From assembly GCA_021779935.1 (NCBI GenBank), contig JAJXZT010000049.1, forward strand, positions 186,001-250,000: a stretch of DNA of 64,000 nt. The letters are read 5' to 3'. The translations under genes were made by a program, and so were the position numbers. Origin of the DNA: Acidobacteriota bacterium. Lineage in GTDB: Bacteria > Acidobacteriota > Terriglobia > Terriglobales > Acidobacteriaceae. Positions 1 through 64,000 of the stretch are shown piece by piece (the first letter of the stretch is position 1; each line of letters starts with the position of its first letter). A model generated the notes under the pieces. The model did no database searches, was not told where the DNA came from, and saw only the letters and a list, made by a program, of their open reading frames with translations.

Positions 1-32
1 GCTGACGGTGAAGTAGTCGCAAGGAGGCTGCT

Positions 33-266
33 ATGTCCAGTCCTCAGGTTGGACCGGAGAAGGACCCGGCCGAGCGCAGTGAAAATGCAACCGCGATGAT
101 CGTGGCCGGCTGGATGTGCTGGATGTTCATGCTGCTGGTGCTGTTCTTTGAACCGGCGGCACGGCGGTACAACAAGAGCGAGATCATGGCCTGGATCGGT
201 GGCGTGCTCGGCGTGGTGGGCCTCGCGCTCAACATCATGGGTTACGTCATTCGCAAGCGAGCGTAA
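33..266 (+). CDS. Small two-helix membrane protein of unknown function
   Basis: The 77-residue protein has a charged, proline-rich N-terminus (about 1-20) and two hydrophobic segments at about residues 22-40 and 52-72. It ends in a basic RKRA tail, so it is probably an inner-membrane protein. A strong AAGGAGG ribosome site ends 5 nt before the ATG. A TAG at 14-16, preceded by codons reading LTVK, may be the end of a gene that begins left of the window. etfA follows 77 bp downstream, so this may be part of the electron-transfer-flavoprotein operon. No family was recognised. Confidence 0.7.
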   Translation: MSSPQVGPEKDPAERSENATAMIVAGWMCWMFMLLVLFFEPAARRYNKSEIMAWIGGVLGVVGLALNIMGYVIRKRA

Positions 267-343
267 GCCGGCCTGAAGAAAAGTTTTAATCGCGCGGCGG
301 AAGTGTGCCGCGGCATTTGAGTTCACAAGGAAGAGATATCGAA

Positions 344-1333
344 ATGGCAGAAACAATCCTGATAGTCGTCGAACAGCGTGAAGGCAAGTTGAACCGCGTC
401 TCGTGGGAGACCATCACCGGCGCACAAGCCATCGCGGCGCAAACCGGTTGGACCATCGAAGCGGCGGTCGTCGGCAACGGCATCGCCGGCATCGCGGCGG
501 AAGTCGCGGCAAAGAGCGTCGCCAAGGTCTACGCCCTGGAGTCGCCGAAACTCGCGGCCTATACGCCGGACGGTTTCGCCTCGGCGCTCAAGCAGTTCAT
601 CGCGCAACGCCAGCCCAAACTCGTGCTGATGCCGCACACCTACCAGGTGCGCGACTTCTGCCCCAAGCTGGCCGCCTCGCTCGGAAGCACCGTCATCCCC
701 GACTGCATCGGCTACAAGTACGAGGGCGGACGTCTGCTCTTTACGCGCCAGATGTTCCAGGGAAAGTTTGCCGCTGACGTTTCCTTCACCGGCCAAGGCC
801 CGTGGTTCGCCACCTTCCAGAACGGCGCTTTCCGTGGCGATCAGGTGCAGGAAGGCGCAAGCGCCGCTCCGATCGAGAACGTCGCAGCGGAAGTCGCCGA
901 TGTGCGCACCTCGCCCGAAGAGCCTTTCAAGGAAGCGAAGCAGGCCGTCGATCTCACGCAGGCCGAAATCATCGTCTCGGTTGGGCGCGGCATCAAGGAA
1001 CAGAAGAACATCGACATGGCCAAGCAACTGGCCGACGCGCTCGGCGGAGAAATCGCGGCGTCGCGCCCGATCTGCGATTCGGGCTGGCTGCCGATGGAGC
1101 GCCAGGTCGGCTCGTCGGGCCAGACGGTCGCGCCCAAACTCTACCTCGCCCTCGGCATCAGCGGCGCCATCCAGCACATCGTCGGCATGAAAGGTTCGCG
1201 TTCCATCGTCGCCATTAATAAGGATGCGGAAGCGCCCATCTTCGAAATCGCGGACATCGCCGTCGTCGGAAATCTCTTCGACATCGTTCCGCCACTCATT
1301 GAGGAAGTGAAAAAGGCGAAGGCAGGGGCGTAA
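344..1333 (+). CDS. etfA: Electron transfer flavoprotein, alpha subunit
   Basis: The alpha subunit of the soluble ETF heterodimer binds FAD and passes electrons from acyl-CoA and other flavin dehydrogenases to ETF-quinone oxidoreductase, which is encoded 1.6 kb downstream. The 329-residue length fits the family. The N-terminal domain begins [10 protein letters not shown]. The C-terminal FAD-binding domain shows [13 protein letters not shown] followed by [18 protein letters not shown], both hallmarks of EtfA. The ATG at 344 is preferred to an upstream in-frame GTG at 305 because it matches the usual N-terminus and has AGGAAGAG about 8 nt upstream. etfB is not in the window and may lie to the left. 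An inverted-repeat element starts 6 nt after the stop. Confidence 0.95.
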
Positions 1334-1339
1334 AAAGCA

Positions 1340-1870
1340 GGTTTCGGAGGTTTCGGGAGTTTCGGATGTTTCGGAAGTTGGAACGCCGAAGGTTTCGGAG
1401 GGTCGAGTGGGAAGTTCGTATCGCGATTTGATCGTGTGGCAGCGGGCCAAGACACTGGCGGTCAGTGTGTACAGAGCGACCGAGCCGTTTCCGAAGTCTG
1501 AGTTGTATGGGCTCACCTCGCAGATGAGGCGTGCCGGGATTTCGGTTGCGTCCAACATCGCCGAAGGTCAGGGGCGCGCGACGCCCGGCGAGTTTGTCTA
1601 GTTCCTCGGTCATGCACGAGGATCGCTTCTCGAGTTGCAGACGCAGGCGGAAGTCGCGATAGAGCTTGAGTTCTTGACTCGCAATTCAGGTGCGGATCTC
1701 CTGAGGGATTGTGGCGAAGTGCTGTTTCTGCTCAATCGGCTGATGAATTCGCTGACTGGGAAGAGCAAGACGAACATGCGAAGCAGTAATTAACAAAATG
1801 AAGTTTTGGAGATGTTGCCATCGAAGTCTCCGGCAGTGGAACTTCCGAAACTTCCGAAACGTCCGAAACC
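1340..1870. mobile_element. Inverted-repeat element A (531 bp) carrying a broken four-helix-bundle gene
   Basis: The left arm (1340-1366) is made of 9-nt units of the type GTTTCGGAN. The right arm (1844-1870) is its reverse complement with 25 of 27 positions matching. The arms begin 6 nt after the etfA stop and end 9 nt before the hydrolase start, so the element fills the whole gap between the two genes. The interior holds one four-helix-bundle ORF on the plus strand. Its size is almost the same as element B at 2433-2967. No transposase is present, so movement would need a protein supplied in trans. The mobile-element call is an inference from structure and repetition. Confidence 0.6.
1407..1793 (+). 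pseudogene. Four-helix-bundle (23S rRNA IVS-type) protein gene with in-frame amber codon
   Basis: A GTG start opens a frame reading [14 protein letters not shown], then VASNIAEGQGRATPGEFV, which are signatures of the four-helix-bundle family found in 23S rRNA intervening sequences. A TAG at 1599-1601 stops it after 64 codons. The same frame continues with FLGHARGSLLELQTQAEVAI to a TAA at 1791-1793, matching the intact paralogue at 2543-2920. At the TAG the paralogue has CAG (Gln), so one C-to-T change explains the stop. It is either a recent pseudogene or depends on amber readthrough. It lies inside inverted-repeat element A. Confidence 0.8.
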
Positions 1871-1879
1871 AGTATTTTT

Positions 1880-2419
1880 ATGAAACCTCCCGTCGTCTTA
1901 CTTCTTCCCGGTCTGCACAACTCCGGGCCGCAACATTGGCAGACGCTGTGGCAGCCGCAGATCGCCAACTGCGAACGCGTCGAGCAGCGCGACTTCGATC
2001 ATGCCGTCTGCTCCGAGTGGGTGGAGACCATTGAGGCGGCGGTGGAGCGCCACCATGGCAACGTCTTTCTCGTGGGACACAGTTGCGGCACCACGGTAAT
2101 TCCGCACTGGGCCGCGCGCTATCCGCGCAGGATTGCCGGAGCGATGTTGGTGGCGCCGTCGGATACCGAGATGGAAGGTTTCCCGCCGGAGGCCGAAGGC
2201 TTCGCGCCGATTCCGCTCGCTCCGCTGCCGTTCCCCGCGACCGTCGTGGCCAGCAGCAACGATTTCTATTGCCGCATCCGTCGCGCCAAGTTTCTCGCCA
2301 ACGCCTGGGACGCGAAGCTGGTCGAGATCGGCCCGCACGGACACATCAACACCGACGCCGGATTCGGCCCGTGGCCCGGCGGTCTCGAGATGCTGCAAAA
2401 GCTTCTTGCCAAGGTCTAA
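1880..2419 (+). CDS. RBBP9/YdeN-type serine hydrolase
   Basis: This 179-residue protein is a single-domain alpha/beta hydrolase of the RBBP9/YdeN family, probably a cytosolic esterase; the substrate is unknown. It opens VVLLLPGLHNSGPQHW, the family's oxyanion-side motif. The nucleophile elbow is GHSCG with Ser68. The acid is the Asp of ASSNDFYC (about residue 132) and the base is the His of GPHGHIN (about 156). No Shine-Dalgarno sequence precedes the ATG; the right arm of element A ends 9 nt upstream instead. It lies between etfA and the ETF-quinone oxidoreductase gene, separated from each by an inverted-repeat element. Confidence 0.88.
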   Translation: MKPPVVLLLPGLHNSGPQHWQTLWQPQIANCERVEQRDFDHAVCSEWVETIEAAVERHHGNVFLVGHSCGTTVIPHWAARYPRRIAGAMLVAPSDTEMEGFPPEAEGFAPIPLAPLPFPATVVASSNDFYCRIRRAKFLANAWDAKLVEIGPHGHINTDAGFGPWPGGLEMLQKLLAKV

Positions 2420-2432
2420 CGCTTGGTGAGAA

Positions 2433-2967
2433 AGTTTCGAGTTTCAAGTTTCGAGTTTCGAGCAAAGAATTGTGAGCTTACAGTTCTCCAGAATACGAAT
2501 AAGCTCGGACAGTTGAGAACAACGAAACGAAGGGCTCCGTTCATGGCGCATTCATATAGAGAACTCATTGCGTGGCAGAAGGCCAAGGAACTTGCGGTAA
2601 GCGTGTATAGAGAAACCGAGTCTTTTCCAAAGCGCGAAATTTATGGACTCGTGTCACAATTGCGACGGGCGTCAGTCTCTGTGCCATCGAATATCGCTGA
2701 AGGGCAGGGACGAGCCACGCGGGGCGAATTTTCCCAGTTTCTTGGTCATGCACGTGGATCGCTACTTGAGGTGCAGACTCAGTTGGAAATATCGTCGGAA
2801 CTTGGATATATCGACAATCATCGCTTTGTTGCCTTATCCAATAAGAGCGATGAAGTTCTTCGCGTGTTAAATGGCCTGATTGATTCCATGTCGAAGCGAC
2901 CGCCACAGTCGAAATTCTGATCGCTTAAGTTGTTTAACTCGAAACTCGAAACCTGAAACTCGAAACT
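2433..2967. mobile_element. Inverted-repeat element B (535 bp) carrying an intact four-helix-bundle gene
   Basis: The left arm at 2433-2462 (four TTTCGAG-type heptads) and the right arm at 2938-2967 are reverse complements at 29 of 30 positions. The right arm reads as (CTNGAAA)4CT. The element starts 13 nt after the hydrolase stop and ends 5 nt before the ETF-quinone oxidoreductase ATG, so it fills the gap exactly. It carries one plus-strand ORF (2543-2920). Length and layout match element A although the arm sequences differ. Related arms without any ORF occur at 29679-29827 and 6515-6602. Confidence 0.65.
2543..2920 (+). CDS. Four-helix-bundle protein (23S rRNA intervening-sequence family)
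   Basis: The 125-residue protein belongs to the S23/IVP four-helix-bundle family, first described in intervening sequences of 23S rRNA and structurally related to the Avd proteins of diversity-generating retroelements. Its biochemical role is not established. Family signatures are SYRELIAWQKAKELAVSVY near residue 5, SVPSNIAEGQGRATRGEF in the middle and FLGHARGSLLEVQTQLEIS after it. The ATG at 2543 matches the family N-terminus; an upstream in-frame start at 2423 would add residues translated from the repeat arm. Only a weak AAGGG lies upstream. It is the intact sister of the amber-interrupted copy at 1407 and sits inside element B. Confidence 0.88.
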   Translation: MAHSYRELIAWQKAKELAVSVYRETESFPKREIYGLVSQLRRASVSVPSNIAEGQGRATRGEFSQFLGHARGSLLEVQTQLEISSELGYIDNHRFVALSNKSDEVLRVLNGLIDSMSKRPPQSKF

Positions 2968-2972
2968 GTCTT

Positions 2973-4682
2973 ATGATCTTCTTTCGCAAACCGATTCCTG
3001 GCGTCGACCATCCCGTGATGGAAGCCGATGTGGTCATTGTCGGCGGAGGCCCCGCCGGCATGGCCTGTGCGCTCCGTCTTTCGCAACTCATCGACGAGCA
3101 CAACACCGCGCATCCCGACGCGCCCATCTCCAAGGAAAATATCTACGTGCTGGAGAAGGCGCGCGAAGCCGGTGCGCACTCGCTCTCCGGTGCGCTGCTC
3201 GATCCACGGGCGATGAACGAACTGCTTCCCGAGTGGAAGAGCGAAGCGCCCATCGAGGCTGAAGTCTCGCGCGAGAGCGTTTACTTCCTGACGAAGAAGT
3301 CGAAGTTCAAAGCGCCCATCACGCCGCCGCCGCTGCGCGATCATGGCAACTACGTCATCTCGCTCAACCGCTTCGTCAAGTGGATGGGTGGCAAGGTCGA
3401 GGAGACGGGCTTCACGGTCTTCACCGGATTTGCCGGCAGCGAGTTGCTGATTGAGGACGGCAAGGTCGCCGGCGTGCGCACCGACGACAAGGGCGTCGAC
3501 AAACTGGGCGAGCAGAAGGCGAACTTCGAACCCGGCTACGACCTCAAATCGAAGATCACCATCCTCGCCGAAGGTTCGCGCGGTTCGCTCACCAAGCAAC
3601 TCGTCACTCGCTTCGAACTCGATAAGGATCGCAATCCGCAGACCTACGGCGTTGGCGTCAAGGAGTTGTGGGAGATTCCGCCGGGCCGCATCGCCGAAGG
3701 CGAAGTCATCTACACCGCCGGTTATCCGCTCACGTCGAAGGAGTACGGCGGCGCGTGGATTTACGGTGGCAAGAACAACACTATCTCGCTCGGCTTCGTC
3801 ACCGGGCTCGACTACCAGGACCCGCGCACCGATCCGCAACACGTCCTCCAGGCCTTCAAGCAGCATCCGTTTGTGCGGCGAATGCTCGAAGGCGGCAAGA
3901 TGATTCGCTACGGCGCCAAGTCGCTGCCTTACGGCGGATGGCTCTCCATGCCGCCGCTGGCGGGCGATGGTTGGATGATCATTGGCGACTCGGCCAGCTT
4001 CCTCAACTCGCAACGGCTGAAGGGAATCCACCTCGCGCAGAAGAGCGGCATGTTGGCCGCCGAAACTGCGTTCGAAGCACTCGTGGCGAATAATTTTTCC
4101 GCCGCGCAACTCGGCCACTACAAGGAAAAGGTGGACGCAAGCTGGATCAGGAAAGAACTCTACCCGGTGCGCAACTTCCACCAGGGCTTCGAGGGCGGAA
4201 TGCTTCAGGGCATGATTTTCGCCGGGCTGGGACAGGTCACCGGCGGCGGCCTGTGGGACATGAAGGCCCACGCCGGCCACACGCGCATGAAACATCTCAT
4301 CGATGCGATGGGCTGGGGCAGCGGACGCGACCAGTTCCTCGGCTGGGCCAAGGGTGACGGCAAACTGACTTTCGATAAATTGACGGATCTCTATTTTTCC
4401 GGCACCAAGCACGAAGAGGACCAGCCGTCGCATCTCGTCATTGAAGACATCAACATCTGCAACACGCGCTGCCCGAAGGAGTTCGGCAACCCGTGCCAGT
4501 TCTTCTGTCCGGCCAACGTCTACGAGATGCAGGAGAGCGCGGAGCATCCGGGCGCGAAGGAGCTTCACCTCAATCCGTCGAACTGCGTTCACTGCAAAAC
4601 CTGCGACATCATGGACCCGTACCAGATCATCACCTGGGTTCCGCCCGAGGGCGGCGGCGGGCCAAATTACGACGGCATGTAG
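2973..4682 (+). CDS. Electron transfer flavoprotein-ubiquinone oxidoreductase
   Basis: This membrane-associated flavoprotein with a 4Fe-4S cluster takes electrons from reduced ETF and reduces quinone, linking fatty-acid and amino-acid oxidation to respiration. The 569-residue protein shows an N-terminal FAD site (ADVVIVGGGPAGMACALRL, about 17-35), a central quinone/FAD domain, and a C-terminal ferredoxin-like domain with CNTRCPKEFGNPCQFFCP and NPSNCVHCKTCDIMDP. It ends with the family tail GGGGPNYDGM. The ATG at 2973 fits the family start. There is no Shine-Dalgarno sequence, because the right arm of element B ends 5 nt upstream. A Rho-independent terminator follows. Confidence 0.95.
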   Translation: MIFFRKPIPGVDHPVMEADVVIVGGGPAGMACALRLSQLIDEHNTAHPDAPISKENIYVLEKAREAGAHSLSGALLDPRAMNELLPEWKSEAPIEAEVSRESVYFLTKKSKFKAPITPPPLRDHGNYVISLNRFVKWMGGKVEETGFTVFTGFAGSELLIEDGKVAGVRTDDKGVDKLGEQKANFEPGYDLKSKITILAEGSRGSLTKQLVTRFELDKDRNPQTYGVGVKELWEIPPGRIAEGEVIYTAGYPLTSKEYGGAWIYGGKNNTISLGFVTGLDYQDPRTDPQHVLQAFKQHPFVRRMLEGGKMIRYGAKSLPYGGWLSMPPLAGDGWMIIGDSASFLNSQRLKGIHLAQKSGMLAAETAFEALVANNFSAAQLGHYKEKVDASWIRKELYPVRNFHQGFEGGMLQGMIFAGLGQVTGGGLWDMKAHAGHTRMKHLIDAMGWGSGRDQFLGWAKGDGKLTFDKLTDLYFSGTKHEEDQPSHLVIEDINICNTRCPKEFGNPCQFFCPANVYEMQESAEHPGAKELHLNPSNCVHCKTCDIMDPYQIITWVPPEGGGGPNYDGM

Positions 4683-4697
4683 CGCTTTCGTTTCGAC

Positions 4698-4724
4698 AAA
4701 GCCCGGCGCGTCCGGGCTTTTTTC
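4698..4724 (+). terminator. Rho-independent terminator after the ETF-quinone oxidoreductase gene
   Basis: A nine-bp stem AAAGCCCGG/CCGGGCTTT with a five-base loop is followed by a T-rich run. It lies 16 nt after the stop codon and closes the etf cluster. Confidence 0.85.
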
Positions 4725-4860
4725 TTGCGCGGGAGTCTTGTAGGAGCACGTCGGCAACAAGTGATATCTGGCGCTTCCGTGCCACTCGCGCAACAATCTA
4801 CGGGAGGCTGTGTTTCTTCCATGAGGATAACCTCCTGTTCTCCATAGATGGGTGTTGCTT

Positions 4861-4891
4861 CGGGTCCGGATCATCGGACCCGTTCTTTTTT
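4861..4891 (+). terminator. Orphan Rho-independent terminator
   Basis: An eight-bp stem CGGGTCCG/CGGACCCG with a GATCAT loop is followed by TTCTTTTTT. No ORF of normal size lies between the previous terminator (ends about 4724) and this one. A small hairpin GAGG-ATAA-CCTC occurs at about 4822-4833. An unannotated short RNA ending here is the simplest reading. The rest of 4683-5043 shows no gene. Confidence 0.7.
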
Positions 4892-5043
4892 GCCCCTGCG
4901 CTTTTTTGCGTTTTCCCTGCCCGTTATCACGCTTCATTGTGACAAGCGAAATTTCCCGTAACCAACACCTTGGTGCCGTGTTCTATCCGTCATAGGGCAT
5001 CAAGGCTTGGGTTCGTGGGGGAAATTGATCGAAGGAGAATTCC

Positions 5044-5649
5044 ATGAGAGTGAAGACGCTAATCGCTTTCGTACTGGTCACTTCGTTCTTCGCTTTTGGG
5101 CAGGGACGCGGAGGCCGTGGACAGAGCAGCACCTCGGGTCGCGGGCAGAGTTCCAGCATGGGTCAGCAGAGCCAGCGAGGCGTAGGTGACACAACGCGCG
5201 ATCAGACGCGGGATCGGGACATGACTCGCGATCAGGACATGACGCGGGATCAGGACATGACGCGCGATCAGAAGCGCGACCAGAAGCGGATCCACCAGGG
5301 ACCGCTCAATGACCAGGCCAAGCAGACGCAGGCATGGAGCATGTTGCAGCAGAAGTCCGGCTACTCCGGCGAACAGCTCCAGAAGATGTATCAGAACAGC
5401 AACCAGCATAGCTTCGGAGAGTTCGGCAAGGCCGTGCTCGCCAGCAAGAACATGGGCGTTGATACCGGCAAGGTGCTCGACCACATGAAGTCCGGCAAGT
5501 CCCTGGAGAAGGCTCTACAGGCCGAGGGCGTGGATGCAAAGCAAGCCCGCGAGCAGGTGAAGACCACGCATCGCGAAATGCTGGCCGCCGAAGGAACCAC
5601 GCAGAACCAGGTTCGAAACGAAATCAAGACGCAAGAAAAGCAGGACTGA
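5044..5649 (+). CDS. Secreted protein with Thr-Arg-Asp-Gln repeats (paralogue of 5786-6268)
   Basis: The 201-residue product starts with a clear signal peptide (MRVKTLIAFVLVTSFFAFGQ), then a Gly/Ser/Gln-rich stretch, then tandem TRDQDM-type repeats (about 50-80). The C-terminal helical domain (about 82-195) begins IHQGPLNDQAKQTQAW and is homologous to that of the next gene (VHHGPLNDESRRLPSW). The DNA repeat unit is about 18 nt. A good GAAGGAGA ribosome site precedes the ATG. No known family was recognised. It probably acts in the periplasm or outside the cell. The repeats make it a candidate for length variation between strains. Confidence 0.8.
   Translation: MRVKTLIAFVLVTSFFAFGQGRGGRGQSSTSGRGQSSSMGQQSQRGVGDTTRDQTRDRDMTRDQDMTRDQDMTRDQKRDQKRIHQGPLNDQAKQTQAWSMLQQKSGYSGEQLQKMYQNSNQHSFGEFGKAVLASKNMGVDTGKVLDHMKSGKSLEKALQAEGVDAKQAREQVKTTHREMLAAEGTTQNQVRNEIKTQEKQD
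5196..5286 (+). repeat. Tandem ~18-bp coding repeat (TRDQDM units)
   Basis: Imperfect direct copies of ACGCGGGATCAGGACATG encode successive TRDQDM and related TRDQ/KRDQ units in the secreted protein. Copies are nearly identical, which favours slippage. Confidence 0.75.
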
Positions 5650-5671
5650 TTCTTGCGGAGTCATTTCCCCA

Positions 5672-5699
5672 GGCCGGGCCGTCTGCGCCCGGCCGTTTC
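5672..5699 (+). terminator. Probable terminator after the TRDQ-repeat protein gene
   Basis: A perfect eight-bp stem GGCCGGGC/GCCCGGCC with a seven-base loop is followed by GTTTCA, so the T-run is short. It lies 22 nt after the stop. Confidence 0.6.
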
Positions 5700-5785
5700 A
5701 CTTGGAAATCGTGCCGCCGAATTCTTTTGCATATACCTGCGCGGCTCCTGAAAATCAAAATTTGTCATTGGAAAGGAACGCAATC

Positions 5786-6268
5786 ATGAAGCTCGTAACC
5801 GTACTGACGTTATCCTTCGTTTTTTCCGCCGGGGCCATGGCCCAGGCGGGCATGCCCGGCAGCGCCACCGTGGGCCGCAGCCTGGGAGAAGTGCAGAACT
5901 CCAACGTGGTTGAACTCCAGCGCCGCGAAGCCGTGGAGCGCGTGCATCACGGCCCGCTCAACGACGAATCGCGCCGCCTTCCTTCCTGGCAGATGCTGCA
6001 AAAGCAGACCGGTATGACCGCCGAACAACTCGACCAGATGTATCAGGACTCCGGCGTGAAGCGCTACGGTCAGTTTGCGGAAGCAATGCTGGCGGCGAAG
6101 TCGTTGAACCTCGACGCCGCCAAAGTCTTCGTCGCACTCAAGTCGAGCAAGAAACTGGAGACTGCGCTGGAACAGCAGGGCATCGCCAGGAAAGAGGCGA
6201 AAAAGGCCCTGCAGGCTGCCGAGCGCCAGATGGAAGCGGCCGACCTGCCGCAAAAAGACACTCTGTAA
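5786..6268 (+). CDS. Secreted helical protein (paralogue of 5044-5649)
   Basis: The 160-residue product has a signal peptide (MKLVTVLTLSFVFSAGAMAQ) and a helical C-terminal domain that aligns with the preceding gene. Shared features are a HxGPLND motif, W(S/Q)MLQ(Q/K)(K/Q)(S/T)G and QLxxMYQ(N/D)S. It lacks the TRDQ repeats. GGAAAGGAA lies 7 nt before the ATG at 5786; an earlier in-frame start at 5702 would hide the signal peptide. The pair looks like a tandem duplication. Function unknown. Confidence 0.8.
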   Translation: MKLVTVLTLSFVFSAGAMAQAGMPGSATVGRSLGEVQNSNVVELQRREAVERVHHGPLNDESRRLPSWQMLQKQTGMTAEQLDQMYQDSGVKRYGQFAEAMLAAKSLNLDAAKVFVALKSSKKLETALEQQGIARKEAKKALQAAERQMEAADLPQKDTL

Positions 6269-6323
6269 TCGCGCGAGTTCCCGCGATTGGTGCGACTTTA
6301 CGCCGCGCCGCGCGTCTCACCCG

Positions 6324-6329
6324 TATAAT
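6324..6329 (+). promoter_or_regulatory. Candidate -10 box upstream of the moaA leader
   Basis: A perfect TATAAT lies about 12-15 nt before the start of the predicted riboswitch, which is a plausible distance for a transcription start. No convincing -35 box is visible at 16-18 nt upstream. Confidence 0.4.
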
Positions 6330-6339
6330 AGGCAAATGT

Positions 6340-6475
6340 TTCCGACCTCCGTGGCCTGTGGAATCCCTGGCTGCGGCGGCGATGCCGGTTCCGGCGCGTG
6401 AAGCGCAACCGGTTGAGGGTGCGGCGGGAAACTTCCGCGCCTCCCGTGCTTGGAAAGGAAACGGCGTGCGCGCGT
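6340..6475 (+). promoter_or_regulatory. Molybdenum-cofactor (Moco/Tuco) riboswitch
   Basis: The leader of moaA contains GCCTCCCGTGCTTGGAAAGG at 6439-6458. As I recall it, this closely resembles the conserved 3' core of the Moco RNA upstream of E. coli moaA. A strong stem-loop (CCGGTT/AACCGG with an inner GCGC/GCGC helix) lies at about 6380-6408, and the 5' part starts at about 6341 with CCGACCTCCGTGGCC. Moco riboswitches reduce synthesis of the cofactor pathway when Moco is plentiful. The region between the aptamer and moaA is occupied by an inverted heptad array (6515-6602), so the expression platform looks unusual. Confidence 0.75.
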
Positions 6476-6514
6476 TGTCGTGTCTGCTCGATTCCTCTCC
6501 GAAAAAGAAGGTCC

Positions 6515-6602
6515 TAGGTTCTAGGTATTAGGTACTAGAAAAGACGGTGTACGTTGCGTCCTTCTGCCGTGTCCCTAACACCTAGTACCTAGCACCTAAT
6601 AC
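6515..6602. repeat. Inverted heptad arrays (element C) before moaA
   Basis: The left arm at 6515-6538 has TAGGTNN heptads. The right arm at 6575-6602 consists of four exact-period units CTANNAC. The arms pair at 20 of 24 positions and enclose 36 nt. The right arm ends 3 nt before the moaA ATG and replaces a Shine-Dalgarno sequence. No ORF is present. Confidence 0.75.
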
Positions 6603-6605
6603 CCG

Positions 6606-7595
6606 ATGCCTTTACTCGACAAACACGGCCGCACCATTGTTGACCTGCGAATCTCCGTCACCGATCGCTGCAACTATCGCTGTGTTTATTGCCGGACGGG
6701 CAATGACGGCGCAATCTTTGCCGATCTTTCTTTCGCCGAATATCTGCGCATGGTGCGCGTCTTCGTTTCGCTCGGCATCACCAAGGTCCGCATCACCGGC
6801 GGCGAGCCGCTGCTTCGTCACGGCGTCATCGACTTCGTGCGTGAACTGGCGAAGCTGCGCACCGTGGATGGCGAGAAACTCGATCTCGCGATTACCACCA
6901 ACGGCCACCTGCTGGCCGAGATGGCGCAACCGCTTGTCGATGCCGGGCTCAACCGCATCACCGTCAGCATGGATGCCGTCGATCGCGACGAGTTCACCCG
7001 CATCACCCGCGTGCCCAATGGATACGACAGCGTGCTCGCCGGCATTCGCGCCGCCAAACGCGTGGGACTTGCGCCCGTCAAGGTCAACTGCGTTCTCCTG
7101 CGCGGATTCAATGACGACCAGATTGTCCCATTCGGGCGGTTCGCGCGCGAAGAAGGCGTCGTCGTACGCTTCATTGAATTCATGCCGCTGGAAGAGGATC
7201 GTGTCTGGACGCCGCAGATCGTGGTGCCGCTTGCCGAAGTTGTCGAGCGCATGTCGGCCTACATGCCGTTGCGCCAGATCGATCACGGTTACAGCGAGAC
7301 GGCGCGGCGTTATGTCTTTGAAGATGGCGTCGGCGAAATCGGAGTGATCGCGCCCGTGTCGCTGCCTTTCTGCGGACAATGTTCGCGCATCCGTCTCACC
7401 TCCGACGGCAAAATCCGCACCTGCCTGTTCTCCGTCCGCGAGCACGAACTCTATACCCACATGCTGCGCGGCGCCTCGGATGCGGAGTTGGCCGCCGCCA
7501 TAGAGGCTGCCGTCGCCCAGAAGGAAGCCCGCCACCACATCGGCGAACCCGGCTTTGTCCCCCCTTCGCGCACCATGGTGCATATTGGCGGATAA
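6606..7595 (+). CDS. moaA: GTP 3',8-cyclase (molybdenum cofactor biosynthesis protein A)
   Basis: This radical-SAM enzyme converts GTP to 3',8-cyclo-GTP, the first step of molybdopterin synthesis. The 329-residue protein shows the radical-SAM cluster CNYRCVYC (about 23-30), the GGEPLLR motif, the second 4Fe-4S site LPFCGQCSRIRLTSDGKIRTC (last cysteines of the C-terminal domain), and the C-terminal Gly-Gly (HIGG) needed in MoaA. There is no Shine-Dalgarno sequence; the ATG directly follows a heptad array. Control by the Moco riboswitch upstream is expected. Other moa/moe genes are not in the window. Confidence 0.96.
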   Translation: MPLLDKHGRTIVDLRISVTDRCNYRCVYCRTGNDGAIFADLSFAEYLRMVRVFVSLGITKVRITGGEPLLRHGVIDFVRELAKLRTVDGEKLDLAITTNGHLLAEMAQPLVDAGLNRITVSMDAVDRDEFTRITRVPNGYDSVLAGIRAAKRVGLAPVKVNCVLLRGFNDDQIVPFGRFAREEGVVVRFIEFMPLEEDRVWTPQIVVPLAEVVERMSAYMPLRQIDHGYSETARRYVFEDGVGEIGVIAPVSLPFCGQCSRIRLTSDGKIRTCLFSVREHELYTHMLRGASDAELAAAIEAAVAQKEARHHIGEPGFVPPSRTMVHIGG

Positions 7596-7596
7596 G
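7584..7596. repeat. 13-bp direct repeat, left copy (moaA 3' end)
   Basis: ATTGGCGGATAAG overlaps the moaA stop codon. The same 13 bases recur at 8525-8537, bracketing the lipoprotein gene. This is compatible with a target-site duplication or recombination scar. Confidence 0.5.
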
Positions 7597-7600
7597 GAAA

Positions 7601-8236
7601 TTACAGGCTATTTATCAAGTCGGTTTTCTGTTTCCCATAGTCAGCATTGATTTTTGCTGAATACGCTTTTGAGTATGCCGACAAAGTTGATTTTTCAATA
7701 TCCGAGCCAATGCTCTGGGCCCTAATCGTAAGATGTTGTCCAATCCAAGTCAGTGTTTCACGCTCGTATTCGACACCAGCTTGCGTGCGCACTTTTTCGG
7801 TTGTAATTGATTGTGGGGGGCCGTACTTCTCCAACAAGGCATCTCGAAGCAGAGTCCATTCGAAGCTATACACCGTAGCATCAACCGCTTCGACATTCTT
7901 ATCAATTAGGACCATCCTTACATTGAAAAACGCCTTCATGTTCCCCAGGAAGTAATTGTCTTTACTGATTTCCGCACATGGTCCGGTTGTCTTCTCAGGA
8001 CGAGACACGACGATGCCATAACTATTTGTGGAGGGACACTCCGGAACTGACAGCGGAGCACCCAGCTTTATGGACATGAAGGTGGAAGGCTCTTTTTCCC
8101 AGGTTTTGCTTATTTCTTTCGTACTGGTTGAGTTCTCTTGTGATGAACTGCCGAGGTGCCGTTGGGTACAAGCAGAGGCGGCAACAACTAGAACCACGAT
8201 CATTGCGCAGAACCTACATTTGCAAAAGGGCGTCAC
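7601..8236 (-). CDS. Predicted lipoprotein of unknown function
   Basis: The 211-residue protein starts with GTG preceded by AGGAGAG. It has a lipoprotein signal peptide (hydrophobic MIVVLVVAASAC; lipobox ASAC with Cys23), a Ser/Thr/Glu-rich linker and a C-terminal mixed region containing LRDALLEKYGPPQSIT. A 'K/R-YGPP' pattern is seen in several uncharacterised periplasmic proteins. The base composition is clearly more AT-rich than neighbouring genes and the gene runs against them, which suggests acquisition by transfer. No domain family was recognised. Confidence 0.75.
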   Translation of the reverse strand: MTPFCKCRFCAMIVVLVVAASACTQRHLGSSSQENSTSTKEISKTWEKEPSTFMSIKLGAPLSVPECPSTNSYGIVVSRPEKTTGPCAEISKDNYFLGNMKAFFNVRMVLIDKNVEAVDATVYSFEWTLLRDALLEKYGPPQSITTEKVRTQAGVEYERETLTWIGQHLTIRAQSIGSDIEKSTLSAYSKAYSAKINADYGKQKTDLINSL

Positions 8237-8524
8237 ACCACTCTCCTGTTCAGATCGGCAGATTTTCGCCGAGCCATTTAATTGTTACCGCTTTACGCAT
8301 TGCAGCGCATCGCAGTAATCGCGACAATATAACCCGCTACGCATCGTGGAGACCATGGAATCGCTTTCGATGTCCCCTTAGAACGTCATATTGGGACTTT
8401 GGACTTATCGGTTAGATCGGGGATGACGATGAGGAGGATTCGCATGGAAGGTGTGACGAGTAAAAGGGCAGGCGATTCCGAATGTCCCGCAAAGTCGCCA
8501 ACAATGCGGCCATTTGTCATTTCC

Positions 8525-8537
8525 ATTGGCGGATAAG
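8525..8537. repeat. 13-bp direct repeat, right copy
   Basis: Second copy of ATTGGCGGATAAG, 928 bp downstream of the copy at the moaA stop. It is followed by CCGCTTTTT, so GGCGG-ATAA-CCGC plus T-run could also act as a weak terminator. Otherwise 8237-8676 contains no gene that I can support. Confidence 0.45.
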
Positions 8538-8676
8538 CCGCTTTTTCCGGGCTTTTCAGCACCTTAGGCACTCAGTAGCCCAGCAGCTTATTTTTTTAGA
8601 ATTTGCGTCAGAAGCCCTTATTCATGCATCATTAACAGATGAAGTAGATGTCGGCTTCAACAACCCCGCAGGTGGG

Positions 8677-9909
8677 ATGCCGCAAGGCATAGCGCATCGG
8701 CTGGAGCCGCCACAAGCTTTCAACATCCCCGTTCCCGTGGAATCACGCATCAAGTTTCGCGACTCCACGAACGAACTGAAGGCGAGTACAAATTTGGCTA
8801 CTGCAGTGGTTTCGGATTCCTCGTGCTCCCTGGACAATTATCTCGTCCTGCCGGATCACACCATGGATGCGCGCATTGCCGCGGCGCGGGCCGCGCTCGG
8901 CGAACGTTGCGTCATCCTCGGGCACCACTATCAGCGTGACGAAGTGGTGCGTTTTGCGGATTACCAGGGAGACTCCTATCGTCTCTCGCAACAGGCGGCG
9001 AGCGCCCGTGGAGAGTACATCATCTTCTGTGGTGTGCACTTCATGGCTGAAAGCGCCGACATCCTTGCCCGCGCCGACCAGTCCGTCGTACTTCCCGATC
9101 TCAACGCCGGCTGTTCCATGGCCGACATGGCAAACATTGATCAGGTGGAAGATTGCTGGGAGCAACTCGTGCGCCTCGGCATCACCACCGAAGAAGGCAA
9201 GGGTCTTACGCCGCTCACGTACATCAACTCCACGGCGGCCATCAAGGCCTTCTGCGGCGAACGCGGCGGAGCGGTGTGCACGTCGGCCAATGCCACCGGA
9301 GCTTTGCGCTGGGGATTCGCCCGCAACGAAAAAATTCTCTTCATGCCTGACCAGCATCTCGGCCGCAACACTGGTTTCCGCACGGGCATTCCGCTCGACG
9401 AGATGGTTGTGTGGGATCCCTACCAGTTGCAGGGCGGACAAACCGTCGAACGGTTGCGCAAGGCGAAGGTCATTTTGTGGAAGGGCCACTGCTCGGTCCA
9501 CCAGCGCTTCCTGCCGGAGCACGTCGACAAAGTCCGCGCCGCGTATCCGGGCATACAGGTCATTGTCCATCCCGAGTGCCGCTGGGAGGTCTGTCAGAAG
9601 GCCGACGGCATCGGTTCCACCGAGTATCTGCGCAAGGCCGTGGCCGACGCGCCCTCCGGGACACGTTTCGCCATCGGCACGGAAATTCACCTCGTCAACC
9701 GCCTCGCCAGGCAGTTCCCCGACAAGCCGATCATCACCCTCGACGACTCCGGTTGCCTCTGCACCACCATGTATCGCATTTCTCCGCAGCACCTCTGCTG
9801 GGCGCTGGAGAATCTTGTGGGCGGAACCGTGGTCAACCAGGTCAAGGTGAAGGAACCGGTGAAGAAGTGGGCGCGCGTGGCGCTTGATCGCATGTTGGAA
9901 GTGAAATAA
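8677..9909 (+). CDS. nadA: Quinolinate synthase
   Basis: NadA condenses iminoaspartate with dihydroxyacetone phosphate to give quinolinate in NAD synthesis and holds a 4Fe-4S cluster. The conserved core starts at NYLVLPDHTMDARIAAARAA and shows CVILGHHYQRDEV, FCGVHFMAESADIL (first cluster Cys), VCTSANATGAL (second) and DDSGCLCTTMYRI (third). The core of about 350 residues fits the family. The start is uncertain: the frame is open from 8482, and ATG 8677 is proposed with only a GGTGGG just upstream. An internal ATG at 8863 would still retain the catalytic core. nadB and nadC are not adjacent. Confidence 0.94.
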   Translation: MPQGIAHRLEPPQAFNIPVPVESRIKFRDSTNELKASTNLATAVVSDSSCSLDNYLVLPDHTMDARIAAARAALGERCVILGHHYQRDEVVRFADYQGDSYRLSQQAASARGEYIIFCGVHFMAESADILARADQSVVLPDLNAGCSMADMANIDQVEDCWEQLVRLGITTEEGKGLTPLTYINSTAAIKAFCGERGGAVCTSANATGALRWGFARNEKILFMPDQHLGRNTGFRTGIPLDEMVVWDPYQLQGGQTVERLRKAKVILWKGHCSVHQRFLPEHVDKVRAAYPGIQVIVHPECRWEVCQKADGIGSTEYLRKAVADAPSGTRFAIGTEIHLVNRLARQFPDKPIITLDDSGCLCTTMYRISPQHLCWALENLVGGTVVNQVKVKEPVKKWARVALDRMLEVK

Positions 9910-9951
9910 ACGACTGGCCTCCGGCGCTGTAAAATAGGATCTAACGATCGG

Positions 9952-10392
9952 ATGGCTATGCGTACATTTTCACTCAAGGAAGCGCAGGACATGCTGCCGG
10001 TACTGGAATCGCTTCTGCGCGGCTCGATGAAAGCCAAGCAGGAGATCGAGGAGATTGACGGCGAGTTCCAGAAACTGAGCACGCAGATATTTATCGATGG
10101 CGGCCGCTTTGTCGATGTGCCGTACTGGGCGCATCGCAGGGCCCAGCGCGAGAAAGCCCTGCAGCGCGCCAAGGACGCCCTGGCCGAGATCAACGCCATC
10201 GGCGTGCAGGTCAAGGACCTCGACACCGGACTGCTCGACTTTCCCTGCAAGGTTGGCGACGACATCATCCTTCTCTGCTGGAAACTTGGCGAGACTGCCA
10301 TCAACTTCTGGCACGGCATGGAAGAAGGCTTCGCCGGACGCAAGCCGATTGACGAGAGCATCACCGGCGGAAAGAGCGGTCCCATACACTAG
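9952..10392 (+). CDS. DUF2203 family protein
   Basis: The 146-residue soluble protein is rich in helix. It begins RTFSLKEAQDMLPVLESLLR and ends with the conserved block IGVQVKDLDTGLLDFPCKV, CWKLGE, INFWHGMEEGFAGRKPI, all typical of the DUF2203 family of unknown function. It lies 42 bp after nadA, possibly in the same transcript. No catalytic residues can be named. Confidence 0.85.
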   Translation: MAMRTFSLKEAQDMLPVLESLLRGSMKAKQEIEEIDGEFQKLSTQIFIDGGRFVDVPYWAHRRAQREKALQRAKDALAEINAIGVQVKDLDTGLLDFPCKVGDDIILLCWKLGETAINFWHGMEEGFAGRKPIDESITGGKSGPIH

Positions 10393-10520
10393 CGAAATTC
10401 CTCTTTCGCAAAGTTCCTTTTTCGACGTGGCGTCCAGGCGGGCGCCATTTCTTTTTGCCGCGATACGCAACTTTGGTCCTCTGGGCAAGGTTACAATGGC
10501 ACCAGGAGGCCATTTTGCTT

Positions 10521-11144
10521 ATGCGGCGCTCGGCTTCTACCTTCGCACTTTTATTGCTTTCCGTCTGCGTGCTGTTCGCAATTTCCGGCTGTGGCAATTT
10601 CTTCGTGTCCAATAGTTCTCTCGACCACGTCACCCTGTCGCCAACTGCCGTGCTGCTCGTTCCCACTGACACCCAGCAGTTCTCGGCGACCGCCGTCAAT
10701 GTCGGCGGCAGCCAGTCGGACATCACGAGCAAGGCGACGTGGACTTCGTCGGCGCCGGCGGTTGCCACCGTCAGCAGCGCTGGCCTTGTCACCGCCGCTT
10801 CGCAGCTTTCCACCACTACCATCACTGCCGCATCCGGCAGCGTAAAGGGCACGGCCCTGGTCATGGTGGTGGCTTCACCACTGCCCGCGAATCTCAGCGT
10901 TACGTCGAACGCGAGCGCCGGAAATGTGCCGGTTGGATCAACCGCGCAACTGAATGCGCTCATCGGCAGCACGAACGTCAACCAGGTTGTCACCTGGTCG
11001 TCGTCCAACACTTCGGCGGCCACCGTCAACAACAGCGGCGTGGTCACCGGCGTCTCGGCTTCCAGCACCCAGGTGACATTCACCGCCACCGTTGTTACCG
11101 CCACGGGACAAATCAGCGGATCCATTTCGTTAACTATCGGGTAG
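10521..11144 (+). CDS. Lipoprotein with two bacterial Ig-like (Big_2) domains
   Basis: The 207-residue product has a lipoprotein signal (RRSASTFALLLLSVCVLFAI, lipobox ISGC) and two Ig-like repeats of the BIG2 type. The repeats are recognisable by SLDHVTLSPTAVLLVPTDTQ, TWTSSAPAVATVSSAGLVTA and later TWSSSNTSAATVNNSGVVTG. BIG2 domains are usual in cell-surface adhesion or structural proteins. The start at 10521 is preferred because the signal peptide begins there and AGGAGG lies 12 nt upstream; the frame is open from 10455. It is probably anchored to the outer membrane. Confidence 0.8.
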   Translation: MRRSASTFALLLLSVCVLFAISGCGNFFVSNSSLDHVTLSPTAVLLVPTDTQQFSATAVNVGGSQSDITSKATWTSSAPAVATVSSAGLVTAASQLSTTTITAASGSVKGTALVMVVASPLPANLSVTSNASAGNVPVGSTAQLNALIGSTNVNQVVTWSSSNTSAATVNNSGVVTGVSASSTQVTFTATVVTATGQISGSISLTIG

Positions 11145-11225
11145 CCCCGGAAGTCCGCGCGCGGTGATGTAGAATCGGAGTGAGAACTTCATATCGGCAG
11201 CACCCATGTGTTGCCCGGCACGTAC

Positions 11226-12317
11226 ATGACACAAATCAGAAAAATTGGCATTTGTACTGGCGGAGGCGACTGCCCGGGCCTCAATGCGGTCATCCGGGCT
11301 GCCGTCAAAACCGCAATTCTTAAGTATCGCTGGGATGTCATCGGTATTCGCGATGGCTTTGACGGCCTCATCTGGCCGGAGAAGACGCGTCCGCTCACCA
11401 TCAATGACGTCAGCGGCTTGCTGCCCCGCGGAGGCACCATCCTCGGCACCACCAATCGCGGCAATCCCTTCGCCTATAAGTTGCAGAACGACGGCCAGGA
11501 GATCGTCCGCGATTTTTCCGACGATGTTATCCGCAACGCCAAGGCCATGGGGCTCGATTGCCTCATCGTCATCGGCGGCGATGGCACGCAGAAACTCGGC
11601 CTCGATCTTTATAAGAAGGGCCTGCCCGTTGTCGGTGTCCCCAAGACGATCGACAACGATCTCTGCGCCACCGAAGTCACCTTCGGGTTTGACACTGCGC
11701 TGCACACCGCCACCGATGCCATCGACAAGATCCACACCACCGCCGAGTCGCATCATCGTGTCATGGTCGTGGAGGTCATGGGACGCGATGCCGGCTGGAT
11801 CGCGCTTGAAGCCGGTATCGCCGGCGGCGCGCATGTCATCCTTATCCCGGAAATCCCTTTCCAGATCGACAATATCTGCCGCTTCATCAACCAACGCCAC
11901 ATCTTCGGCAAGAAGTTCACCATCGTCTGCGTGGCGGAAGGCGTGCACGTGCCGGAAGACGTGGAGCGGCAGTACCGGGAAAAGCACGGCGATCTGCCGC
12001 GCTCCGGTGCCGTCAGCAACCTCATCGCCGACGCCATTGGCGAGTGCGCCAAGAAGGAAGTTCGCGTCACCGTGCTGGGACACATCCAGCGCGGCGGTTC
12101 GCCCTCGCCCTTCGACCGCATCCTGAGCACCCGCTTCGGTGTCGCGGTCGTCGACCTCATCGCCCAGGGCGGATTCGGCAAGATGGTGGCGTTGCGCGAC
12201 AGCCGCATGAAGTTTGTCGAAATCTCCGAGGCCATCGGCAAGATGAAGGCCGTGGATCCCAACGGCGAACTCGTGCAGGCGGCCAAGTCCATCGACATCC
12301 ACTTCGGCGACGACTGA
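11226..12317 (+). CDS. 6-phosphofructokinase (ATP-type by active-site Gly, mixed signature)
   Basis: This enzyme phosphorylates fructose 6-phosphate in glycolysis. The 363-residue protein shows GICTGGGDCPGLNAVIR at the N-terminus, the nucleotide site GGDGTQK, catalytic VPKTIDNDLCATE, and VVEVMGRDAGWIALEAG. A Gly after GGD is typical of ATP users, while the Lys in PKTIDND is typical of PPi-dependent or group III enzymes (the E. coli ATP enzyme has PGTIDND). The length is greater than the 320 residues of E. coli PfkA, as in group III. The ATG at 11226 fits the family start better than 11208; no good ribosome site is visible. A terminator follows. Confidence 0.93.
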   Translation: MTQIRKIGICTGGGDCPGLNAVIRAAVKTAILKYRWDVIGIRDGFDGLIWPEKTRPLTINDVSGLLPRGGTILGTTNRGNPFAYKLQNDGQEIVRDFSDDVIRNAKAMGLDCLIVIGGDGTQKLGLDLYKKGLPVVGVPKTIDNDLCATEVTFGFDTALHTATDAIDKIHTTAESHHRVMVVEVMGRDAGWIALEAGIAGGAHVILIPEIPFQIDNICRFINQRHIFGKKFTIVCVAEGVHVPEDVERQYREKHGDLPRSGAVSNLIADAIGECAKKEVRVTVLGHIQRGGSPSPFDRILSTRFGVAVVDLIAQGGFGKMVALRDSRMKFVEISEAIGKMKAVDPNGELVQAAKSIDIHFGDD

Positions 12318-12334
12318 CCTTCATTTCTCATTCC

Positions 12335-12365
12335 AAACGGCGGCCATTATGGCTGCCGTTTCCAT
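12335..12365 (+). terminator. Terminator after the phosphofructokinase gene
   Basis: The stem AAACGGC-G-GCCA / TGGC-T-GCCGTTT has one internal mismatch and a three-base loop and is followed by CCATTTAT. It lies 17 nt after the stop. Confidence 0.65.
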
Positions 12366-12448
12366 TTATGGGGAACCCATTCCCGCCGGTAGCCTAATCG
12401 CGCAATATTCCCGCGCCTCGCCGAGCGTTATATTGGGGTGTGGATTCC

Positions 12449-13738
12449 ATGAAGACGCGCGTCTCAACCTCCGTCCTGTTCGTGCTGGTGCTCGTCTCCG
12501 TGCTCTGCCTCGGCGGATGCAATCGCGGAGCGCGTTTCCGCCAGGTCATGTATGTCTCGGCGCCGCGCGTCACTCTCCGCGACCGCGTTGCCGCGCTCTA
12601 TAACAAGACCGGAGTGGTCACCAACGGCGAGAAGGTGCAGGTACTTGCCACCGACCGCCGATTCGTCAAGGTGCGCACGCCACGCGGCGAAGTTGGATGG
12701 ATGGAGCAGCGCTATCTTGTCGATCAGAAAATCTTTGACGCCTTCCAGCAGCTTGCCGCGGAAAACAAGGATGACCCCGTGCAGGGACACGGTGTGGCGC
12801 GCGTCGAACTCAACATCCACATCGCTCCCGACCGCCAGGCCGAAAGACTCTACCAGCTTGTAAACGGTGACAAGGTGGAGATCCTCAAGCGTGCAACCGC
12901 CGAGCGCCTCACCCAGGCGCAGATTCTCAGGCAGCAGCAGCAGGAGATTATTGCGGAACGCGCCGCCGCCGCCGTAAAGCGCGACCTCGCCCGCCAGCAG
13001 GCCGAACGCGAACGTGCGAAGAAAAATAAAATTCCGCTGCTCGAACCTCCGCCGCGCACCGCGCCTCCCGGCCCTCCGGCCAGCATGTTGACCAAGACTC
13101 CACCTGAAGTGTGGGACGAACTTGCCGGCGTTAACCCAAGCCTGCAACCTCCGCCCCCCAAGGTCTATGACGACTGGTGGCTCATCCGCAACTCTCGCGG
13201 CGAAGTCGGCTGGGTGCTGGCGCGCATGATCGACCTCGACGTGCCGCTCGATGTTGCGCAATACGCCGAGGGCCAGCGCATCATGGCCGCCTTTGTCCTC
13301 AATACCGTCAACGATCCCGAGAAGGGGCCGGTCGCGCAGTACCTCATGCTGCTCAACGAACCCAAGGACGGCCTGCCGTATGACTTCAACCAGGTGCGCG
13401 TCTTCACCTGGGACGTTCGTCATCATCGCTATGGAACCGCGTATCGTGAGCGCAACATTGTGGGTTATTTCCCGGCATCTGTCGGGCAGGCGGACTTCGG
13501 TGACCACGGCTCCGAGCCGACGTTCATTTTGCGCGAACAGAATGAAGATGGCAGCATCACGCCGCACCGCTATCGCATGGATGGCAACATGGTGAGGCGC
13601 GTCCTCGGTCCCGGCGAGCAGCCGCAGAAGACAGCGAGCTCCGCCCCGTCGAAAACCGACCGCGAAAAGAAACGACTCGCAAGAAAGAAGGAAGTGCGCC
13701 GCAAGCATCCACCCATTCGCCGGGAGCGCCGTAGATAG
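12449..13738 (+). CDS. Lipoprotein with SH3-like domains
   Basis: The 429-residue protein has a lipoprotein signal (MKTRVSTSVLFVLVLVSVLC, lipobox LGGC), then an SH3b-like domain (about 40-90: VSAPRVTLRDRVAALYNKTG, RGEVGWMEQRYLVD) and a second related segment (about 110-150). A long charged helix follows (about 150-205, Gln/Arg/Glu-rich), then a Pro-rich linker. Another SH3-like piece is at about 235-270 (WWLIRNSRGEVGWVLARMID). A C-terminal domain of about 130 residues ends in a very basic tail. Bacterial SH3 domains bind peptidoglycan or peptides. The second in-frame ATG (12449) best fits the signal peptide. Confidence 0.75.
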   Translation: MKTRVSTSVLFVLVLVSVLCLGGCNRGARFRQVMYVSAPRVTLRDRVAALYNKTGVVTNGEKVQVLATDRRFVKVRTPRGEVGWMEQRYLVDQKIFDAFQQLAAENKDDPVQGHGVARVELNIHIAPDRQAERLYQLVNGDKVEILKRATAERLTQAQILRQQQQEIIAERAAAAVKRDLARQQAERERAKKNKIPLLEPPPRTAPPGPPASMLTKTPPEVWDELAGVNPSLQPPPPKVYDDWWLIRNSRGEVGWVLARMIDLDVPLDVAQYAEGQRIMAAFVLNTVNDPEKGPVAQYLMLLNEPKDGLPYDFNQVRVFTWDVRHHRYGTAYRERNIVGYFPASVGQADFGDHGSEPTFILREQNEDGSITPHRYRMDGNMVRRVLGPGEQPQKTASSAPSKTDREKKRLARKKEVRRKHPPIRRERRR

Positions 13739-13787
13739 CCTGGTTTTTGCGGCTTAGTGATTTGCTTTCTGCCCACACGAGCCCGTG

Positions 13788-13812
13788 TGAATCCGTGCCC
13801 ATCCGTGGCAAA
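13788..13812 (+). repeat. ATCCGTG(G/C)C-type short repeat
   Basis: Two tandem copies of an AATCCGTGCCC/ATCCGTGGC unit lie between two convergent genes. The same words recur at 38337-38404 and 39420-39500, always in intergenic DNA. Confidence 0.5.
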
Positions 13813-13845
13813 TCAGCTTTTCGGTTTTTCCGATCTTCCGATTAC

Positions 13846-14994
13846 CTAGCTGTAGAATTCCGCGATCGCGTCCACCACGGTCTTTACTTCTTCCGCCGTG
13901 AGTTCCGGGAAGATTGGCAGCGCGAGCACTTCCTTCGCTGCTTTCTCGGCGTGTGGCAGAACGCCTTCGCGATAGCCCAGGTATTCCAGGCAGCTCTGCA
14001 GATGCAGCGGTACCGGGTAATAAATTTCCGATCCTATGCCGCGATCCGTCAGGAAACTACGCAGTTCGTCGCGATTGTCGACGCGGATGACGTACTGGTG
14101 AAAGATATGGAATGCCTTCGGCGACGTTCCCGGCAGGTGTACCGGATATTTATCGTCGGTCGTGACCATCGTGCTGCGCGGCTTGGTGAGTCCGGCCTGC
14201 ACCAGCAGTTCGTCATAACTGTCCGCTATTTCCCTCCGCCGCGCATTCCACTTTTCGATGTAGCGCAGCTTCACCCGCAACACCGCGCCCTGTATGCCGT
14301 CCATGCGGGTATTCCATCCGAACTCTTCGTGGTAATAGCGTTTTGCGCTGCCGTGGTTGCGCAGCCGACGCATATGTTCGGCCAGCGGAGGATCGCTCGT
14401 CGTAACGCATCCGGCGTCGCCAAACGCGCTCAGGTTTTTCGTCGGATAGAAACTGAATGCCGCCGCTCGACCCAGTGTTCCTGCCCTGCGTCCGCGCCAG
14501 CACGCGCCAAAAGCCTGCGCCGCGTCTTCCACGATCGCCAGTTGATACTCTTCCGCAATCGCCGCCAGCCCATCCATGTCCGCGCACTGTCCGTAGAGAT
14601 GCACCGGCATGATCGCCTTGATATTCGCCGGACGGCTCTGCACCATGCGTTCGGCCAGTGCCGCCGGATCAAGGTTCAGCGTCGACGGGTCCACATCCAC
14701 AAACACCGGCCTTGCCTGGCAGCGGACAATTGCGCTCGCCGTGGCGAAGAACGTAAACGGTGTTGTCACCACCGAATCGCCCGGCCCCACTCCCGCCGCC
14801 TTTAGCGCCAGCCACAGTGCATCCGTGCCCGACGAGCACGCCACTGTCTCCGTGGCGCCGATAAACTGCGAGACTTCACGCTCAAGCGCGCCCACCTCCG
14901 GCCCCAGCACCAGTTGCTGACTCTCGCACACGCGGTCAATCGCCGCCTGTATTTCGGTGCGAATCGTCGCGTACTGCCGGCGTAAATCAAGCAT
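13846..14994 (-). CDS. DegT/DnrJ/EryC1/StrS-family sugar aminotransferase
   Basis: This PLP enzyme of the DegT family transfers an amino group to a nucleotide-linked keto sugar, usually for polysaccharide or glycolipid synthesis. Family marks are MLDLRRQYATIR, CSSGTDALWLALKAAGVGPG, TPFTFFATASAI, VHLYGQCADMD, VEDAAQAFGA and the PLP-binding lysine in SFYPTKNLSAFGDAG. The C-terminal part has FHQYVIRVDNRDELRSFLTD. Start uncertain: the frame extends to 15129, but the extra 45 residues are low-complexity and not family-like, so ATG at 14994 is proposed. It stands alone, so its sugar pathway cannot be named. Confidence 0.88.
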   Translation of the reverse strand: MLDLRRQYATIRTEIQAAIDRVCESQQLVLGPEVGALEREVSQFIGATETVACSSGTDALWLALKAAGVGPGDSVVTTPFTFFATASAIVRCQARPVFVDVDPSTLNLDPAALAERMVQSRPANIKAIMPVHLYGQCADMDGLAAIAEEYQLAIVEDAAQAFGACWRGRRAGTLGRAAAFSFYPTKNLSAFGDAGCVTTSDPPLAEHMRRLRNHGSAKRYYHEEFGWNTRMDGIQGAVLRVKLRYIEKWNARRREIADSYDELLVQAGLTKPRSTMVTTDDKYPVHLPGTSPKAFHIFHQYVIRVDNRDELRSFLTDRGIGSEIYYPVPLHLQSCLEYLGYREGVLPHAEKAAKEVLALPIFPELTAEEVKTVVDAIAEFYS

Positions 14995-15481
14995 GGGAAC
15001 AGGTTTGTTGGCTTGAGGGGGAGCCGGCGTCTCTGATGATTTCGATGAATGGCTCAAGGTCTTGCACCAATGTCCGCCAGTCGTGGCGATGACGACTGAT
15101 TTTAACACCGTGCTTCCCGTGATACGCACGTGGATCGCGCCTTCGACGCACCATTTCGACTTTTGTGAGCAACATTCTCAGAAAAAAGCGAGCACAAATC
15201 GATATCGTGCTTTCAGTATTTTCGCCAATTGGTCACGGTGTAATCCGTACTTCCATAAGAAGCTGCCGGGAAAATCCAGCATAATGTATAGCTAAAAGCA
15301 ATATAGAAACAACAAGTATCGTTAACCTCCATATTTTCAGTGCTATTCCCAAAGCGCCCTTTGTGGTCTCAAAGTTGCAACTCTTTTCCGTTAACTGACT
15401 GTCCACCGGTTCTCGATTTTCACTGCCCATTAGATCGAGTTTCCACAACGCCAACCAATACCCAATCATTGGAGACCAGAA

Positions 15482-18400
15482 GTGAAGCAATCATCTCTAC
15501 TTCATAGCATCTTCGTGGTGGGATTTGTCCTGTTACTCACAGCGAGTCTGTCCTTTGGCCAGACGAGTAACGGAACTATCGCCGGTGTAGTCGCGGATCA
15601 GAGCGGTGCTGTGATCCAGAACGCTACCGTTACGGCGGTATCCCTCCAGACAGGTGACACTCGCACTGTCACCTCTAATCAGATCGGTGCCTACCGGATC
15701 GACTCAGTTCCTTCCGGCAATTACACCGTCACCGTCAAGTCCAAGGGCTTTGCCACCACGAGTGTGAAGTCGATCACCGTGAACGCCTCGGTCGTGACGT
15801 CGCTCAATGTGACGCTGAAACTCGGCGTCTCCGAGACCGTCGAGGTTCAGGCAGAAGCGCAGACCCTGCAAACGGAAAGTGGCGAGATCAGCAACAACAT
15901 CTCGAACACCGAAGTCGAAAACCTCCCGATCAGCAACCTCAATCCTTATTCTCTCGCCGTAACTCTTCCCGGCGTCAGCACCGTTACCAGCGCCAATTTC
16001 ACCAACGGCACGTCGTTCTCCGTCAACGGAACGCGTCCGCGCGCCAACAACTTCCTCATCGAAGGCCAGGACAACAACGACGCCGGCATTCACGGCCAGG
16101 GCATCCAGCCGGAGAACCTCGGCGCGATCAAGGAAGTCACCGTCCTGACGAACTCCTACTCTGCGGAATTCGGTCACGGCGGCGGTTCGGTCAGCAACCT
16201 TATTCTGAAGAGCGGAACCAACCAGTTCCACGGTTCCGTCTGGGATCGCCTTGAGAATTCCTCTCTCGACGCCAGCGACAAGGCCGACATCCTCGCCGGG
16301 AGCCCGAAGGCAAAGTATCGCGAGAATCTCTACGGGTTCACCCTCGGCGGCCCCATCAAGAAGGACAAGCTGTTCTTCTTTACCTCGTACCAGTGGGACA
16401 AATATCGCGCCACCGCCAACCTCGATAACCTGGTCGTGCCGACTGCCGCGGGCGTTGCCACCCTCCAGGGGCTCGGACCCAATACGCAGATTGCAAATTA
16501 CCTGAAGGCAATCGGCAGCCTGCGCGGTTCCACCAATCCAAACCTTCCCGATTTCCAGTGCATCGCTCTGGGTCCCGACCCAACAACTGGAATTGATCGC
16601 GGATGCGTGCAAGTTGGCGATGTGAAGCGCTCTCTCGGAGCCGCCTCGGACAGTCCCGAATTCGACGCCAAGGGTGACTACATCATCGGCAAGAATGACA
16701 CCCTGAACCTGCGTTACATCCGGACGAAGTTCAGCGCGCCGTATGACGTGTGGAACAATCCTGCGCAGCTCCCGGGCTTCGATACCACGCAGTATGGCCC
16801 CTCGCACAACGCGGGCATCACCTACACCCACATCTTCAGCCCGTCGCTGGTCAACGAATTGCGTCTGTCCTACGGTCGCATCGGGTTCACCTTCGACTTT
16901 GCCCCCAGCACGTATGCCAATCCTCTTGCTCTGGCGCCGACGATCAGCATTACCGACCTTACCGGCTATGGCGCACCCTCGGGAGATCCCCAGGCGCGCT
17001 TCCATAACACCTACCAGTACCAGGATTCGTTGAGCTGGACGAAGGGCAACCACTTCTTCAAGTTCGGTGTCGATCTTCAGGACACTCGTGTACGCGATGC
17101 GGTTCCGTTCAACCTCTACGGCTCGCTCAGCTACACGAATGGCGGCGGCTACACCGGTCTGGCCAATTACATCGACAACTTCTCCGGCACGAACACCTCG
17201 ACGGCCGCAATCAACTACGGCAGCCCGGTTGTTCACACCCGTCTCTTCGGACAGAGCTACTTCTTCCAGGATAGCTGGAAGGTTCGTCCGAACCTGACCG
17301 TAGACTACGGCGTCCGTTATGAGTACAACGGTGCGCCATTCAACAGCTTGAAGTACCCTGCACTCTATACCGCCGACCTGAATTGCTACACCTGCGTTCA
17401 GAAACAGCAGGCCGACGGCAACGACTGGGGTCCGCGCTTCGGCTTCTCCTACTCGCCGAAGTTCTGGCAGAAACTCCTCGGACAGGACAAGACCGTCATC
17501 CGTGGCGGCTTCGGCGTCTTCTACGATCAGTTGTTTACCAACATTGCTGACAATATCCAGGCAAGCTCGCCGAACATGGCTTCTCCGACCCTTTATGTCA
17601 GTTCCGGCGGTCGTGGCGTCGCCAACTGGTCGTCCGAATTGGCCAGCCTGTCGACGAGTCCAACGCCATATAATCTTCAGGAGCCCATCACTCCACATCT
17701 GCTCGCTCCTGAAACACTCCAATGGAACCTGAACGTTCAGCGTGAGTTGCCCGGCAGTTTCATCGCTACCGTTGCCTACGTTGGAACGCGTGGCGAACAC
17801 CTGCTGGCCAACACCGAGTACAATCCTCTGAACCCGGCGACCGGCACCTACACGGATCCGAACCGTGGTCGCATCGTCCTTCGCGACAACACTGGCGATT
17901 CGATCTACCACGGGCTCCAGACCAGCCTCGACCGCAACTTCAGCCACGGCCTGATGCTCAACGTTTCTTACACCTATTCCAAGTTCGAAGACGACGTTTC
18001 TGAGATCTTCACTACGGGCAACTGGTCATCGTTCCCGGTCGTGCAGTATCCCAGCTCGCGCAAGACCACCGACTGGGGTCTCTCGGCCTTCGATCACCGT
18101 CAGCGCCTGACCTTCTCTTACGTCTATAGCATTCCGAAATGGAGAGTATCGAACAGTCATCTCCTGCCCGTCGCCGCTGTCGTGAATGGCTGGCAGATCT
18201 CTGGTTCGAGCTCCTTCCAGAGCGGAACGCCGCAGAACGTCTTTGTTGGATTTGACGTCAACGGCGACGGAATCGGCAACGATCGTCCACAGCTCAGCAA
18301 TCCCAACGCCCCACTCGATAGCTTTGCATTCGTATCGAGCTGGGCTCCTCTTCTTGGCCTTGGCTCCGTGCCTGCCGGAATGGCTTGCGAAGGCAACGCC

Positions 18401-18730
18401 GCATGGAACACCAGCGATGCGTGCCACCCGGTTGCTCCGTCGTCGGTGCACTGGTTGATCCCCTCGTACCACACGCAGGGAACCAACATCGTTGGCCGCA
18501 ACAGCATCATTTCCCCGGGAACCCAGGATTGGGATTTCTCACTTCAGCGGACTTTGAAAATCGGCGAGAAGCAGAACTTCGATATTCGCGCCGAAATGTT
18601 CAACGTCTTCAACCACGGCAACACCGGCAGCCCGAACTTCACGCTGCTGAGCGGCGGAGCGTTCGGCGACTACGCCGGTACCGTGGCCGGGCACCGCAAT
18701 GTCCGGTTCCTGCTGAAGTACAGCTTCTAA
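15482..18730 (+). CDS. Oar-like TonB-dependent outer-membrane receptor
   Basis: The 1082-residue protein has a signal peptide ending SLSFGQ, an N-terminal carboxypeptidase-regulatory-like domain (about 30-115: TSNGTIAGVVADQSGAVIQN), a plug domain (about 120-250 with FSVNGTRPRANNFLIEGQDN) and a long beta-barrel ending VRFLLKYSF with a terminal aromatic residue. Such receptors are numerous in Acidobacteria and are related to Oar of Myxococcus. They are thought to import or bind large substrates with TonB energy; the ligand is unknown. The start is GTG with a GGAGA sequence about 9 nt upstream. It is a single-gene unit with its own terminator. Confidence 0.93.
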   Translation: MKQSSLLHSIFVVGFVLLLTASLSFGQTSNGTIAGVVADQSGAVIQNATVTAVSLQTGDTRTVTSNQIGAYRIDSVPSGNYTVTVKSKGFATTSVKSITVNASVVTSLNVTLKLGVSETVEVQAEAQTLQTESGEISNNISNTEVENLPISNLNPYSLAVTLPGVSTVTSANFTNGTSFSVNGTRPRANNFLIEGQDNNDAGIHGQGIQPENLGAIKEVTVLTNSYSAEFGHGGGSVSNLILKSGTNQFHGSVWDRLENSSLDASDKADILAGSPKAKYRENLYGFTLGGPIKKDKLFFFTSYQWDKYRATANLDNLVVPTAAGVATLQGLGPNTQIANYLKAIGSLRGSTNPNLPDFQCIALGPDPTTGIDRGCVQVGDVKRSLGAASDSPEFDAKGDYIIGKNDTLNLRYIRTKFSAPYDVWNNPAQLPGFDTTQYGPSHNAGITYTHIFSPSLVNELRLSYGRIGFTFDFAPSTYANPLALAPTISITDLTGYGAPSGDPQARFHNTYQYQDSLSWTKGNHFFKFGVDLQDTRVRDAVPFNLYGSLSYTNGGGYTGLANYIDNFSGTNTSTAAINYGSPVVHTRLFGQSYFFQDSWKVRPNLTVDYGVRYEYNGAPFNSLKYPALYTADLNCYTCVQKQQADGNDWGPRFGFSYSPKFWQKLLGQDKTVIRGGFGVFYDQLFTNIADNIQASSPNMASPTLYVSSGGRGVANWSSELASLSTSPTPYNLQEPITPHLLAPETLQWNLNVQRELPGSFIATVAYVGTRGEHLLANTEYNPLNPATGTYTDPNRGRIVLRDNTGDSIYHGLQTSLDRNFSHGLMLNVSYTYSKFEDDVSEIFTTGNWSSFPVVQYPSSRKTTDWGLSAFDHRQRLTFSYVYSIPKWRVSNSHLLPVAAVVNGWQISGSSSFQSGTPQNVFVGFDVNGDGIGNDRPQLSNPNAPLDSFAFVSSWAPLLGLGSVPAGMACEGNAAWNTSDACHPVAPSSVHWLIPSYHTQGTNIVGRNSIISPGTQDWDFSLQRTLKIGEKQNFDIRAEMFNVFNHGNTGSPNFTLLSGGAFGDYAGTVAGHRNVRFLLKYSF

Positions 18731-18757
18731 CTAGATTCTCTACTGCAATTCTTCCAG

Positions 18758-18785
18758 GGGAGCCGCGAGGCTCCCTGCTTTTTTT
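18758..18785 (+). terminator. Rho-independent terminator after the first TonB receptor
   Basis: A perfect seven-bp stem GGGAGCC/GGCTCCC with a GCGA tetraloop is followed by TGCTTTTTTT. The stretch from here to 19264 is AT-rich and holds no gene; it presumably contains the promoter of the next receptor. Confidence 0.9.
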
Positions 18786-19264
18786 GACGGAACGCCAGAG
18801 AGCCATTAAACATTTGTTTCCCAATCGGCTTGGGTGGCGATTTCTTCAAAGAACTGTAGAGAAATTCAACACTGGCCAAGTTCCGCCCCGCCGTCCTGAA
18901 GCTCTCCACCTACCCCGGAATCGCCCTAGTCAGAACCGAGCGAACCGCGTTCTCCACCGCGAATAGGCTGTATAAAAAAGAGTTTTGAATACAAATAATG
19001 GTAGGAACGTGGCGGGTATCTTCAATATGCCATACGAGATAGCCCCAAAATGGCACTAATGTATATATTTTCAGATCTAAATAGAAGAAATTTAAAGACT
19101 TGCATTTGCGGCACTTTTTGGTAGTCCAGTTGCCTCTTCACTCACCGGAATCACCTCGGGCAGAACGACCAAACTGGTGTTTCCTCTCGTCCGTGATGAA
19201 ACGTACTTCACAGTTACGGCCTTTTCCAAGGGATCTTTTCACTCTTGAGAATGAGAAAGGGAAC

Positions 19265-22200
19265 ATGAAAAGAATAAAGCTGATTTTCGCACTTTCTTCC
19301 ATCATCCTGCTGGCGCTGTCGATTAGCGGCGTTGCACAGGTGACGAAAGGCTCACTGTCGGGAACTGTCGTCGATCAGACGGGCGCAGTCGTCCCCGCCG
19401 CGCAAGTAACCGCGACGCAGACCGAGACCGGGTCCGTCCTGAAGATGATGACAGACAAAGCCGGCAACTTCCGTTTCAACCTGATTCCTCCCGGTGTCTA
19501 CAACGTCGAAGTTTCCAAAGAGGGCTTCAGCACGTTTTCACAAACAGGCATCCGGGTCAGCACGGGCCAGGATTCTTCCCTGGGCTCCGTCAAGATGTCC
19601 GTCGGCGTCGCTTCGCAGACCGTGGAAGTTTCCGCCACCTCAGGGCTGGTGGAAACCACCCAGACACAGGTAACCAACACATTCACAAACCAGACGTTCC
19701 AGTCCGTGCCGGGCGTTGCCGACAACCAGGGCCTGGACAACCTCGCTTTGTTCGTCCCCGGTGTCGCCAGTACCCGCGACAACAGCTTCTCGAACAGCAA
19801 CGGCGCTTCGTTCTCTGTAAACGGTCTCCGCGGTCGCAACAATGACCAGCAGATCGACGGTCAGAACAACAATGACAACAGCGTCGGAGGCCCCGCTCTG
19901 TTCCTTTCGAACCAGGAGTTCGTCGGCGAATACCAGATCGTCACCGACAACTTCGGCCCCGAGTACGGCCGCAATGCCGGGTCCGTGGTCAACATCATCA
20001 CCAAGTCCGGCACCAACAACCTGCACGGCAGCATCTACGGATCGGAAAATAATTCGGTCCTCAATGCCATGAACAACATTCAGAAGCGCTTCCTGGGTAT
20101 GAAGAAGCTTCCGCGCAGCAACAATGAATTCACCGGGTTCAGCATCGGCGGACCCATGATCAAGGACAAGCTGTTCTTCTTTGGCGGCTTTGACAACCAG
20201 ATCGTCACTTCGCAGACGGTCTACTCAACCGGCTCCCTGACGCCTACGCCAACTGGTATCGGCCAACTCTCGGGTTGCTACCCGGGCAGCACCAGCTTGC
20301 AGGCTCTGGCCAAGTACGGACCGTACGGCATCGGCGCCGGCAACCCCACGCCGACGAATATCACGGTTGTCCCTATGGTTGGGACCTGTCCGAACGTGCA
20401 GTTTGGCGGCGTACAGCGCACCCTGTCTACCCCGTTCCATGGTTTCGACTGGATATTCAAGGTCGACTTTCAGGGCAACAGGGACGTTATTTCGGCGCGC
20501 TACATGTTTAACCGGAACAACAATTTCAACATCGACGAAGGCAATGCGGTGGCCGGTTATCCAGCCAACGTCCCCGGTCTCAACCAGCAGACCCGGTTGA
20601 GCTGGACGCGCAACTTCACCTCCCGCATGGTCAATGAATTTGCGGTCACGTTCGGCCGTCTCAACGCCGAATTTGGCGGCAACGCCTACGGCAACACCAT
20701 TCCCACTACCGGCGGAATCTTCAATGCCGTAACCAACGTTACCACCGGCTCTGGCAACCTCGGTTTCGGTCCTCCGACCAACATGCCGCAGGGCCGCATC
20801 GTCAATACCTGGCAGTTGCAGGACAACTGGAACTTCATGCTCGGCAACCATAGCCTGAAGGCCGGCGTGAACTGGACCTACCAGCGTTCGCCCAATGTCT
20901 TCATGCCAAACCTGAACGGCGCGTTCTCCTTTACGAGCTGGGCCAACTTCGCGGCGAACAAGCCGTCTACCGTCAGTATCTCGCTGGGCAATCCGAGCCT
21001 CGATTTCCGCGAGTACGATACCTTCCTGTACTTCGGCGACGAGTGGAAGGTGAAGTCCAACTTGACGCTGAACTATGGCGTGACTTGGACCTACTACGGC
21101 CAACCGGCCAACCTGTTCAACCAACTCGACACCAAGCAGCAAACCGGAAGCACTCCGTTCTGGAAAACGTCGCTGCCACTGTCGGTTACCACCTCTCCGA
21201 AGTTGGCTGCCCCGAAAGACAGCTTTGGGCCGAGTGTAGGTTTTGCCTGGACTCCGAAAGGCTTCGGTTGGCTGACCGGAAACGGCAAGACGGTCCTCCG
21301 CGGCGGTTATCGCTTGTCCTACGATCCGCCGTTCTACAATATCTACCTCAACATGGCGTCTTCGGCTCCCCAGGTGCTGTCTCAGTCACTCTCCAGTCCG
21401 CCCTTTGGGCTGCCCGCCGACCCGACCGGTCCGAATGTTCGCGCGCTGCTGGCTCCGTATCTGACCCTCGGCGTATCGGACCCTCGGAACGTCGTGCAGA
21501 CGCAGATCAGCCCGAACTTTGGGCCGGATCATGTGCATAGCTGGTCGTTCGGCATTCAGCGCGAAATCGGGAAAGATGTGGTCTTCGAGGCGCGCTATGT
21601 CGGCAACTCGGCTCGCGATCTGTTCCAGTCCATTGACGGTAATCCCTATGTCAACTACCTGGCTGCGGCTTTCCCGTCGCTGGTTCCCAGCGGCGTGACC
21701 GGTTGTACCTCTGCCAACGCTATTGTTCCGGCTGCGGTCGGCCGTGCCAATTGCAGTACCGGCAGACTCCGCATCCGCCAGAACTCTGGCTATTCGGATT
21801 ACAACGGATTGCAGACGGAGTTGCGCGCCAACAACCTGTTCAACCAACTGCTGATCCGGGCGTCGTATACCTATAGCAAAACGACCGATAACGCCAGCGA
21901 GATCTTCGGTACGGGTGGCGCTGGCAACACCACTGCCTTCTCGCAGAATCCCTTCAACTACACGACCGGCGAGCATGGCATCTCCGGTCTGGACATCCCG
22001 CAGAACTTCACCGTCAGCTTCGTCGAGCAGTTCCCCTTCATGAAGAGCCAGAAAGGCCTGCTCGGCCACCTGGTCGGTGGATGGGCTATTGCCGGTAGCT
22101 ATATACTGGCGTCCGGACAACCCTACACGCCGCTTCAATACTGCATCGCCTACTCGGGATGCGGCGGCGGAACCGTGGTCGATCCGTCCTTCTACTCGGC

Positions 22201-22714
22201 CTATGCCGGTACGTATGATGGACTGCGGCCCTTCTGGGGCAATCCTAGCGCTCCCGCCACCTCGGTGGGCGCCTATGCCGGTGACGTCTGCAATTACTGG
22301 GGCACCGGCTGTGGATTGCCTGCGAACACGCTGCTTGATTGGGGCGCTGCGGTCGCGAGCAACGGCGCGAACGTGAAGACCGTCACCAAGAGCCAGGTGC
22401 GCTACATCGTGAACGCCGCAACCTCGCAGGGCATCTTTGGGACGCCCTTCGGGAACGTTCCGCGTAACGCCGCCCGCGACTTCTGGACGAACGTCGGCAA
22501 CGCGTCGATCTACAAGACCACGCGTCTGAGCGAACACGTCCGGGCGGAGTGGCACGTCACCATGAACAACGTATTCAATCACCGGAGCTTCGGTAGCGTT
22601 GATCCGTACATCGACGACGCCGGACTCCAGCAGGAATACACTGGTTTCGGGGACCCGAGTCTTACCAACGGTGGTGCCCGCACCATCACTTTTGGAGCGG
22701 CCATCCGCTGGTAA
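19265..22714 (+). CDS. Second Oar-like TonB-dependent outer-membrane receptor
   Basis: The 1149-residue protein has a signal peptide (KRIKLIFALSSIILLALSIS ... VAQ), a carboxypeptidase-regulatory-like domain (KGSLSGTVVDQTGAVVPAA), a plug with FSVNGLRGRNNDQQIDGQN, and a large beta-barrel. The last residues GARTITFGAAIRW end in an aromatic residue as expected for an outer-membrane barrel. It shares architecture with the first receptor, but the barrel differs, so the substrate may differ. The ATG at 19265 has GAGAAAGGGA upstream and starts the signal peptide; the frame is open from 19100. No TonB, ABC transporter or hydrolase gene lies nearby to hint at the ligand. Confidence 0.93.
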   Translation: MKRIKLIFALSSIILLALSISGVAQVTKGSLSGTVVDQTGAVVPAAQVTATQTETGSVLKMMTDKAGNFRFNLIPPGVYNVEVSKEGFSTFSQTGIRVSTGQDSSLGSVKMSVGVASQTVEVSATSGLVETTQTQVTNTFTNQTFQSVPGVADNQGLDNLALFVPGVASTRDNSFSNSNGASFSVNGLRGRNNDQQIDGQNNNDNSVGGPALFLSNQEFVGEYQIVTDNFGPEYGRNAGSVVNIITKSGTNNLHGSIYGSENNSVLNAMNNIQKRFLGMKKLPRSNNEFTGFSIGGPMIKDKLFFFGGFDNQIVTSQTVYSTGSLTPTPTGIGQLSGCYPGSTSLQALAKYGPYGIGAGNPTPTNITVVPMVGTCPNVQFGGVQRTLSTPFHGFDWIFKVDFQGNRDVISARYMFNRNNNFNIDEGNAVAGYPANVPGLNQQTRLSWTRNFTSRMVNEFAVTFGRLNAEFGGNAYGNTIPTTGGIFNAVTNVTTGSGNLGFGPPTNMPQGRIVNTWQLQDNWNFMLGNHSLKAGVNWTYQRSPNVFMPNLNGAFSFTSWANFAANKPSTVSISLGNPSLDFREYDTFLYFGDEWKVKSNLTLNYGVTWTYYGQPANLFNQLDTKQQTGSTPFWKTSLPLSVTTSPKLAAPKDSFGPSVGFAWTPKGFGWLTGNGKTVLRGGYRLSYDPPFYNIYLNMASSAPQVLSQSLSSPPFGLPADPTGPNVRALLAPYLTLGVSDPRNVVQTQISPNFGPDHVHSWSFGIQREIGKDVVFEARYVGNSARDLFQSIDGNPYVNYLAAAFPSLVPSGVTGCTSANAIVPAAVGRANCSTGRLRIRQNSGYSDYNGLQTELRANNLFNQLLIRASYTYSKTTDNASEIFGTGGAGNTTAFSQNPFNYTTGEHGISGLDIPQNFTVSFVEQFPFMKSQKGLLGHLVGGWAIAGSYILASGQPYTPLQYCIAYSGCGGGTVVDPSFYSAYAGTYDGLRPFWGNPSAPATSVGAYAGDVCNYWGTGCGLPANTLLDWGAAVASNGANVKTVTKSQVRYIVNAATSQGIFGTPFGNVPRNAARDFWTNVGNASIYKTTRLSEHVRAEWHVTMNNVFNHRSFGSVDPYIDDAGLQQEYTGFGDPSLTNGGARTITFGAAIRW

Positions 22715-22739
22715 ATGTACTTTGTGTCGTAGCACTCAT

Positions 22740-22768
22740 GGCCTCTGCCTCGCGGCAGGGGCCTTTTT
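22740..22768 (+). terminator. Rho-independent terminator after the second TonB receptor
   Basis: A ten-bp stem GGCCTCTGCC/GGCAGGGGCC (one G-T pair) with a TCGC loop is followed by TTTTT. The remainder up to hfq (23022) has no visible gene and must hold the hfq promoter. Confidence 0.9.
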
Positions 22769-23022
22769 CTATCTGACTGCCAAACTCTTCCGCCGCCCGC
22801 ATTTTCCCGGAATGGCGCACGTTAGTGGCCCGCCAATCGGCGCATGCCAAACCCTCGAACATTGGCGAAAGTTGAAATTGCTGCGATAAGCCCGTATCGT
22901 AGTTCTGTCCGGCACCCCGTTGCGCTAGACTGACGGGACGCCAATGGGCGCGACACGAAAAGATTGTGCATTGCCGTATTTACTTTGGTGGTTGGCTGTT
23001 CCGACTAAGGAGATTGTGACTC

Positions 23023-23337
23023 ATGGACAACAAGCCGGCGCAGAACATTCAGGATTCCTTCCTTAACACTGCTCGCAAGGATAAAGCCGTCATCACGATT
23101 TATCTTCTCAGCGGTGTAAAACTCTCCGGGCGTATTCGTTCTTTCGACAAGTACTCGGTCGTGCTCGAAACCAATAATCAGGAACAGCTCATCTTCAAGC
23201 ATGCGATTTCCACGGTCGTGATGGCCAGGGGAGTGCATATGGACCGGCCTTACCAGGGCGCGTCCGCCTCTGCTCAAGCTCAGAGTGCGACGCCTGCTGT
23301 TGCCGCCGTTCCCGGGAACACTCCCGCGCAGGAGTGA
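23023..23337 (+). CDS. hfq: RNA chaperone Hfq
   Basis: Hfq forms a hexameric ring that helps small RNAs pair with mRNAs. The first 70 residues contain the Sm1 motif ([27 protein letters not shown]) and the Sm2 motif [14 protein letters not shown] (YKHAIST in E. coli). The tail of about 30 residues is Ala/Gln-rich and disordered. A strong TAAGGAGATT ribosome site precedes the ATG. The TGA stop is in the same reading frame as the hflX-like sequence that follows directly, an arrangement discussed under findings. hfq-hflX adjacency is common in proteobacteria. Confidence 0.96.
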
Positions 23338-23505
23338 GGTGTTTGTACGCGTCGCGATCTGAATAGCTCTTTCGGGTCTTCGTTTCCTCCTCGCGACGAA
23401 CGTGATACGGTCGCGGCTCCAGAACGGGCGTTCCTCGTCGGAGTCGAATTCCGTTCACGTAGCTACCGGCGGCGCGAAGAGCCGTCCAACGATCATGTAC
23501 CTAAC

Positions 23506-24825
23506 TTGCGGAACCGCTCCGGCGGAACGGTTCCGCCTTCCGCTCGCCTCGCCCGCACCGCCGCTTCCGCCGGCAAACTCGCGGCTGAAGAACAGGCCAT
23601 TCCCTTCAACGCCGAAGAATCGCTCGCCGAATTACGCGAGCTGGCCCGCGGCGCCGGCGCCGTCATCGCCGGCGAAATGCTGCAACGTCGCGACCGTCCC
23701 GAGCCGGCCACTCTCATCGGCAGCGGCAAACTCGAAGAACTCGCCATGGCCGCCAAGTCCGTGGACGCGCAGCTCATCATCTTCGATCACGAACTCACGC
23801 CTTCGCAGCAGCGCAACGTCGAGCGCGAACTCCACTGCCGCGTTCTCGACCGCACGCAGCTCATCCTCGACATTTTTGCCCGTCACGCGCGAACCCGCGA
23901 AGGCCAGTTGCAGGTCGAACTCGCGCAGCTTGAGTATTTACTCCCCCGCCTCGCCGGACGCGGCATCGAGATGTCGCAGCTTGGCGGCGGCATCGGCACC
24001 CGCGGTCCCGGTGAAACCCAGCTCGAAACCGACCGCCGCAAGATTCATCGTCGCGTCCGCCACGTCAAGGAGCAGTTGGAGGAAGTGCGCCGCATCCGCC
24101 GTCAGCAGCGCCAGCGCCGCGAGAGCGTTCCTGTCGCCACCGTCGCGCTTGTCGGCTACACCAATGCCGGCAAATCCACGCTCTTCAACGCGCTCACCAA
24201 CGCCGGTGTATATGCTTCGGCGCGCATGTTCGCCACGCTCGATCCCACTCTTCGCGCCGTCACGCTGCCTTCGAAGCGCGAAATCCTTCTCTCCGACACC
24301 GTTGGTTTCATTCGTCACCTGCCGCACACTCTTGTCTCCGCCTTTCGCGCCACGCTTGAGGAAGTGCAGCGCGCCGTGCTGCTGTTGCACATCAGTGACG
24401 CCACCAGTCCCGTCGCCGGCGAGCAGGCCGAGCAGGTGGAAACCGTTCTTCGCGAGCTCGAGTGCGCCGCCAAGCCGCAGATTCTCGTCGTCAACAAGAT
24501 CGACCTTCTCTCCGAGGAGAAGCGCGCCTCGCTGCGCGACAACGACGACACCGTGCACATCTCCGCCGCACGCGCCGTCAATCTTGACACCCTGCTGGAA
24601 GCCATTGATCGCCATCTCCAGGAAGATCCCGTGCAGCGTGTCCGCATGAAGGTGCCGCAGTCCGAGGGCAAGGCCCTGTCGTTGCTGGAAGCCAGGGCGC
24701 GCGTGCTGTCGCGCAAGTATGACGAAGCCGAGATGGTCGAACTCGACGTCGAGGCGCCCGAATCCATCGTTCGCCGCCTGCGCCAGTACGTCGTCAAGGA
24801 ACGCAGAAAACCTCGCGCCCGTTGA
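23506..24825 (+). CDS. hflX: GTPase HflX (ribosome-associated); true start uncertain
   Basis: HflX is a GTPase that binds ribosomes and can split stalled or heat-damaged 70S particles. The N-terminal domain shows [20 protein letters not shown] followed by [11 protein letters not shown], and the linker has [19 protein letters not shown]. The G-domain has G1 [17 protein letters not shown]3 DTVGFI and G4 NKID. The first ordinary start codon in frame is TTG at 23506. However, the family's first strand is encoded upstream as [15 protein letters not shown] (about 23422-23466), and the frame is open back to the hfq stop with no ATG, GTG or TTG. Translation may therefore begin at a rare codon such as CTG 23359, or come from hfq readthrough. 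Confidence 0.92.
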
Positions 24826-24883
24826 TCAGCCGGCCTCGCGCCAGTCAAGCGCATTTCAACTCACAATTTTTCCGGAAACCTAA

Positions 24884-24960
24884 AATGGGCCTGTCAGCAA
24901 GGAGCGGTGACATTTCCTTGCCCACAAGCCCATTCGATCCTGAAGTGGATCGGAGGTGAT
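24884..24960 (+). promoter_or_regulatory. Structured leader upstream of a 32-codon ORF
   Basis: Three possible helices lie in tandem: AATGGGC 24884-24890 with GCCCATT 24928-24934, enclosing AAGGA/TCCTT (24899-24903 with 24915-24919), then GATCC/GGATC (24936-24940 with 24947-24951). The last helix abuts a near-perfect ribosome site GGAGGTGAT at 24952-24960. The layout resembles a cis-acting RNA that masks or presents a ribosome site. No known riboswitch class was recognised. Confidence 0.5.
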
Positions 24961-25059
24961 ATGACTATCGTAACTCCGGGAAAGGGAAAGTCAAGCGCCA
25001 CCATTGTCCAGCGCAACATTCCTCCCGCAGCGGGAACCCCACCCCGGTATCCAAGCTAA
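24961..25059 (+). CDS. Small ORF (32 codons) with very strong ribosome site
   Basis: The ATG follows GGAGGTGAT with 4 nt after the GGAGG core. The product starts MTIVTPGKGKSSATIVQRNI and ends PPAAGTPPRYPS; it is basic and proline-rich with no membrane segment or signal. It has no recognised family. It could be a leader peptide, a toxin-like or ribosome-binding miniprotein, or the translated part of a regulatory RNA. The strength of its ribosome site, better than most genes here, argues that it is really translated. Confidence 0.5.
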   Translation: MTIVTPGKGKSSATIVQRNIPPAAGTPPRYPS

Positions 25060-25098
25060 TTTGCTGAATCTACAGCTATTTATACCGGAATCTGAGAA

Positions 25099-25127
25099 TT
25101 GACACTTCCGGAAAGGGGATGATAGCC
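25099..25127 (+). promoter_or_regulatory. Candidate promoter of the ATP synthase operon
   Basis: A perfect -35 box TTGACA is at 25099-25104. About 16-17 nt further is a weak -10 candidate (GATAGC or ATAGCC at 25121-25127). It lies 55-80 nt before the first atp gene. Confidence 0.45.
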
Positions 25128-25181
25128 TAACGGGTTGCTTAAGTCCTCATTCTTTCCGGTCGTAGGCCTTCACTAAAAGGA

Positions 25182-25658
25182 ATGGAACAGACTCTTAAAC
25201 AAGTAGGCGAATTACTGCTCGGAGCGATTCCCACCTCGCTGCTCCTGTTGCTGCTCTACGCCGTTTATCACTTCCTGGTACATCGGCCACTGGTGCGCAT
25301 TCTCGAAGAGCGTCGTGCGCGCACCCTCGGAGCCATTGAAAAGGCGCGCGCCGATGTTGCCGCCGCCGAGGCCAAGGCCGTCGAGTACGAAGCTCGCCTC
25401 CGCGAAGCTCGCCTTGCGATCTTCAAGTCGCAGGAGTTGCGCCGTCACCAGGCGCAGCAGACTCGCGCCGAGGCCGTCGCCCAGGCCCGTGCCCGTGCCG
25501 ACGAGCAGGTGAAGCAGGCGCGCCAGCAGTTGCAGCAGGAAGTTGCCATCGCCCGCACATCTTTACAGGCGGATTCCGAGCAACTCGCCGCCGCCATCAT
25601 CAAGTCCATCCTTCAACCCGCCGGTGCTGGCCATGCCCCGGCAGCAGGCGGGCAATAA
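25182..25658 (+). CDS. atpF: ATP synthase F0 subunit b (first copy)
   Basis: Subunit b is the peripheral stalk that holds F1 to F0. The 158-residue protein has one N-terminal membrane segment (about 15-30, TSLLLLLLYAVYHFLV), then the conserved HRPLVRILEERRAR turn and a long Ala/Glu/Arg/Gln-rich coiled coil to about residue 140. AAGGA is very close to the ATG, so initiation may be weak. The stop overlaps the ATG of the next gene by one base (TAATG). Two different b-type genes in tandem suggest a b/b' heterodimer, as in cyanobacteria and chloroplasts. Confidence 0.9.
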   Translation: MEQTLKQVGELLLGAIPTSLLLLLLYAVYHFLVHRPLVRILEERRARTLGAIEKARADVAAAEAKAVEYEARLREARLAIFKSQELRRHQAQQTRAEAVAQARARADEQVKQARQQLQQEVAIARTSLQADSEQLAAAIIKSILQPAGAGHAPAAGGQ

Positions 25659-26389
25659 TGAAAAAAATCATTCGATCCGCAGTGGCCGTCTGCTTCCTCG
25701 CCTGTGCGCTCGGTCTCTTTGCCCAGACGCATTCTTCCGCCGCCGCGCCCTCCGCGCCGCAGCACCAGAACGCCGAGGCGCAGGAAGACACTCATTCGAT
25801 GCAGGGGCAGCTCGCCGAGCAGTCCGAGAAGGCTGCTGGTGAAGACGATGAGACCGCGCAGTTCAAGCACTCGCCGTCGGTCCTCTTTCTTGCGCACCTT
25901 ACGGGACTTTCGCCACAGTCTGCCTACTGGGTCTTTGTCGTTCTCAATTTCGCGATCCTCGCCGGGCTCATCTTCTGGTTCATGAAGTCGAACCTGCCCG
26001 CGATGTTCCGCACGCGTACCGCCACCATTCAGAAGGGAATTGAGGAAGCGCGCAAGGCCAGTGCTGAAGCCTCCGCCCGCCTCTCTGAGATTGAGGGCCG
26101 CCTGGCGAAGCTCGATGGCGAGATTTCTGCCTTGCGCAGCGCTGCCGAAGCCGATTTCAGCGCCGAAGAACAGCGCATCCGGCAGGCCGCCGAGGAAGAT
26201 GCCCGCCGCGTCGTCGAGATGGCCGAGCACGAGATCGCCGCTGCCGGCAAGAATGCGCATCGCGAATTGAAGGCGTTTGTCGCCGAGTTGTCTGTCGGCC
26301 TCGCCGAGAAAAAGATCAAGGTCGATTCCGTCACCGACGCATCCCTGGTCAGCGGATTTGTCAGCCGGCTTGGAAAGGACGGTAAGTAA
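25658..26389 (+). CDS. ATP synthase F0 subunit b' with N-terminal signal-like extension
   Basis: The 243-residue protein has a second b-type stalk: membrane segment at about 91-110 (AYWVFVVLNFAILAGLIFWF), then KSNLPAMFRTRTATIQKGIE and a long coiled coil. Unlike usual b subunits (about 160 residues), it has about 85 extra residues in front. These contain a signal-peptide-like start (KKIIRSAVAVCFLACALGLF) and an acidic Gln/Glu-rich stretch. This would place an extra domain outside the cytoplasm or leave a cleaved N-terminus. It overlaps its neighbours by one base on both sides (TAATG), so it is translationally coupled. Confidence 0.88.
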   Translation: MKKIIRSAVAVCFLACALGLFAQTHSSAAAPSAPQHQNAEAQEDTHSMQGQLAEQSEKAAGEDDETAQFKHSPSVLFLAHLTGLSPQSAYWVFVVLNFAILAGLIFWFMKSNLPAMFRTRTATIQKGIEEARKASAEASARLSEIEGRLAKLDGEISALRSAAEADFSAEEQRIRQAAEEDARRVVEMAEHEIAAAGKNAHRELKAFVAELSVGLAEKKIKVDSVTDASLVSGFVSRLGKDGK

Positions 26390-26931
26390 TGGCCGAAGTA
26401 AGCAGTCGTTACGCCCGTGCCTTTGTCGATATCGTTTTCGACTCCAAGCTGGATGCCGCGCTCATTGCCCGCCAGCTTGACCAGTTCGTCGAGCTCTTCC
26501 AGGGCAGTGAAGACCTTCGCCGCGCCTGGGAGAATCCCGCGATTTCCGCCGACGAGAAGCGCAAGGTGCTGGATTCCATCGTTGCCCGCATCGGCGATGT
26601 TTCGCGTCCGTTGCGCAACTTCCTGGCCGTGCTTATCGATCACCAGCGCATCGTGCAGTTGCCGCAGATCGTGCGCCAGTTTGAAGCGGAGATGAACCAC
26701 CGTCTCGGCCTCGTGGAAGCCGAAGTGATCAGCGCGCGTCCGCTTTCGGACTCCGAGCGCCAGTCGCTTGTCGCCCAGGTGGTGCAGTTAACCGGACGGC
26801 AGGTTTCTGCGCAATACAGCACCGACGCCACTTTGCTTGGCGGCGCCGTCGTTAAGCTTGGCAGCACCGTTTATGACGGTTCCGTACGCGGCCAGCTCCA
26901 GAAGATCAAGCAGCAGTTAATTGCGGAGTGA
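26389..26931 (+). CDS. atpH: ATP synthase F1 subunit delta
   Basis: The 180-residue delta subunit (OSCP family) joins the b stalk to the top of F1. It starts EVSSRYARAFVDIVFDSKLD and has the conserved C-terminal stretch ISARPLSDSERQSL followed by DATLLGGAVVKLGSTVYDGS and the usual end RGQLQKIKQQL. The ATG overlaps the b' stop by one base. The 137-nt gap to atpA is longer than others in the operon and contains a heptad array. Confidence 0.95.
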   Translation: MAEVSSRYARAFVDIVFDSKLDAALIARQLDQFVELFQGSEDLRRAWENPAISADEKRKVLDSIVARIGDVSRPLRNFLAVLIDHQRIVQLPQIVRQFEAEMNHRLGLVEAEVISARPLSDSERQSLVAQVVQLTGRQVSAQYSTDATLLGGAVVKLGSTVYDGSVRGQLQKIKQQLIAE

Positions 26932-27037
26932 TGTTTCGCCGCGCTTGGCCGGTCCCCTCATTCGGGAGACGGCATTGGTTTTTACAGTGGTTGCACGCAG
27001 GTTTTAGAACCTTACTCGCCTCCGCATATCGGCCTTT

Positions 27038-28610
<1,573 letters not shown>

Positions 28611-28640
28611 CTTTCGCAACCGGCGATTCGTGACTGAACT

Positions 28641-29675
28641 ATGGCAAACGTTTTAGACATCCGGCGGCGTATTCGCAGCGTCAAGAGCACGCGGCAGATC
28701 ACCAAGGCCATGAAAATGGTCTCGGCCGCCAAACTCCGCCGCGCCCAGGAGCGCGCCCTCGCCGCGCGTCCTTACGCGCAGATGCTGACGAACGTCCTCA
28801 AATCGCTCGTCACCCGCGCGGACTGCTTCGATCCCGAGACCGGCGAACCGCTCCACCCACTGCTCGTCCAGCGCGAGGAAAAGAACATCCTCGTCATCAT
28901 CGTCACCGCGGATCGCGGACTGGCCGGAGCCTTCAACTCCAACATCATCAAGTCCGCCCAGCGCTTTCTGGAAAGCAAGGGCGGCGTCAACATCGACATC
29001 GAGTGCATCGGCCGCAAGGCGCGCGATTTCTTCCGTCGCCGTTTCCCCATGGAAACCCCCGACGGCCCCCGCAGCGCCCCGGTCCGCATTACCGGCGAAC
29101 ATCCCGGCCTGCTCTCCAAACCTGATTTCGCCACCGTGGAGGAAGTCGCCGAGGACATCATTGGCCGCTACACCCGCAGCGAACTCGATGCCGTCTACGT
29201 GCTCTTCAACGAGTTCAAGTCGGTGATTGCCCAGCGCCTCGTGGTGGAAACCGTGTTGCCCATCTCCCAGATCGGCGAGCGTGACATCCGCCAGGCCGAG
29301 GAGCTTTCGCAGAAGGAACTTGAGCGTGCCGGCGAAGCCGCTGCCGCTGCCGGTGTTTCTCTCACCGAGCCGGATACCGCCGAGATTGATGCGCGTGCCG
29401 CGAAATTCGGTACCGAGCAAGTGGATTACATCTATGAGCAGCCCCCTAAACAGTTGTTTGCCGCGCTGCTGCCCAAGTACGTTTCCGTGCAGTTGTATCG
29501 CTCGGTGCTGGAGTCGGTTGCCGCCGAACATGCCGCCCGCATGACGGCCATGGATTCGGCAACCAACAACGCCACCGACATGATTGACTCCCTGACGCTC
29601 ACCATGAACCGTGCCCGTCAGGCAGCCATCACCAAAGAGATTATCGAGATCGTCAGCGGCGCCGCCGCGTTGTAA
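28641..29675 (+). CDS. atpG: ATP synthase F1 subunit gamma (enlarged)
   Basis: Gamma is the rotating central shaft. It shows the conserved N-terminal helix (NVLDIRRRIRSVKSTRQITK then MKMVSAAKLRRAQ) and the C-terminal helix (RMTAMDSATNNATDMIDSLT). At 344 residues it is about 55 longer than the E. coli protein. Extra residues occur around FPMETPDGPRSAPVRITGEH and in the AGEAAAAAGVSLTEPDTAEI region, both in the outer domain. The stop is followed after 3 nt by the left arm of element D. Confidence 0.95.
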   Translation: MANVLDIRRRIRSVKSTRQITKAMKMVSAAKLRRAQERALAARPYAQMLTNVLKSLVTRADCFDPETGEPLHPLLVQREEKNILVIIVTADRGLAGAFNSNIIKSAQRFLESKGGVNIDIECIGRKARDFFRRRFPMETPDGPRSAPVRITGEHPGLLSKPDFATVEEVAEDIIGRYTRSELDAVYVLFNEFKSVIAQRLVVETVLPISQIGERDIRQAEELSQKELERAGEAAAAAGVSLTEPDTAEIDARAAKFGTEQVDYIYEQPPKQLFAALLPKYVSVQLYRSVLESVAAEHAARMTAMDSATNNATDMIDSLTLTMNRARQAAITKEIIEIVSGAAAL

Positions 29676-29678
29676 AGA

Positions 29679-31276
<1,598 letters not shown>

Positions 31277-31333
31277 GCGGAACTGCTGTATTGCTCTTAG
31301 CCGCCAGCCGGTGAAATTACATCTTCGGCACGT

Positions 31334-31368
31334 GGCTAAGGGCTAACAGCTAAAGGCTAACGGCTTGG
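31334..31368 (+). repeat. Heptad array E (GGCTAAN x4-5) before atpC
   Basis: The units GGCTAAG-GGCTAAC-AGCTAAA-GGCTAAC-GGCTTGG run in exact 7-nt period and end 4 nt before the atpC ATG. A weak left partner of two units in reverse orientation (CTTAGCC-GCCAGCC) lies at 31296-31309, 19 nt after the atpD stop. Confidence 0.7.
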
Positions 31369-31372
31369 TTTT

Positions 31373-31789
31373 ATGGCTGACACTTTCCAACTCGAAATCG
31401 TGACTCCTGAGCGCCTTGTCGTGCGCGACACCGCCGAGGAGGCACAGATCCCCGGCAAGGCTGGCTACATGGGCATTCTGCCCGGACACGCCCCGCTTAT
31501 CAGCGAACTCGCCGTCGGTGAAATCACCTACACCCACGGCGGCGCCACCACGCGTTTCGCCGTCGCCTGGGGATTCGTCGAAGTCCTTCCCGACAAGGTC
31601 ACCATCCTGGCGGAAACCTGCGAACGTGCCGAGGACATCGATGTCTCCCGCGCGCAGGCCGCCTATGACCGCGCCGCGGAGCGCATGAAAGAGGGCGGCG
31701 AAATCGATTACGATCGCGCTCTCATCGCCCTGCAACGCGCCGAAGTCCGTCTCGAAGTCGCCAAGAAGGGCGGCCTCGCCGCGCACTAA
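31373..31789 (+). CDS. atpC: ATP synthase F1 subunit epsilon
   Basis: Epsilon joins gamma to the c-ring and can inhibit hydrolysis. The 138-residue protein has the N-terminal beta-sandwich (FQLEIVTPERLVVRDTAEEA, IPGKAGYMGILPGHAPLISE) and a C-terminal two-helix part with Ala/Arg-rich sequence ending RAEVRLEVAKKGGLAAH. It is the last gene of the cluster. Genes for subunits a and c are missing here and must lie elsewhere. The 220 nt after it contain no gene that I can support. Confidence 0.95.
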   Translation: MADTFQLEIVTPERLVVRDTAEEAQIPGKAGYMGILPGHAPLISELAVGEITYTHGGATTRFAVAWGFVEVLPDKVTILAETCERAEDIDVSRAQAAYDRAAERMKEGGEIDYDRALIALQRAEVRLEVAKKGGLAAH

Positions 31790-32008
31790 GCTTCGACGTC
31801 GGTATCTGTTTTTGCGTGCCCCTCGATAAGGGCGAAGTCATCGTCAAGAATCAAGAAATCCCGAGTGGTGCGCAAGCATCGCTCGGCTGACTTTTGCTCC
31901 CTGCAAACTTCGCGCTCATCTCTTCAGTTTTGTTCTCAATCAATCCGCGCCGGTACGTGGCGTTATTCTGTCTTTGATTCAAACACTTCTACCTGCACGA
32001 TACTTCTT

Positions 32009-32251
32009 TCACGGCAGCAGCTTGTGGATGCCAAACGCAAATGCGCAGATGATGAGGATCAATGTGCACCACGTTGTGAATTGCAGTTTAGGGGAGAAAT
32101 AGCGCTTCATGGTCGGGAAGAGCAGGAGCATGCCCGGCACGAACCCGACCGACAGGGCCGCAAACTGGCCGAGTCCGAGGGCATGACCTAGCATCGGTCC
32201 GAAGAGACAGACCAAGAACGCAGCCGCTAAAGTAAAGATAGCTACCTTCAT
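32009..32251 (-). CDS. Small integral membrane protein next to the Cys-repeat protein
   Basis: The 80-residue protein is almost wholly hydrophobic. It has two or three membrane segments: about 2-22 (VAIFTLAAAFLVCLFGPMLG), 26-43 (FAALSVGFVPGMLLLFP) and 56-76 (TTWCTLILIICAFAFGI), with a basic loop MKRYFSPK. GGAGG lies 6 nt before the ATG at 32251. It starts only 10 nt after the stop of the preceding secreted-protein gene, so the two are one operon. It may be an immunity or export partner, but nothing proves this. Confidence 0.75.
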   Translation of the reverse strand: MKVAIFTLAAAFLVCLFGPMLGHALGLGQFAALSVGFVPGMLLLFPTMKRYFSPKLQFTTWCTLILIICAFAFGIHKLLP

Positions 32252-32261
32252 AGCGCCTCCG

Positions 32262-33176
32262 CTAGTTCCACAGAGTGCCATATGAGCAGCCAACTGCCGC
32301 GGTTACGCAACCGGCTACAGCACACGGGCCCCACGCGATTTCTGCATTCCACCAGTGGATAATTGCACATCCGGCCGCCGCACCGCCGCACCAGGAGCCG
32401 GTACACTTGAAATACGATCGCCATCCTCCTGCCCATGTTATCTTCGCCAGAACATACTCCGCGAATGGCAATCCGTTTCTTAAAGGACGATTTTTTACCG
32501 TCGATGATAGTGGCAACGACGGATCGATATTCGTGTACATGTCTGAACCGGGAACAGGAGGCTGCAAAGTATTATTGATCACGTCTGCCTCGTATACGAC
32601 ATTCCACGAATAAACGTTGTGGTCAGGCATTACGAGGATGATATTTCCGACATACTCGTCCAGTAGGTTGCCGTTTGCATCAAATTGTTGTGCGATTGCC
32701 GTGCCGTGCCATTCATAGGGTAAATTCAGCACGGGGATGAAGGTCAGCTCCTGCCATCCAGCACTTGCGTCAATTGTCGTGGGATCGTCTTCTACTGGAA
32801 GCGCACCACGGTTTTGTAGGAGTGGTACCCCACAAGAAGCTCGTTGATTCCGTTTACTGACGGGCAAGACCATTGGGGACAATTCCGCCATGTCGATGCC
32901 CTTGTGCTGCAAGGGTTGTTCGGCAAGCGCCATGTAGCGTGGCAGTCGAACCCCGGTCGCATTCTCCCATTGCATTCCACCACGATCCTCGAAGAACCGA
33001 AGTGCATTGTTGATTCGGTTGTTGTGTATCCGTAGTCGTTGAATATTTTGAGTAATTTCATGACGTCTGATAAATCTGGCCTTCCGGCGCCCACCCGCTG
33101 CGAAAGCACTTGTACTTGTGGTGACAACCGAGGCAAGTGTCCATATTGCGAATACGTAACAAAGTTTTCTACGCAT
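32262..33176 (-). CDS. Secreted protein with duplicated C-x4-C-x6-C tail
   Basis: The 304-residue protein has a signal peptide (RRKLCYVFAIWTLASVVTTS ... AFA), a middle domain of about 200 residues with no recognised family, and a distinct C-terminal stretch of about 45 residues. This tail contains CTGSWCGGAAAGC and CAVAGCVTAAVGC, which are two copies of C-x4-C-x6-C separated by 14 residues rich in Trp (HWWNAEIAWGP). The mix of small hydrophobic residues, Gly and spaced Cys resembles the mature part of Cys-rich bacteriocins such as halocin C8. Composition is more AT-rich than the neighbours. The function is inferred, not shown. Confidence 0.75.
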   Translation of the reverse strand: MRRKLCYVFAIWTLASVVTTSTSAFAAGGRRKARFIRRHEITQNIQRLRIHNNRINNALRFFEDRGGMQWENATGVRLPRYMALAEQPLQHKGIDMAELSPMVLPVSKRNQRASCGVPLLQNRGALPVEDDPTTIDASAGWQELTFIPVLNLPYEWHGTAIAQQFDANGNLLDEYVGNIILVMPDHNVYSWNVVYEADVINNTLQPPVPGSDMYTNIDPSLPLSSTVKNRPLRNGLPFAEYVLAKITWAGGWRSYFKCTGSWCGGAAAGCAIIHWWNAEIAWGPCAVAGCVTAAVGCSYGTLWN

Positions 33177-33600
33177 GGAAATACGCCTCCCTTACTTGCG
33201 TGCATCAACGTGGGAACAATGTTCCTACGAGTGAGAGGATTGTGCCCCAAAGTCGGCAACCCATCGAACCGGTCATTGTCCTGTTACAAAATCCGAACAT
33301 ATCTGCACATGTAATTGCATTGATTGTCCTGCGGAGCCGTGGTGAGTGCTGCTTCTCATTAGTGCTGACTGGGGCCAAATTGGGAAGCGCGTTGATAGGC
33401 AACCATAAGACTTGTTCCGAGTCCGGAACACAGGCAGCGCCGGTTTCCTTGTCTGCGCCAGGAACACATTTCTCGCGTTCTGAGTATGGCTTCGAGAGCC
33501 TATCCTTTCTATGAACTTTTCGCTGGCGGAATCCGATGTTGGCTCCTGCGCAATCCGCGGCTTTTTCTGTCTTCCCGTTTCTCCGGTTTTCCGTTTGCCT

Positions 33601-33692
33601 GATAAGCTCTTCGGTTTGCCTTACGGCCCCAAATCCCTTATGGAGTTCGCAATCATGGAAATCAAGACTATTGGTGTTATCGCTGCCGTCGC
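33601..33692 (+). pseudogene. Truncated copy of the 5' end of the hydroxyacyl-CoA dehydrogenase gene
   Basis: About 90 bp here match 38418-38509 with only a few differences: leader, ATGGAGTTCGCAATCATGGA, and the first codons (MEIKTIGVIAAV here, [12 protein letters not shown] there). Similarity ends at about 33690 and no dehydrogenase sequence follows. It is a duplicated promoter/start fragment. The rest of 33177-33993 shows no gene; it holds this fragment, a heptad array and the probable promoters of the divergent secreted-protein and kinase genes. Confidence 0.8.
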
Positions 33693-33727
33693 CCGTGGCA
33701 GTTCGTTTTTGCTTGTTGCCCTTCTTC

Positions 33728-33757
33728 CTTGAAACTCGAAACCTGAAACTCGAAACT
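33728..33757 (+). repeat. Heptad array H, (CTNGAAA)4CT
   Basis: Four exact heptads (CTTGAAA, CTCGAAA, CCTGAAA, CTCGAAA) plus CT. It shares 27 consecutive bases with the right arm of element B. It follows the dehydrogenase gene fragment, so both were probably copied into this gap. No left arm was found. Confidence 0.7.
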
Positions 33758-33993
33758 TCTGTCCCTTTCGTTTTGGCTCAGTAGCCTGGCGGCCCAGCAA
33801 CTTAACAGCTATCCGTTCTTGCCTTTTCGCACTGTCTCGCCCTACAATCCTGCGAACCCTTCCCCCGGCTGATTCTTTGCCGTTTCTATGCATTGTTGTC
33901 GCTCGTAGTCGTCTGGGCCCCTCGCAAGGCAGGCCGGCAGTCTCTTGACTGGCCGAGCCGAGTACCCGTCTCCTTGTCTCCGGAGGCGCGTGG

Positions 33994-36525
33994 ATGGAGC
34001 GAACCATGGCGTCCAACAAGCGCAAGATCGCATGGGCTGACGTTGCCATCGGAGCCGTCGTCAGTCTTGTCGTCCTTTTCCTTTTCTTCTTTCACTGGGC
34101 TGATGGCATGGAGTTCAAGCTCTATGACATGCGCGCCAAGCTGCGCGCGCACAGTCAGGCCTCTGACAACATCATCCTTGTCGGCATCGATGACCAGAGC
34201 ATCCGCGAGATTGGACGCTGGCCCTGGCCGCGTTCCTACATGGCTTCCATGATCGACCAGCTCTCCAACGCCGGAGCCAAGGTCATCGGCGTCGATGTCT
34301 TCTTCAGCGACAAGGAGCTCAATCCCGGCCTCGACGAAATTCGCGCTCTTGCCCAGGTCGTCGCGCAGAAGAAGGGCGCCGCCGACATCGAGCAGCTTCT
34401 CAACGACTCCGCCACCCGTCTCGACAACGACGCGCATCTCTCCGACTCGCTCGCCCTCGCCGGCAACTGCGTTCTGCCCATGTATTTCGTACAGGGCCAG
34501 GCCATCGGCAAAAACGACAAGCCTATTCCGCCCGACGTCGAAAAGAACTTCATCCCCAACATCCGCGCCACCGGACAGGAAACCGAGGCCATCGATTTCA
34601 TCCCGCCCTATGCGGCCTTCGCCAAGGTCTCGCGCGCCATCGGACAGGCCAACCTCACGCCCTCGCCCGACGGTGTCCAGCGCGCCGTTCCGCTCGTCGT
34701 CGACTACAACGGCCGCCTCTTTCCGTCCTTCGGATTGCAGGTCCTCGCCGCTTATTACAACTTAAGTCCCGACGACTATCGCTACACTCCCGGCAAGGAG
34801 CTTGTCCTCGGACGCGCCCACATTCCCATCGACGCGCAGGGCCAGATGCTCGTCAACTTCATCGGCCCGCCCTACAAAACTTTCCCCACCGTTTCCTTCG
34901 CCGATGTCCTCAACAAGAAGATCCAGAACATGGATGTCTTCCGCGACAAGATTGTCCTCATCGGCATGATGGCCACTGGTGGCGGCGACCTCCAGGTCAC
35001 GCCCGTCGGCGATCTCTATCCCGGCGTTGAGATCTTCGCCACCCAGGTTCAGGACATCCTCGGCAACAGCTATCTCATCCGTCCTCCGTGGGCGCGCAAC
35101 GTCGAACTCGTTGTCATGATTTTCTTCGCGCTCTTCGTCTCGCTCGCCATTCCGCATCTCAGCGCGAGCCGTTCCGCCATCATCGCCGCCATTCTTCTCA
35201 TCGCCACCGTTGGCGGCGGCATCTGGGCCTTCACCGCCTATGGATACTGGCTCAAAATGCTCTATCCATGCCTGATGCTGGTCCTCGGTTACACCGTCGT
35301 CGTCTCCAAGCGCTACCTCGTCACCGAGCGTCGCAAGGAAGTCCTCGAAGGCGAATCCGCCGAAACCAACAAGATGCTCGGCCTCTCCTTCCAGGGACAG
35401 GGCATGCTCGACATGGCCTTTGAAAAATTCCGCAAGTGCCCGGTCGACGACAGCATCAAGGAGTGTCTCTACAACCTCGCGCTCGACTTCGAACGCAAGC
35501 GCCAGTTCAACAAGGCTGTCTCCGCGCTCGAACAGATCATGACCACAGACAAGGGTTACAAGGACGTCGCGCAGCGTGCCGAAAAATTGCGTGTCGCCGG
35601 CGAGACCGTGATCTTTGGCGGACGCGGCGGCATGAAGGGTGGCGGCGCCGATTCCACCGTCCTCGTCGACCACGGCCCCGGCGATCTCGCCAAGCCTACG
35701 CTTGGCCGTTATGAAGTCATGCGCGAACTCGGCAAGGGAGCCATGGGCGTCGTCTATCTCGGCAAGGACCCGAAGATCAATCGCGAAGTCGCCATCAAGA
35801 CCCTGCGCTTCGAAGATGAGTTCGATCCCGCCGACATGAAGGCCATGAAGGAGCGCTTCTTCCGCGAGGCCGAATCCGCCGGACGTCTCGTCCATCCCAA
35901 CATCGTCACCATCTACGATGCCGGCGACGACGGCGATATCAGCTACATCGCCATGGAACTGCTCAACGGCACCGATCTCAAGGACTATGTCCATCGCGAC
36001 AAACTCCTGCCCATGAACGAGATCATGGAGGACATCGCCCGCGTCGCCGATGCGCTCGACTATGCGCACACACAGGGCGTCGTCCATCGCGACATCAAGC
36101 CGGCCAACATCATGCGTCTCAAGGACGGCTCCATCAAGGTCACAGACTTCGGCATCGCACGCATCACTTCGCAGTCCAGGACCGCCACCGGCACCGTCAT
36201 GGGCACGCCCTCCTACATGGCGCCCGAGCAGTTGGCAGGAAAGAAAGTGGATGGCCGCGCCGATCTCTTCTCCCTCGGCGTCACGCTCTACGAACTGCTT
36301 ACCGGAGAGAAGCCGTTCACCGGCGAGAGCGTCGCCACGCTGATGTATCGCATTGCCAATGAAGCGCACCCGCCCATAAGATCGCAACGTGTCGATCTAC
36401 CGGCGGGCATCGACGAGGTCATCAACAAGGCTTTGCAGAAGGACCCGGACCATCGCTACCAGCACGGCGCGGAAATGGCTCGCGAAATCCGCGAGGTCCT
36501 GCGTCAGATGGCCGAAGGACAGTAA
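33994..36525 (+). CDS. CHASE2-domain serine/threonine protein kinase
   Basis: The 843-residue transmembrane kinase has one N-terminal membrane segment (about 17-35), an extracytoplasmic CHASE2 sensor (about 40-365: VGIDDQSIREIGRWPWPRSY, VIGVDVFF) and three membrane segments at about 370-440. A TPR-like helical linker (about 450-545) precedes a Hanks-type kinase domain (about 572-840). Kinase motifs are the glycine loop GKGAMGVVYLG, Lys in VAIKTL, HRDIKPANIM, DFGIAR and SYMAPEQLAGKKVDGRADLF. It would phosphorylate proteins in response to an external signal. The phosphatase and FHA genes follow, forming a signalling unit. ATG 34006 is an alternative start. Confidence 0.95.
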   Translation: MERTMASNKRKIAWADVAIGAVVSLVVLFLFFFHWADGMEFKLYDMRAKLRAHSQASDNIILVGIDDQSIREIGRWPWPRSYMASMIDQLSNAGAKVIGVDVFFSDKELNPGLDEIRALAQVVAQKKGAADIEQLLNDSATRLDNDAHLSDSLALAGNCVLPMYFVQGQAIGKNDKPIPPDVEKNFIPNIRATGQETEAIDFIPPYAAFAKVSRAIGQANLTPSPDGVQRAVPLVVDYNGRLFPSFGLQVLAAYYNLSPDDYRYTPGKELVLGRAHIPIDAQGQMLVNFIGPPYKTFPTVSFADVLNKKIQNMDVFRDKIVLIGMMATGGGDLQVTPVGDLYPGVEIFATQVQDILGNSYLIRPPWARNVELVVMIFFALFVSLAIPHLSASRSAIIAAILLIATVGGGIWAFTAYGYWLKMLYPCLMLVLGYTVVVSKRYLVTERRKEVLEGESAETNKMLGLSFQGQGMLDMAFEKFRKCPVDDSIKECLYNLALDFERKRQFNKAVSALEQIMTTDKGYKDVAQRAEKLRVAGETVIFGGRGGMKGGGADSTVLVDHGPGDLAKPTLGRYEVMRELGKGAMGVVYLGKDPKINREVAIKTLRFEDEFDPADMKAMKERFFREAESAGRLVHPNIVTIYDAGDDGDISYIAMELLNGTDLKDYVHRDKLLPMNEIMEDIARVADALDYAHTQGVVHRDIKPANIMRLKDGSIKVTDFGIARITSQSRTATGTVMGTPSYMAPEQLAGKKVDGRADLFSLGVTLYELLTGEKPFTGESVATLMYRIANEAHPPIRSQRVDLPAGIDEVINKALQKDPDHRYQHGAEMAREIREVLRQMAEGQ

Positions 36526-36588
36526 CCGGGTGTGAGTTGGGTGGCCCAGCAAGCTTCCGTTGCTTGCATGGGATCGGCAAAAGGCGGG

Positions 36589-36618
36589 TGCCCCATCCTG
36601 AGCGCAGCGAAGGGTGGG
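36589..36618 (+). repeat. REP-like palindromic element (diverged copy)
   Basis: TGCCCCATCCTGAGCGCAGC followed by GAAGGGTGGG has imperfect inverted ends like the perfect copies at 38243-38281 and 39355-39394. It sits between the kinase and phosphatase genes, right before a heptad array. Confidence 0.5.
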
Positions 36619-36620
36619 TA

Positions 36621-36651
36621 CTCGAAACTTGAAACTTGAAACTCGAAACTG
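36621..36651 (+). repeat. Heptad array G, (CTNGAAA)4CTG before the PP2C gene
   Basis: Four exact heptads CTCGAAA-CTTGAAA-CTTGAAA-CTCGAAA plus CTG end 8 nt before the phosphatase ATG, which has no Shine-Dalgarno sequence. No left arm is visible; a REP-like palindrome occupies the upstream side. Confidence 0.7.
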
Positions 36652-36659
36652 TCTTTACC

Positions 36660-37496
36660 ATGAGCCTCACCTTACAAGTCGCCGGCGTTTCCGACCTCGG
36701 TTGCGTGCGCCAGAACAATGAGGACAACTTCGGCTACGACGGCCGTTACGGCATCTACGTTGTTTGCGATGGCATGGGCGGAGCCGCTGCCGGCGAAGTC
36801 GCCAGCAAAATGGCCGTCGATACCGTCCTCACTTATTTCCGCGAAGCCGACAATCTTGGCCACTACCCGCCGGTTGGCGAACCCGTCGCCGGCGTCTCCG
36901 AGCGCGCCAATGCTCTCGGCTATGCCATACGCCTCGCCAACGAAGCCGTTTTCCAATCCGCCGCTGAGCACGCCGCGCAGTCCGGCATGGGCTCCACCAT
37001 CGTCGCCGTCTTCGCCCACAAGAGGTTCGTCAGCATCGGACACGTCGGCGACAGCCGCATCTACCTCGTTCGCAATGGCGAAATTCAACAGCTCACGCAG
37101 GATCACTCGCTCGTCATGGAGCAGGTCCGCCGTGGCTTCATCACCCTCGAACAGGCGCGCACCTCCGACGTGCAGAACGTCATCCTGCGCGCCCTTGGTT
37201 CGGAGGAGAGCGTTCAGGTCGATCTCGACGAACTTATCGCCATGCCCGGCGACGTTCTCCTGCTTTGCAGCGACGGACTTACGCGCCACGTGGAAGATCC
37301 GCAAATTCTCGAACTTATTTCCGCTGCGCCCGACGTTCGTTCTGCCGCCAGCGCGCTCATCGAGGCCGCTCGCGCCGGTGGCGGCAGCGATAACATCACC
37401 GCACTCCTGCTTCGTTTTGAAGCGCAACCTTGGTACAAGTCAATCTTTCGGAGGGTCCTCCCGGGAGGAAGCCCCAAATGGCAAAACTCTATCTGA
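36660..37496 (+). CDS. PP2C-type serine/threonine phosphatase
   Basis: This Stp1/PrpC-like metal-dependent phosphatase reverses Hanks-kinase phosphorylation. The 278-residue protein shows motif 1 SDLGCVRQNNEDNFG, motif 2 VVCDGMGGAAAGEVAS, IGHVGDSRIYLVRNGEIQQL, LLCSDGL and GGSDNITALLL, giving the metal-binding aspartates. It ends in a basic, possibly flexible tail. The ATG at 36660 is chosen because the frame upstream is made from the repeat. It overlaps the FHA gene by 19 bases, so the two are tightly coupled. Confidence 0.95.
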   Translation: MSLTLQVAGVSDLGCVRQNNEDNFGYDGRYGIYVVCDGMGGAAAGEVASKMAVDTVLTYFREADNLGHYPPVGEPVAGVSERANALGYAIRLANEAVFQSAAEHAAQSGMGSTIVAVFAHKRFVSIGHVGDSRIYLVRNGEIQQLTQDHSLVMEQVRRGFITLEQARTSDVQNVILRALGSEESVQVDLDELIAMPGDVLLLCSDGLTRHVEDPQILELISAAPDVRSAASALIEAARAGGGSDNITALLLRFEAQPWYKSIFRRVLPGGSPKWQNSI

Positions 37497-38218
37497 AATT
37501 CGAACAAGCCGTGCTCAAGGAGTTGGAGCTCGCGCAGGCCGCGCTCACCATCGGACGTCTGCCGGACAACAACGTGCAGATCGATAACCTCGCCGTCTCC
37601 GGACATCACGCCCGCGTCATCTGGGACGACGGCCACTATGTCATCGAGGACCTCACCAGCACCAACGGCACCTACGTCAACAACCAGCGCATTCAGCGCG
37701 CCGCGTTAAAGGATGGCGACAGCGTGCTCATCGGCAAGCACGTCCTCACCTTCCGCGAGACCGCCGAGCCCAGGCCCGAGAAGCCGCAGACCGACAAGAC
37801 CATGCCCGTTATGCAGGGCCTCGACGCTACCGTCATGATCGGTTCCAAGGCCGCCAGGAGCATGATTGACCAGCATCCCGCTGCTTCGGCCACCGCCACG
37901 CCTGCCGCACCGGCGCACGACCGCGTCGCCCTCCTCACCGTGCTCGACGGCAAGACCGACCAGAACCAATACCAGTTGACCGGCAAGCTCACCGCCATCG
38001 GCAAATCCGAGATGGCGTCCATCAAGTTGAAGGGCTGGTTCGCGCCCAAGGTCGCCGCCATGATCACCCATCGCGAAGCCAAATACTTCGTCGCCGCCTC
38101 GGAAAAAGATGTGAAGGTAAAAGTGAACGGCGAGGAAATCTCCGGCCAGCGCGAACTCAGCGAGGGCGACACCATTGAAGTCGCCGGCATCACCATGACC
38201 TTCGCTTACGTGGAGTGA
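37478..38218 (+). CDS. FHA-domain protein
   Basis: FHA domains bind phosphothreonine, so this 246-residue protein is a likely target or adaptor of the kinase upstream. The FHA core (about 5-95) shows TIGRLPDNNVQIDNLAVSGH and STNGTYVNNQRI, with the conserved Gly-Arg, Ser-x-x-His and Asn-Gly-Thr positions. A Thr/Ala-rich linker (about 100-150, including DKTMPV and DATVMIG, possible phosphosites) leads to a second domain of about 85 residues resembling an FHA-like fold (TAIGKSEMASIKLKGWFAPK). GGGAGGAAG precedes the ATG at 37478, which lies inside the phosphatase gene. A perfect hairpin follows. Confidence 0.92.
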   Translation: MAKLYLKFEQAVLKELELAQAALTIGRLPDNNVQIDNLAVSGHHARVIWDDGHYVIEDLTSTNGTYVNNQRIQRAALKDGDSVLIGKHVLTFRETAEPRPEKPQTDKTMPVMQGLDATVMIGSKAARSMIDQHPAASATATPAAPAHDRVALLTVLDGKTDQNQYQLTGKLTAIGKSEMASIKLKGWFAPKVAAMITHREAKYFVAASEKDVKVKVNGEEISGQRELSEGDTIEVAGITMTFAYVE

Positions 38219-38242
38219 ATCGGAAAGAGACTCTTTCTTGTG

Positions 38243-38285
38243 CCCCACCCTCTCTCGCGCTTTCTGCGAGAGAGGGTGGGGTCTT
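38243..38285 (+). terminator. REP-like perfect hairpin after the FHA gene
   Basis: A 16-bp perfect stem (CCCCACCCTCTCTCGC with its complement) and a seven-base loop are followed by TCTTT. A near copy follows the next gene at 39355-39394. It can act as a terminator but also looks like a repeated palindromic element. Confidence 0.75.
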
Positions 38286-38336
38286 TGATTTTGCACTTAT
38301 CTTTGATTTTGCAGTAGCTTTTGCTTTTTACTCCCG

Positions 38337-38404
38337 GCAAATCCGTTCTTATCTGTGGCTATTGTTTTTCCTCCGTGGTCCTCCGTGACCTCTGTGGTGA
38401 TCCT
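38337..38404 (+). repeat. ATCCGTGGC-type degenerate array
   Basis: Successive degenerate words of about 10 nt (AATCCGTTCTTATCTGTGGC, then CCTCCGTGGT, CCTCCGTGAC, CTCTGTGGTG) occupy the gap before the dehydrogenase leader. Related arrays occur at 13788 and 39420. Confidence 0.5.
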
Positions 38405-38472
38405 TTGTCTTTGTTCTGATAAACTCTTCGGTTTGCCTTACGGCCCCTAAATCCCTTATGGAGTTCGCAATC

Positions 38473-39321
38473 ATGGAAATCAAGACTGTTGGCGTTATCG
38501 GCGCCGGAACCATGGGCAATGGCATTGCCCACGTTTTCGCCAAGTGTGGATTTGAAGTTGTACTCGTCGAAGTGGAGCAGCGTTTTCTCGACCGTGGTCT
38601 TCAGACGATCACCAAGAATATGGAGCGCGAAGTTGCCAAGGCGAAGCTGACTGAGGCTGATCGCGATGCCTCGCTCAAGCGCATCCATGGCTCCCTCGAC
38701 CGCAAGGACCTTGCCAAGTGCGACATCGTCGTCGAAGCTGCCTCCGAGCGTTTCGAGATCAAGTCCGAACTCTTCCGCGACCTCGACCAGATCTGCCGTC
38801 CCGAGGTCATTCTCGCGTCGAATACTTCTTCCATCTCCATCACCAAGCTCGCCGCCCAGACGAAGCGTCCCGACAAGGTCATCGGCATGCACTTCTTCAA
38901 TCCCGTGCCCATGATGAAGCTCGTCGAAGTCATCCGTGGCCTTGCCACCACCGATGAAACGTACGCCACCGTGAAGGCGCTCGCCGCGAAACTCGACAAG
39001 ACTCCCGTCGAAGTCAACGACGCCCCCGGCTTTGTCTCCAACCGTGTGCTCATGCCGTTGATCAACGAAGCGATCTACACCGTGATGGAAGGCGTCGCCA
39101 CGCCGGAAGCCGTCGATGAAGTTTTCAAGCTCGGCATGGCGCACCCCATGGGACCACTCACGCTCGCCGACTTCATCGGCCTCGACGTCTGCCTCGACAT
39201 CATGCGCGTCATGCACAGCGGCCTCGGCGATCCCAAGTATCGCCCCTGTCCGCTGCTCATCAAGATGGTCGATGCCGGCTGGCTCGGCCGCAAATCCGGA
39301 CGCGGCTTCTACAAGTACTGA
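38473..39321 (+). CDS. 3-hydroxybutyryl-CoA (3-hydroxyacyl-CoA) dehydrogenase
   Basis: This NAD-dependent enzyme oxidises 3-hydroxyacyl-CoA to the 3-keto form in fatty-acid or butyrate metabolism. The 282-residue protein has the Rossmann motif [32 protein letters not shown], the catalytic His in [32 protein letters not shown], and the C-terminal domain ([13 protein letters not shown] ... KSGRGFYKY). The ATG at 38473 is favoured because GGAG lies 10 nt upstream; an earlier ATG at 38458 adds five residues. Its leader and first codons have been copied to 33601. It fits functionally with the ETF genes. Confidence 0.95.
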
Positions 39322-39354
39322 TCCGATCTTTCGGTGTGGGTCTCTCGTCTTGTG

Positions 39355-39398
39355 CCCCACCCTTCTCTCGCGCAGTTTGCGAGAGAGGGTGGGGTCTT
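39355..39398 (+). terminator. REP-like hairpin after the dehydrogenase gene
   Basis: The stem CCCCACCC-T-TCTCTCGC / GCGAGAGAGGGTGGGG has one bulged T and a seven-base loop and is followed by TCTT. It is nearly identical to the hairpin at 38243, so the dehydrogenase gene is bracketed by two copies. Confidence 0.75.
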
Positions 39399-39419
39399 CG
39401 ACTTTGTTTTTACTCCCAA

Positions 39420-39500
39420 CAAATCCGCGCTCATCCGTGGCCACTCTTTCGTATTCTGCCTCGACACATCCGTGCCCATCTGCATTCGTCCGTGGCGCTT
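39420..39500 (+). repeat. ATCCGTGGC-type degenerate array
   Basis: Several related words (AAATCCGCGCTCATCCGTGG, ACATCCGTGCCCATCTG, TTCGTCCGTGGCGC) lie between the REP-like hairpin and heptad array I. The order hairpin, ATCCGTGGC array, gene leader also occurs before the dehydrogenase gene. Confidence 0.5.
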
Positions 39501-39509
39501 TTGTCTGCG

Positions 39510-39540
39510 CTCGAAACTCGAAACTGGAAACTCGAAACTG
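39510..39540 (+). repeat. Heptad array I, (CTNGAAA)4CTG
   Basis: Four exact heptads CTCGAAA-CTCGAAA-CTGGAAA-CTCGAAA plus CTG end 24 nt before the next ATG. The sequence is nearly that of the right arm of element D. No left arm was found. Confidence 0.7.
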
Positions 39541-39564
39541 CCTCCACGGGTTTATGCTGGATTC

Positions 39565-39933
39565 ATGGACAGCACCATTACTCCCAGGGAAACCAAGCGT
39601 CCACTCTTCTACGTACTCGCTGTGATCTTCGGACTCGCCTGTGGAGTGCTTCACGTTGTCGTCCACGATCCACTGCTTACTTCGCTCGGCGTTCTCTCCA
39701 GTTCCATGATCCTCGGCGTATCCCGGCCGGTCTCTCCCTGGCGCTGGACTCTCCTCGTCGGCATTCCCGTTCCGCTCGTGCTTGCCGCCGCCACTCTCAG
39801 CAACTACTACGACGACATCACCCGCTCCACCGTCGCTGGATCGATACTTATCATTCTTCCCGGGTTCGCCGGCGCCTATGGTGGGTCTTTCTTGCGCGGA
39901 TTCATCAACAATGTTTTTCTGGAAGGGAAGTAG
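39565..39933 (+). CDS. Small membrane protein of unknown function
   Basis: The 122-residue protein has three or four membrane segments: about 15-32 (FYVLAVIFGLACGVLHVVV), 37-52, 60-75 (WTLLVGIPVPLVLAAATL) and 88-105 (TVAGSILIILPGFAGAYGG). The C-terminus is SFLRGFINNVFLEGK. The ATG at 39565 is chosen because the frame upstream runs through repeat DNA. No family was recognised. A cytoplasmic glycine-rich turn near the end (GAYGGSFLRG) is a possible conserved mark. Confidence 0.7.
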   Translation: MDSTITPRETKRPLFYVLAVIFGLACGVLHVVVHDPLLTSLGVLSSSMILGVSRPVSPWRWTLLVGIPVPLVLAAATLSNYYDDITRSTVAGSILIILPGFAGAYGGSFLRGFINNVFLEGK

Positions 39934-40088
39934 CCTGTCGCATTGACCGCCCGGTCACTCTCCGGTGACCGCCTGGTAAACAGGGAAGTTAATCTTCTCG
40001 CCACTGCCAGTTATCGGACGCCACTCCTGAATACCTGTTAACTACTCTGTCACTATCGCTGAAATCGTATTGCCGTTATGCTCGGCAC

Positions 40089-40892
40089 ATGGCAGTTTCC
40101 ATGACGGTGCTGGCGAGCGGGAGCAAAGGGAATAGCACGGTGATTGCCTCGTCCCGCACTCGTCTGCTCGTCGACTGCGGCCTCTCCTGCAAGGAGACCT
40201 GCAATCGCCTCGTGAAGTCCGGCTTCGCCCCAGAGTCGCTCGACGCCATCCTCATCACCCACGAGCACTCCGACCACGTTGGTGGCCTCCACGTAATGTC
40301 GAAGAAGCTGCGCATCCCCGTCTATATGACTTTACCCACGCACAGCGCATGGCAGCGCGCATGCAAGGACAGCGCGGGCAACCGCGTGCACGCGGAACGC
40401 CTCGAAGTATTCGTGCCCGGACGCACTTTTTGCGTCGGCGATATTGAAGTGAAGTCGTTTACCATTCCGCACGATGCCGCTGACCCCGTCGGATTTACGT
40501 TTGTCAGTGAAGGCATCAAGCTCGGCGTCGCGACCGACCTCGGCTTCATCGCGCAGAACGTGAAGGACAACTTGCACGGCTGTCACGGGTTGATGATTGA
40601 GTCAAATCACGATCTCGAAATGTTGCGTGTTGGGCCCTATCCGTGGGCCGTCAAGCAGCGCGTGATGTCCCGAGTTGGTCATCTGTCGAATGACGCACTC
40701 GCGGAATTTCTTGCCAACGATTATGATAAGAGCGCAGCGTTTTTGATTCTGGCGCATCTCTCGGAACAAAATAACCACCCGGAGATCGCCATGTCGGTTG
40801 CGGAGAAAGCGCTCGGTGATGACCGCAGCCTCTTGCGCAATCAGTTGATGCTTGCTTCACAACATGAGTCTTTGCGGACACTGACGCTGTAG
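40089..40892 (+). CDS. Metallo-beta-lactamase-fold hydrolase (YycJ/WalJ type)
   Basis: The 267-residue cytosolic protein shows the metallo-hydrolase motifs SGSKGNST near the N-terminus, HEHSDHVGGL (HxHxDH), a second His in IPHDAADP, an Asp in ATDLG and the late His in AHLSEQNNHPE. This layout matches the YycJ/WalJ-like family, linked to DNA repair or cell-wall control in some bacteria. The exact substrate is unknown. The next gene starts 2 nt after its stop. Confidence 0.9.
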   Translation: MAVSMTVLASGSKGNSTVIASSRTRLLVDCGLSCKETCNRLVKSGFAPESLDAILITHEHSDHVGGLHVMSKKLRIPVYMTLPTHSAWQRACKDSAGNRVHAERLEVFVPGRTFCVGDIEVKSFTIPHDAADPVGFTFVSEGIKLGVATDLGFIAQNVKDNLHGCHGLMIESNHDLEMLRVGPYPWAVKQRVMSRVGHLSNDALAEFLANDYDKSAAFLILAHLSEQNNHPEIAMSVAEKALGDDRSLLRNQLMLASQHESLRTLTL

Positions 40893-40894
40893 CC

Positions 40895-41314
40895 ATGAGC
40901 CCTTGCACAGATCGCGTAGTTGGAAAGATTCTCGCCGGTTGGCGTTATGACATTTCAGGGCTTGCCCCGGAGATGCGTGGCGACTACGAGAGTCACCTCG
41001 CCACCTGCGAACACTGCCGCAGCCGGCAGCGCCTTCATCGCACCATCGATATCGGTTTGATTGTGCTTGCCTCTGTTTCCGCCTTCGTCTTCCTGCTCGC
41101 CTTCGGAGTCATTCGCACGGTGGGTCCGCGCCATGAGCTTGCATTTGAATTGGCGGCGGTTGGCGGTTTTCTGCTGTCGATTTTTATTTTTGTGCTCGTT
41201 GCCCTCGCCACTCCGGCTCCCATGGTGGTGGCGCGTTCCGTGCATGACCGCCTGCCCGATGGCATTCGCGAGCGAATCCCCGAGGAGCTCCGCGTCAGGA
41301 TCTCCGGACAATAA
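40895..41314 (+). CDS. Zinc-finger anti-sigma-like membrane protein
   Basis: The 139-residue protein has an N-terminal helix with ESHLATCEHCRSRQRLH, a His-x3-Cys-x2-Cys pattern as in zinc-binding anti-sigma factors. Two membrane segments at about 50-68 (IDIGLIVLASVSAFVFLLAF) and 85-107 (LAAVGGFLLSIFIFVLVALA) follow, then a basic C-terminal tail. No sigma-factor gene lies beside it, so it may be only a structural relative. It is coupled to the metallo-hydrolase gene. Confidence 0.75.
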   Translation: MSPCTDRVVGKILAGWRYDISGLAPEMRGDYESHLATCEHCRSRQRLHRTIDIGLIVLASVSAFVFLLAFGVIRTVGPRHELAFELAAVGGFLLSIFIFVLVALATPAPMVVARSVHDRLPDGIRERIPEELRVRISGQ

Positions 41315-41356
41315 TTCAAAAATATCTATTGTTGTCGATGCAGCGTTTCGTCGCGG

Positions 41357-42337
41357 TCAGTCGATGACCATCCCGCCAGTCAGTTCGCGCAAGTTCCCTA
41401 TGCGATGTTCCAGGCACCAGCGTTCCAGCGTGTTTACCAGTTTTTCGCTGGCGCACGGATCCCAGAAGTTCGCGGTTCCCACTTCCACGGCGGTTGCCCC
41501 GGCAAGCATGAATTCGATTACGTCTTCCGCGGTGCTGATACCGCCCATGCCGATCACGGGGATGCGCACCGAGTGCGCCACTTCATAGACCATGCGTACC
41601 GCGATTGGCTTGATGGCCGGCCCCGAGAGTCCTGCGGTGACGTTTGAGATGCGCGGCCTGCGCGTTTCGGGATCGATGGCCATCGCCAGGAACGTGTTGA
41701 CCAGCGATATCGCGTCTGCTCCTGCGTCTTCAGCGGCACGCGCCATGTGCGCGATGCTGGTGACATTGGGAGACAGCTTCACGATCAGCGGGCGTGTGGC
41801 AGTACTCTTTGCGCACGCAACCACCTCGGAGAGCAGGGCTGCGTCCTGGCCGAACGCGATTCCGCCGTGCTTGGTATTCGGGCAGGAGACGTTCAGTTCG
41901 TAGGCAGCGATTCCCTCACCCTGGTTGAGAATGTGGATTGTCTCTTCGTACTCATCCGTGGTGTTGCCGAATACGTTGGCAATCACCGTGACGTCCTTCA
42001 TCTTGCGGAGCAGTGGGAGCTTATCCTCGACGAACGCACGCACGCCGATATTCTGCAGTCCGATGGCGTTCAACATTCCGGCTGCGGTTTCGAAGAGGCG
42101 CGGCGGCGGATTTCCCGGCATTGGTTCGCGGGAGAGCCCCTTGCACACAAGGGCGCCCAGTTTGTCGAGCGCAACAATGTCCTCGAATTCGATGCCATAG
42201 CCGAATGTGCCGGCAGCTGCGATCACCGGATTTTTCAGCGTCATGCCCGCGAGACTCACGCTCATGTCGAGCGAAGTCGCGCTGCGGTGGAGTTTGGGCG
42301 GGCGAGTGTTTTCCGTCATGGGAGGCTTGGTAGTCAT
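41357..42337 (-). CDS. pyrD: Dihydroorotate dehydrogenase, class 1B-like catalytic subunit
   Basis: This FMN enzyme oxidises dihydroorotate to orotate in pyrimidine synthesis. The roughly 326-residue protein shows LKNPVIAAAGTFGYGIEF at the N-terminus, LPLLRKMKDVTVIANVFG, the active-site loop ELNVSCPNTKHGG with catalytic Cys (class 1 enzymes), VKLSPNVTSIAHMA and IGMGGISTAEDVIEFMLAGA. Cys in place of Ser points to class 1, and the sequence is most like the 1B type, which normally works with PyrK. pyrK is not nearby. The start may be 42337 or the later ATG at 42319. It runs against its neighbours. Confidence 0.95.
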   Translation of the reverse strand: MTTKPPMTENTRPPKLHRSATSLDMSVSLAGMTLKNPVIAAAGTFGYGIEFEDIVALDKLGALVCKGLSREPMPGNPPPRLFETAAGMLNAIGLQNIGVRAFVEDKLPLLRKMKDVTVIANVFGNTTDEYEETIHILNQGEGIAAYELNVSCPNTKHGGIAFGQDAALLSEVVACAKSTATRPLIVKLSPNVTSIAHMARAAEDAGADAISLVNTFLAMAIDPETRRPRISNVTAGLSGPAIKPIAVRMVYEVAHSVRIPVIGMGGISTAEDVIEFMLAGATAVEVGTANFWDPCASEKLVNTLERWCLEHRIGNLRELTGGMVID

Positions 42338-42572
42338 TGCATACGTCCGATGGTACAAGGTCTTTTGGTAATCATCGATGTATCTCGCCAGGCACGCTCA
42401 GCGCCTGAAACTCGCAACTTCGCACTGTATCCGGGGTTGGAGCAAACAAAGCAATGCTTGCGAACATGATATATCGCGAGTGGGCCAAGGCATAGCGTGG
42501 TTTTCACATCGCCGGTTCGCAGCCAGACATGCGCCCTACGTCGAACACGATGGATCTTTTTGGAGGCAGATT

Positions 42573-43091
42573 ATGAAAAGATCGGCTCGCTGTTTGATGC
42601 TCAGCCTGGTGACGTTTTTCCTTATAGCCAGTGTGTCCGCCTTTGGACAGGACTGGGATAGGGATCACGACCGCGGCCGTTTTCCTCGCGACGGCGTGTG
42701 CTTTTATCGTGGCCCGCACTTCACCGGCGACTATTTCTGTGCACGGCCTGGCGACTCCATGGACCGGCTAGGCGAAGGTTTCAACGATCACATCCGGTCC
42801 GTGCAGGTTTTCGGTCGCGCTGCCGTCATTGTCTTCAATGACTCCGATTATCGCGGCGCCAGCACGCGATTCGGCCGCGACATGGACGATCTTCGTTTCT
42901 GGGGACTCGTCGATCATCCGCGGAAAAACTGGGCGGACCGCATCTCCTCGGTTGAGGTAGTGTATGCCGGCGATCGCGATGATCGCGATGATGGCGGCTA
43001 CTATCGTCGCGGCCATGATCGCGATCGCGAGCACTATCGCGACGACGATAACCTCTTGTACTTCCATCTCAATCTTGGTGGTCACGACTAA
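42573..43091 (+). CDS. Secreted peptidase-inhibitor I36 / beta-gamma-crystallin-like protein
   Basis: The 172-residue protein has a signal peptide (KRSARCLMLSLVTFFLIASV, cleavage after SAFGQ). A domain of about 90 residues repeats the pattern VCFYRGPHFTGDYFC ... SVQVFGRAAVIVFNDSDYRG, typical of the I36 inhibitor and beta/gamma-crystallin fold; two Cys may form a disulfide. The last 40 residues are an Arg/Asp/Tyr-rich tail (DRDDRDDGGYYRRGHDRDRE). A TGGAGGC site lies just before the ATG at 42573, which also starts the signal peptide. Possible roles are protease inhibition or calcium binding. Confidence 0.82.
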   Translation: MKRSARCLMLSLVTFFLIASVSAFGQDWDRDHDRGRFPRDGVCFYRGPHFTGDYFCARPGDSMDRLGEGFNDHIRSVQVFGRAAVIVFNDSDYRGASTRFGRDMDDLRFWGLVDHPRKNWADRISSVEVVYAGDRDDRDDGGYYRRGHDRDREHYRDDDNLLYFHLNLGGHD

Positions 43092-43219
43092 GCCATAACC
43101 GTGGCGCAATCGAAGGCCGCTCTGAGGGCAGGCTCTTTGTCCTGCCCTTTGCCCTTCTTTTGGGCGAAATCTGGCAAAAACGTGCAGAGTGCGAGCGTTT
43201 TCGATAAAGTTATTCTCTT

Positions 43220-44512
43220 ATGCTTGAGCTCGCATTCGTACGTGACAACCTGTCCCTCGTGGAAGAGAAGCTGCGCCAGCGCGGCGCCAACCCGCAGGAG
43301 TTGCTTGGCGACTTCCACCAGATTGACCAGCACCGTCGTGCCGTCATCACCGAGTTGGAGACGCTGAAGGCGCAGCGTAACAAGATCACTGAGGAAATCG
43401 CCGTACTCAAGAAGAACAAGCAGGACGCCAGCGCGCTCATCGAGCAAACAAAGCTGCTGCGCGAACGGATTCCCGCGCTCGAAAAAGATGCGGAAGAAGC
43501 CGACGCAAAGTTGCGCACCATCCTTGTCACCATTCCGAACATCCCCGATGACAGCGTGCCGGTTGGCAGGGACGAGCACGACAACAAGGAAGTGAAGCGC
43601 TGGGGCACTCCGCCCGTCTTCGATTTCCAGCCCAAGCCGCACTGGGAACTGGGCGAGGCCCTGGGCGTACTCGACCTGGAGCGCGCCGCGAAAATCACGG
43701 GCGCACGGTTCGCGCTCTATTGGGACCTCGGCGCAAAGCTCGAACGCGCGCTGATGAACTTCATGCTCGACCTGCACACCGGTCAGCATGGATACACGGA
43801 AGTCCTGCCGCCTTACATGGTGAATTCGGATTCGATGTTTGGCACCGGGCAGTTGCCTAAGTTCGAGGCGGACCTTTTCAAGGTGCCGCAAGGCGACAAG
43901 AATCTCTGGCTGATTCCCACCGCCGAAGTTCCGGTGACGAACATTTATCGCAACGAGACGCTGGAGTCAGCGCGCCTGCCGATTTCGCTGACGGCGTTTA
44001 CTCCGTGCTGGCGCAGCGAGGCCGGTTCCTATGGCAAGGATGTGCGCGGCATCATTCGCCAGCACCAGTTCCAGAAAGTCGAACTCGTCAAGTTCACCAA
44101 GCCGGAGGAGTCGTATGCCGAACACGAGAAGCTGACTCATGACGCGGAAGAGGTGCTGGAAAAACTCGGCTTGCACTATCGCCGCGTGTTGTTGTGTTCG
44201 GGCGACATGGGCTTCTCATCGGCCAAGACCTACGACCTTGAAGTGTGGTTGCCGGGGCAGGGGCTCTTCCGGGAAATTTCTTCGTGTTCGAACTTTGAGA
44301 GCTTCCAGGCCCGCCGTGCCAACATTCGTTACAAGCCAGAAGGGAAGAAGGGCACGGAGTTCGTGCACACGCTCAACGGCTCCGGTCTGGCGATTGGGCG
44401 AACCTGGGTTGCCATCGTTGAAAACTATCAGCAGGCCGACGGCAGCGTACTCATCCCCGAGGTGCTACGGCCTTACGTGGGTGCGGAGCGCATCGTGCCG
44501 AAGAAGTTTTAG
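43220..44512 (+). CDS. serS: Seryl-tRNA synthetase
   Basis: This class II enzyme charges tRNA-Ser. The 430-residue protein has the N-terminal tRNA-binding coiled coil (about 25-105) and class II motif 2 ([20 protein letters not shown]). Motif 3 reads [20 protein letters not shown] and is followed by [37 protein letters not shown] is the serine-site region. It is complete. Confidence 0.97.
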
Positions 44513-44589
44513 GGCGTGCGGCTCCCGGTCGGGCGATTACTCTGCGCGTTGCAATCACTCCGCGCGGCAACTACACTAAATGGGGCGAG

Positions 44590-44961
44590 ATGAAAAAGGC
44601 GTGGCAAACAATTCGTAGTTATATCTGGTGGACGCATCCGCGCGGAAACGTCCACTACGACATCATGGTCACGCTGATTCTTCTCTTCATTTTCGTAACG
44701 CCTCACTACGTCAACTTCAATGACAAACCCGCGGAGCGCCAGCCGCACTTCACCGCCGTGCAGGTTTCGCCCGACGGTGACGGCTTCGTTTACCGCATCG
44801 ATGCGCGCGCCGTCCAGGGCTCCAGCGATGCCGAGATCCGCTCGGGATTGTTGCGCGTCATCGAGCCGATTGCGGGTGAAGTGGTGTTGAACCGGTACGA
44901 AGCGGTGCCCGATCTTTCGGGCAAGATCGTCGTCTACATGGCGTGGGTCCGCCGTCGTTAG
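44590..44961 (+). CDS. Single-span membrane protein, unknown function
   Basis: The 123-residue protein has a basic N-terminus (KKAWQTIRSYIWWTHPRGNV), one membrane segment at about 24-42 (YDIMVTLILLFIFVTPHYV) and a periplasmic or cytoplasmic domain of about 75 residues ending in YMAWVRRR. The topology resembles ExbD-like proteins, but no family motif can be confirmed. GGGGCGAG precedes the ATG. It stands 24 bp before the LolA-like gene and is probably co-transcribed. Confidence 0.72.
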   Translation: MKKAWQTIRSYIWWTHPRGNVHYDIMVTLILLFIFVTPHYVNFNDKPAERQPHFTAVQVSPDGDGFVYRIDARAVQGSSDAEIRSGLLRVIEPIAGEVVLNRYEAVPDLSGKIVVYMAWVRRR

Positions 44962-44984
44962 TTCTTCCGCGGAGTGGGGAATTC

Positions 44985-45740
44985 ATGAGAAACACCTGGC
45001 GAATTACGGCTCTTGCCCTGGTCATGGGCACATTTCTGATGGCGTATGCAAAGACACCGGCGGCGCCCGCGAAGCCGCCAGCAGCGCAGGCCGGCGGCGC
45101 CGCAAACCTGGAAACCGTCCTCAACCTGATGGACGAGACGGCCGCGAAGTTCAAGACCGTGGAAACCGATTTCTACTGGGACCAGTATTCCATGGTGGTC
45201 GATGACCACGACACCCAGTCCGGCACGATGTATTTCCGTCGCCAGGGCAAGGATGTCGAGATGGCTGCCGACATTCAGAAGCACAACGGTCAAGCTGATC
45301 TGAAATATGTACTCTTCGCCGGCGGCAAGGTGCAGGTCTACCAGCCGCGCATCGCACAGGTGACTGTCTACAGCGCGGGAAAGAACAAGGCGGAATTCGA
45401 AAGTTTCCTGGTGCTTGGCTTCGGCGGCAGCGGCCACGAACTCGAAAAATCGTTCGACCTCAAATACGGCGGGCGGGAAACCGTCGGTGGTGTTAACGCT
45501 TACAAACTTGAGCTGACGCCGAAGTCGCAGAAGATGCGCGCCATGTTCCAGCGCATCACTCTCTGGATCGATCCGCAGCGCGGCGTTTCCGTGCAGCAGC
45601 GCTTCGACGAAAAGGCCAACGGAAGCGGTGATTACCGGCTGGCAAAGTACACGAACATCAAGCTCAACCAGAAGATACCTGACTCCACCTTCAAGCTGAA
45701 AACGAGCGGCAAGGTTACCTACATCACGCCGCAAGGGTAA
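44985..45740 (+). CDS. LolA-like outer-membrane lipoprotein carrier
   Basis: The 251-residue protein has a signal peptide (RNTWRITALALVMGTFLMAY), a Pro/Ala-rich linker and a LolA/LolB-like half-barrel domain: LMDETAAKFKTVETDFYWDQ, SGTMYFRRQGKDVEMA, YKLELTPKSQKMRAMFQRIT and LWIDPQRGVSVQQRFDEKAN. LolA carries lipoproteins across the periplasm; related proteins of this family have looser roles. The ATG at 44985 matches the signal peptide; the frame opens at 44943. Confidence 0.85.
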   Translation: MRNTWRITALALVMGTFLMAYAKTPAAPAKPPAAQAGGAANLETVLNLMDETAAKFKTVETDFYWDQYSMVVDDHDTQSGTMYFRRQGKDVEMAADIQKHNGQADLKYVLFAGGKVQVYQPRIAQVTVYSAGKNKAEFESFLVLGFGGSGHELEKSFDLKYGGRETVGGVNAYKLELTPKSQKMRAMFQRITLWIDPQRGVSVQQRFDEKANGSGDYRLAKYTNIKLNQKIPDSTFKLKTSGKVTYITPQG

Positions 45741-45839
45741 AGTTTTACCAGGCAGATTCCACCGGGCCCACTCGACGATTCGGAGGCAACGCCGTCGCGC
45801 AACCGCGGCGTCTTACCTCCATCGGCGGTTCGAGGTCTC

Positions 45840-46058
45840 ATGGGGAAATTGGTCATCATTCCAGCACTTCCTGGCAGCGCCCGTCACCAGCGCAAGAGCG
45901 GACCCGATCCGCGTTACGTGGAAGGCCAACGCCTGTTGGTGGAAGCCATCAAGTACCTGGTGAAGACCGGGCGCGCAAGGAACCGCGACGCCGTGGAATT
46001 GCTCTCCGAACACGTGCGTACGCGCTTCCGTATGTCGGACTCGCCTCTCTCCACCTAG
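45840..46058 (+). CDS. Hypothetical short protein
   Basis: The 72-residue ORF has codon use like real genes here (G/C at most third positions). It encodes a basic, soluble protein with a helix (LLVEAIKYLVKTG) after a Pro/Gly-rich start. No ribosome site is clear and no family was recognised. It lies in the gap before a convergent gene. It may be real or chance. Confidence 0.45.
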   Translation: MGKLVIIPALPGSARHQRKSGPDPRYVEGQRLLVEAIKYLVKTGRARNRDAVELLSEHVRTRFRMSDSPLST

Positions 46059-46084
46059 CATTGGTCTTCGATTTTCGCCAGACT

Positions 46085-47488
46085 TCAGGCCGCAACCGGC
46101 GTCTTTCCTTGTCGCAACGAAATCACGAACACGGCCGCCAGCAGGATCACGAACGGAAAGCACTCCAGCGTATAACGGTCTTCCACTCCTCCGAGCATGC
46201 CGAGGAAGATGGTTCGGACGACCGGATAGATCAGCAGCAGCGAAACGTAGCGCGCCTTCTGCAACCGGAACGCTCCCGCGATGGCCGCCGCCACCAGCAC
46301 AAAATTGAGCAGCAGCAATGACAGTGCGAAGAACGAGTCGTGCGGATCGGTTTGGAATCGCCACCAGTGCGTGTCGAGCGGCAGCATTTCGGTGCGCGGC
46401 CGCAGCCAGATGTCGATCACGCGTCCCACCGGCAGCAGAATGTAATAGCGAACCGGGTGGCGGCGAATGCTGGCCTCCGCGAGTTGTCCGAACTGATCGC
46501 TGAGTTCTGGCGTCATCAGCAGATGTTTGTTGTATTCGTCAATCAGTGTCGCCACGCGTTGCCGGCCTTGCGGGCCGTCAAAGGCGCGTGCGGGAATATC
46601 GTCGATGCTGATGGGTTCGCCGGAGACGAGGAAGGTGACGTCCTCCGTCGATGAGTAATCGAGTATCCAGGTCTTTACCCAGCGGTTCCAACCCGTCGGG
46701 ACGTATTCTCCCGGATCGGTTGCGCCGGTGGTCACCAGCGGCTGAAAAACGTGGAACTGCCGCCAGTTGCGGATTGCCCACGGAACACACGGAGATAGTG
46801 CCACCGCTGTCATCACCAGGCCGCTCGCGACGTAATGCCGCCAATACGAACGGTTGCGCCAGAGTTGCCACAAGATCGCCAGTCCAATCGAACCCAGCAG
46901 CAGGCCGCCATCCGGACGCAACTGTATCGCCGCGGCCACCGCGACTCCGCACGCCGCCCAGTAACCGTAACTTCGCCGGTCAAACGCCACAATCGCGACA
47001 TCGGTTGCCAGCGCAATGAAGAAAATTTCCAGGCACTCCGTCAGCGGAGTGCCAACGTAATTTGCCGTGAATGGACAGAGCGCCGCGATGAGGAATGCGG
47101 CCATCGCCACGCGCTCGCCTCGCGCTGAAGCGGTCGCATCCTTGCCGGAGAAGATGCGCAGGGCGATGTCTGCCAGCAGGTAGCACGTCGCGATATCGAA
47201 GACCGCCTGCACCAGCATGACGGCGAGGAAGTTGCCCTGGCCGAAGAGGCGAAACAGCGCCGCAAGAAACAACGGATAGCCCGGAAGTCTTATCAACGTC
47301 GTGTGAATTCCGGTGGCCGTTGAGGTCCCGTAGATGCCGTGGTTGAGCAGGTTGCTGGCGATGTCTGCATAGACCAGCGTGTCCCCGGCCACCACCGGGA
47401 TCTTCAGTATGAAATACAGGCGGAATGCGATTCCAGCTAAAGTGCCAAAAAGGAAAAACCGTGGATGTTTTCCGATGAGTTGCCGCAC
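46085..47488 (-). CDS. Multi-span membrane glycosyltransferase (GT39-like/PMT-like)
   Basis: The 467-residue protein has about ten membrane segments. It shows a loop after the first segment with DTLVYADIASNLLNHGIYG, the position where GT39/GT83 proteins carry the acidic catalytic loop. A C-terminal region reads GGVEDRYTLECFPFVILLAA. Such enzymes transfer sugars from lipid carriers on the periplasmic face. No ATG is available near the conserved start; GTG at 47488 (RQLIGKHPRFFLFGTLAGI) is proposed. The reading frame runs on far upstream as an antisense shadow, which is not coding. It is divergent from the GH18-NodB-GT2 gene (105 bp apart), so the two may serve one polysaccharide pathway. Confidence 0.8.
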   Translation of the reverse strand: MRQLIGKHPRFFLFGTLAGIAFRLYFILKIPVVAGDTLVYADIASNLLNHGIYGTSTATGIHTTLIRLPGYPLFLAALFRLFGQGNFLAVMLVQAVFDIATCYLLADIALRIFSGKDATASARGERVAMAAFLIAALCPFTANYVGTPLTECLEIFFIALATDVAIVAFDRRSYGYWAACGVAVAAAIQLRPDGGLLLGSIGLAILWQLWRNRSYWRHYVASGLVMTAVALSPCVPWAIRNWRQFHVFQPLVTTGATDPGEYVPTGWNRWVKTWILDYSSTEDVTFLVSGEPISIDDIPARAFDGPQGRQRVATLIDEYNKHLLMTPELSDQFGQLAEASIRRHPVRYYILLPVGRVIDIWLRPRTEMLPLDTHWWRFQTDPHDSFFALSLLLLNFVLVAAAIAGAFRLQKARYVSLLLIYPVVRTIFLGMLGGVEDRYTLECFPFVILLAAVFVISLRQGKTPVAA

Positions 47489-47593
47489 GAGGCGAATATA
47501 AATGTTTTTGCCCCGATAGGGGCAGAGATTGTCACGTCTCGGGGTTTGACTCGCCCATGGCGGCTCCGTAACATTAGATGTACAGCAATTCTC

Positions 47594-50500
47594 ATGCCCA
47601 CGCCTATCTTCTTCGATCCTCTTCGTAAACGTTGGCGCCGCGTCCGTCGGACCATCGACATACTTGGCCTGACGTTCACCGTGCTGATTGCATTTTTCGT
47701 GGTGACCGTGGTCCGCAGCACGCACATTCCCACGGTGTTGCTTGCCAATCAGAAGAGGAATTACCGGGCCCTTAAGGAGAGCGAGCGCCAGAAAGCTGCC
47801 GACCGGCGCAGGGCGCACCGTCCCAACCGGCACCGCAAAACCAAGCTGCCTGCGTCGCGCGTCGTGCTGAACTCCGGCGAAGGTATTCGCGGCGCGTTTT
47901 ATGTCACGTGGGATGCCGCGAGTTTCTCTTCGTTGCGCGAAAACGTTTCGCAGATCGATCTGCTCTACCCCGAGTGGCTCCATGTACTGACGCCCGATGG
48001 GCGCCTGCAGGCGGTCACCGAGTTGAACACGCTTTACGACGTGGTAAAGGACGGAAAGCCTCGCCCCGTGGACGAGAAGCTGATGCCGTTCCTGAAGAGC
48101 GTGAACGCTCAGACCGAAGTTCTGCCGCTGGTCAACAATTACGATCCCGTGCAGAACGATTGGGTCGACATCAGCGCATTTTTCGCCAATCCGGCTGCAC
48201 GCTTGCGCTTCCGCATGGAGATCATGGCCTTCCTGGCGACGGATAAGTACACCGGCCTGACGCTTGATCTCGAAGGCTTTCCAGTTGCCGCGCAACCCGG
48301 CTACAAGACCCTGATTTCCGAACTTGCCGGCGATCTGCATTCGCGCGGGCTGAAGCTGTACGTCAGCGTGCCCGTCTCGGACGAAGACTTCGATTATCCC
48401 TACATGGCGAAGTACGCCGACGGCATCATCCTGATGGACTACGACCAGCACTACCCGGGTGGAACTCCAGGCGCCATCGCCGGAGAGGATTGGTTTGAGG
48501 CGAACCTCGACCGGGCATTGAAAGTCATTCCTCGCCAGAAGATCATCTGCGCCATCGGCAATTACGGATACGACTGGTCGACTCCCAAGGGCAAGAAGCT
48601 GGGCTCTGGAAATGTGCACAACGTTTCCGTGCAGGAAGCCTGGCTTGAAGCGCACGATTCCGAAGCCGACATCGATTTCGACAGTGACTCGCTCAATCCG
48701 CACTTCACCTATCTCGACGAGAACAATACCCGCCATGACGTCTGGTATCTCGACGGAGTTACGGCGCTCAACGAGATGCGCGCGGCAAAAGCGCGCGGCA
48801 TCAGTACGTTTGCCCTGTGGCGGCTTGGCTCGGAAGATCGTACGTTGTGGAAGATATGGGACCAGCCGATGGACGCCACCGCTCCCGACCGGCTGAAGCT
48901 CGTACCCCCTGGCCAGGACGTCGACATGGAGGGCCAGGGCGAAATCATCCATGTGCAGGATCAGCCGCAGAACGGCACCCGTTCCGTCACCGTGGATCCC
49001 TCCAGCGACCTGATCACCGATGAGGAATTCGACAGCCTGCCGACTCCCTATGTGCTGGCGCAATACGGCGCAAAAGACAAGGAAGTCGCCATCACCTTCG
49101 ACGACGGGCCCGACCCTACGTGGACGCCGAAGATGCTTGACGTGCTCAATCGGGAGCACGCACATGCCACGTTCTTCATCATCGGACTCGAAGCCGAGAA
49201 GTATCCCGAGCTGTTGAAGCGCATTTACCGCGACGGCAACGAGATTGGCAACCACACCTTTACACATCCGGACATCAGCAGCATCTCCACCCGCTACATG
49301 AAGGTGGAAATGAACCTGACGGAGCGCCTCTTTGCCGGAAAGCTGGGCGTGAAGCCGGTCCTCTTCCGTCCGCCGTACTCCATCGATCAGGAACCCGACA
49401 CCGCCGACGAAGTCCGTCCGCTTGAATTCACGCAGGACATGGGCTACATCACCGTCGGCGACAAGATCGATCCCAACGACTGGCGCGACAATCCGAGGCC
49501 TACGCCACAGCAGATCATTCAGTCGGTGATCGATCAGCTTCCGAACGGCAACATCATCCTGTTGCATGATGGAGGCGGCGACCGCAGCCACACCGTTGAA
49601 GCGCTGCCGGGAATCATCGAGGCTGTGCGCGCGCGCGGCTACAAGATCGTCCTTGTCTCCGACCTACTGGGCAAAAAGTATTCCGACGTCATGCCGCCGG
49701 TTCCGCGGAACGAGCGCTTCTGGGCGCAGGTCGATGCCGCCGGATTCTGGGTCTTCGGCATGATCAACACTTTCATCGTCCTCGTCTTCTTCCTCGGAGA
49801 CGTGCTGATGAGCGGGCGTCTGCTCGGGGTGGGAACCGCCGCGTGCTTCGATCGTTTCCGCCGGCGCAAGTCCAAGGACCCGGACGACGTTCCGGATTAC
49901 CGTCCGCCGGTTGTCGTTCTGGTGCCAGCCTTTAACGAGGAATCCGTGATCGAGCGCACGGTACGTGCCGTGCTCGATTCCACCTATCCGAACCTGCGCG
50001 TCATTGTGATTGACGACGGTTCCACGGACGCGACGTATGACGTGGCGTGCAGTGCCTTCGAGCGCGAGATCGCTTCGCACAAGCTCGTTGTTCTGCACCA
50101 GGAAAACGGCGGCAAGGCCCGGGCGCTGAACTTTGGTCTGCGCCACGTGACGGAGGATATCTTTGTCGGCATCGATGCCGATACCGTGATCGCCCCCGAC
50201 GCCATCTCGTACCTTGTGCCGCACTTCCTCGACGAAAAGCTGGGCGCGCTTGCCGGCAACGCCAAGGTCGGCAACCGCATGAATCTCTGGACGCGCTGGC
50301 AGGCGCTGGAATACATCACCAGCCAGAACTTCGAACGCCGCGCGTTGAATGTCTTTTCCGCCGTCAGCGTCGTTCCCGGAGCCATTGGAGCGTGGCGCAC
50401 CAGTGCCGTTCGCGAAGCCGGCGGTTATCACACCGACACCGTCGCCGAAGATGCCGACCTTACGATGGCGCTCCTGCAGCACGGTTACAAGGTGGAATAC

Positions 50501-51055
50501 GAGGATCGCGCGCTCGCTTACACCGAGGCGCCAACCACGGCCAACGGCCTTATGCGTCAGCGTTTCCGCTGGTCGTTCGGCATCATGCAGTCCACCTGGA
50601 AACACCGGTCCGCCTTCAAGCAGTGGAATGCGCTCGGGTTGGTGGCGTTGCCGAACATCGTCATCTTCCAGATCCTGTTGCCCATCGTCTCGCCGTTCAT
50701 CGACATCATGTTCCTCTACGGGACGTTGAAGTACCTGCTCTGGGACAAGTATTTCCACCCAGCCACGGCTGACCCGGCGAGTTTCCAGCAACTGCTGCTC
50801 TTCTTCGTCCTCTTCCTGGTCATCGACTTCATCACCTCGGTCATTGCCTTCGCCCTCGAGCGCAGGCAGGCCCGCAAGGCCAGTGATTGGTGGTTACTGG
50901 GACACGTCTGGCTACAGCGCTTCGCCTACCGCCAGTTATTCTCCATCGTGCTTATCAAGACCTGTAAGCGCGCCATCGATGGCAGCCCGTTCTCGTGGGA
51001 CAAACTGGAGCGTACGGCAACCGTCAAGACGCCTGTTGTTGCCGGAAAGGTATAG
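47594..51055 (+). CDS. GH18-NodB-GT2 fusion (polysaccharide synthase/deacetylase)
   Basis: The 1153-residue membrane protein joins three enzymes. An N-terminal membrane segment (about 20-42) is followed by a GH18-type chitinase-like domain (about 95-440, with catalytic GLTLDLEGF and later MDYDQHYPGGTPG). A NodB polysaccharide deacetylase follows (about 497-690; VAITFDDGPDPTW, NHTFTHPDIS, RPPYS). After another membrane segment (about 720-745) comes a processive GT2 synthase (about 769-1010; VPAFNEESVIERTVRAVLDS, IDDGSTDATY, QRFRW) and more membrane helices. The set matches the making, deacetylating and trimming of a poly-N-acetylglucosamine- or chitin-like polymer. The ATG at 47594 is proposed. 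Confidence 0.93.
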   Translation: MPTPIFFDPLRKRWRRVRRTIDILGLTFTVLIAFFVVTVVRSTHIPTVLLANQKRNYRALKESERQKAADRRRAHRPNRHRKTKLPASRVVLNSGEGIRGAFYVTWDAASFSSLRENVSQIDLLYPEWLHVLTPDGRLQAVTELNTLYDVVKDGKPRPVDEKLMPFLKSVNAQTEVLPLVNNYDPVQNDWVDISAFFANPAARLRFRMEIMAFLATDKYTGLTLDLEGFPVAAQPGYKTLISELAGDLHSRGLKLYVSVPVSDEDFDYPYMAKYADGIILMDYDQHYPGGTPGAIAGEDWFEANLDRALKVIPRQKIICAIGNYGYDWSTPKGKKLGSGNVHNVSVQEAWLEAHDSEADIDFDSDSLNPHFTYLDENNTRHDVWYLDGVTALNEMRAAKARGISTFALWRLGSEDRTLWKIWDQPMDATAPDRLKLVPPGQDVDMEGQGEIIHVQDQPQNGTRSVTVDPSSDLITDEEFDSLPTPYVLAQYGAKDKEVAITFDDGPDPTWTPKMLDVLNREHAHATFFIIGLEAEKYPELLKRIYRDGNEIGNHTFTHPDISSISTRYMKVEMNLTERLFAGKLGVKPVLFRPPYSIDQEPDTADEVRPLEFTQDMGYITVGDKIDPNDWRDNPRPTPQQIIQSVIDQLPNGNIILLHDGGGDRSHTVEALPGIIEAVRARGYKIVLVSDLLGKKYSDVMPPVPRNERFWAQVDAAGFWVFGMINTFIVLVFFLGDVLMSGRLLGVGTAACFDRFRRRKSKDPDDVPDYRPPVVVLVPAFNEESVIERTVRAVLDSTYPNLRVIVIDDGSTDATYDVACSAFEREIASHKLVVLHQENGGKARALNFGLRHVTEDIFVGIDADTVIAPDAISYLVPHFLDEKLGALAGNAKVGNRMNLWTRWQALEYITSQNFERRALNVFSAVSVVPGAIGAWRTSAVREAGGYHTDTVAEDADLTMALLQHGYKVEYEDRALAYTEAPTTANGLMRQRFRWSFGIMQSTWKHRSAFKQWNALGLVALPNIVIFQILLPIVSPFIDIMFLYGTLKYLLWDKYFHPATADPASFQQLLLFFVLFLVIDFITSVIAFALERRQARKASDWWLLGHVWLQRFAYRQLFSIVLIKTCKRAIDGSPFSWDKLERTATVKTPVVAGKV

Positions 51056-51103
51056 CTGGACTGGTTCTTCTCCCACGGTTCGAACATCTAAGTCATAGTC
51101 AGG

Positions 51104-51135
51104 AGCACGGCCCGGGCCGTGCTTCTACTTTTTAA
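51104..51135 (+). terminator. Terminator with perfect 20-bp palindrome
   Basis: AGCACGGCCCGGGCCGTGCT at 51104-51123 is a perfect palindrome and is followed by TCTACTTTTT. It closes the fusion gene. Confidence 0.75.
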
Positions 51136-51287
51136 GCCGCTTACGGCCTTCTTCGGCCGGGGTGTAAAATGAAACGTTCAGGCAGCCCGGATAAGGCGCC
51201 TGTACACTGCAAGTTTGTCTCGGAATCGCCGGCGCGTTTCTCGCGCTGCTGACGGCGGTCTGCAGATCTCAGGGAGAGGACGCAATC

Positions 51288-52886
51288 ATGGCCACCACAG
51301 AAGCACCCGTTCGTGCGCAAGGATACATAGAGGTCACGCCGTTCAAGAATGAACCGTGGGCGGATTTTTCCAAGCCCGAAATCGCCCGCAAAATGCGTGA
51401 GGCGCTGGAGAAGGTTCACGGACAACTGGGCCGTGAATACGACCTCGTCATCGGCGGACGCCGCATCAAGAAGAACGACAAAACCACTTCCATCAATCCC
51501 TCCAAGCCATCGGAAGTCATCGGAATCTTCCAGAAGGCCGGCGCCGAAGATGTTCCCGCCGTTATGGACGCCGCGCTGACCGCCTTTGAGAGCTGGAGCC
51601 GCACCCCGGTCGAAGAGCGCGCCCAATTGCTGCTCCGGCTTGGCCGCATCATGCGCGAGCGCAAGTTCGAACTCGATGCGTGGATGGTGTACGAAGTCGG
51701 CAAGAACTGGCTGGAAGCCGACGCCGACACATCCGAGGCAATTGACTTTGCCGAGTTCTACGCCCGCGAGGCGCTGCGTCTTGCCAAGGCCGAGCCGCCC
51801 GTGCAACTGCCCGGCGAGAAGGACACGCTGCGTTACATCCCGCTCGGCGTCGGCGCGGTCATTCCGCCGTGGAACTTCCCGCTGGCCATTATGGCCGGCA
51901 TGACCATGGCTTCCATCGTCTGCGGCAACACTGTCATCCTCAAGCCCTCGCATGACTCGCCGGCGATTGCCGCCAAGTTCTTCGAGTTGCTGGAAGAGTG
52001 CGGCATGCCGGAAGGCGTCGTGAACTTCTGCACTGGCGGCGGCAGCACATTCGGCAACGCCGTCGTCGCGCATCCCAAGACTCGTTTCGTCTCTTTCACG
52101 GGATCGAAGGAAGTCGGTCTCCACATCAACAAGCTGGCCGCGGAAACGCAGCCCGGTCAGATTTGGATCAAGCGCACCGTCCTCGAGATGGGCGGCAAGG
52201 ACGCCATTCTCGTCGACGCCGATGCCGATCTCGATGCCGCCGTGGAAGGCGTGGCCGCTTCGGCCTTCGGCTTCCAGGGACAGAAGTGTTCGGCCTGCTC
52301 GCGCGCCATCGTCGACGAGCGCATCTACGACAAGTTCCTGGAGCGTCTCAAGGCTCGCGTCGAGAAGATCACGGTTGGCCCTGCCGACCAGAATCCCAAC
52401 ATGGCTGCCGTCATCAATGAAGGCTCCATGAACACCACCCTTGGCTACATCAAGAAGGGAGTGGAGCAGGGCGGACGCCTGATCACCGGCGGAGAGCGCG
52501 ATACCGCAGCCGGCGACGGCTACTTCATCAAGCCGACCATCATCGCCGACGTCAAGCCCGGTGACATCATCGAGCAGGAGGAGATTTTTGCTCCCGTACT
52601 TGCCGTCATCAAGTGCAAGAATTTCGACGACGGCCTGCGCATTGTCAACGACACCGAGTTTGGCCTGACCGGCGCTGTCTACACCACATCGGAAGAGAAG
52701 ATTGCCCGGGCGATGCAGGAGTTCCACGTCGGCAACCTCTACATCAACCGCAAGTGCACCGGCGCAATGGTTGGCGCGCACCCCTTCGGCGGATTCAATA
52801 TGTCCGGCACGGATTCCAAGGCGGGCGGCCCGGATTACATGTACCTGTTCACGCAGGCCAAATCCATCGCGCGCAAGATCGGCTAA
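51288..52886 (+). CDS. L-glutamate gamma-semialdehyde (1-pyrroline-5-carboxylate) dehydrogenase
   Basis: This NAD-dependent aldehyde dehydrogenase finishes proline breakdown, making glutamate. The 532-residue protein has the P5CDH-type N-terminus ([20 protein letters not shown]), the fold's [12 protein letters not shown] and [14 protein letters not shown], the catalytic Glu in VLEMGGKD, and the catalytic Cys in [13 protein letters not shown]. The last 100 residues have [20 protein letters not shown] and [20 protein letters not shown]. It is complete. A proline dehydrogenase gene is not adjacent. GGGAGAGG lies upstream of the ATG. Confidence 0.93.
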
Positions 52887-52907
52887 CCCCTGTCGTTCGA
52901 AGTCGCA

Positions 52908-52940
52908 AGTCCCGTCCGCCAGGGCGGGACTTCTTTATTG
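52908..52940 (+). terminator. Rho-independent terminator after the P5C dehydrogenase gene
   Basis: The stem AAGTCCCG/CGGGACTT with an inner CC/GG pair and a short loop is followed by CTTTATT. It lies 21 nt after the stop. Confidence 0.75.
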
Positions 52941-53137
52941 TGGCCCCGAAATGGGTTGAGTCGCCGCGAGTCCTTCTTTGGCAGGCAGCCCGTTTCGTGC
53001 CTGCGGCATCTTTCGAAAGGTCATGGCTGATTGCCGGTCGTTTGACAATTGCCAACAGGATGCGAGAATGATGGCGATTCCTGGCTTTTCGCGAAGGTGC
53101 CCTTTGTCCGTAGCCCAACATTCCGGGAACGCTCTGC

Positions 53138-53512
53138 ATGGCTAAGATCCTCTGCATCGACGACGAATCTTCGATCGTGACGTTGAAATGCGCGATTCTT
53201 CAAGCGGCTGGTCACCAGGTGACGTCGGCCAGTTCCGCGCGCGACGCAATCGAGAAGCTCAAGCACAACGACTACGATGCCGTAGTCACCGACTGGCGTC
53301 TTGGCGATGGTGACGGCAGGTCCATCGTGCAGGCTGCCAAGTCGCGCTCCACCATGCCCGTTGTGGTTGTCTCTAGATATGTCTCGGAGGCCTTCCAGGC
53401 GGCCGAACCTCTCGCCGATCTCTACCTCGAAAAACCTGTCGATCCCAGGGAACTTGTCACCATCGTCAACGAACTGCTGAAATCCACTGGAAAAACTGAC
53501 GGCGCCGGGTAA
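53138..53512 (+). CDS. Stand-alone response-regulator receiver
   Basis: The 124-residue receiver domain has ILCIDDESSIVTLKCAILQA (acidic pair), the phospho-acceptor Asp in AVVTDWRLGDGDG (about residue 50), a Ser in VVVVSRYVSEAF and the conserved Lys in LYLEKPVD. There is no output domain, so it works by protein-protein contact or as a phosphate sink. It is convergent with the LuxR-type regulator that follows (66 bp apart). Confidence 0.9.
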   Translation: MAKILCIDDESSIVTLKCAILQAAGHQVTSASSARDAIEKLKHNDYDAVVTDWRLGDGDGRSIVQAAKSRSTMPVVVVSRYVSEAFQAAEPLADLYLEKPVDPRELVTIVNELLKSTGKTDGAG

Positions 53513-53578
53513 CCCGCATACTCAGCGCAAAAAGAAGCGCAGCCCCGAAGGACCACGCCAGTACCCAGGAGGGTTTAC

Positions 53579-54256
53579 TTATTGGGCCGCCGAAGCGGTT
53601 CCCGTGGGAGTTGGGCCGCTGGTCGTTGCTGCCGCAGCCTCTGCCAGAATGCGGTGGTGAATCGTAAACAGCGCCAGTTCCAGCCGGTCGGAGACTCCGA
53701 TCTTGTCGTATACGTTGCGCAGGTAGTTCTTCACCACCTGTTCGGTTGTGCCAAGCTGGACGGCGATTTCCTTGTTCTTGAATCCTTGCACAATCAGCGC
53801 GACAATCCGCAGCTCTTTCGGCGTAAGCCGGTCGCGGACGCGTGCTCCCACAAAATCGTCGTGCTCGGGATTGTTCGCCGGGCCCTTCGATTCGTGGACA
53901 AATTTCTCTCCGTCTATCATCCGGCGTACACACTTCAGCAGATCGTCGCCGGTAATTGAGCGGAAGACCACGGCCTGCACTCCTACGTTCAGATAGCGCT
54001 CCGGTTTTTCGCCATTCTCCGCAATTACCAGCATCCGGGTCTGCGCTTTCGCCGCCGCCTGCACCACTGCGTCAAGGTTGGGAAGGAAACTGCTGGCAAA
54101 GACCAGCACTGCGGCGCGCAGCTTCTCCACCGCAACCATCATCTGTTCCACCGACTGCGCCTGGGCGACAATGCGTATGTCGTCTTCCACGGCCAGCACT
54201 TTTGCGATGCCTGCCCGGAAAATCGCCTGGTTGTCGGCAAGAATGATTTTCAGCAT
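53579..54256 (-). CDS. LuxR-type regulator with degenerate receiver
   Basis: The 225-residue NarL-like protein has a receiver-fold domain (LKIILADNQAIFRAGIAKVL) and a C-terminal helix-turn-helix LuxR domain (LTPKELRIVALIVQGFKNKE, TEQVVKNYLRNVYDKIGVSD). At the place of the phospho-acceptor Asp the sequence reads AAVLVFASSFLPN, so the acceptor appears lost; the usual Lys is also absent (VFRSITGDDLL). It probably works without phosphorylation. The Ala/Thr/Pro-rich tail is unusual. It follows the PilZ gene after 5 nt, so both share a transcript. Confidence 0.9.
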   Translation of the reverse strand: MLKIILADNQAIFRAGIAKVLAVEDDIRIVAQAQSVEQMMVAVEKLRAAVLVFASSFLPNLDAVVQAAAKAQTRMLVIAENGEKPERYLNVGVQAVVFRSITGDDLLKCVRRMIDGEKFVHESKGPANNPEHDDFVGARVRDRLTPKELRIVALIVQGFKNKEIAVQLGTTEQVVKNYLRNVYDKIGVSDRLELALFTIHHRILAEAAAATTSGPTPTGTASAAQ

Positions 54257-54261
54257 CGTCT

Positions 54262-54609
54262 TTAAGCCTCCGGTGATCCTGGACGCACGAACTCGTAGGA
54301 ATCAATCACGCAGGCAATCCCAGTCTTTTCTTGCTCACGTTCCTCGTTCCGGATAACACGTCCTACGCAACGCACGCGCGCATCTTCCGGAGCCCCAATA
54401 ACGTCGCGCGGAATCGTGATTTCAAACTCCACCATCGAACCCACTTCAAATCCGCGGTCGACCACAAAATAGGCACCTGACACGCTCACGTTGTCAGTCG
54501 TTCCCAGTTGGTCGCCACCTGCCACACTGACAGGTAACTGCACCGGGAAGCGTTTGCCAGTTCGAACGTCCGACACGCTCACTCCTTGTGTTGTGAAGAA
54601 GTGTATCAA
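54262..54609 (-). CDS. PilZ-domain protein (c-di-GMP receptor)
   Basis: The 115-residue PilZ protein keeps both cyclic-di-GMP-binding motifs: R-x3-R (VRTGKRFPVQ) and N-x-S-x2-G (DNVSVSGAYFVV). The rest has EVGSMVEFEITIP and CVGRVIRNEEREQEKTGIA typical of the beta-barrel. The start is uncertain; several in-frame codons precede the Arg motif. It shares a transcript with the LuxR-type regulator, pointing to c-di-GMP control of that regulator or of surface polysaccharide. Confidence 0.9.
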   Translation of the reverse strand: MIHFFTTQGVSVSDVRTGKRFPVQLPVSVAGGDQLGTTDNVSVSGAYFVVDRGFEVGSMVEFEITIPRDVIGAPEDARVRCVGRVIRNEEREQEKTGIACVIDSYEFVRPGSPEA

Positions 54610-54740
54610 CTTGGAACAAATTGTAACCGGAATAACAACTTAGCGCTCCGGATTATGCCACGGTTCCCGTGGACGGCAAAGCCTAGTGTACTTAATTAGG
54701 TAACGTCTGTTGAATTACCATTTGGCTATTGAACACTCAA

Positions 54741-54775
54741 GAAAAAAAGAGGCCAGCCCTGCCAGGGCCAGCCTC
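54741..54775 (-). terminator. Terminator after the DUF2207 gene
   Basis: Read on the minus strand, a stem GAGGC..GGCCCTG / CAGGGC..GCCTC with a two-base internal mismatch is followed by a run of seven T. It ends the lemA-DUF2207 operon. Confidence 0.8.
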
Positions 54776-54804
54776 ATGCAATTTGTTTTTCTCCTTGTGC
54801 AACT

Positions 54805-56592
54805 TTAGAAGGCCCCGCCTCCGCCTCCGCCGAATCCGCCGCCCGAGAATCCGCCCCCACCGCCGAACCCTCCGCCACCGAAGCCTGAGCCGGTCGAACT
54901 GGCTCGCGGCGCCGAGGCAAACGCCTCGTAGGTCGAAGTTGTCAGTGAGTGCATCGAACCGACGAAGAAGATCGGGTTCCACACTCCCATCATCGGAGTC
55001 GGTCCCACGTACCAGGTGGGCGGGTTCTGGATGATCCCCTGGAAGGCGTTCGCCCAGTGTTTCTCCACCCCGAAAGCCATGGCAAAAGGCAGATACTTCT
55101 CGAACGTGTCCGGTGGCATCCGCTTCAACCGGTCGGCGTCCACGCGCGTCAGGAACTCCTTGAAGCCCAGCACTCCCACCAGTGTTCGAGCACCGCGCAG
55201 GGTCTTCGCCGTCATGTAGCGCCCTATCAGGAAGACGATCGCCAGCGCCAGCACAATGGAGAACACCGCCACCAACGGCGCCTGGAAGAACTCGTACTTG
55301 CCGCTCATCTGCAACAGCAGGAACGGGATGACGATCAGCAGCACCGCCACCAACCGGTAGCCGTTCGCGCTGTCCGGGTCCACCCGGTAGAGCCCCTTGT
55401 CCTTCAGTTCGCTGAGAATCTCCCGCTTCACCGAAGGCAGCGCCAGGTAGAAGCGGTTCTTCAGGCTTGAGAGCGTCGTCAGGTCCTCTCCGGCGGTGAA
55501 CATGTTGCGCATAATCTCCTGCTCATGCGCCGCCAGGTCGTTCCATTGCGCCTGTGGCTTCAACAGGTGGAAGACGTACTCCTTGCTGTTGAAGAACAGT
55601 ACCTTCTCGCTCTTTTCTTCGATCTTCAGGTATCCGCGCACGGCGAGATCGATGATCGTCGATGTAATGTCCCGTGGGTCCACCGAATCGTCGATAAATG
55701 ATCCCACCTCGGCCGGCGTCATGCCCTTGGGAGGCTCGTACATCGGCGCCACCGACATTCCCGGATCGGGGTCGCGCCCCTTGAGCCACCACATGCCGAA
55801 CATGACGACGAATGCGAAGACCGGCAGCAGCACGATCAGGTTGCCCGCCAGGAACCAGCCGATTCGCGTCAGCAACCCAGGCTGTTTCAGGATGCCCTTG
55901 GGGAGGTAGACGTCAATGGTTAATCCTCCGCGCAACGGTAGCGGGTTTGTCGTCTCAAAGCTGACATTCGATCCCTGTACGTTGGCCGTGGCCTCCTGCG
56001 AGGTCGAGCCGTAGACGCCGGTAAATGCTTGTGCCCGCAGCGATCCTGCCGCGTTGTCCGGAAACGAGACAAATGCCGAGGCGTTGTCGATCGGAACCGG
56101 CCAGTCATTGCCCGTCACGTTCCAGTAGAGCTCGTCGTGGTCCGGGAAGAAGCGCACGCCGTTGCGCACCGTGTAGACGATCTTCACCGTCCGGTCGGCG
56201 TCGCTTGCGCCCGGCACGTAGATTTTTAAACGTCTATATGCTCCCTTGGTTGTGCTCTCGTACCGCAGCGGGTTGCCGTCGCCATCGGTCACCTTGTCGA
56301 CGTCCAGCATCAACCGGTAGTTCGTGCCGTCCGGTCCGGGATAGTCGATGGGGATGGTGCGATAGATACCCTGGAAGGAGCCGATGAAAACGAGGTGAAG
56401 ATCTTCGGTCACCACCATCGTTCCGTCGTTCATCACTCCGATAGTGGAGTTGAAGCGCGAAATACGCCAGCTTCGCGCCTGTGCCGGCAGGGCAAAGAGC
56501 GCGACCAGGCACACCGTCAAAATAATAACGCCCCAGCGGTTTGCGCCGGGGCGGGGAGTGGTTTCGTTTGCCGTGTTTCGATTCATATCCAT
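54805..56592 (-). CDS. DUF2207 membrane protein with Gly-rich tail
   Basis: The 595-residue protein has a signal peptide or first helix (about 20-40), a DUF2207 beta-rich domain outside the membrane (about 42-240; [33 protein letters not shown]) and a membrane segment (about 255-280). A cytoplasmic part follows with [15 protein letters not shown], then two more segments at about 420-470. The C-terminus carries long runs of Gly/Phe ([20 protein letters not shown] type), as in other DUF2207 proteins. It overlaps lemA by one base (TAATG). LemA-DUF2207 pairs are common; their role is not settled. Confidence 0.9.
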
Positions 56593-57152
56593 TAGAACTT
56601 TACGCCCGGAACGGCCCGTTCGGCAGCATCGGTGATCTCGAAGAACTGCCGCTGCTGGAAGGCGAACATGCCGGCGATGATGTTGGTCGGGAACGACTGG
56701 ATGCGCGTATTCAGGTCGCGCACCACGGCGTTGTAGTAACGGCGGGAGTTCTGTATGGCGTCTTCCAGTTCGCTCAGTGAATTCTGCAACGACTTGAACT
56801 GTTCGGACGCCTGCAATTGCGGATACTGTTCCGCCACCATAAGCAGTCCGCGAAGCGCCATTGTGAGTTGACCTTCGGCTTGCGCTCTTGCCTCCGGATT
56901 GTCCGGCGGCGCCGCCATCGCGGCGGAGCGGAATTTGGCTACGTTCTCAAATGTTCCTTTTTCGTGAGCGGCGTAGCCTTTTACGGTTTCGACCAGGTTT
57001 GGTATGAGATCGTGACGGCGTTTGAGCTGTATGTCGATATCGCTCCACGCCGAATCGGCACGCACGCGGAGCTGCACCAGTCCGTTGTACATGCCGGCGA
57101 TCACCAGGCCGATCACCACGACGATGATCACCAGGATGAGTATCCCTGACAT
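56592..57152 (-). CDS. lemA: LemA family membrane protein
   Basis: The 186-residue protein starts with a membrane helix ([20 protein letters not shown]) and has the LemA helical domain: [51 protein letters not shown] and [25 protein letters not shown] precedes the ATG at 57152. Its stop overlaps the start of the DUF2207 gene. Known members may be processed and act at the membrane, but no enzyme activity is known. Confidence 0.95.
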
Positions 57153-57324
57153 TGTGCCTCCAGAGGCTGATACGGGGATTCCTGCGGAACTTATCACACG
57201 GCGGCAGGCTACAGCAATGTTACCGAGGGTTCACCGCGCATATTATGCCCCGGCAATATTTCAATCGGGTTCGATAATCCCTCTGCATCCAACACCATGC
57301 GTGCTCATGCACGTTGCGAGTTCT

Positions 57325-57723
57325 TTAACCGTACAACTCCGCCAGCAGGTTATATGCCCGTCGCAGGTGCGGAATCACGATGCTTCCGCCCACCACCAGC
57401 GCCACGTTCAGCGACTCTTCCTGTTCATCGCGCGTCGCGCCCAATCTGTACGACTGGATGATGTGGTAATAGATGCAGTCGTCGCAGCGCAGTCCCGCCG
57501 AAACCACCAGTCCCATCAGTTCCTTGTATTTCGCCGGGACCGCGCCTTCCATATACGTGTTGTGGTCCACGTTGTAGAAGCGCTTGACGAGGTAGTTGTC
57601 GGCGGCGTCCACCACGGCGTTCAACTCCTGCCGCGTATCGAGGAACTTCTTCGCGATGGCGCTCTTTCCGGCCACTTGCGCTTCGGTAAACAGGTAGGTT
57701 GGCTCTTTGCGTTCGGCACTCAT
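57325..57723 (-). CDS. AhpD-like/carboxymuconolactone decarboxylase-family protein
   Basis: The 132-residue all-helical protein shows the AhpD-type site GLRCDDCIYYHIIQS: a CxxC pair with the family His three residues later. The motif supports a thiol-based antioxidant role in a small oligomer. The N-terminus has VDAADNYLVKRFYNVDHNTY, and LVVGGSIVIPHLRRAY closes the domain. It lies 24 bp after the Tag gene on the same strand. Confidence 0.9.
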   Translation of the reverse strand: MSAERKEPTYLFTEAQVAGKSAIAKKFLDTRQELNAVVDAADNYLVKRFYNVDHNTYMEGAVPAKYKELMGLVVSAGLRCDDCIYYHIIQSYRLGATRDEQEESLNVALVVGGSIVIPHLRRAYNLLAELYG

Positions 57724-57747
57724 GGCAAAAGCCTACCAAACCGCCGT

Positions 57748-58323
57748 TTACTTCGCATCGCCGGATTTCGCCAGTGGCTTGTAGCGGAAGCATCCGGTCT
57801 CGTGGTCGTTCACCATTCCCGTCGCCTGCATAAAGGCGTAGCAGATTGTCGTGCCCACGAAGCGGAAGCCGCGCTTCTTCAGGTCCTTGCTCATCGCGTC
57901 GCTTTCCGGCGTGGAAGCCGGAATTTCCTTCAGCGACTTTCGCTGATTGATCTTCGGCTTGCCGCCGGTGAACTGCCAGATATAGCGATCGAACGTGCCG
58001 AACTCTTTCTGCACCCGTAGGAATGCCTGTGCATTTGTAATTGTCGATGTAATCTTCAGCCGGTTGCGTACGATGCCTTCGTCCTGCATCAGCCGTTCCA
58101 CGTCGCGCTCGGTGAACTTCGCCACCCGCCGCGCATCGAACCCGGCGAACGCCTTGCGATATTTTTCGCGCTTTGCCAGGATCGTGTCCCAGCTCAACCC
58201 GGCCTGCGCGCCTTCCAGCACGAGGAACTCGAACAGCACGCGGTCGTCGTGCTGCGGAACTCCCCATTCTTCATCGTGATAGCCAACTGAGATTTCCTTG
58301 CGAGCCCATCCGCACCGTGTCAT
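57748..58323 (-). CDS. tag: DNA-3-methyladenine glycosylase I
   Basis: This repair enzyme removes 3-methyladenine from alkylated DNA. The 191-residue protein shows the family start TRCGWARKEISVGYHDEEWG, FEFLVLEGAQAGLSWDTILA, KFTERDVERLMQDEGIVRNR and GFRFVGTTICYAFMQATGMV, then CFRYKPLAK near the end. The zinc site Cys and His residues (Cys4, the His in YHDEEWG, the His in NDHETGC and its Cys) are present. The second of two adjacent start codons is preferred. Confidence 0.95.
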   Translation of the reverse strand: MTRCGWARKEISVGYHDEEWGVPQHDDRVLFEFLVLEGAQAGLSWDTILAKREKYRKAFAGFDARRVAKFTERDVERLMQDEGIVRNRLKITSTITNAQAFLRVQKEFGTFDRYIWQFTGGKPKINQRKSLKEIPASTPESDAMSKDLKKRGFRFVGTTICYAFMQATGMVNDHETGCFRYKPLAKSGDAK

Positions 58324-58467
58324 CACGCGAGATTATCACAGCTCCAATACCCCGGTAATCATCCCCAAGTTACCGCCCGAAACCTTTGAAATCTGCAACC
58401 TTTTCTAATATTCGTCATCACATATATTGTTGAAAGGCAAATATCGGGACTGGTGGAGGTCCTTCCT

Positions 58468-58677
58468 ATGTCGCAGTTCATGGGTAATGTTTATGACGCG
58501 TTGTTTGGTTGCCATCATGCACACTTGAGCCGTGCGTTCACCATCAAGGGACGCACCTACAAGGTCTGTACTGATTGCGGCCGTGAGTTCGACTACTCGC
58601 TGGAGACCATGTCCGTTACCGACCCCTCTCCTGCGTCGCACGTCTATCCGGTTGCCGTACCCCACGCCGCGCACTGA
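58468..58677 (+). CDS. Small zinc-ribbon-like protein
   Basis: The 69-residue protein has two cysteine positions of a possible zinc ribbon: GCHHAHLSRAF and YKVCTDCGREFDYSLETM (CxxC with a Cys/His-rich partner). GGAGG lies 10 nt before the ATG at 58468; an in-frame start at 58453 is too close to that site. The Cys/His layout suggests metal binding, but no family was recognised. A strong hairpin follows. Confidence 0.72.
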   Translation: MSQFMGNVYDALFGCHHAHLSRAFTIKGRTYKVCTDCGREFDYSLETMSVTDPSPASHVYPVAVPHAAH

Positions 58678-58706
58678 GCGCCGAGCGTCACCAGGAGTTT
58701 CCTTCC

Positions 58707-58757
58707 GGGGCGCCTCCCGTCCGACTCACCATGGCGCCCCGCCCTCCTCTCTTTTTG
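58707..58757 (+). terminator. Terminator after the zinc-ribbon gene
   Basis: A perfect eight-bp stem GGGGCGCC/GGCGCCCC with an 18-base loop is followed by a pyrimidine run ending TCTCTTTTT. Confidence 0.6.
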
Positions 58758-58846
58758 CTCTTAACACTCCGGCACCTAAGCGCCACTTGTAACTGTGCGC
58801 GGCATCCTCTGAATCCCGTACAATTTCAATAACAGAGGGGTGTGAG

Positions 58847-60148
58847 ATGTCTATTTCCGTTGCAAGGAGATATTTCCGCAGAGCGCTCGGCTGTGCCGTG
58901 GCCACGCTGCTTGCCGCTCCGCTTTTTGCGCAGGCACCCGCCGCGCCCTTGTCCGTCCTGCGCGTGCGACTCGAGTCCCCGGCGAAGATGAAGGCCGGAG
59001 CGCCCGTCAAGGCTCGCACCGTCGATCCGCTTTACTCCGCCAACCGCCTTCTCGTTCCCGTTGGAAGCGAAGTAACCGGCATCGTGCAGAAGGTTGTGCC
59101 GGCTTCACGCGCCATCCGCATGAACGCCCGCCTGCGTGGAGACTTCACTCCGCTGCATGTGGCCCAGATCCACTTCACGTCCATCACGCTCGCGAACGGC
59201 GCTACCGTTCCTCTCGCCAGCGATGCGGCTTCCGAAGGCAGTGCCGTCGTGCGCTTCCACAGCGCGGGTTCCAGTGCGCATCAATCGCTCATTCATCAGG
59301 CTTGGACGGATCTAAAGACCCAGGAGCGCGACACAATTCACACCGTCACCGCGCCGGGGAAGGCCGATCGCCTCAAGCAATACGTCTATTCGCAGTTGCC
59401 CTATCATCCCGAATCCATTCGCCCCGGCCTCGAATTTGACGTGCGTCTGTTGCAGATGCCCAACGTTCCGCAGAGCGCGTTGCAAGTGGCCAGCAGCAAC
59501 GCCGCGAACGAATCGTTGACTGGCTCCGCCGTGCTTCACGCTCGCCTGTTGACGCCGCTCAGCTCCCGCACGGCCAGGCGCAGCACTTCGGTTGTCGCCG
59601 TTGTCACCGAACCTCTGCTCAATGCACAGAAGAAAATTGAGATTCCGCAGGGAGCGTTGTTGCGCGGCACCGTGCTCCAGGCTCGTGCCGCAAAACGCTG
59701 GGGGCGTAATGGACAGTTGCGCTTCAGTTTTGCGCAGATTGTTTTTCCGAAGGGAGAGCACCAGAAGATTGAGGGAATGCCGAGCGCGGTCGATGGCGGT
59801 GTCAGGACTCCGTTGAAACTCGATAGCGAAGGCGGCGTTGAAGCCAAAACGAACAAGAGTCTCATTGCGCCCCTGGTGCTTGGCCTGCTTTCAACCAGCG
59901 CCTTGCACGAAGATGAAAACGGCTTTGGCCACGGCGCGGTTTCCAGCAACGGCTTTGCGCTCATCGGACGCATTGCCGCCTTATCCAGTGGTTCGCGCAT
60001 CGTCGGCGGAACCATCGGCGCTGTCGCCACGGCGCGCACGGTTTACACGCGCTTCTTCGCCCACGGACGCGATGTTGTCTTTCCCAAGGACACGCGTATT
60101 GAGGTCGAAGTTGATCCCGTACGCGCGCCCCAGTTGCATGGCTTTTAG
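58847..60148 (+). CDS. Secreted protein of unknown function
   Basis: The 433-residue protein has a signal peptide (RRALGCAVATLLAAPLFAQ). It then has two parallel beta-rich units, each with a motif of the type 'P-G/N-x3-G-x-V' (LLVPVGSEVTGIVQKVVPAS near 70-90 and IEIPQGALLRGTVLQARAAK near 265-285). These resemble the repeated units of TrbI-like or conjugation pore proteins. A late hydrophobic stretch (IVGGTIGAVATARTVYTRFF) lies near the end. No family is certain. The next genes also encode envelope proteins. Confidence 0.75.
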   Translation: MSISVARRYFRRALGCAVATLLAAPLFAQAPAAPLSVLRVRLESPAKMKAGAPVKARTVDPLYSANRLLVPVGSEVTGIVQKVVPASRAIRMNARLRGDFTPLHVAQIHFTSITLANGATVPLASDAASEGSAVVRFHSAGSSAHQSLIHQAWTDLKTQERDTIHTVTAPGKADRLKQYVYSQLPYHPESIRPGLEFDVRLLQMPNVPQSALQVASSNAANESLTGSAVLHARLLTPLSSRTARRSTSVVAVVTEPLLNAQKKIEIPQGALLRGTVLQARAAKRWGRNGQLRFSFAQIVFPKGEHQKIEGMPSAVDGGVRTPLKLDSEGGVEAKTNKSLIAPLVLGLLSTSALHEDENGFGHGAVSSNGFALIGRIAALSSGSRIVGGTIGAVATARTVYTRFFAHGRDVVFPKDTRIEVEVDPVRAPQLHGF

Positions 60149-60256
60149 AGGTATCCGCCGTTTGTTCCGGACGCGTTTGCGCTACGTTGCATTGATTCGT
60201 GCCAGCACACTAACATCATAATTTCGGGGCAGGACTGGTTCGCCCTGGGTGAAAGC

Positions 60257-60700
60257 ATGTTTGAAGACGAGAATCAACCGCAGGAGTCGAGCCACCTGCG
60301 ACTGCGTCACATCACCGCCGTCATGTTCGTTGTGGCGTTGCTTTATGTTGGATGGATTTTTCTTTCCCGCTGGCAGGCGAATCGCGACCTTGTCGCGCAG
60401 CAGGCGCGCCGGCAGGCCCTGGCGGATGCGCGCGAGGTAGAGGCCATGGGCGGCAACGATCTCGAAATCCAGAGTTTCTATCCCAGCCCGCTCGTCATCA
60501 AGCGGGGCGCTACCGGTCAGCTTTGCTACAGTGTTTCGAACGCGAAGGATGTCCGCATCGATCCTCATGTCGATAATGTCTGGCCTTCGCTCAGCCGCTG
60601 TGTCGATGTCGCCCCAAAGTCCGACACAACCTACACGCTCACCGCCACCGACGCCGCTGGGCACTCCGTCACACAGAAGACAACCATCCACGTCGAATGA
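60257..60700 (+). CDS. Single-span membrane protein with Ig-like outer domain
   Basis: The 147-residue protein has a short cytoplasmic start, one membrane segment (about 20-36, AVMFVVALLYVGWIFLSRW), a charged helix and a C-terminal domain (about 70-147) resembling an Ig-like fold. Two Cys (in QLCYSVSNAKDV and LSRCVDVAPKSD) could form a disulfide. Terminal strands read TYTLTATDAAGHSVTQKTTI. No family was recognised. Possible envelope role. Confidence 0.72.
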   Translation: MFEDENQPQESSHLRLRHITAVMFVVALLYVGWIFLSRWQANRDLVAQQARRQALADAREVEAMGGNDLEIQSFYPSPLVIKRGATGQLCYSVSNAKDVRIDPHVDNVWPSLSRCVDVAPKSDTTYTLTATDAAGHSVTQKTTIHVE

Positions 60701-60819
60701 TCCGCGCGAAATTCCGCGCAGATAAATCGGGACGCAGTACAATCGCTTTCCAGTCGTGACATTACAACTGCGCAGGGCGACTCCTCTCTCCCCGGGCCCT
60801 CGCAGATGGGAGGGCATGA

Positions 60820-62820
60820 ATGTCCCGGTTCCCGTTGGGGATTTCCCGGCGAACAAGCGTCGCCGTTCTCACCGTTCTCTTTCTTTCATTCTTCTCCACG
60901 CTCTCGATCGCGCAGTCATCCGCCAAGCCTGGGAATGCTGTTCCAAAGTCCCAGCCTGCCGCGACCGCTGCGCCTTCGCCGCTCGCCGCGCATCCGCTTA
61001 CCGCGGATGATATCGGCGCATTCTTCGACGGCATGATCCCGCTCGAGATCAAGCGTGATGACATCGCCGGCGCCGTCGTCTGCGTCGTCAAGGACGGAAG
61101 GGTTCTCTTCGCCAGGGGCTATGGCTATGCGGATGTGAAGAGCAAGAAGCCTGTCTCCGCCGACGACACGCTCTTCCGTCCCGGTTCCATCTCCAAGCTT
61201 TTCACCTGGACCGCCGTCATGCAGTTGGTCGAGCAGGGAAAGATCAATCTCGATGCAGACGTGAACAACTATCTCGATTTCAAGATTCCCCCGCTTGATG
61301 GCAAGCCGATCACCATGCGCGACCTGATGACACACACGCCCGGTTTTGAGGAAACCGTGAAGGACCTGATTCAAACTGGCCCGAATGCCCGTGCGGATCT
61401 TCCCGCATATATCAAGGCGCATCTCCCCGCGCGCATCTTTGCGCCCGGAACCATGCCGGCGTATTCCAACTACGGTGCCGGTCTCGCCGGTTACATCGTG
61501 CAGCGCGTCTCGGGCGTCCCGTTCGATCAGTACATTGAGGACAACATCTTCAAGCCGCTCGGCATGACGCGCTCCACCTTCCGCCAGCCACTGCCCGATT
61601 CGCTGAAGGGCCTGATGTCCAGCGGATATCTGCGCGCCTCCGATGGCGCCAAGCCGTTTGAAATCGTCAACCCCGCGCCCGCCGGAGCCCTCTCCATTTC
61701 GGCCACGGACATCGCGCACTTCATGATCGCGCAGCTCAGCGGAGGCCAGTATGACGGCGCGCGTATCCTCCAGTCGCAAACCGTCGAGCTCATGCACTCG
61801 CGCCAGTTCGGACTCGATCCTTCCATGAACGGCATGGCGCTTGGTTTCTACGAGGAGTCGCGCAACGGACATCGCATCATCGGCCACGGCGGAGACACCG
61901 TCTATTTCCACAGCGACCTTCATCTCGTCCCGGACCAGAACCTTGGCTTCTTCATCTCTTACAACAGCGTGGGCCGCACTTCGCCGCCGCGCAGCGCCGT
62001 CTGGAACCAGTTTCTCGACCGCTATTTGCCGTACCAGGAACCGGTGCGGAATGCTCCGGCCACTGCCGTTGCCGATGCGCAATCCGTCGCCGGCAGCTAC
62101 ATGACCACTCGCCGCTTTGAAACTTCCATCATGCGTCTCGCTTCGTTGCAGACCATGTCCGTGGATGCGCAACCAGACGGCACGCTCGTCGTCGATGGCT
62201 TCAAGGGACTCGACGGTAAGCCCCGCCACTGGCGCGAAATCGGACACCTCGAATACCAGGACGTCGACGGTCAGGCGCGCATCGCGTTCAAGTCGCAACC
62301 CGGCAGCGGGGAATTGATGATGGTCGATTTTCCCGCCGTCGCATTCCAGCGCGTCCCCTGGTATCACGCAAAGACATTCCTGCTCATCGTCCTCGTCTTC
62401 GTGATCGCCGTGCTGACGCTTGCCTTGATCCTCTGGCCGGTCTCGGCGCTGGTCCGGCGACATTATCGGCGTCCGCTCGAACTTATTGGTGCGGTGCGGC
62501 GCACGCGCCTCGTCGTGCGCCTCGTCGCGCTCCTGCAACTCGCGGTATTGGTTGCCTGGCTCGTCTTCTTCGCCCTCAGCGGAGATCGCATGTCGCTGCT
62601 CAGCAGCCGTTCCGACGGACTCATCCACACCATTCAAGTGTTCGCTGTCCTCGGAGTCCTCTCCACGCTTTTCGCCCTCATGCACTTCGTCTCCGTCTGG
62701 ACGAGTTCCCAGCTTCGCGTCTGGATGAAACTGCTGGAGAGCGCCGTCGTGCTGGCATGCATTGGCTACGTGTGGATCGCCGTGACCTGGAACATGCTGC
62801 AATTCCATCTGCATTACTGA
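60820..62820 (+). CDS. Beta-lactamase-family serine hydrolase with membrane tail
   Basis: The 666-residue protein has a signal peptide (about 1-32) and a class-C beta-lactamase/DD-peptidase-type domain (about 65-400) with SxxK in GSISKLFTW (Ser about 124), Tyr-x-Asn in PAYSNYGAGL and HGGDT in the last block. A beta-rich region follows, then four membrane segments (about 520-660). The substrate could be a D-amino peptide or an ester; the family is wide. GGGAGGGC lies just before the ATG. It is followed by a bidirectional terminator shared with the convergent gene. Confidence 0.88.
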   Translation: MSRFPLGISRRTSVAVLTVLFLSFFSTLSIAQSSAKPGNAVPKSQPAATAAPSPLAAHPLTADDIGAFFDGMIPLEIKRDDIAGAVVCVVKDGRVLFARGYGYADVKSKKPVSADDTLFRPGSISKLFTWTAVMQLVEQGKINLDADVNNYLDFKIPPLDGKPITMRDLMTHTPGFEETVKDLIQTGPNARADLPAYIKAHLPARIFAPGTMPAYSNYGAGLAGYIVQRVSGVPFDQYIEDNIFKPLGMTRSTFRQPLPDSLKGLMSSGYLRASDGAKPFEIVNPAPAGALSISATDIAHFMIAQLSGGQYDGARILQSQTVELMHSRQFGLDPSMNGMALGFYEESRNGHRIIGHGGDTVYFHSDLHLVPDQNLGFFISYNSVGRTSPPRSAVWNQFLDRYLPYQEPVRNAPATAVADAQSVAGSYMTTRRFETSIMRLASLQTMSVDAQPDGTLVVDGFKGLDGKPRHWREIGHLEYQDVDGQARIAFKSQPGSGELMMVDFPAVAFQRVPWYHAKTFLLIVLVFVIAVLTLALILWPVSALVRRHYRRPLELIGAVRRTRLVVRLVALLQLAVLVAWLVFFALSGDRMSLLSSRSDGLIHTIQVFAVLGVLSTLFALMHFVSVWTSSQLRVWMKLLESAVVLACIGYVWIAVTWNMLQFHLHY

Positions 62821-62840
62821 GGCGAACGTAGAACAGAAAA

Positions 62841-62889
62841 GGCCGGATCGTCTTCATGCCGCAAGGCACTCGACGATCCGGCCGTTTTG
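62841..62889. terminator. Bidirectional terminator between convergent genes
   Basis: A perfect 12-bp stem (GGCCGGATCGTC with GACGATCCGGCC) and a 19-base loop have T-rich DNA on the plus side and an A-run (AGAAAA) on the minus side. It ends both the beta-lactamase-like gene and the alpha/beta hydrolase gene. Confidence 0.85.
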
Positions 62890-62905
62890 TTATCTTCTTC
62901 GCGAG

Positions 62906-64000
62906 CTACTTCTTCGGTTCTTCTTCCTTCTGTATCCAGCTCGCAATTTTCTGCAGCGCAACCGGCGCAATCGTTTCTTCAATCTGCGCATACTCACGCG
63001 GCGAGCCCGTTTTTGCTGTCTGGAACAGGTGATTCAAGCCCGGCAGTTCGTCGGTCTCCACGTTTTTGTTGCCGCCTTCTTCCAGCGCCTTGCGAATCGC
63101 CGGCAGGTTCTGCTCCGGTGATACCTGTGTGTCCTTCGATCCATCCAGCGCCAGCACCGGGCACTTCACTTTCTTCAGTGCCGTCGCCGGATCGTACGTC
63201 AGGAAGTACCGGAACCACGGCGAGTTCATCGCTTTCATCTGCGCGGCAATCCGTGACTCCGGTATCTTGCCGTTGGAGAGTACGCTGATCTCTTTTTCGA
63301 TTGTCGCCGTGTCCTTGCCCTCTTTCACTAGGTCCAGGATCGTGCGTTCGTTTGCCGCTGCCTTGTCGGCTTCTTCCTTGCTCTGTCCCACGGACTCCGA
63401 CAGCCTGCGCACCTGCTCCACCAGCACCGCATCGCCCGGAACGCCGGTTCCCGCCATCATCACGATGAACGCAATCTCCGGATCACGCGATGCCACCATC
63501 GGCGCGATGATGCCTCCCTCGCTGTGCCCGATCAGGCCGATCTTGTGCGCGTCCACTTCCGGGCGCGTCTTCAGGTACGCCACGCTCGCCTCCGCATCGG
63601 TCGCGAAATCCGCTGTCGTCGCCGTTGCAAATGTGCCGCCCGATTTTCCAACCCCGCGATCGTCCACGCGCAACACCGCGATTCCGCGCCGCGTCAGGTA
63701 GTCTGCCAGCACCAGGAACGGTTTGTGACCCATGATTTCTTCGTTCCGGTTCTGCGGCCCCGAACCCGTAATCAGCAGCGCCGCCGGAAACGGCCCCTTG
63801 CCCTGCGGAATCGTCAACGTCCCGGCCAGCGTGATTCCCGCCGTCTTGTTTTCGTATGTCACATCCTCTGACTTGTAGGGGAAGGGAGGCTTCGGTTCTT
63901 GCGGATGCGGCGTTTCCAGCGCTGCCGTGTCCTTCACGCGTTGCAGCGTCAGCGGCAGGCTCGCGCCGCCCTGCGTAAACGTTCCGCGAATCGAGTTTCC
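62906..64000 (-). CDS. Alpha/beta hydrolase, 5' end outside the window
   Basis: The visible 364 codons encode the end of an upstream beta-rich domain (GNSIRGTFTQGGASLPLTLQ at the window edge), then an alpha/beta hydrolase of the dienelactone-hydrolase/peptidase S9-like class. Motifs are ALLITGSGPQNRN, VLRVDDRGVGKSGG, the nucleophile elbow IGHSEGG, VLALDGSKDTQVSP (acid Asp) and LPGLNHLF (His). The frame is open to 64000 and an internal GTG at 63937 is not the start, so the gene is partial. It is probably a secreted or periplasmic esterase. Confidence 0.88.
   Translation of the reverse strand, partial: GNSIRGTFTQGGASLPLTLQRVKDTAALETPHPQEPKPPFPYKSEDVTYENKTAGITLAGTLTIPQGKGPFPAALLITGSGPQNRNEEIMGHKPFLVLADYLTRRGIAVLRVDDRGVGKSGGTFATATTADFATDAEASVAYLKTRPEVDAHKIGLIGHSEGGIIAPMVASRDPEIAFIVMMAGTGVPGDAVLVEQVRRLSESVGQSKEEADKAAANERTILDLVKEGKDTATIEKEISVLSNGKIPESRIAAQMKAMNSPWFRYFLTYDPATALKKVKCPVLALDGSKDTQVSPEQNLPAIRKALEEGGNKNVETDELPGLNHLFQTAKTGSPREYAQIEETIAPVALQKIASWIQKEEEPKK

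Follow-up and report, generated by a model that had tools for sequence, protein, structure and literature searches.

What kind of genetic unit fills both gaps of the etfA–hydrolase–etfQO operon? In the window analyzed here, the whole 64,000-nt stretch of DNA under study, etfA (344–1333), a small hydrolase gene (1880–2419) and etfQO (2973–4682), all on the plus strand, are separated by two elements, A (1340–1870) and B (2433–2967). Their coordinates, arm lengths, arm pairing and spacing to the neighboring genes had been given exactly in a preliminary description of this DNA. To that account we add the short-period tandem structure of the arms, the probable loss of the gene in A, and the finding that most copies of the array carry no gene. 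Our reading, to which we assign a probability of roughly 60%, is that A and B are members of a widespread system of a gene plus a dispersed repeat, similar to REP/RAYT and based on a four-helix-bundle torus.

Both elements consist of an IVP/S23-type gene between two arms, each of which is a tandem array of short units. In element A, the left arm (1340–1379, plus strand) starts 6 nt past the etfA stop and comprises four 9-nt units of GTTTCGGAN; the right arm (1840–1870, minus strand) is its inverse complement, pairs at 25/27 positions and ends 9 nt short of the hydrolase start. The units of element B are of 7 nt (AGTTTCR): its left arm (2433–2462, plus strand), 13 nt past the hydrolase stop, reads AGTTTCG-AGTTTCA-AGTTTCG-AGTTTCG-AG, that is, 30 nt with five phased AGs, and its right arm (2938–2967, minus strand), 5 nt short of etfQO, is complementary to it at 29/30 positions. 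Such arrays were absent from all five shuffles of the window, which places the real arms far above chance. One IVP/S23-type gene per element had been described previously. This holds for B, where the gene (2543–2920, plus strand) is intact and encodes 125 aa, whereas the gene in A (1407–1793, plus strand), a PF05635 match (E 1.6e-33) with one TAG, has that in-frame TAG at 1599–1601 in its translation and is therefore a probable pseudogene; element A is probably a decayed copy. A recent duplication of A into B was rejected, as both are only ~70% alike and their unit lengths differ. No Rfam family matched at elements A and B.

The IVP/S23 gene family is best known from inserts in ribosomal RNA and, to our knowledge, the function of its proteins is not known, a toroidal structure having been reported since 2006. 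The protein of element B was assigned to PF05635/TIGR02436 (S23/IVP family), and its closest solved homologue was PDB 2gsc (E 5e-25), reported as a toroidal homopentamer in a passage of PMC4990558 that cites Lin et al. 2006. An NCBIfam scan returned only four-helix-bundle and Avd-like families, with no Y1/HUH transposase, and no known nuclease, transposase or reverse transcriptase domain was found in the IVP protein. Values of dN/dS ranged from 0.04 to 0.19 in the computable pairs, stops were present in 4/137 genes and, judged from these sequences, the protein is under purifying selection.

PF05635 was present in 148/200 genomes of the GTDB family, with 1–15 copies per genome. The preliminary description had proposed a search for IVP genes outside rRNA with inverted arms, and had considered that such arms might be absent in relatives. 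They were not: with an inverted-arm score of at least 12 as the threshold, arms were detected at 123 of the 137 IVP loci with flanks in this family, compared with 13/408 (3%) when left and right flanks were taken from different loci. Self-identity of the arms at lags of 7, 14 and 21 was 0.72, 0.73 and 0.68, respectively, against 0.16–0.28 at other lags, and pairing between the arms of one element followed the units, at 0.89 for arms in register and 0.70 after sliding them by 7. Arm polarity was inward in 100 cases and outward in 7. A broader set gave a similar picture, with arms at 70/79 genome-contig loci and 39/47 viral-contig loci; the record titles of the former span at least 10 phyla, although many are metagenome-assembled and single phylum labels need care. 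Individual loci departed from the common form: the arms of L136 comprised 22 AGTTCTC units, perfectly paired across 155 nt, and four loci (L012, L029, L032 and L106) formed a subgroup with ~14-nt units (about AGCTAAGAAGCGGTC) rather than 7-nt ones.

When registered on the AG, the arrays were mostly 7-nt tandem units with the consensus AGYNNYY. Within-arm variation was 0.018 at position 2 (G) and 0.228 at position 5, and elements differed in unit sequence, with 99 distinct units among the 198 arms. The period was not always 7, being 9 nt in A, with 8 and 14 also occurring, and ~15% of the period-7 arms had no AG in the unit consensus, the phased G being mostly kept. The typical arm was ~30 nt long, and the mode of the phased-AG count per arm was five in every set examined: left arms 42/123 and right arms 44/123 in the family, 14/34 in other phyla and 14/39 on viral contigs. 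Since the AG count peaks at five and the 2gsc homologue is reported as a homopentamer, the five AGs of an arm may match the five subunits of the protein ring. Arm units and proteins were also co-inherited. Among elements at unrelated sites, units were shared (at least 6 of 7 positions) in 93% of pairs at 70–80% IVP identity versus 2% at 40–50% (Mantel p 0.001), which indicates that the IVP gene and its arms move together.

Arrays were not confined to the flanks of IVP genes. A search for four AGYNNYY units followed by AG in 200 genomes returned 6635 five-AG arrays, against 762 for the reversed-pattern control, both totals being inflated by overlapping matches. The median per genome was 26 with IVP and 0 without IVP; array number followed IVP count with a rho of 0.73, corrected for kinship no further than genus, and the association persisted within genera (r 0.51, permutation p 0.0002). 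Arms of IVP elements can explain only a minority of these arrays. As exceptions, 13 genomes had IVP and zero arrays; conversely, G025 had 62 five-AG arrays and no PF05635 match, which could mean that the gene is missing from the assembly or that the arrays have outlasted it. As loose arrays are common mainly in IVP-bearing genomes, their co-occurrence points to an unrecognised gene-plus-repeat system.

The window itself contains several gene-less copies. An IVP-less hairpin of the AGTTTCR array family (29674–29832, unstranded) and three stand-alone AGTTTCR arrays (33730–33756, 36620–36650 and 39510–39540, all on the minus strand) were located, as was an IVP-less heptamer hairpin with a different unit, AGGTAYT (6517–6603, unstranded). 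The latter shares a leader with, and lies 3' of, a molybdenum-cofactor riboswitch (6328–6476) upstream of a moaA-like gene (ORF 6606–7595). A nadA riboswitch was also matched twice in tandem (8653–8708 and 8716–8783) at the 5' part of a nadA-like reading frame. The source genome holds ~45 further AGTTTCR arrays, mostly solo and usually of four units plus AG; in genome G000, 17/28 further arrays had strictly five AGs. In genome G114, the 15 distinct arrays comprised 10 solo copies and 5 IVP-less hairpins, most of exactly 30 nt.

We propose a system of two components: a ~30-nt array of four AGYNNYY units and a closing AG, dispersed singly or as inverted pairs, and an IVP/S23 four-helix-bundle gene situated between two inward-facing copies of this array. 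The toroidal pentamer would bind the array in single-stranded form, each subunit taking one AG in a TRAP-like manner, and through this binding would spread or maintain arrays in trans, as RAYT does for REP; copying may be helped by a polymerase, recombinase or reverse transcriptase of the host. S23-bearing rRNA intervening sequences would then be insertions of this element in rRNA. The more general form of this proposal is that IVP proteins and five-AG heptamer arrays constitute an unrecognised mobile repeat system that spans many phyla of bacteria, where a pentameric ring, itself no enzyme, reads the five AGs of each array and drives dispersal in trans, with rRNA intervening sequences as a special case; to this we give slightly less than even odds.

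The elements occupy a characteristic position next to genes, as delimited by gene calls based on a simple codon-usage heuristic. The stop-facing end lay at a median of +3 nt from the stop codon and the start-side distance had a median of 12 nt with a broad spread, while divergent gaps held just 2/123 elements. The abutting stop was TAG in 68/128 cases, against 18/59 for other neighbors, and at many loci the AG of the array completes this TAG. Arrays read AG-first after stop codons, and the stop-codon preference was weaker for IVP-less arrays. The post-stop pattern could partly result from selection against insertions elsewhere.

Comparison of orthologous loci showed these positions in several states. 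Contrary to the possibility, raised in the preliminary description, that the gaps are vertically conserved with no empty sites, empty gaps were found. Between etfA and etfQO, five genomes of the sample carried IVP elements, and in others the gap measured 0–15 nt (L051, L062, L069, L071 and L075), with 13 nt between etfA and the hydrolase gene in L074; genome G022 has the hydrolase gene in the same operon without A or B. Filled, solo-arm and empty states were found in the TrpE–TrpG gap (10 nt in L243). In the HtpX–MoxR and YchF–ZIP gaps, congeneric species had elements in sense or in antisense orientation, elements lacking IVP, or gaps that were empty or nearly so (YchF–ZIP, 21 nt in L216), and units differed at one gap among them. 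L016 and L019, two species, bear 78% identical elements in opposite orientation in the same HtpX–MoxR gap, which suggests inversion through the arms. Five loci (L208, L213, L221, L222 and L227) have CACAGAG/CACGGAG-type octamer hairpins in the YchF–ZIP gap, which holds IVP elements in related species; these may be a further non-coding member. No target-site duplication could be defined, the ends being ambiguous in the sole usable filled/empty pair (L215/L216).

Part of this pattern would also suit a domesticated regulatory module, in which the pentamer binds arrays in mRNA, beginning with the 5' arm of its own message, and regulates the neighboring genes at termination or translation, mobility being only historical. 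The purifying selection on the protein and the AG-first reading after stop codons agree with such a role, as do elements that different species and genera retain in a shared gap and arms that changed little while IVP dS reached about 1 or more (L013/L079 and L133/L152). However, single gaps underwent gain, loss, inversion and unit turnover among members of one genus, and no common class of host gene was seen; we consider regulation as the sole present role unlikely.

The view of the preliminary description, that the elements are mRNA versions of rRNA intervening sequences whose arms pair in the transcript and are cut by RNase III, so that the operon yields separate messages and the insert is excised, is in our estimation a little less likely still. 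It draws on the strong predicted fold of the element B transcript (z −4.25), on the sense orientation of 80/97 tandem-gap elements, and on the Coxiella rRNA intervening sequence, whose terminal stem, tandem heptamers (GACAGAT) upstream of the S23 ORF and cleavage by RNase III in vitro have been described (PMC4990558). Nevertheless, the other 17 tandem-gap elements are antisense to both neighbors, and many arrays stand alone, with no second arm to pair with. Moreover, arm mismatches were of the G-U type in 125 cases and of the A-C type in 131; as they show no G-U preference, there is no sign of selection for pairing on one RNA strand, and selection on an RNA stem is not supported. The good fold of the transcript stands, and the role of the arms as an RNase III-cut stem is weakened: processing by RNase III may still happen, on arms that bear no RNA-pairing signature.

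A third alternative is that the elements are DNA transposons, mobilized by a host transposase that acts on their inverted arms, with the IVP gene as passenger or accessory. Inverted ends, dispersed IVP-less copies and presence/absence at orthologous sites would be expected of it, but end sequences differ between elements, even within one genome, which one would not expect a single end-specific transposase to accept, and array number tracks IVP count; we regard it as quite improbable. Neutral slippage of tandem repeats beside genes with an incidental IVP link, as the expanded 22-unit arrays of L136 might suggest, can be set aside on the mispaired-flank and register controls, given that complementarity is element-specific, five AGs is the commonest length and arrays are found together with IVP.

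Returning to the REP/RAYT-like system, several known systems share some of its features. Tandem heptamers between genes are described in Beggiatoaceae (TAACTGA; PMC4679880) and G. metallireducens (PMC2700814); by description only, they are short, tandem and dispersed like the arrays here, whereas the accessible parts of both papers draw no link to S23/IVP. A gene-plus-array system may explain this class of intergenic repeats in bacterial genomes. Our literature search, which covered few subscription journals, retrieved reports of heptamer repeats and of intervening sequences, and none describing heptamer arms as a general feature of IVP genes.

Avd of diversity-generating retroelements (DGRs) is a pentameric four-helix bundle. 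The IVP proteins have a weak profile similarity to it (E 6e-4 to 1.6e-7) that does not reach the family cut-off (20–32 bits versus 80), and A and B have metabolic neighbors (etfA, hydrolase, etfQO). In TRAP, a protein ring recognizes NAG triplets that recur at regular distances, the spacers between them being free. The shared logic would be one repeat per subunit; the folds are unrelated, and TRAP reads eleven triplets set closer together, compared with the five AGs spaced 7 nt apart here. With a conserved candidate nucleic-acid partner, regular in size, lying beside the gene, S23/IVP function becomes directly testable.

With the rRNA intervening sequences of Leptospira, Coxiella and Brucella, elements A and B share the S23/IVP protein family (PF05635/TIGR02436), terminal inverted repeats predicted to form a stem and a similar size. 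They differ in lying within a protein-coding operon, between etfA, the hydrolase gene and etfQO, and not inside an rRNA gene; elements here sit just past stops, have AGYNNYY-type arms and belong to arrays of which most copies are gene-less. A 23S core motif, taken as one exact 13-mer, was absent from all 417 loci. The gene-plus-array system suggests an origin for these rRNA inserts. A further parallel is REP/RAYT, where a gene is flanked by inverted short extragenic repeats that are also scattered over the whole genome and seldom occur in divergent gaps. The IVP protein, a four-helix bundle, lacks the tyrosine-transposase (Y1/HUH) domain, and its repeat consists of 7-nt units in direct tandem, not of a palindrome with GTAG, but here too the gene has on either side an inverted copy of an extragenic repeat that is dispersed and rare in divergent gaps.
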